A stretch of 17,227 nucleotides of DNA, taken from the NCBI GenBank assembly GCA_001873285.1, contig MNYV01000037.1, positions 1 through 17,227 of the forward strand, in the 5' to 3' direction. Positions 1 through 17,227 of this stretch are shown here, piece after piece. Within the stretch, counting starts at the first letter, position 1. Each line of letters starts with the position of its first letter. The stretch comes from Nitrospirae bacterium CG2_30_53_67 (lineage in GTDB: Bacteria; CG2-30-53-67). The position numbers and the translations under genes are program-made. The notes beneath the pieces were generated by a model that saw only the letters and a list, made by a program, of their open reading frames with translations, did no database searches and was not told the origin of the DNA.

Positions 1-52
1 CCCCGACCCCCGATCGCAGTCGAGGGCAGGCTTGATCGGGGAATCCACCCTT

Positions 53-96
53 CGACAGGCTCAGGGTGACAATTGTCATGGTGAGCTTGTCGAACC
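53..96. repeat. 44-bp imperfect palindrome next to the intron 3' end
   Basis: The left arm starts TTCGACAGGCTCA and the right arm is close to its reverse complement, ending TGAGCTTGTCGAA. The centre is TGACAATTGTCA. By eye 18 of 22 positions per arm pair. Two smaller hairpins, CACCCT...AGGGTG and CATGGT...ACCATG, lie inside it. It is immediately downstream of the presumed intron 3' end on the minus strand, so it may be part of the site the intron entered. Such palindromes are common dispersed intergenic elements; a function as terminator is possible but there is no T-run. Confidence 0.6.
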
Positions 97-100
97 ATGA

Positions 101-135
101 TAGGGGTAGGGAAGGCTTTCGCCTCCCCCCCCTCC
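101..135 (-). ncRNA. Group II intron domain VI-like hairpin
   Basis: On the minus strand, directly after domain V, a G-rich arm ending GGGAGGC is closed by a GAAA tetraloop and followed by GCCTTCCC, then TA and CCCC. The A at 107 would be the bulged branch-point adenosine, placed the expected 7-8 nt before the inferred intron 3' end. The pairing includes at least one G-T wobble. The assignment rests on position and fold, not on a covariance-model search. Confidence 0.6.
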
Positions 136-168
136 GAACCGGACAGGCGGATTTCCCGCATCCGGCTC
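136..168 (-). ncRNA. Group II intron domain V (catalytic hairpin)
   Basis: Read on the minus strand, a 33-nt hairpin starts GAGCCGGATGCGG, has a GAAA tetraloop and ends CTGTCCGGTTC. It carries the AGC catalytic triad near the 5' end and the two-base bulge on the 3' arm that are typical of bacterial domain V. It follows the reverse transcriptase stop by only a few bases, the usual order in ORF-containing introns. It appears intact although the rest of the intron is badly truncated. Confidence 0.85.
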
Positions 169-173
169 TCCAG

Positions 174-1125
174 TTAGCGTTTTCCACATCGGGATTGACG
201 AGCCGCATCTAAGGCTGCGGTTAAGGTGAACAGCCCAAGATCGGCAAAGTAGGTATTCGGCCATGTCAGATGGTCAAAGCCTCGCCCGACTCCCTTCCGC
301 CCGTGCCGCTTCCGCAAGATGCTTCTCAGTCTCATCCTTATCCATCCGTCGAGAATCTGAAATGTTCGCCTCTCGCTGTGGCGGAAGTATTCAAACCAAC
401 CCCTCAAGCTCCGGTTCAGGTCATCGATAATAGCCGTCAGGCTCTTTCCCGATGTCCGTCTTGTCTTCTGCCGGATCACCTCTTTGAGTTTGTCCATGCT
501 CTTCTTGCGCGGCCATCTCCTGTTTCGCTCAAAGTGGTAGCCAAGAAAGTCGAACCCTCCTTCTATTGTAACATCCACGATTCGTGTCTTCTCAGGATGC
601 AGGAAGAGCCCCCTTCCTTCTATCATCGCCTTTACTCCGGTCAGCGCCTTCTCGGCTTCTTCCCGGCTTGAGCACAATATGACGAAATCGTCCGCATATC
701 TGACCATCTCTTGTCCCATTTGCTGCATCTCGTGGTCAATGGGGTTCAGATAAATGTTGGAAAGTAAGGGACTAATGACCGCACCCTGGGGGGTGCCTCT
801 GTCCGGTTCCCATTGGCTCAGACCCTCCATGACGCCTTGCTTCAGGTAGCCCCTTATGAGATCCAATACCCGTCCGTCCGCCACTTGTCTTTTGACTTCT
901 TCCATCAACCCATCATGGGGAATGGTGTCAAAATAGCTCCTGTTGATTCTCCAGCTCTGCCAGATACCTTTCCTGGTTGCTTTGAAATGCCTCGATGCTC
1001 TGATTGTCCACCCCGGCAGCCCCTCCGTCGGCCTTCACTCTGCCCCAGGCCGCTTTGAGACTTCTGCCAGCGTAAACCTTGTCCATCAGACTAAACCACT
1101 TGCCTCCTTCTGACTCTGCACACTC
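174..1125 (-). pseudogene. ltrA: Group II intron reverse transcriptase/maturase, internally deleted
   Basis: Two in-frame pieces of one protein. The first (about 1122 to 928) reads GGKWFSLMDKVY, then KAAWGRVKADGGAAGVDN and ERYLAEL, the typical N-terminus of intron-encoded proteins, and hits a stop at 930-928. The second, in another frame, starts near SYFDTIPHDGLM (about 935) and runs to 174. It holds the GTPQGAVISPLLSNIYL stretch, the catalytic YADD box (about 698-687), a FDFLGYHF motif and the maturase domain with GWFEYFRHSERRTF, ending QSRCGKR. Family knowledge says about 90 residues, with the first reverse-transcriptase motifs, should lie between LAEL and SYFDT; they are absent. The gene is therefore a pseudogene. 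A 244-residue open frame from an internal ATG at 908 to 174 remains but should not make an active enzyme. Confidence 0.85.
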
Positions 1126-1176
1126 TCAGGCGCACGATTCTCCGGCCGAGCCAGACAATGATGAAGAGTAAGCTGG

Positions 1177-1249
1177 ATTGTCCGGTCGGGCCTGTCCTCC
1201 GACTTGATCGGGGGATCGGAGGACAGGCCCCATCGGGGGACCGGACAAT
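1177..1249. repeat. Large intergenic inverted repeat downstream of dsrL
   Basis: The outer arms ATTGTCCGGTC (1177-1187) and GACCGGACAAT (1239-1249) pair perfectly, as do the inner arms GGGCCTGTCCTCCGA (1188-1202) and TCGGAGGACAGGCCC (1216-1230). A second, shortened copy of this unit lies at 5829-5876, so it is a dispersed element. Its place 33 bp after the dsrL stop suggests it could end or stabilise the dsrABL transcript, but no T-run follows. Confidence 0.7.
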
Positions 1250-1281
1250 GACGAAAGAGGAGGGCTGAGCAAGGGAACTCG

Positions 1282-3090
1282 TTATAATCCCATCCCCATC
1301 TCGATGTAGCCGCACGGGCATATGAGGGAACAGATGTGACAGCCGTTGCACTTTGTGTAATCCGTGAACATGACCTGGCCCATGGGCCGGGCGAGGTCCC
1401 TGCTGACGGCCTCCCTCGGACAGTAGATGCGGCACTGATCGCAGTTGAAACACAAACCGCAGCTCATGCACCGCTTGGCTTCGGCAACGGCCTCATCCCT
1501 GGTCAGTCTCTGATAGATTTCCTGAAACCCCCGGATCCTCTCCTCTGCGGGAAGGCTTTTCTTCTCGTGCCTCGGAGCGTCCTTGTAGTAATCGAAGCGA
1601 AGATGGGTCTCTTTTATGGGCCGGATCATAGGCAGGGGCTTATATTCCCGGCCGTTGAGATAGGCCTCTATGGCCTGAGCGGCCTTGCGGCCTTCACCCA
1701 CTGAACGCGAGGAGATCCCCAGGCCCAGGACATCGCCTCCGGCAAAGACCCCATCGAGCCCGGTCTGCCGGTTGTTCCGGATATTGATCCATCCCCACTG
1801 GTTGGCCAGTTCCATCAGGCCGCCCGCAAGATCGGGCTGCTGGCCGATACCTGAGATCACGGCCGTGGCCTCTATGGTGAATTCCGACCCCTTGACAGGG
1901 ATGGGACGGCGCCGTCCGGACTTGTCAGGCTCGCCCAGTTCCATGCGGATGCATTGGATCCCGGCCACGCGTCCGTCTTGCGTCAGAATCTCAATGGGGG
2001 CCGCAAGAAATTCGATCCGGACCCCTTCTTTTTCGGCCTCCAGGATCTCGTGTCCGATGGCCGGCATCTCGGCGCGGGTCCGCCGGTAGAGAATGGCTAC
2101 CTCGGCATGGCTTAAACGCTTGGAGACACGGGCCGAATCCAGGACGGTCTGAGCCGACTCCGTATCGAACTGGTCCGCATCGCCTGCGCCCTTATGGGCC
2201 ATGCGAAGAGAGACTCGTGCCGCATCGATGGCGCTGTCCCCGCCGCCGACCACCACCACCTTATTGCCGAGATCCACTTTGACGCCGGAGTTGATCCGGT
2301 TCAGATAATCGGCGGCCGTGAAGACATTGGCCGCGTCCTCACCCGGGACATTCAGCTTGGCGCCCCGGTGGGCGCCGATGGCCACATAGACGGCGTTATA
2401 TTTTTTACACAACTCCTCAAAAGGGATATCCACACCGACCCTGGTGTTGCAGCGTAGTTCCACGCCCAGATCCAGGATGTTCTTGATCTCCCCGTCCAGA
2501 ACCTTGTCCGGAAGCCGGTAGGAGGGTATCCCGTAGCGCAACATACCGCCGGGTTTGTCATAGGCCTCAAAGATCGTAACCGGATAACCGCGGCGGGCCA
2601 ATTGATAGACACAGGAGAGTCCGGACGGACCTGATCCGATTACGGCCACCCTTTCTTTTCTCACCTTCTCGGTCAGCTTCTTGAATCTGAGCCCGCGTTC
2701 GAGACCGTGATCTCCTACCACCCGCTCAAAGTTGTTGATGGCCACGGGGCCGTCGGACTTGTTCTTTCGGTTGCAGCCATCCTCGCAGGGATGGGGACAG
2801 ATCCGGCCGTGCGTGGCGGGCATGGGATTCTTGTCCGTCAAAATGTGCCAGGCCTCGTCCAGGGCTTCTTCAGGGCTCTTCTTCTGGTATTCCGCAGCAG
2901 CCACAACCGTGAGATAACCGCGGATATCCTCGCTGCTGGGACACTCGTTCCGGCACGGCGGCATCTGCCGGACGTAAACCGGACACTTCCAGCTCTCACC
3001 GCAGGTCACCACGACGTCGGACGGTGACGCGGTTTGGTTTTTCACGATCTCCAACTGTGCGGCCCTTGCCGGGACAGATTGTATTTCCAT
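1282..3090 (-). CDS. dsrL: DsrL-like NAD(P)H oxidoreductase partner of sulfite reductase
   Basis: A 602-residue cytoplasmic iron-sulfur flavoprotein of the glutamate-synthase small-subunit (GltD) type. An N-terminal cysteine-rich cluster domain has CRNECP at about 46-51 and CPHPCEDGC at about 103-111. A FAD-binding Rossmann fold follows (VAVIGSGPSGLS, about 150-160), then an NAD(P)H-binding fold (VVVVGGGDSAIDAARVS, about 280). The C-terminal ferredoxin part holds CMSCGLCFNCDQC and CNGCHICSLICPCGYIEMG. In family knowledge DsrL passes electrons between NAD(P)H and DsrAB. Its place 13 bp after dsrB supports this over a generic GltD homologue. The start at 3090 is chosen because AGGAGGGG lies just upstream; an in-frame ATG at 3147 would overlap dsrB. 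It ends the operon. The clade (oxidative DsrL-1 or reductive-associated DsrL-2) cannot be told by eye. Confidence 0.88.
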   Translation of the reverse strand: MEIQSVPARAAQLEIVKNQTASPSDVVVTCGESWKCPVYVRQMPPCRNECPSSEDIRGYLTVVAAAEYQKKSPEEALDEAWHILTDKNPMPATHGRICPHPCEDGCNRKNKSDGPVAINNFERVVGDHGLERGLRFKKLTEKVRKERVAVIGSGPSGLSCVYQLARRGYPVTIFEAYDKPGGMLRYGIPSYRLPDKVLDGEIKNILDLGVELRCNTRVGVDIPFEELCKKYNAVYVAIGAHRGAKLNVPGEDAANVFTAADYLNRINSGVKVDLGNKVVVVGGGDSAIDAARVSLRMAHKGAGDADQFDTESAQTVLDSARVSKRLSHAEVAILYRRTRAEMPAIGHEILEAEKEGVRIEFLAAPIEILTQDGRVAGIQCIRMELGEPDKSGRRRPIPVKGSEFTIEATAVISGIGQQPDLAGGLMELANQWGWINIRNNRQTGLDGVFAGGDVLGLGISSRSVGEGRKAAQAIEAYLNGREYKPLPMIRPIKETHLRFDYYKDAPRHEKKSLPAEERIRGFQEIYQRLTRDEAVAEAKRCMSCGLCFNCDQCRIYCPREAVSRDLARPMGQVMFTDYTKCNGCHICSLICPCGYIEMGMGL

Positions 3091-3103
3091 GATCGTACCC
3101 CTC

Positions 3104-4180
3104 CTATAATCTGACCTGTGAGGATGTGTTGAATGTGGTACGGGCAAAGCGGTAATTGTCGATATGGTACTTGGTGAACGGAAAGCCCGTGACCTCGAAA
3201 AAGCGTTTCCATCCGATCCGGTCTATCCACTCGCCCATCCGTTCGTAAGGCTTGGCACTCGCTCTGTAGGCTTCAATAATCTTGCTCACGGCGGCACTCA
3301 CCTCGGGCCAGCGGGGCGGATGGTTGGGGAGCCCATAGGTAGCCAGTTTCATAAAAGAGGGACCGCTTCGGGTGCTGGCCGACTTGCCGCCGACCCAGAT
3401 AGACAGGGTGTCGGTTTCGGCGTCACGGATCTCCATGCTCGGGCACTGTCCGTGGCAGGCCCCGCAATACATGCACTTCTCTTCGATGACCTCCAGGGAG
3501 TCCCGGCCTTCCACCTTGCGGGGGCGGACCGCAGCCACGGGGCAGATGGCCACCACCTTGGGATGCTCACAGATCTGCATCTTGTCGTGACTGATCCTGG
3601 GCGGCTTGTGGTGCTGAAGATTGATGGCGATATCCGTCTGGCCGCCGCAGTTGATCTGGCAGCAAGAGGTGGAGATCTTGACACGCTGGGGCAGGCGCTC
3701 GCTGACAAAATCCTCATAGAGCGTATCCATGAGGGCCTTGACCGCGCCGGCGGCATCGGTTCCCGGGAGATTGCAGTGAAGCCAGCCCTGGGTATGGATG
3801 ATATTGGAGACCGAGGGGCCTGTGCCCCCCACGGGAAAGCCGAGGACGTCGTGGACTTCCCGAATCAGGGGATCGATATCCTCCCTGTTTGCGAGCAGAA
3901 ACTCGATGTTGCACCGGCTGGTAAAACGCAGATGACCCTGGCAATACTTGTCCGCGATCGTACAGATCTTCCGCACCGTATCCACGCTCATGGTGCGGGG
4001 GGATCCCGCCCGGACCGTGTAGAGGGCGTCCCCGCTTTCCGCCACATGCACCAGCACACCGGGACGCAGGTTCTCATGATATTTCCAATGGCCGTAATTT
4101 TTGGCCATGAGGGGGTGCAAAAACTTCTTGAAGTCCGGCGCCCCGTTGTCCCTTGGAGCCATTTTTTTCTTTGATTCCAT
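3104..4180 (-). CDS. dsrB: Dissimilatory sulfite reductase beta subunit
   Basis: A 358-residue subunit of the cytoplasmic A2B2 siroheme enzyme that interconverts sulfite and the sulfide level. The siroheme-[4Fe-4S] ligands fit the DsrB pattern: a Cys in WLHCNLP (about 135) and CCQINC (about 171-177). The inserted ferredoxin domain has a Cys in HPKVVAICPVAAV (about 215) and CMYCGACHGQCP (about 234-246). The C-terminus with ERMGEWIDRIGWKRFFEVTGFPFT is characteristic of the family. The start at 4180 has GGGAG about 8 nt upstream; an ATG two codons earlier (4186) is too close to it. dsrB lies 16 bp after the dsrA stop and 13 bp before dsrL, so the three are almost certainly co-transcribed and translationally close. 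No dsrD follows, unlike most sulfate reducers. Length and motifs are complete. Confidence 0.95.
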   Translation of the reverse strand: MESKKKMAPRDNGAPDFKKFLHPLMAKNYGHWKYHENLRPGVLVHVAESGDALYTVRAGSPRTMSVDTVRKICTIADKYCQGHLRFTSRCNIEFLLANREDIDPLIREVHDVLGFPVGGTGPSVSNIIHTQGWLHCNLPGTDAAGAVKALMDTLYEDFVSERLPQRVKISTSCCQINCGGQTDIAINLQHHKPPRISHDKMQICEHPKVVAICPVAAVRPRKVEGRDSLEVIEEKCMYCGACHGQCPSMEIRDAETDTLSIWVGGKSASTRSGPSFMKLATYGLPNHPPRWPEVSAAVSKIIEAYRASAKPYERMGEWIDRIGWKRFFEVTGFPFTKYHIDNYRFARTTFNTSSQVRL

Positions 4181-4196
4181 GATCATCTCTCCCGTG

Positions 4197-5474
4197 TTAA
4201 GAGGTTGTTTCCTCGCCTTCGAGCTCCTTGTCCACAAAGGGCGGAACTTTCTTTTCTTCCCCGGCCATTCTGGGCCGCGTGTACTCCTCGAACTTGATGT
4301 AAGGGTTGCTTCTCGGCGCTCTGACCATCTGCGGATCCGGCAGGAGCCCGATGCCGTCGAGGAAGGCGCCCAGTCCGACCCGGTCAATGAATTCCCCCAC
4401 ACGCTCGTGTTCCATCCCATTCTCGCCCCAGAAGTCCCAAATCCTCCGGACCAGGTCCGTCAGTTTTTCCCGATCCTCCTCAGTCTCCATCTTCATGAAG
4501 GGGACCAGCACGGAACTCATGGTATCGCCGATCTTCAGGCTGCGCTTTCCCCCGATCAGGATGGTCACACCCCGGTCCTTACCGATAGCCAGGGCCTTGT
4601 GCATCACGTTGATACAATGCATGCAATGGACACAGTTCTTATCGTCGATCTTGATCGTTCGGTCCTTCAGAGTCATGCACTGCGTGGGACACCGGGTGAT
4701 CACATTCTTGATGACAAACTGCTCGCCCCTCTGATCGATGAACTTGGCCGCCTCTTCCTGGTTGACCTGGATCTCGTCACGCCAGGTCCCGATGATCGGC
4801 ATGTCGGATCTCTGCATGGAGCAGGCGCAGTCATTGGCACAGCCTGAGATCTTGAACTTGTACTTATAAGGGAATTCGGGACGGTGGAGTTCACTAATGA
4901 AGGTATCGGTGATGTATTTGGTCAGCCCCAGGGTATCGAAGCAGGACATCTCGCAGCGGCCGGGCCCCACACAGCAGGCCAGGGTCCTGAGGGCCGCGCC
5001 CGACCCGCCGATGTCCCAGCCCTTTTCCATGAGCGCCTCTCCGGCCTCGAAGGTCTGTTCATTGTTGGAGCCGAGCATCAGGATATCACCGGTCATGCCG
5101 TGAAACTGCAGGATGCCGGCGCTGTGCTTCTCACTGATGTCGCAGAGTTCCCGAAGGGCCTCGGTGGAATAGACCCAGCCCGAGGGCTCAAGGATGCGGA
5201 TCGTGTTGAACCTCGCCATCTCCGGAAATTTCTCTGTTAGTTCCGAATATCGGCCGATCACACCCCCGCCGTACCCGTCGAGGTTGATCACAGTCCCCTG
5301 CCAGTAGTCGGTGCAGGTCTCGTAGGACTGCTCGAGCTGTCCCAGGAGCTGTTTTATGGCCGGCTTTTTCCTGGAGAGCTGCTTTAAGTCTTTCACGAAG
5401 CTCGGCCATGGCCCCTTTTCCAGCTCGTCCAACATAGGGGTTTTGATCTCATCCGGTTCTTTGGGTCCTGACAT
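4197..5474 (-). CDS. dsrA: Dissimilatory sulfite reductase alpha subunit
   Basis: A 425-residue subunit, first gene of dsrABL. It opens with TPMLDELEKGPWPSFVKDLK, the family N-terminus, then DGYGGGVIGRYSE. The sirohydrochlorin-cluster cysteines are CVGPGRCEMSC (about 166-176) and SGCANDC (about 208-214). The ferredoxin domain has RCPTQC and CVHCMHC (about 260-286). From memory, GGKRSLKIGDTMSSVLVPFMKMETEED and LEQSYET look closer to oxidative-type DsrA such as that of Allochromatium than to Desulfovibrio DsrA, which fits the presence of dsrL; a tree is needed. A GGGAGG lies about 8 nt before the ATG. A CRP/FNR-type palindrome lies at 5628-5649. No residue essential to the clusters is visibly missing. 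The subunit identity is certain; the physiological direction is not. Confidence 0.95.
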   Translation of the reverse strand: MSGPKEPDEIKTPMLDELEKGPWPSFVKDLKQLSRKKPAIKQLLGQLEQSYETCTDYWQGTVINLDGYGGGVIGRYSELTEKFPEMARFNTIRILEPSGWVYSTEALRELCDISEKHSAGILQFHGMTGDILMLGSNNEQTFEAGEALMEKGWDIGGSGAALRTLACCVGPGRCEMSCFDTLGLTKYITDTFISELHRPEFPYKYKFKISGCANDCACSMQRSDMPIIGTWRDEIQVNQEEAAKFIDQRGEQFVIKNVITRCPTQCMTLKDRTIKIDDKNCVHCMHCINVMHKALAIGKDRGVTILIGGKRSLKIGDTMSSVLVPFMKMETEEDREKLTDLVRRIWDFWGENGMEHERVGEFIDRVGLGAFLDGIGLLPDPQMVRAPRSNPYIKFEEYTRPRMAGEEKKVPPFVDKELEGEETTS

Positions 5475-5627
5475 GGCGATTTCCTCCCTTTTATTCTGAT
5501 ATTCTGAACCCGTTAAGTTGGTTTGACCGGCATAAACTGATGCGGTTCATAATTAATTAATAATTCTCATGACTTGGGCATATTAAAGAAATTTCTTATT
5601 TGAATATTGCTATATTAGGATCTATTC

Positions 5628-5649
5628 TTCTGTGATATATATCACAGAA
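5628..5649. promoter_or_regulatory. Perfect CRP/FNR-family operator upstream of dsrA
   Basis: A 22-bp perfect palindrome with core TGTGA-N6-TCACA (N6 is TATATA) flanked by TTC and GAA. This is the recognition pattern of CRP/FNR-family regulators. HcpR of sulfate reducers, known to bind TTGTGA-N6-TCACAA-like sites near hcp and sulfate-reduction genes, is a sensible candidate. It lies about 155 bp before the dsrA start in an AT-rich stretch (5500-5650). I could not assign a clear -10/-35 pair or a regulator. Confidence 0.6.
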
Positions 5650-5786
5650 ATCAAAGTTGCTCAGGATTAAGGGAATTTAGATTATACAGCGTTTCCAACT
5701 ATACCTCAGATCGCAAAAGACGTCTATGACCCCGCCAGCCCCGGGTGTGCGACAAATTTATGGGTAAATATTTCTCTAAGAGCGTC

Positions 5787-5809
5787 ATTCCCCGACTGGA
5801 TCGGGGAAT
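5787..5809. repeat. Short palindromic repeat (GATCGGGGAAT type)
   Basis: The hairpin ATTCCCCGA, loop CTGGA, TCGGGGAAT has a perfect 9-bp stem. A related half, TTGATCGGGGAATCCA, lies at 32-47, and GATCGGGG pieces also lie in the repeat near 1204. It looks like a genome-wide intergenic element nested in the MITE-like unit. Confidence 0.6.
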
Positions 5810-5828
5810 CCAGACAATAAAAAACTGG

Positions 5829-5876
5829 ATTGTCCGGTCGGGCCTGTCCTCCGACTGGATCGGGGGACCGGACAAT
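5829..5876. repeat. Second, shortened copy of the 1177-1249 repeat
   Basis: It carries the same ATTGTCCGGTC and GACCGGACAAT arms and the same GGGCCTGTCCTCCGACT interior as 1177-1249 but lacks the second inner arm, so it forms only the outer stem. This suggests a deletion derivative of one dispersed family. Confidence 0.7.
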
Positions 5877-6009
5877 GACAAACATATGTAACCCTGATGT
5901 GTACCCATAAATTTGTCGCAGACCCGCCGATCCCGGAAACAGCGATAGGATGGCACCGATCTATCATCAGTCCGGGCAGGGGAAGTGTCTGACTGGCCAC
6001 CAGGACGTC

Positions 6010-6033
6010 TTATAGGAAAATATTTTCCTATAA
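6010..6033. promoter_or_regulatory. Perfect 24-bp AT-rich palindrome, candidate activator site
   Basis: The half-site TTATAGGAAAAT is followed by its exact reverse complement. It lies about 185 bp before the start predicted from the sigma-54-type promoter at 6193, within the range where enhancer-binding proteins bind. Two direct copies of TAAATGGAA follow at about 6031 and 6053. A terminator is less likely because no gene ends nearby. Confidence 0.5.
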
Positions 6034-6192
6034 ATGGAACTTTATTTCTATTAAATGGAAAACTTTTTCACACATAGAGCCGCCGGAGTCTCTTCATATC
6101 AAACGGTTAAACGAACCTGATATTTTAATATAATTAGATGGTTACAACCGAATTAAAATTTTATTTCAAATAAATCGGAGAAAAAGATCTGT

Positions 6193-6208
6193 TGGTATAA
6201 TTTTTGCA
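6193..6208 (+). promoter_or_regulatory. Sigma-54-type (-24/-12) promoter
   Basis: TGGTATAATTTTTGCA has the GG and GC dinucleotides at the exact spacing of the RpoN consensus TGGCAC-N5-TTGCA. Transcription would start near 6220, giving a leader of about 20 nt with GAGG before the ATG at 6240. The -24 element is only partly consensus (TGGTAT). Confidence 0.55.
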
Positions 6209-6239
6209 TAATTTTTTAGAAATAATGAGGAAAACTTTT

Positions 6240-8462
6240 ATGGATTATCTTTTAAAAAAATTCATCCTTGTCATCCGGCTCTTATCTTCTTTTACCCTTC
6301 TCATGCTCGGCTGTTCAGGAGGCGGGGGTGGGGGAAGTTCCCCGGCAGCCGGTGTCGAGGAGTCAGCGCCAAAAGAAGTCGTGGCCCTTTCAACCCTGGA
6401 TACCTACCAGACACCCGGCACAAGTTACAGCATCTTGAAAGACGGGAACATCGTCTATGTTGCGGATGGCTCCGATGGCTTGCTGGTCTTGGAGATTTCA
6501 GATCGTTCAACATTAAAAAAGATCGGTTCCTTACCCATCAGCCAGGGCGAGGCCTATTCCCTGGCTAAAAAAGGTCATTATCTGTATGTCGGCACATCCT
6601 CTCTGGGCGTACTGGTTGTGGACGTATCCATACCCGAAAGCCCTTCCCTCGTCTCCTCGTTCTACACCACGGGAGCTTTATATTATATCACCCTTGAAGG
6701 GGATACCCTGTATCTCAGTTCAGTGAGTGGATTCTTGAATGAATTCTTGATCCTCGATATCAGCACGCCGGATGCGCCGGTTCTAACAGGACAGGTTCAA
6801 GGATTCGATGTTTATTTACAGTCCGTCGTATCCAACCAAGTGGCCTATGTCGCCTCTTCTGATCAGGGGTTGAGCATGATCTTTATCTCTGAGCCATCCT
6901 ATGCAAAGATCATTCAAAAGATCAACATGGGATATAAGATTAATGCCGTTGAAAAATATGGAGACTACCTCCTGACGGCCGGTGAAGTAGGCGGACTCTC
7001 CATATCGGACATAAAAAATGTTTATCCAACGCCTGTTTCTTCTCTTCCATTGACTGATGAGAATTCGCAATCGAGCGACCAGCCTTCCTATCAGATCAAC
7101 GTTCAGGGTCACTATGCCTATATAGCCAACGGCAACAACGGCGTCCAGGTCGTGGACATCCAAGATCCCGCCGCGCCGTCCTTTGCCGCCCGTTTGGATA
7201 CACAGGGATTTTGCACGGATCTTTGGGTGGATGGAGACCGCATGGTTACGGCAGACGATACCCACGGCATTCATCTTATAAATATTGCGATAGAGCCTGA
7301 CAGCGACGGCGACGGCGTTGCAGACAGCAAAGATGCCTTCCCCAACGATCCATCAGAGACCTTGGATACGGATCAAGACGGCATTGGGAACAACGCCGAT
7401 GCGGATGATGACAATGACGGCGTATCGGATGCGGATGATGCCTTCCCATTGGACCCGAGTGAATGGCTCGATACGGACAATGATGGTGTTGGGGATCATA
7501 CGGATCTCTTCCCGAATGATGCCTCGGAATGGGCGGATGCAGATAAAGACGGAATCGGAGACAACGCCGACCTCGACGATGACAATGACGGTGTGCTGGA
7601 TGCGGATGATGCCTTTCCATTGGACCCGTCCGAATCCGTGGATACGGATCAAGACGGGATAGGGAACCACGCGGATACGGATGACGACAATGACGGCGTA
7701 TCGGATGCGGATGATGCGTTCCCGCTGGACTCGAGTGAAAGCGTCGATACTGACGGAGACGGGATCGGAAATAATGCGGACCTTGACGACGACGGAGATG
7801 GAAGGACAGATGATTCAGACATTTACCCGCTCGACACGGACAACGACGGCATAGACAACGACGTGGATGACGACGATGACAATGACAGTGTATCGGATAT
7901 CGTTGATGCATTCCCCCTGGATGAGGAAGAATGGGAGGACCTGAACAGCGACGGCCTCGGAGACAATTTCCCGAGCAACAGGTTTGCTGTGATTGAAACC
8001 AACTACGGCACGATCAAGCTCGAACTCTTTGAAGACCTCGTGCCCCTCACCACAAAGAACTTCATCAGCCTGGCAAAGCAGGAATTCTATGACGGATTGA
8101 CATTCCACAGGGTGATAAAGGATTTTATGATCCAGGGAGGCGATCCCAACGGAGACGGAACCGGAGGGCCGGGCTACAAGATTGTTGACGAGTTCCCTAA
8201 AGACGATTCAGGCAATCTTCTTTTGAAGCACGATGGGCCAGGCATTCTCTCCATGGCCAACTCAGGGCCCAATACGGGCGGGAGCCAGTTCTTTATCACG
8301 CTGGCGGAAACATCCTGGCTTGACGGAGTTCATACGGTCTTCGGCCGGGTGGTTGAAGGGATGGACGTGGTGCAGGCGATCGGCCTCGTGCCTACAGACA
8401 AAAACAATGATAAACCATTATCGGATGTCATCATAAACAAGGTCAGCATCACACCTTTCTGA
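6240..8462 (+). CDS. Lipoprotein with LVIVD repeats, TSP3 calcium repeats and a cyclophilin domain
   Basis: A 740-residue envelope protein. Residues 1-25 form a signal peptide ending LLMLGC, so Cys25 is the likely lipid anchor, followed by a Gly-rich linker. Residues about 50-350 hold repeats such as [25 protein letters not shown] and [15 protein letters not shown], the LVIVD beta-propeller type. Residues about 353-577 hold seven Asp-rich thrombospondin-3-type units ([22 protein letters not shown]) that should bind calcium. Residues about 580-740 are a peptidyl-prolyl isomerase of the cyclophilin family with [29 protein letters not shown] and [12 protein letters not shown], so the catalytic Arg, Phe, Gln and His residues are present. 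The start at 6240 is chosen over 6204 because 6204 lies inside the promoter and GAGG is well placed for 6240. The gene stands alone between regulatory DNA and a convergent gene. Folding of extracytoplasmic proteins is inferred; the real substrate is unknown. Confidence 0.88.
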
Positions 8463-8492
8463 CCGCAGGGGTCTTGCTTCCATCCGGAACGA

Positions 8493-9923
8493 TCACGCCT
8501 CGCCGGAGCGGTGCCCGTGCTGTTCGGAACCCGGCTTCGGGGCGGCTGCGCTTCCATCTCCCGTCACCTCTTCCGCCGGACCCCCGCCGGCCGCCCTCAG
8601 GGCCACGATCATCCGCCTCGCCTCGACCTTCAGGGCCGGCAAATAGACCCTGAAGACCACTGATCCGGCGATGCAGAATACTCCGCCGATGGCCACCGTA
8701 ACCGGCGCGCCGATCCGATCCGCCAGCGCCCCCGAGAGCAGCGCACCTAACGGCGCCATGCCCATGAACATCATGGAGTAGACCGCCATCACACGCCCTC
8801 GCAGATGGTCCGGCGCCATGGTCTGGATGAGCGTGTTCGATGCGGCCATCTCGATCATCATTGAGAAACCGACCGGAATGAGCAGGGCCGCCGAAAGCCA
8901 GAATGACCGGGAAAGCGAAAACAGGATCAGGCTTGCGCCGAACGCCCCCGCCGACAGGGCAACCCAGCGTCCCAGGCCCTTCACGCCCTGCCTTGCAGCG
9001 AGCCTCAGCGCGCCCAGCAGAGCGCCGACTCCCGATGCGCCCATGAGCAGTCCGAGCTCTCTGGCCCCGCCGTGAAAGATCCGGCCGGCAAAGATCGGCA
9101 TGAGTACCACATAGGGCATTCCCATGAGGCTGATGATCCCAAGGAGGATCAGCAAGGCCCGAATCGGCCCAGGGGCCCACACAAAGCGGAACCCCTCGAT
9201 GATGCTGGCCAGCGCTGATCCGAGTAATGGAACGCGCGCCTGCGCCGTGATTCTCATCATCAAAAGCCCGGTGATGACGGCAAGGTAGCTCATGGCATTT
9301 GCGAAGAAACACCACCCCTCGCCGATGCTCGCCACCAGCACGCCCGCTAAGGCCGGGCCGACAATCCGGGCGCCGTTGAACATCGAGGAGTTCAAGGCGA
9401 TGGCGTTGAGGAGATCGTCCCGGCCCACCATATCCACCACGAACGCCTGCCGAGCCGGGATGTCGAAGGCATTGACCACGCCGAGGGCGGCTGCGAGCAC
9501 GAAGACGTGGACCACGTGCACGCGGTGGGCCAGCGTCAGTGCGGCAAGTGCGAAGGCAAGAAGCATCGACGCACTCTGCGCGGCAATGAGGATGAGTCGC
9601 CTGTTGTGCCGGTCGGAGACGGCGCCGCCCAGGGGAGCGACCAGAAACACGGGGATCTGGCTCGCAAAGCCGACCAGTCCCAGCATCATCGCCGAACCGG
9701 TCAGACGGTAAACGAGCCACGACTGTGCGACCGACTGCATCCAGGTGCCGATCAGGGAGACAAGCTGGCCGGCGAAAAAGAGCCGGTAATTCCGGTGGCG
9801 AAAGGCCTGCAACACCGACCACTCCCGCGATGCGGCCGCCCCCTCTGTTTTACTGTCTGGAGATTCTCTGTTCACCAATTCCATTCTCGCAACGAAGGAG
9901 ACTCCTGGTCTTTCTTGGCTCAT
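8493..9923 (-). CDS. MFS transporter, EntS-like exporter family
   Basis: A 476-residue inner-membrane protein with about 12 hydrophobic segments. The start of the transporter core, FRHRNYRLFFAGQLVSLIGTWMQ, and the motif-A loop GGAVSDRHNRRL are typical of the MFS_3/enterobactin-exporter-like group of proton-driven efflux pumps. A second, weaker loop, SGALADRIGAPV, begins the C-terminal half's last part. The hydrophilic C-terminal tail (about 40 residues, Gly/Ala/Pro-rich) is unremarkable. The start at 9923 is uncertain: no good Shine-Dalgarno precedes it, and a second ATG (about 9884, MELVNRESP) is possible. It follows the formate dehydrogenase membrane gene by 27 bp and may be co-transcribed, though nothing shows a functional link. 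The substrate is unknown. By eye it is more GC-rich than the lipoprotein gene it faces, 30 bp away. Confidence 0.85.
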   Translation of the reverse strand: MSQERPGVSFVARMELVNRESPDSKTEGAAASREWSVLQAFRHRNYRLFFAGQLVSLIGTWMQSVAQSWLVYRLTGSAMMLGLVGFASQIPVFLVAPLGGAVSDRHNRRLILIAAQSASMLLAFALAALTLAHRVHVVHVFVLAAALGVVNAFDIPARQAFVVDMVGRDDLLNAIALNSSMFNGARIVGPALAGVLVASIGEGWCFFANAMSYLAVITGLLMMRITAQARVPLLGSALASIIEGFRFVWAPGPIRALLILLGIISLMGMPYVVLMPIFAGRIFHGGARELGLLMGASGVGALLGALRLAARQGVKGLGRWVALSAGAFGASLILFSLSRSFWLSAALLIPVGFSMMIEMAASNTLIQTMAPDHLRGRVMAVYSMMFMGMAPLGALLSGALADRIGAPVTVAIGGVFCIAGSVVFRVYLPALKVEARRMIVALRAAGGGPAEEVTGDGSAAAPKPGSEQHGHRSGEA

Positions 9924-9950
9924 AGAACATTAAGGGAATTCCGGCAGTAT

Positions 9951-11084
9951 TTAATGTTGAACCTCGGCGCTTGGGAAAACTTCCAAACGCAGAACCGCTA
10001 TTCTATACAGGAAGACGCCGAAGGAGATCACCCCTGCGGTGATCGCGATCTCCATCCAGGAAGGAAAATAGGAACCGCCGTGTGCGGCCTGGGTCAGAAA
10101 ATTTGTGTCAAACCGGTTCAGGATCACGCCGGCCATGACAAGGATCTGTCCCCCCAGGATTCGTCCGACCGGCCCCTCACGGCTTGCAGATGCAAGGAGA
10201 AGCATGGGCACGATCACGCCGGCCATGATTTCAATAAAGAAAAGCACACTGGCTCGGCTCCCTTCCAGCATAAGAGGAAAATTTCCCCTAACGGCAAGAT
10301 CAGTGAACCGTACCGCCAAATAGATGAGAAGCGAAACCGCCGATCCCTTGGCGAGGCCCCTCAGAATCCCGACCTCATATCCCCTTTTGAAGGCCCATGA
10401 ACTCACGATGCTCTCAAAAGAGACCATGGCCATGCCTGCGGCCACGGCCGAGAGGAAATAAAGAAGGCCGATGAGAGGCGTGTACCAGAGGTGGTGGAGT
10501 TTGTCGGGCACAATCAGGAAGAGGTTTCCCAGCGAAGACTGGTGATGAAAGGAAAGGGTCACCCCTGCGATGACCAGAGGGAATAGGACCAGTTTGTTCT
10601 TCATGAAGCTTGCGAGACCGTGCATACCGGCCCCATCAAGCAGGGCCGGCGAAAATTCCATGGCCAGCACGGCGGTGTAGAGGGCGATGCACCAGACCAC
10701 CTCAAAGAGAACCGAGCGGTACTGCCACATGACCAGCGGATGCCAGAACGAGAGCGGCTTCCCGATATCAATGATCACTCCCATGACAAGGAGAAGGTAG
10801 CCGAGGAAGGCCGTCAGGACCGCGGGCCGGGCCACGGGTTTGTATTTCTTCCAGTTGAAGATATAGATAGCCGCAGTGAGCGTGAACCCGCCTGCGGCCA
10901 AGGCCACCCCCACGAAGATATCCATACCCACCCAGATGCCCCACGGAAAACTGTCGCTGAGATGTGTGGAGGCGCCGAGTCCCATGGCAAAGCGGTAGAC
11001 CATGCATCCCGCGCCCAGCGCCATCAGGAAAAACAGGGGCCATGTGCTCCTGGAAATCAACGGGATGTCTTTGAGCCGATTCAT
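9951..11084 (-). CDS. NrfD/HybB-like membrane subunit of formate dehydrogenase
   Basis: A 377-residue integral membrane protein with about nine to ten hydrophobic segments and no soluble domain. Features such as SFPWGIWVGMDIFVGVALAAGGFT, IDIGKPLSFWHP and SFHHQSSLGNLFL are typical of the NrfD/HybB family, which connects periplasmic iron-sulfur subunits to quinone without heme. In many Desulfobacterota this protein replaces the cytochrome b subunit FdnI. Its place after fdnG and fdnH makes it the quinone-side partner of the formate dehydrogenase. The start at 11084 has GAGG 7 nt upstream. It is separated from fdnH by 256 bp, unusually far for one operon. That gap contains a purine-rich minus strand and small hairpins but no gene I can support. 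Confidence 0.88.
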   Translation of the reverse strand: MNRLKDIPLISRSTWPLFFLMALGAGCMVYRFAMGLGASTHLSDSFPWGIWVGMDIFVGVALAAGGFTLTAAIYIFNWKKYKPVARPAVLTAFLGYLLLVMGVIIDIGKPLSFWHPLVMWQYRSVLFEVVWCIALYTAVLAMEFSPALLDGAGMHGLASFMKNKLVLFPLVIAGVTLSFHHQSSLGNLFLIVPDKLHHLWYTPLIGLLYFLSAVAAGMAMVSFESIVSSWAFKRGYEVGILRGLAKGSAVSLLIYLAVRFTDLAVRGNFPLMLEGSRASVLFFIEIMAGVIVPMLLLASASREGPVGRILGGQILVMAGVILNRFDTNFLTQAAHGGSYFPSWMEIAITAGVISFGVFLYRIAVLRLEVFPSAEVQH

Positions 11085-11317
11085 GTTGGAACCTCAACAG
11101 GGAGAATCCGTCAGCAATCAGCGATCAGCTTTGAGCCAAACATCCTGACCCCTTCGAGAGGATTTCTTCCCCTTATTCCCTCTCCACTCATCTCCCTCCC
11201 CTTTATCCCCTCCTCTATGAGCCGTTGGCTCCGAACCATAGGCCATCAAGAGCGGGGAAATAAGTCAGGATATTCTCAAAAACGATGGGACGATTCATTA
11301 GCTTACTTCTATTCTTT

Positions 11318-11339
11318 CCCCTCCCCATCGCGGGAGGGG
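11318..11339. repeat. GC-rich hairpin after fdnH
   Basis: CCCCTCCC and GGGAGGGG form an 8-bp stem around CATCGC, just after the fdnH stop on the minus strand. No T-run follows on either strand, so it may be an attenuating or stabilising processing hairpin within the transcript, or a dispersed repeat, rather than a full terminator. Confidence 0.5.
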
Positions 11340-11340
11340 G

Positions 11341-12162
11341 TTAGGGGGCGGGGGTCTTCCGCGTTCCACCCTCTGCCTCTGGCCCTCTGTCCGTGGTCTG
11401 CCCTCCGATCTCTCCCCTGTTTCTTATCCATGCAATCGCCCCAAGAAGCGCCACCAGTGCGGTCACGCTGAAGGGGATCTTGGCAAGCGACTTCCACGTA
11501 ATCGCCGGCAGGACCGCGCTCCCCACATGGGTGTTGAATCCGATCTTATCAAAGGGGACACCGGAGATATAGATCCAGGAAGTCCCCCCGGCCTCTTCCA
11601 ATCCGTAAATATGGGGCACATACTTTCCGGGGTTTCTGCGGATACGCGCTTTAGCCTCCTTGACGATATCGTCATACTCACCGTAGAGCATAGTCTCGGT
11701 CGGACAGGTCTTGATGCAGGCCGGAACCAGGCCGTCTCGGATCCTCTCCGAACAGAAGCTGCACTTCTGCACCCAGGGAAAGGCGCTTTCCCACTCGTAC
11801 TTCGGGATCTCAAAGGGACAGGCCAGCATGCAGTAGCGGCACCCGATGCACCGGTCGAAGTGATAGATCACAGGCCCGGCCTCTGTCTTGGCGAGGGCCC
11901 CCACCGGGCAGGCCGAGGCGCAGGCCGGTTTCTTGCAGTGAAGGCACTGGTTCTTGACAAAGCTCCAGACCGGCACGCCGTCCATTTCCTGCTCATGAAA
12001 GCGGATGTGGGTATAGCAGTCGGAGTTAAGCCTGGAAGGATTGGTGAAGTTCCCGGACAGGGTCGTTCTCCGCGCCTTGCGCTCATTCCACTCCTTGCAC
12101 GCCGCCTGGCACCCCCGGCAGCCCGTGCAACGCGTGAGATCAATCAGTACGCCTTTGGGCAT
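11341..12162 (-). CDS. fdnH: Formate dehydrogenase iron-sulfur (beta) subunit
   Basis: A 273-residue four-cluster ferredoxin subunit that carries electrons from the selenoprotein to the membrane partner. Cluster motifs in order are CTGCRGCQAAC, CLHCKKPACASACP, CIGCRYCMLACPFEIP and CSFCSERIRDGLVPACIKTCP. A single C-terminal hydrophobic helix (IPFSVTALVALLGAIAWI, about 230-247) anchors it, as in FdnH. It has no signal peptide of its own and would be carried out with the Tat-exported partner. I chose the ATG at 12162 because GGGAG is 7 nt before it; an ATG two codons upstream (12168) is too close to that site. It follows fdnG by about 55 bp. The charged tail after the helix (RGEIGGQTTDRGPEAEGG) is unremarkable. 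Confidence 0.9.
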   Translation of the reverse strand: MPKGVLIDLTRCTGCRGCQAACKEWNERKARRTTLSGNFTNPSRLNSDCYTHIRFHEQEMDGVPVWSFVKNQCLHCKKPACASACPVGALAKTEAGPVIYHFDRCIGCRYCMLACPFEIPKYEWESAFPWVQKCSFCSERIRDGLVPACIKTCPTETMLYGEYDDIVKEAKARIRRNPGKYVPHIYGLEEAGGTSWIYISGVPFDKIGFNTHVGSAVLPAITWKSLAKIPFSVTALVALLGAIAWIRNRGEIGGQTTDRGPEAEGGTRKTPAP

Positions 12163-12217
12163 GTACATGCTCCCTTCGGTCGGAGGAGTATACAGAATAT
12201 ATTTGCGGCAGAATCAG

Positions 12218-15200
12218 CTATAGTTTCTCCACATTCACCATAAACGCCTTGGTCTCCGGGATCATGGTGTTCGCATCGCCGATGGTGGGCGTGAGCAGAT
12301 TCACGCTGTCTCCGCCGCTCCCGTCCTCGGGATACTGCCATCCGAAGTGGTAAGGGAGTCCCACCTGATGCACCGTGTTCCCCATGACCTTGAACGGCTT
12401 GAAGCGCGCCGTAACCATGGCTACGGCCTTGACCTCTCCGCGTGCTGAGGTGACCTTGACCCGGTCTCCATTCCTGATCCCCAGATCGGCCGCGAGTTCG
12501 CGGCTCATCTCCACAAAGAGTTCCGGCGCCATCTCCAGGAGCCAGGGCTGGTGGCGGGTCATGACCCCGGTCTGCCAGTGTTCGCTCACACGGTACGTGG
12601 TCGCCACAAAGGGATAACGGTAATCACAGGAGTAGAAGATATCCTCGGCGTTCTTCCCATCCTCCACGTAGAAAAGTTTCGCCGTAGGGTTGATCCGATG
12701 TCTGCTCGACATGGGGTTTTCCTGGATCGGGCACTCCAGCGGCTCATAGTGCTCGGGGAAGGGGCCGTCGTTTCTGTCGGGTCCGAAGATGTGGGCCGCG
12801 CCTCCGGGCTTCATGATGAAGGGATTCCTGGAGTCCGGGTTGAGGGCGCCGTCAGGCTTCTTCAGGGGAGGCCATGCCCCGTCCGGCACGTCTCCGACCC
12901 ACTTCTCATCCTTCCATTCAATGACGGCCCTTGCCGGGTCCCACGGCCGGCCGTACTCGTCCACCGAGGCGCGGTTGTAGATGATCCTCCGGTTCACGGG
13001 CCAGCACCACCCCCACTCCGGATAGAGCCCGATCCCTGAGCGGTCTTCTACTGAACGCCGGGCCATCCGGTTTCCCTCTTCAGTATAGGAATTGCAAAAG
13101 AGCCAGTTGCCCGAAGAGGTGGAGCCGTCCTCTTGAAGCAAGGCAAAGCTCGGCGCCAGCGTCCCTTTCTTGTAGAGCGTCCCCTTAATCTCTTTATCTT
13201 TCAGGAAATAACCGTTGATTTCTTTCGCGATCCGGTGCGTGTTGATCTTGTCCGGCGAACCTGCCGTATCCCCGGACCCATAATCCCAGGCGAGCTTGAG
13301 CACAGGGTCGGGAAAGACCCCTCCCTCTTGTTCATAAAGTCTCTTGACCCGGCCGTAGAGTTGGTTCACGATCTCGGCATCGGGCATGGACTCTCCCACG
13401 GGCGGAACCGCGGCGTACCGCCACTGCGCCCATCGCCCCGAGTTGGTGATGCTCCCCTCCTTCTCCACCGAAGAGGCGCAGGGGAGAAAGAAGACCTCGG
13501 TCTTGATCTCCTCCGGATTCACACCCGGGCCCCGCCAGAAGGAGCCGGTCTCATTATCGAAGAGATTGACATTCACCATCCAATCGAGCTTCCCGAGCGC
13601 CTTTCTCACCTTGCCGGCATTGGACCCGGAACAGGCCGGGTTCTGCCCCCAGGCGAAAAAGCCTTTGAACTTCCCCTGCGCCATCTCATGAAAGAGCGTA
13701 AGCCACGAGGCATCCTGCGTATCGTCCAGCTTGGGGAGCCAGGCATAACCGAAGTCATTCTCCGGTGTTGCGGCCTCACCGTACGCGGCCTTGAGGAGGC
13801 TCACCGAATATTTCGGATAATTGCCCCACCAGTTCGCGCTCATGGGCTCCTTCGTCTTGAGAGTATATTTTTCATGGTAAAGAGCAAGGCTCGTATCCGA
13901 GGCCCTTGGGGCCTTGAGGTATCCGGGGAGGGCATCAAAGAGAAGGCCGTGGTCGGTGGATCCCTGCACATTGCTCTCCCCGCGGAGCGCATTCACTCCG
14001 CCCCCGGCTCGTCCGATATTCCCGAGAAGGAGCTGGACAATGGCCATGGCCCGGATGTTCTGGGTGCCCACGGTATGCTGGGTCCAGCCCATGGCATAGA
14101 GGATGGTGGCCGCCCTGTCGGGCCGGCCTGTGGAGGCGTAGACCTTGTAGATCTTTTCAAGAAGTTCCCTGGGCGTGCCCGTGATGGAGGAGACCGTGTC
14201 CGGATCATAGCGGGAGACGTGCTTCTTCAGAAGCTCAAGCACGCAGTGGGGATCGGACAGGGCCGGGTCTTTCCTGACAACGCCCCGTTCGTCCGTCTGA
14301 AAGGCCCAGGCGGATTTATCATATTTCCTGGAGACCGGGTCATAGCCCGAGAAGACCCCGTCCAGTTCACCGGGCATTTTGAATTCCTCGTTCACCAGGA
14401 AGGAGGCGTTGGTATAAAGGCGGACATAATCTCTATGGTAGAGATCGTTTTCCAGGATATAGCGGATCATCCCCGCGATGAATGCGATGTCGGAGCCGGA
14501 ACGGATCGGGGCATAGATGTCGGCCTTGGAAGAGGTGCGCGTAAACCTGGGGTCCACGCTGATCACGGTGGCGCCCCGATCCTGCGCATCCGTGATCCAC
14601 TTAAAGGAGATGGGATGGTTCTCGGCAGGGTTGCTCCCCATGATCAGGATCACATCGGCATTCCGGATGTCGATCCAGTGATTCGTCATCGCCCCTCTGC
14701 CGAACGACTCTGCCAGAGCCGCTACCGTGGCAGAGTGTCAAATACGGGCCTGATGTTCGATGTAGACAAGCCCGATGGAGCGGAGCCATTTTTGCAGAAG
14801 GTAACACTCCTCATTGTCCAGGGCCGCACTCCCCACATGAGCGATGCCGTCGCAGCGGTTGACAAGCTGTCCCTTGTCATTGGTCTGCACAAAGGTCTCA
14901 TCCCGTGTCTTCTTGATCCTTTTCGCGATCTCATTCAGGGCCCAGTCCCATTCGACTTCTCTCCATGAACTTGCGCCCGGCGCCCGGTACATGGGCCGGA
15001 TCACCCGTTTGGGATTGTTCACAATCTGAATCAGGGATGCGCCTTTGGAGCAAAGAGAGCCTTTGTTGATGGGGTGATCGGGATCCCCCTCGATATTCAC
15101 GACCTTCCCATCCCTGGTGTGGACGATCATCCCGCACCCCACCGCACAATAGGGACAGATCGTAGTGGTCACGGCTGCCCCCTGAATCCGGTTCTCCCGT

Positions 15201-15298
15201 TCCCTGGCCTCGGCCTCGGACGAGCTCAAACCTGCAATGGCGCCTGCTGTTACTGTGGTTCCGGAGAGTTTCAGAAAGTCGCGGCGGGTCAGTGACAT
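12218..15298 (-). CDS. fdnG: Selenocysteine formate dehydrogenase catalytic (alpha) subunit
   Basis: A 1026-residue molybdenum or tungsten bis-MGD enzyme oxidising formate to CO2 outside the cytoplasm. Residues 4-13 (TRRDFLKLSG) are a twin-arginine export signal. The first [4Fe-4S] cluster is C48, C51, C55 and C83. An in-frame TGA at 14738-14740 (codon 187) must be read as selenocysteine: the sequence before (IEHQARI) and after (HSATVAALAESFGRGAMTNHW) continues the FdnG family, including the His next to Sec. The remainder has the molybdopterin motifs, for example VILIMGSNPAENHP and, near the C-terminus, RVSEHWQTGVMTRHQPWL and GDRVKVTSARGEV. GGAGG lies 7 nt before the ATG. The length is close to E. 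coli FdnG. Automatic callers will split it into a 186-residue fragment and an 823-residue fragment. It is 73 bp after the flavoprotein gene. Sec incorporation needs selA/selB/selC elsewhere in the genome. Confidence 0.95.
14708..14735 (-). promoter_or_regulatory. SECIS-like hairpin for UGA recoding in fdnG
   Basis: Directly after the TGA, the mRNA has CTCUGCCA-type arms: CTCTGCCA and TGGCAGAG pair perfectly (8 bp) around a 12-nt loop CGGTAGCGGCTC. Bacterial SECIS elements sit in exactly this position inside the coding region. The loop bears a GU step as expected for SelB binding, but the detailed fold was not computed. Confidence 0.7.
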
Positions 15299-15371
15299 GC
15301 TGCATCCTCCATTTGCGAACTATAGCATTTTGACTGCATGGAGTCAAACTGGGGCTTAGAACAACTTGGAC

Positions 15372-16289
15372 TTAGAAAACCGTTCCCATGACGTACCTCG
15401 ATGCGGAAAGCGCCGCCATGGCCCCTTCGCCCATGGAGGAGATGACCTGAGCGTTCTCCCGGACTATATTGCCGCAGGCGAAGATGCCTGGAATTGATGT
15501 CTCGAACTCCAGGTTGACCTTGATGAACCCTTTGTCATCCTTGTCCACGTCCACAAAGGACGTATTGGGCATATAGCCGATATAGATAAAGACCGCGTCC
15601 ATGTCCATTCGGGAGGAGACGCCGGTCTCCTGGTTTCGCACCTGGATCCCGGTGACGATCCTCTCTCCGAAGATCTCCTCGACCACGTAATCCTGCATCA
15701 TCTCAATCTCTTTGGTATGGAGCACACGATCCTGGAGAATCTTCTCACTCCGAAAGAACTCCCGGCGGTGGATTAGAAAGACCTTTTCCCCGATCCCGGC
15801 AAGGTAGATCGCCCCCAGGAGGGCCGACTCCCCTCCGCCGACCACGGCGATCCGTTTGCCTTCGTATCCGAAGCCTGCGCAGTGGGCGCAGTAATGGACG
15901 CCCTTGCGGGTGAACTCCCTTTCTCCGGGCACATTGAGGAGCCTGGGCCGGCCGCCCGAGGCCACGATCACCGCCTTTGCGAGATAAGCGCCTCGGGAGC
16001 CGATCACCTTTCTGACCTTCCCATGCGTCTCTATGCTCCGGACTTCTTCCGGTTCAATGACCCCGACACCGAGTCCCTTGATATGTTTTTCCAGACGGGT
16101 GGTCAGGTCCCAGCCGTCCAGGTCAGGAAATCCCGGAAAGTTCTCGATCCTTTCCGCCACCGCGGGCTGGCCGCCGAGGACGGCCTTCTCAAGGATCACG
16201 GTCTTCAGCAGATTGCGCCCCGCAAAGACCCCTGCGCTCATCCCTGCCGGCCCGCCGCCGATGATCACCACATCATAAAGCTCGAACAT
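15372..16289 (-). CDS. Thioredoxin reductase-like flavoprotein with altered active site
   Basis: A 305-residue cytoplasmic FAD/NAD(P)H disulfide oxidoreductase of TrxB size. FAD-binding GGGPAGMSAG is at 11-20, GGQ at 39-41 and ENFPGFP at 49-55. The redox pair is C134-A-H-C137. The NADPH-binding site is VVGGGESA (149-156) with HRREFFRS after it. Differences from E. coli TrxB: the Asp that follows the CxxC (catalytic acid) is Ala here, CATCDG becoming CAHCAG, and the FAD-contacting AAGD motif is ACGN with an added Cys. It may therefore be a divergent reductase with another partner rather than standard TrxB. GAGG lies just before the ATG. It heads the formate dehydrogenase cluster. No thioredoxin gene is adjacent in the window. 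Confidence 0.85.
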   Translation of the reverse strand: MFELYDVVIIGGGPAGMSAGVFAGRNLLKTVILEKAVLGGQPAVAERIENFPGFPDLDGWDLTTRLEKHIKGLGVGVIEPEEVRSIETHGKVRKVIGSRGAYLAKAVIVASGGRPRLLNVPGEREFTRKGVHYCAHCAGFGYEGKRIAVVGGGESALLGAIYLAGIGEKVFLIHRREFFRSEKILQDRVLHTKEIEMMQDYVVEEIFGERIVTGIQVRNQETGVSSRMDMDAVFIYIGYMPNTSFVDVDKDDKGFIKVNLEFETSIPGIFACGNIVRENAQVISSMGEGAMAALSASRYVMGTVF

Positions 16290-16325
16290 TTTTCCTCATT
16301 CAATTCGATTGATGCTCCAAGGGCG

Positions 16326-16354
16326 ATAATACCCGAGAAGTGATGCTCCCGCAA
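16326..16354 (-). promoter_or_regulatory. Sigma-70-type promoter for the flavoprotein/formate dehydrogenase cluster
   Basis: On the minus strand, TTGCGG (16349-16354) and TATTAT (16326-16331) are separated by exactly 17 bp. The predicted start near 16319 gives a leader of about 30 nt carrying GAGG before the ATG at 16289. The -35 match is only partial. Confidence 0.5.
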
Positions 16355-16392
16355 ATGCCCCGAAATGAATTCAACGCCTCGATTTCCCCAAA

Positions 16393-16405
16393 GGTGTCAG
16401 ACACC
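16393..16405. repeat. Short palindrome bordering the CRISPR array
   Basis: GGTGTCAGACACC is a 13-nt palindrome about one central A, followed by AATTT. Similar palindromes are common dispersed REP-like elements in bacterial genomes. It lies 8 bp outside the first degenerate CRISPR repeat. Confidence 0.4.
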
Positions 16406-16413
16406 AATTTCCC

Positions 16414-17227
16414 ACTTCAATCCTTGTTTTCATGGATGGCCCTCTCAACAAAGTCAGAAGTCAGAAGTGAGAAGTCAGAAGAAAGGTTTCAATCCTTGTT
16501 TTCATGGATGGCCCTCTCAACAAAGTCAGAAGTCAGAAGTGAGAAGTCAGAAGAAAGGTTTCAATCCTTGTTTTCAAAGTTTCAATCGTGGCAACGAGTT
16601 TCAATCCTTGTTTTCATGGATGGCCCTCTTCAACTCGGTACGGAGGCTCACGAACAGCCCATTCTACGCCGTTTCAATCCTTGTTTTCATGGATGGCCCT
16701 CTTCAACCGACAACGGGAGTCAGGCCCAAAGAGGTATATTTGTTTCAATCCTTGTTTTCATGGATGGCCCTCTTCAACACACACTCGACTCTCAGATCAC
16801 TATTGAGCTTTTTCGTTTCAATCCTTGTTTTCATGGATGGCCCTCTTCAACCGGCAATGACATATATACGGACGTAGAGGAATTCTGGTTTCAATCCTTG
16901 TTTTCATGGATGGCCCTCTTCAACGAACTCTCCGGGGATTTGTGAAGGATCAATCCGCCTGTTTCAATCCTTGTTTTCATGGATGGCCCTCTTCAACCGT
17001 TCGGCATATTCCGCCTCCGAAAGCGGAATATACCGTTTCAATCCTTGTTTTCATGGATGGCCCTCTTCAACCCAGATAAGATCATCTACGAGGATATGCA
17101 GTATCTTTTGTTTCAATCCTTGTTTTCATGGATGGCCCTCTTCAACGAAGATGATCGGAGAGAGGGTTAAAAAGCTCGGGATGTTTCAATCCTTGTTTTC
17201 ATGGATGGCCCTCTTCAACACGCCCAG
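16414..17227 (-). CRISPR. CRISPR array, 12 repeats visible, runs off the right edge
   Basis: The full repeat is 37 nt, starting GTTTCAATCCTTG and ending GGCCCTCTTCAAC on the plus strand. Complete copies begin at 16598, 16671, 16742, 16815, 16888, 16961, 17035, 17110 and 17183. Copies at 16414 and 16486 lack one T near the end, the first also has AC for GT at its start, and the one at 16558 keeps only 19 nt. Unique spacers between complete repeats are 34 to 38 nt. Read on the minus strand, each repeat ends GGATTGAAAC, the usual 3' end that yields the 8-nt crRNA handle, so transcription likely runs right to left. The degenerate copies then sit at the leader-distal end, as expected, and the leader should lie beyond the right edge. 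No cas gene is in the window, so the subtype is not assigned; the handle is common in types I-A, I-B and III. Confidence 0.95.
16450..16557. repeat. Duplicated low-complexity spacer unit in the CRISPR array
   Basis: The spacers at 16450-16485 and 16522-16557 are identical 36-mers built from AGTCAGA-like heptads (AGTCAGAAGTCAGAAGTGAG and onward), and the repeat between them (16486-16521) carries the same single-base deletion as its neighbour. This indicates a tandem duplication of one 72-bp repeat-spacer unit. Confidence 0.9.

Follow-up and report, generated by a model that had tools for sequence, protein, structure and literature searches.

An oxidative-type dsrA-dsrB-dsrL operon alongside a reductive-type Dsr set in candidate phylum CG2-30-53-67

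The closest described system belongs to Nitrospirae bacterium CG2_30_53_67, for which one study (PMC7596348) reports dsrABDL-2 together with rdsrABL-2, and dsrTMKJOPCEFH elsewhere, with the suggestion that one set serves each direction. This description of a double set is repeated and extended in two later papers (Diao 2023, PMC10591310; PMC11406059), the second of which puts organisms that have DsrAB of both types at the evolutionary transition from sulfite reduction to sulfur oxidation. The rare two-direction arrangement is already published for the candidate phylum CG2-30-53-67, where it was described from one MAG. Regarding the associated flavoprotein, Löffler 2020 (PMC7596348) takes YRR, a motif of the NAD(P)-binding domain, as the mark of DsrL-2 and of NADP(H) use, activity with NADP(H) and not NAD(H) having been demonstrated only for the Desulfurella amilsii enzyme, and lists a ~32-residue insert in this domain as a feature of DsrL-1A. 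The DsrL-2 proteins of Nitrospinota, Nitrospirota, and Magnetococcia that are encoded downstream of oxidative dsrAB are called DsrL-2B in Diao 2023 (PMC10591310).

We analyzed a stretch of 17,227 nucleotides (the window), which is positions 1-17227 of contig C37 (17802 nt) in a MAG of 2.36 Mb (183 contigs, 95% complete, 0.96% contaminated). It contains a minus-strand dsr operon at 1282-5474 with the following features:

4197..5474, minus strand: dsrA, alpha subunit of an oxidative-type dissimilatory sulfite reductase, 425 aa (TIGR02064; oxidative clade, 100/100)
3104..4180, minus strand: dsrB, oxidative-type beta subunit, 358 aa (TIGR02066; oxidative clade in the joint DsrAB tree)
1282..3090, minus strand: dsrL, DsrL-2 iron-sulfur flavoprotein of predicted NADP(H) type, 602 aa (domains, tree, operon spacing)
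3647..3664, minus strand: siroheme-cluster motif CC-x3-C of DsrB, then GGQ with a two-residue deletion (alignment of 44 DsrB)
2983..2985, minus strand: Cys36 of DsrL, fourth ligand of the distal N-terminal cluster
2107..2199 (approximate limits), minus strand: insert of ~30 residues in the NAD(P)-binding domain of DsrL (alignment, tree)
2080..2088, minus strand: YRR motif of DsrL, the NADP(H) mark of DsrL-2 (alignment; position from the strand limits of the model)

This operon is real and intact. The three genes lie head to tail with gaps of ~16 and ~13 nt, a purine-rich stretch precedes each start, all three frames are open, and the cluster cysteines are retained. DsrA scored 488 bits against TIGR02064 (cut-off 393) and DsrB 473 bits against TIGR02066 (cut-off 341.5), and DsrL combines an N-terminal Fer4_20 domain, an NfnB/GltD-type flavoprotein, and a C-terminal ferredoxin domain, in the order typical of DsrL. 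The TTG listed as the dsrL start (3147) is probably incorrect; translation from the ATG at 3090, preceded by AGGAGGGG, gives the 602-aa protein.

Several other elements occur in the window. Immediately downstream of dsrL, close to where the contig begins, a group II intron reverse transcriptase/maturase is present as a fragment (174-908). The gene at 6204-8462 encodes a large exported-looking protein with LVIVD repeats, an acidic repeat stretch, and a cyclophilin-type peptidyl-prolyl isomerase domain, an unusual combination. Finally, a CRISPR array (L007) extends from 16416-17227 of the window to the contig end at 17802; it has repeats of 36-37 nt and spacers of ~35-39 nt, and its first repeat-spacer unit is directly duplicated as an exact copy (16416-16559).

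The original prediction described a compact dsrA-dsrB-dsrL operon lacking dsrD, dsrC, and dsrEFH, a DsrA close to the oxidative type, and a DsrL-like flavoprotein. The first point holds for the operon itself, since none of these genes was found in or beside it, and the two others are borne out by phylogeny. In the DsrAB tree (44 rows), all oxidative rows, including the window, form a group apart from every reductive row (support 100/100), and the window DsrAB is likewise oxidative in a mixture-model tree. The oxidative references included the sulfur oxidizers Chlorobium, Thiolinea, and Paramagnetospirillum, and the reductive ones were three solved enzymes, with sequences taken from printed alignments, together with the candidate phylum's own copies. 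The nearest relatives of the window DsrAB are from Nitrospinota, Nitrospirota, and Actinomycetota. A NIR_SIR search of the genome detected exactly two pairs, in the window and on contig C147, which ruled out the window dsrAB as the sole dsrAB of the genome; the C147 DsrAB falls among the reductive rows.

Examination of the multiple alignments revealed corresponding differences at individual positions. In particular, the DsrB mark derived here, CC-x3-C-G-[GAT] with a two-residue deletion, distinguishes all oxidative rows from all reductive rows, which have CGAVHxSD: the window DsrB reads CC-x3-C-GGQ with the deletion present in every oxidative-type DsrB compared, whereas the C147 DsrB reads CC-x3-C-GAVHCSD, the same as the solved reductive enzymes. 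Similarly, at the ligand position of the distal N-terminal cluster the window DsrL has Cys and the C147 DsrL has Arg, and in the published pattern Cys occurs in DsrL paired with oxidative DsrAB and Arg in the reductive-paired DsrL. Both proteins have YRR at the aligned position. By these sequence criteria the window DsrAB is of the oxidative bacterial type (rDsrAB), with a predicted activity in sulfur oxidation, and both DsrL are DsrL-2, with predicted use of NADP(H). The window dsrL adjoins dsrAB, and the DsrL tree places its product with other DsrL-2; in this tree, which included no DsrL-2A or Magnetococcia DsrL-2 references, the nearest rows are DsrL-2 of Nitrospirota and Nitrospinota. Judged by these neighbors, the protein would fit the description of DsrL-2B.

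The window DsrL has 33 residues in an interval where short forms have 3. This insert is a low-confidence region of the structure model, and in the alignment it sits at the insert site of DsrL-1A. On the DsrL tree constructed without the insert columns, the insert has to arise twice: in DsrL-1A and, separately, in an insert-bearing DsrL-2 clade formed by the phylum CG2-30-53-67, two Nitrospirota, and some Nitrospinota; common inheritance with the DsrL-1A insert is thereby rejected, and on this topology it was gained independently in the DsrL-2 clade of the window. The DsrL-1A proteins of proteobacterial sulfur oxidizers resemble the window DsrL in that their NAD(P)-binding domain is extended by an insert of ~30 residues, but they lack YRR at that site, are ~43-63 residues longer (645-665 vs 602 aa), and have a longer linker, and the window DsrL stands on a separate branch.

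The remaining sulfur genes are distributed over three other contigs. The gene order on C147 is dsrA, dsrB, an 83-aa gene, dsrL, rubrerythrin, NfnA, NfnB, and again rubrerythrin. C153 carries genes for CBS, HPP, and an RsbRD_N-domain protein, then dsrM, K, J, O, P, C, E, F, and H, and a gene for a HEAT-type protein; we presume the identity of dsrM, K, J, O, and P from gene order and family knowledge. C120 has the order sat, qmoC, qmoB, qmoA, two short genes, aprA, and aprB, where Sat, QmoC, AprA, and AprB are above the NCBIfam cut-offs and QmoA and QmoB were assigned from gene position together with matches of HdrA type. There is one set each of dsrMKJOP, dsrC, dsrEFH, and sat-qmo-apr. The claim that sulfite reductase is coupled to a DsrL-like flavoprotein and nothing else is therefore correct locally and fails for the genome. 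Instead of a stand-alone enzyme, the genome has another dsrAB, of the reductive type and accompanied by a dsrD-like gene, along with all genes of a reductive pathway, which is the finding that the original prediction had named as refuting it. The formate dehydrogenase and other reducer-like traits that had seemed at odds with an oxidative DsrA are accounted for by this second set. The alpha subunit of this formate dehydrogenase (window 12218-15298) has a Tat signal and an in-frame TGA at residue 187 (selenocysteine), and its gene is followed by those of an iron-sulfur subunit and an NrfD-type membrane subunit. The selenocysteine enzyme is a likely electron donor for reduction.

C147 was at one stage read as dsrABL without dsrD, which was revised when the 83-aa gene was found between dsrB and dsrL (L005 2908-3159), a position kept in six genomes. 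No match to PF08679 (DsrD) above cut-off was obtained for its product, nor across the phylum. Comparison with D. vulgaris DsrD gave an hhalign probability of 0.1% and pairwise Z of 0.8-3.9, and a PDB profile search yielded a chance match only. The structure model is a winged helix of moderate confidence; Foldseek and VIA-align retrieved winged-helix domains of many kinds, the solved DsrD being absent among the matches listed. We call this gene dsrD-like by its position and the moderate-confidence fold, the sequence tests being negative or weak. Because it is so divergent that the Pfam DsrD model misses it throughout the phylum, dsrD may be scored as absent in profile-based gene inventories. 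The reductive dsrL is directly followed by rubrerythrin and NfnAB (L005 5063-8508), a neighborhood suggesting that sulfite reduction is connected with NADPH supply and with defence against oxygen; DsrL and NfnAB as published neighbors were not found in a literature search.

The set searched contained eight genomes of the candidate phylum, of which six, including the one studied here, belong to the family of the window. Oxidative and reductive DsrA occur together in five of the six family genomes, again counting the window's own, and the sixth (89% complete) has reductive DsrA only. The oxidative DsrA of the family relatives are 81-86% identical to that of the window. In all six, the genes after the reductive dsrAB are the dsrD-like one, dsrL, rubrerythrin, and NfnAB. 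Directly upstream on the same contig, five relatives have dsrMK (four of them also JOP), dsrC, and dsrEFH; accordingly, C153 and C147 are predicted to adjoin. In the congener G003, the reductive run and the oxidative dsrABL are both present on one contig of 37.9 kb (CAKKPE010000090.1), which makes a binning error very unlikely. The window's G+C content of 56%, slightly above the pooled 53% of the other stretches read, could point to contig C37 being derived from another organism; given the G003 contig, the recurrence of both sets in five family genomes, and the contamination estimate of 0.96%, we consider this explanation scarcely credible.

In the phylum's other family, L109 9368-15392 (G007) and L118 and L119 (G006) show dsrA-dsrB-dsrL in which DsrL lacks YRR and is DsrL-1B-like. 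A second copy of dsrA adjoins these genes and retains the cluster cysteines, and the reductive dsrAB set was not found in this family.

Comparison of the window operon (1282-5474) with L108 10663-14862 and L110 7799-11979 demonstrated that its parts differ in their closest relatives. In segments of 300 nt, dsrL is 86-97% identical to that of the congener G003 and dsrAB 73-88%, whereas relative to G004, from another genus, the values are 68-77% for dsrL and 77-89% for dsrAB. The nearest relative switches at ~3050-3100, at the dsrB/dsrL boundary. In the first half of dsrA, G003 and G004 are about equally close to the window, and so it is dsrB and the later half of dsrA that carry the mosaic signal. 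Consistent with this, the DsrAB tree joins the window with G004 and G005 (94/96), and the DsrL tree joins it with G003 (98). By sequence comparison the operon is a mosaic, and the dsrAB of one of the two congeners has probably been replaced by a related copy.

We found no conserved neighbors of the oxidative operon common to the genera compared, as expected for a self-contained cassette, whereas the reductive cluster is syntenic. The differing neighborhoods and the mosaic structure would also suit a relic or passenger, that is, a laterally exchanged cassette with no present role. This seems very improbable in view of the open frames, the retained cluster cysteines, and the conservation of the operon in five of six family genomes. 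Moreover, amino-acid identity far exceeds identity at four-fold sites, by which measure the double set is under purifying selection. A double set kept in five of six family genomes, physically linked once, and under such selection is to be regarded as a lasting trait, not as one odd MAG.

Taken together, these data make it fairly likely that the genome encodes a Dsr system with two arms and that the window operon is the oxidative one (rdsrABL-2). In this arm, DsrEFH would pass sulfane sulfur to DsrC, the oxidative-type DsrAB of the window would oxidize the DsrC-bound sulfur to sulfite, and DsrL-2 would hand the electrons to NADP+; AprBA and Sat, operating in reverse, could then convert sulfite to sulfate. 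The reductive arm, dsrA-dsrB-dsrD-like-dsrL-2 with DsrMKJOP and DsrC, would reduce sulfate or sulfite; it would be fed by Sat/Apr/Qmo, and its electrons are likely to come from formate dehydrogenase and NfnAB. The location of NfnAB next to the reductive dsrL, along with what is known of the family, suggests that it would link NADP(H) to NADH and ferredoxin. Both arms would use common DsrC, DsrMKJOP, and NADP(H) pool, and the cell probably alternates between them.

Some observations speak against the oxidative arm. The dsrEFH genes are grouped with the reductive cluster and not with the oxidative dsrAB, and no clear terminal acceptor for sulfur oxidation was found in the 95% complete genome: bd oxidase was not found there, and NarG and NrfA had no match above cut-off. 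A norCBQD-like run (L125 3522-8698; G000:C146) encodes a cytochrome c, a COX1-family protein, an AAA ATPase, and a VWA-type protein. Its NorB-like COX1 protein, next to what we take from family knowledge to be a NorC-like protein, is the only complete gene of the heme-copper oxidase family found in the genome; bd oxidase or heme-copper oxidases of other kinds are encoded by several of the relatives.

The missing acceptor would be explained by disproportionation, with both DsrAB sets acting simultaneously and linked through NADP(H): the oxidative set would make NADPH (sulfur to sulfite), and the reductive one would spend it (sulfite to sulfide). Such coupling is in line with YRR in both DsrL, from which the same NADP(H) pool is predicted, and with the adjacency of NfnAB to the reductive dsrL. 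Nevertheless, we consider it unlikely, as the genome yielded no gene for YeeE/YedE (PF04143), a family whose transporters belong to the YTD clusters that have been reported from disproportionating organisms (PMC13293266), and the relatives have oxygen-reductase families. It is also rather unlikely that two DsrABL of opposite ancestry work at once, joined by NADP(H) and balanced by NfnAB, in a form of disproportionation where each half-reaction has its own sulfite reductase.

Another rather doubtful possibility is that the window set, oxidative by ancestry, is a second reductive enzyme, which under different conditions would reduce sulfite at the expense of NADPH. In favor of this, DsrL-2 depends on NADP(H), NADPH is well suited as an electron donor to sulfite, and sulfite reduction by rDsrABL-2 is considered possible in PMC7596348. 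Ancestry, the Cys ligand pattern, and the genomic DsrEFH all favor oxidation instead, and the genome already has a complete reductive set. Since, according to PMC7596348, DsrL-2 can in principle also drive sulfite reduction and may thus run either way, the original view that the direction of the pathway is open remains fair for the living cell.

For this group, predicting direction from a single dsrAB in each genome would give the wrong answer. The published CG2_30_53_67 system resembles that of the window's genome in having both sets, the three-part layout, and the same phylum; the window may come from that MAG, which the pooled G+C of 53% would also fit, or from another species of the family. 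Relative to the accessible text of PMC7596348 and PMC10591310, the mosaic operon, the insert in DsrL-2, the NfnAB neighbor, and the recurrence across the family are new. The nearest DsrAB and DsrL-2 are those of the rdsrABL-2 sets in Nitrospinota, Nitrospirota, and Actinomycetota MAGs, many with the same dsrA-dsrB-dsrL order, although several of these clusters include dsrEFH or dsrC-dsrMK and the window operon has three genes only. Desulfocapsaceae MAGs (Desulfopila, Desulforhopalus) with dsrABD and rdsrABL-2 likewise combine both types in one genome on separate contigs. However, their reductive set, as given in PMC7596348, has dsrD and lacks dsrL, and dsrEFH is missing, whereas in the window's genome DsrL-2 accompanies both sets and dsrEFH is present.
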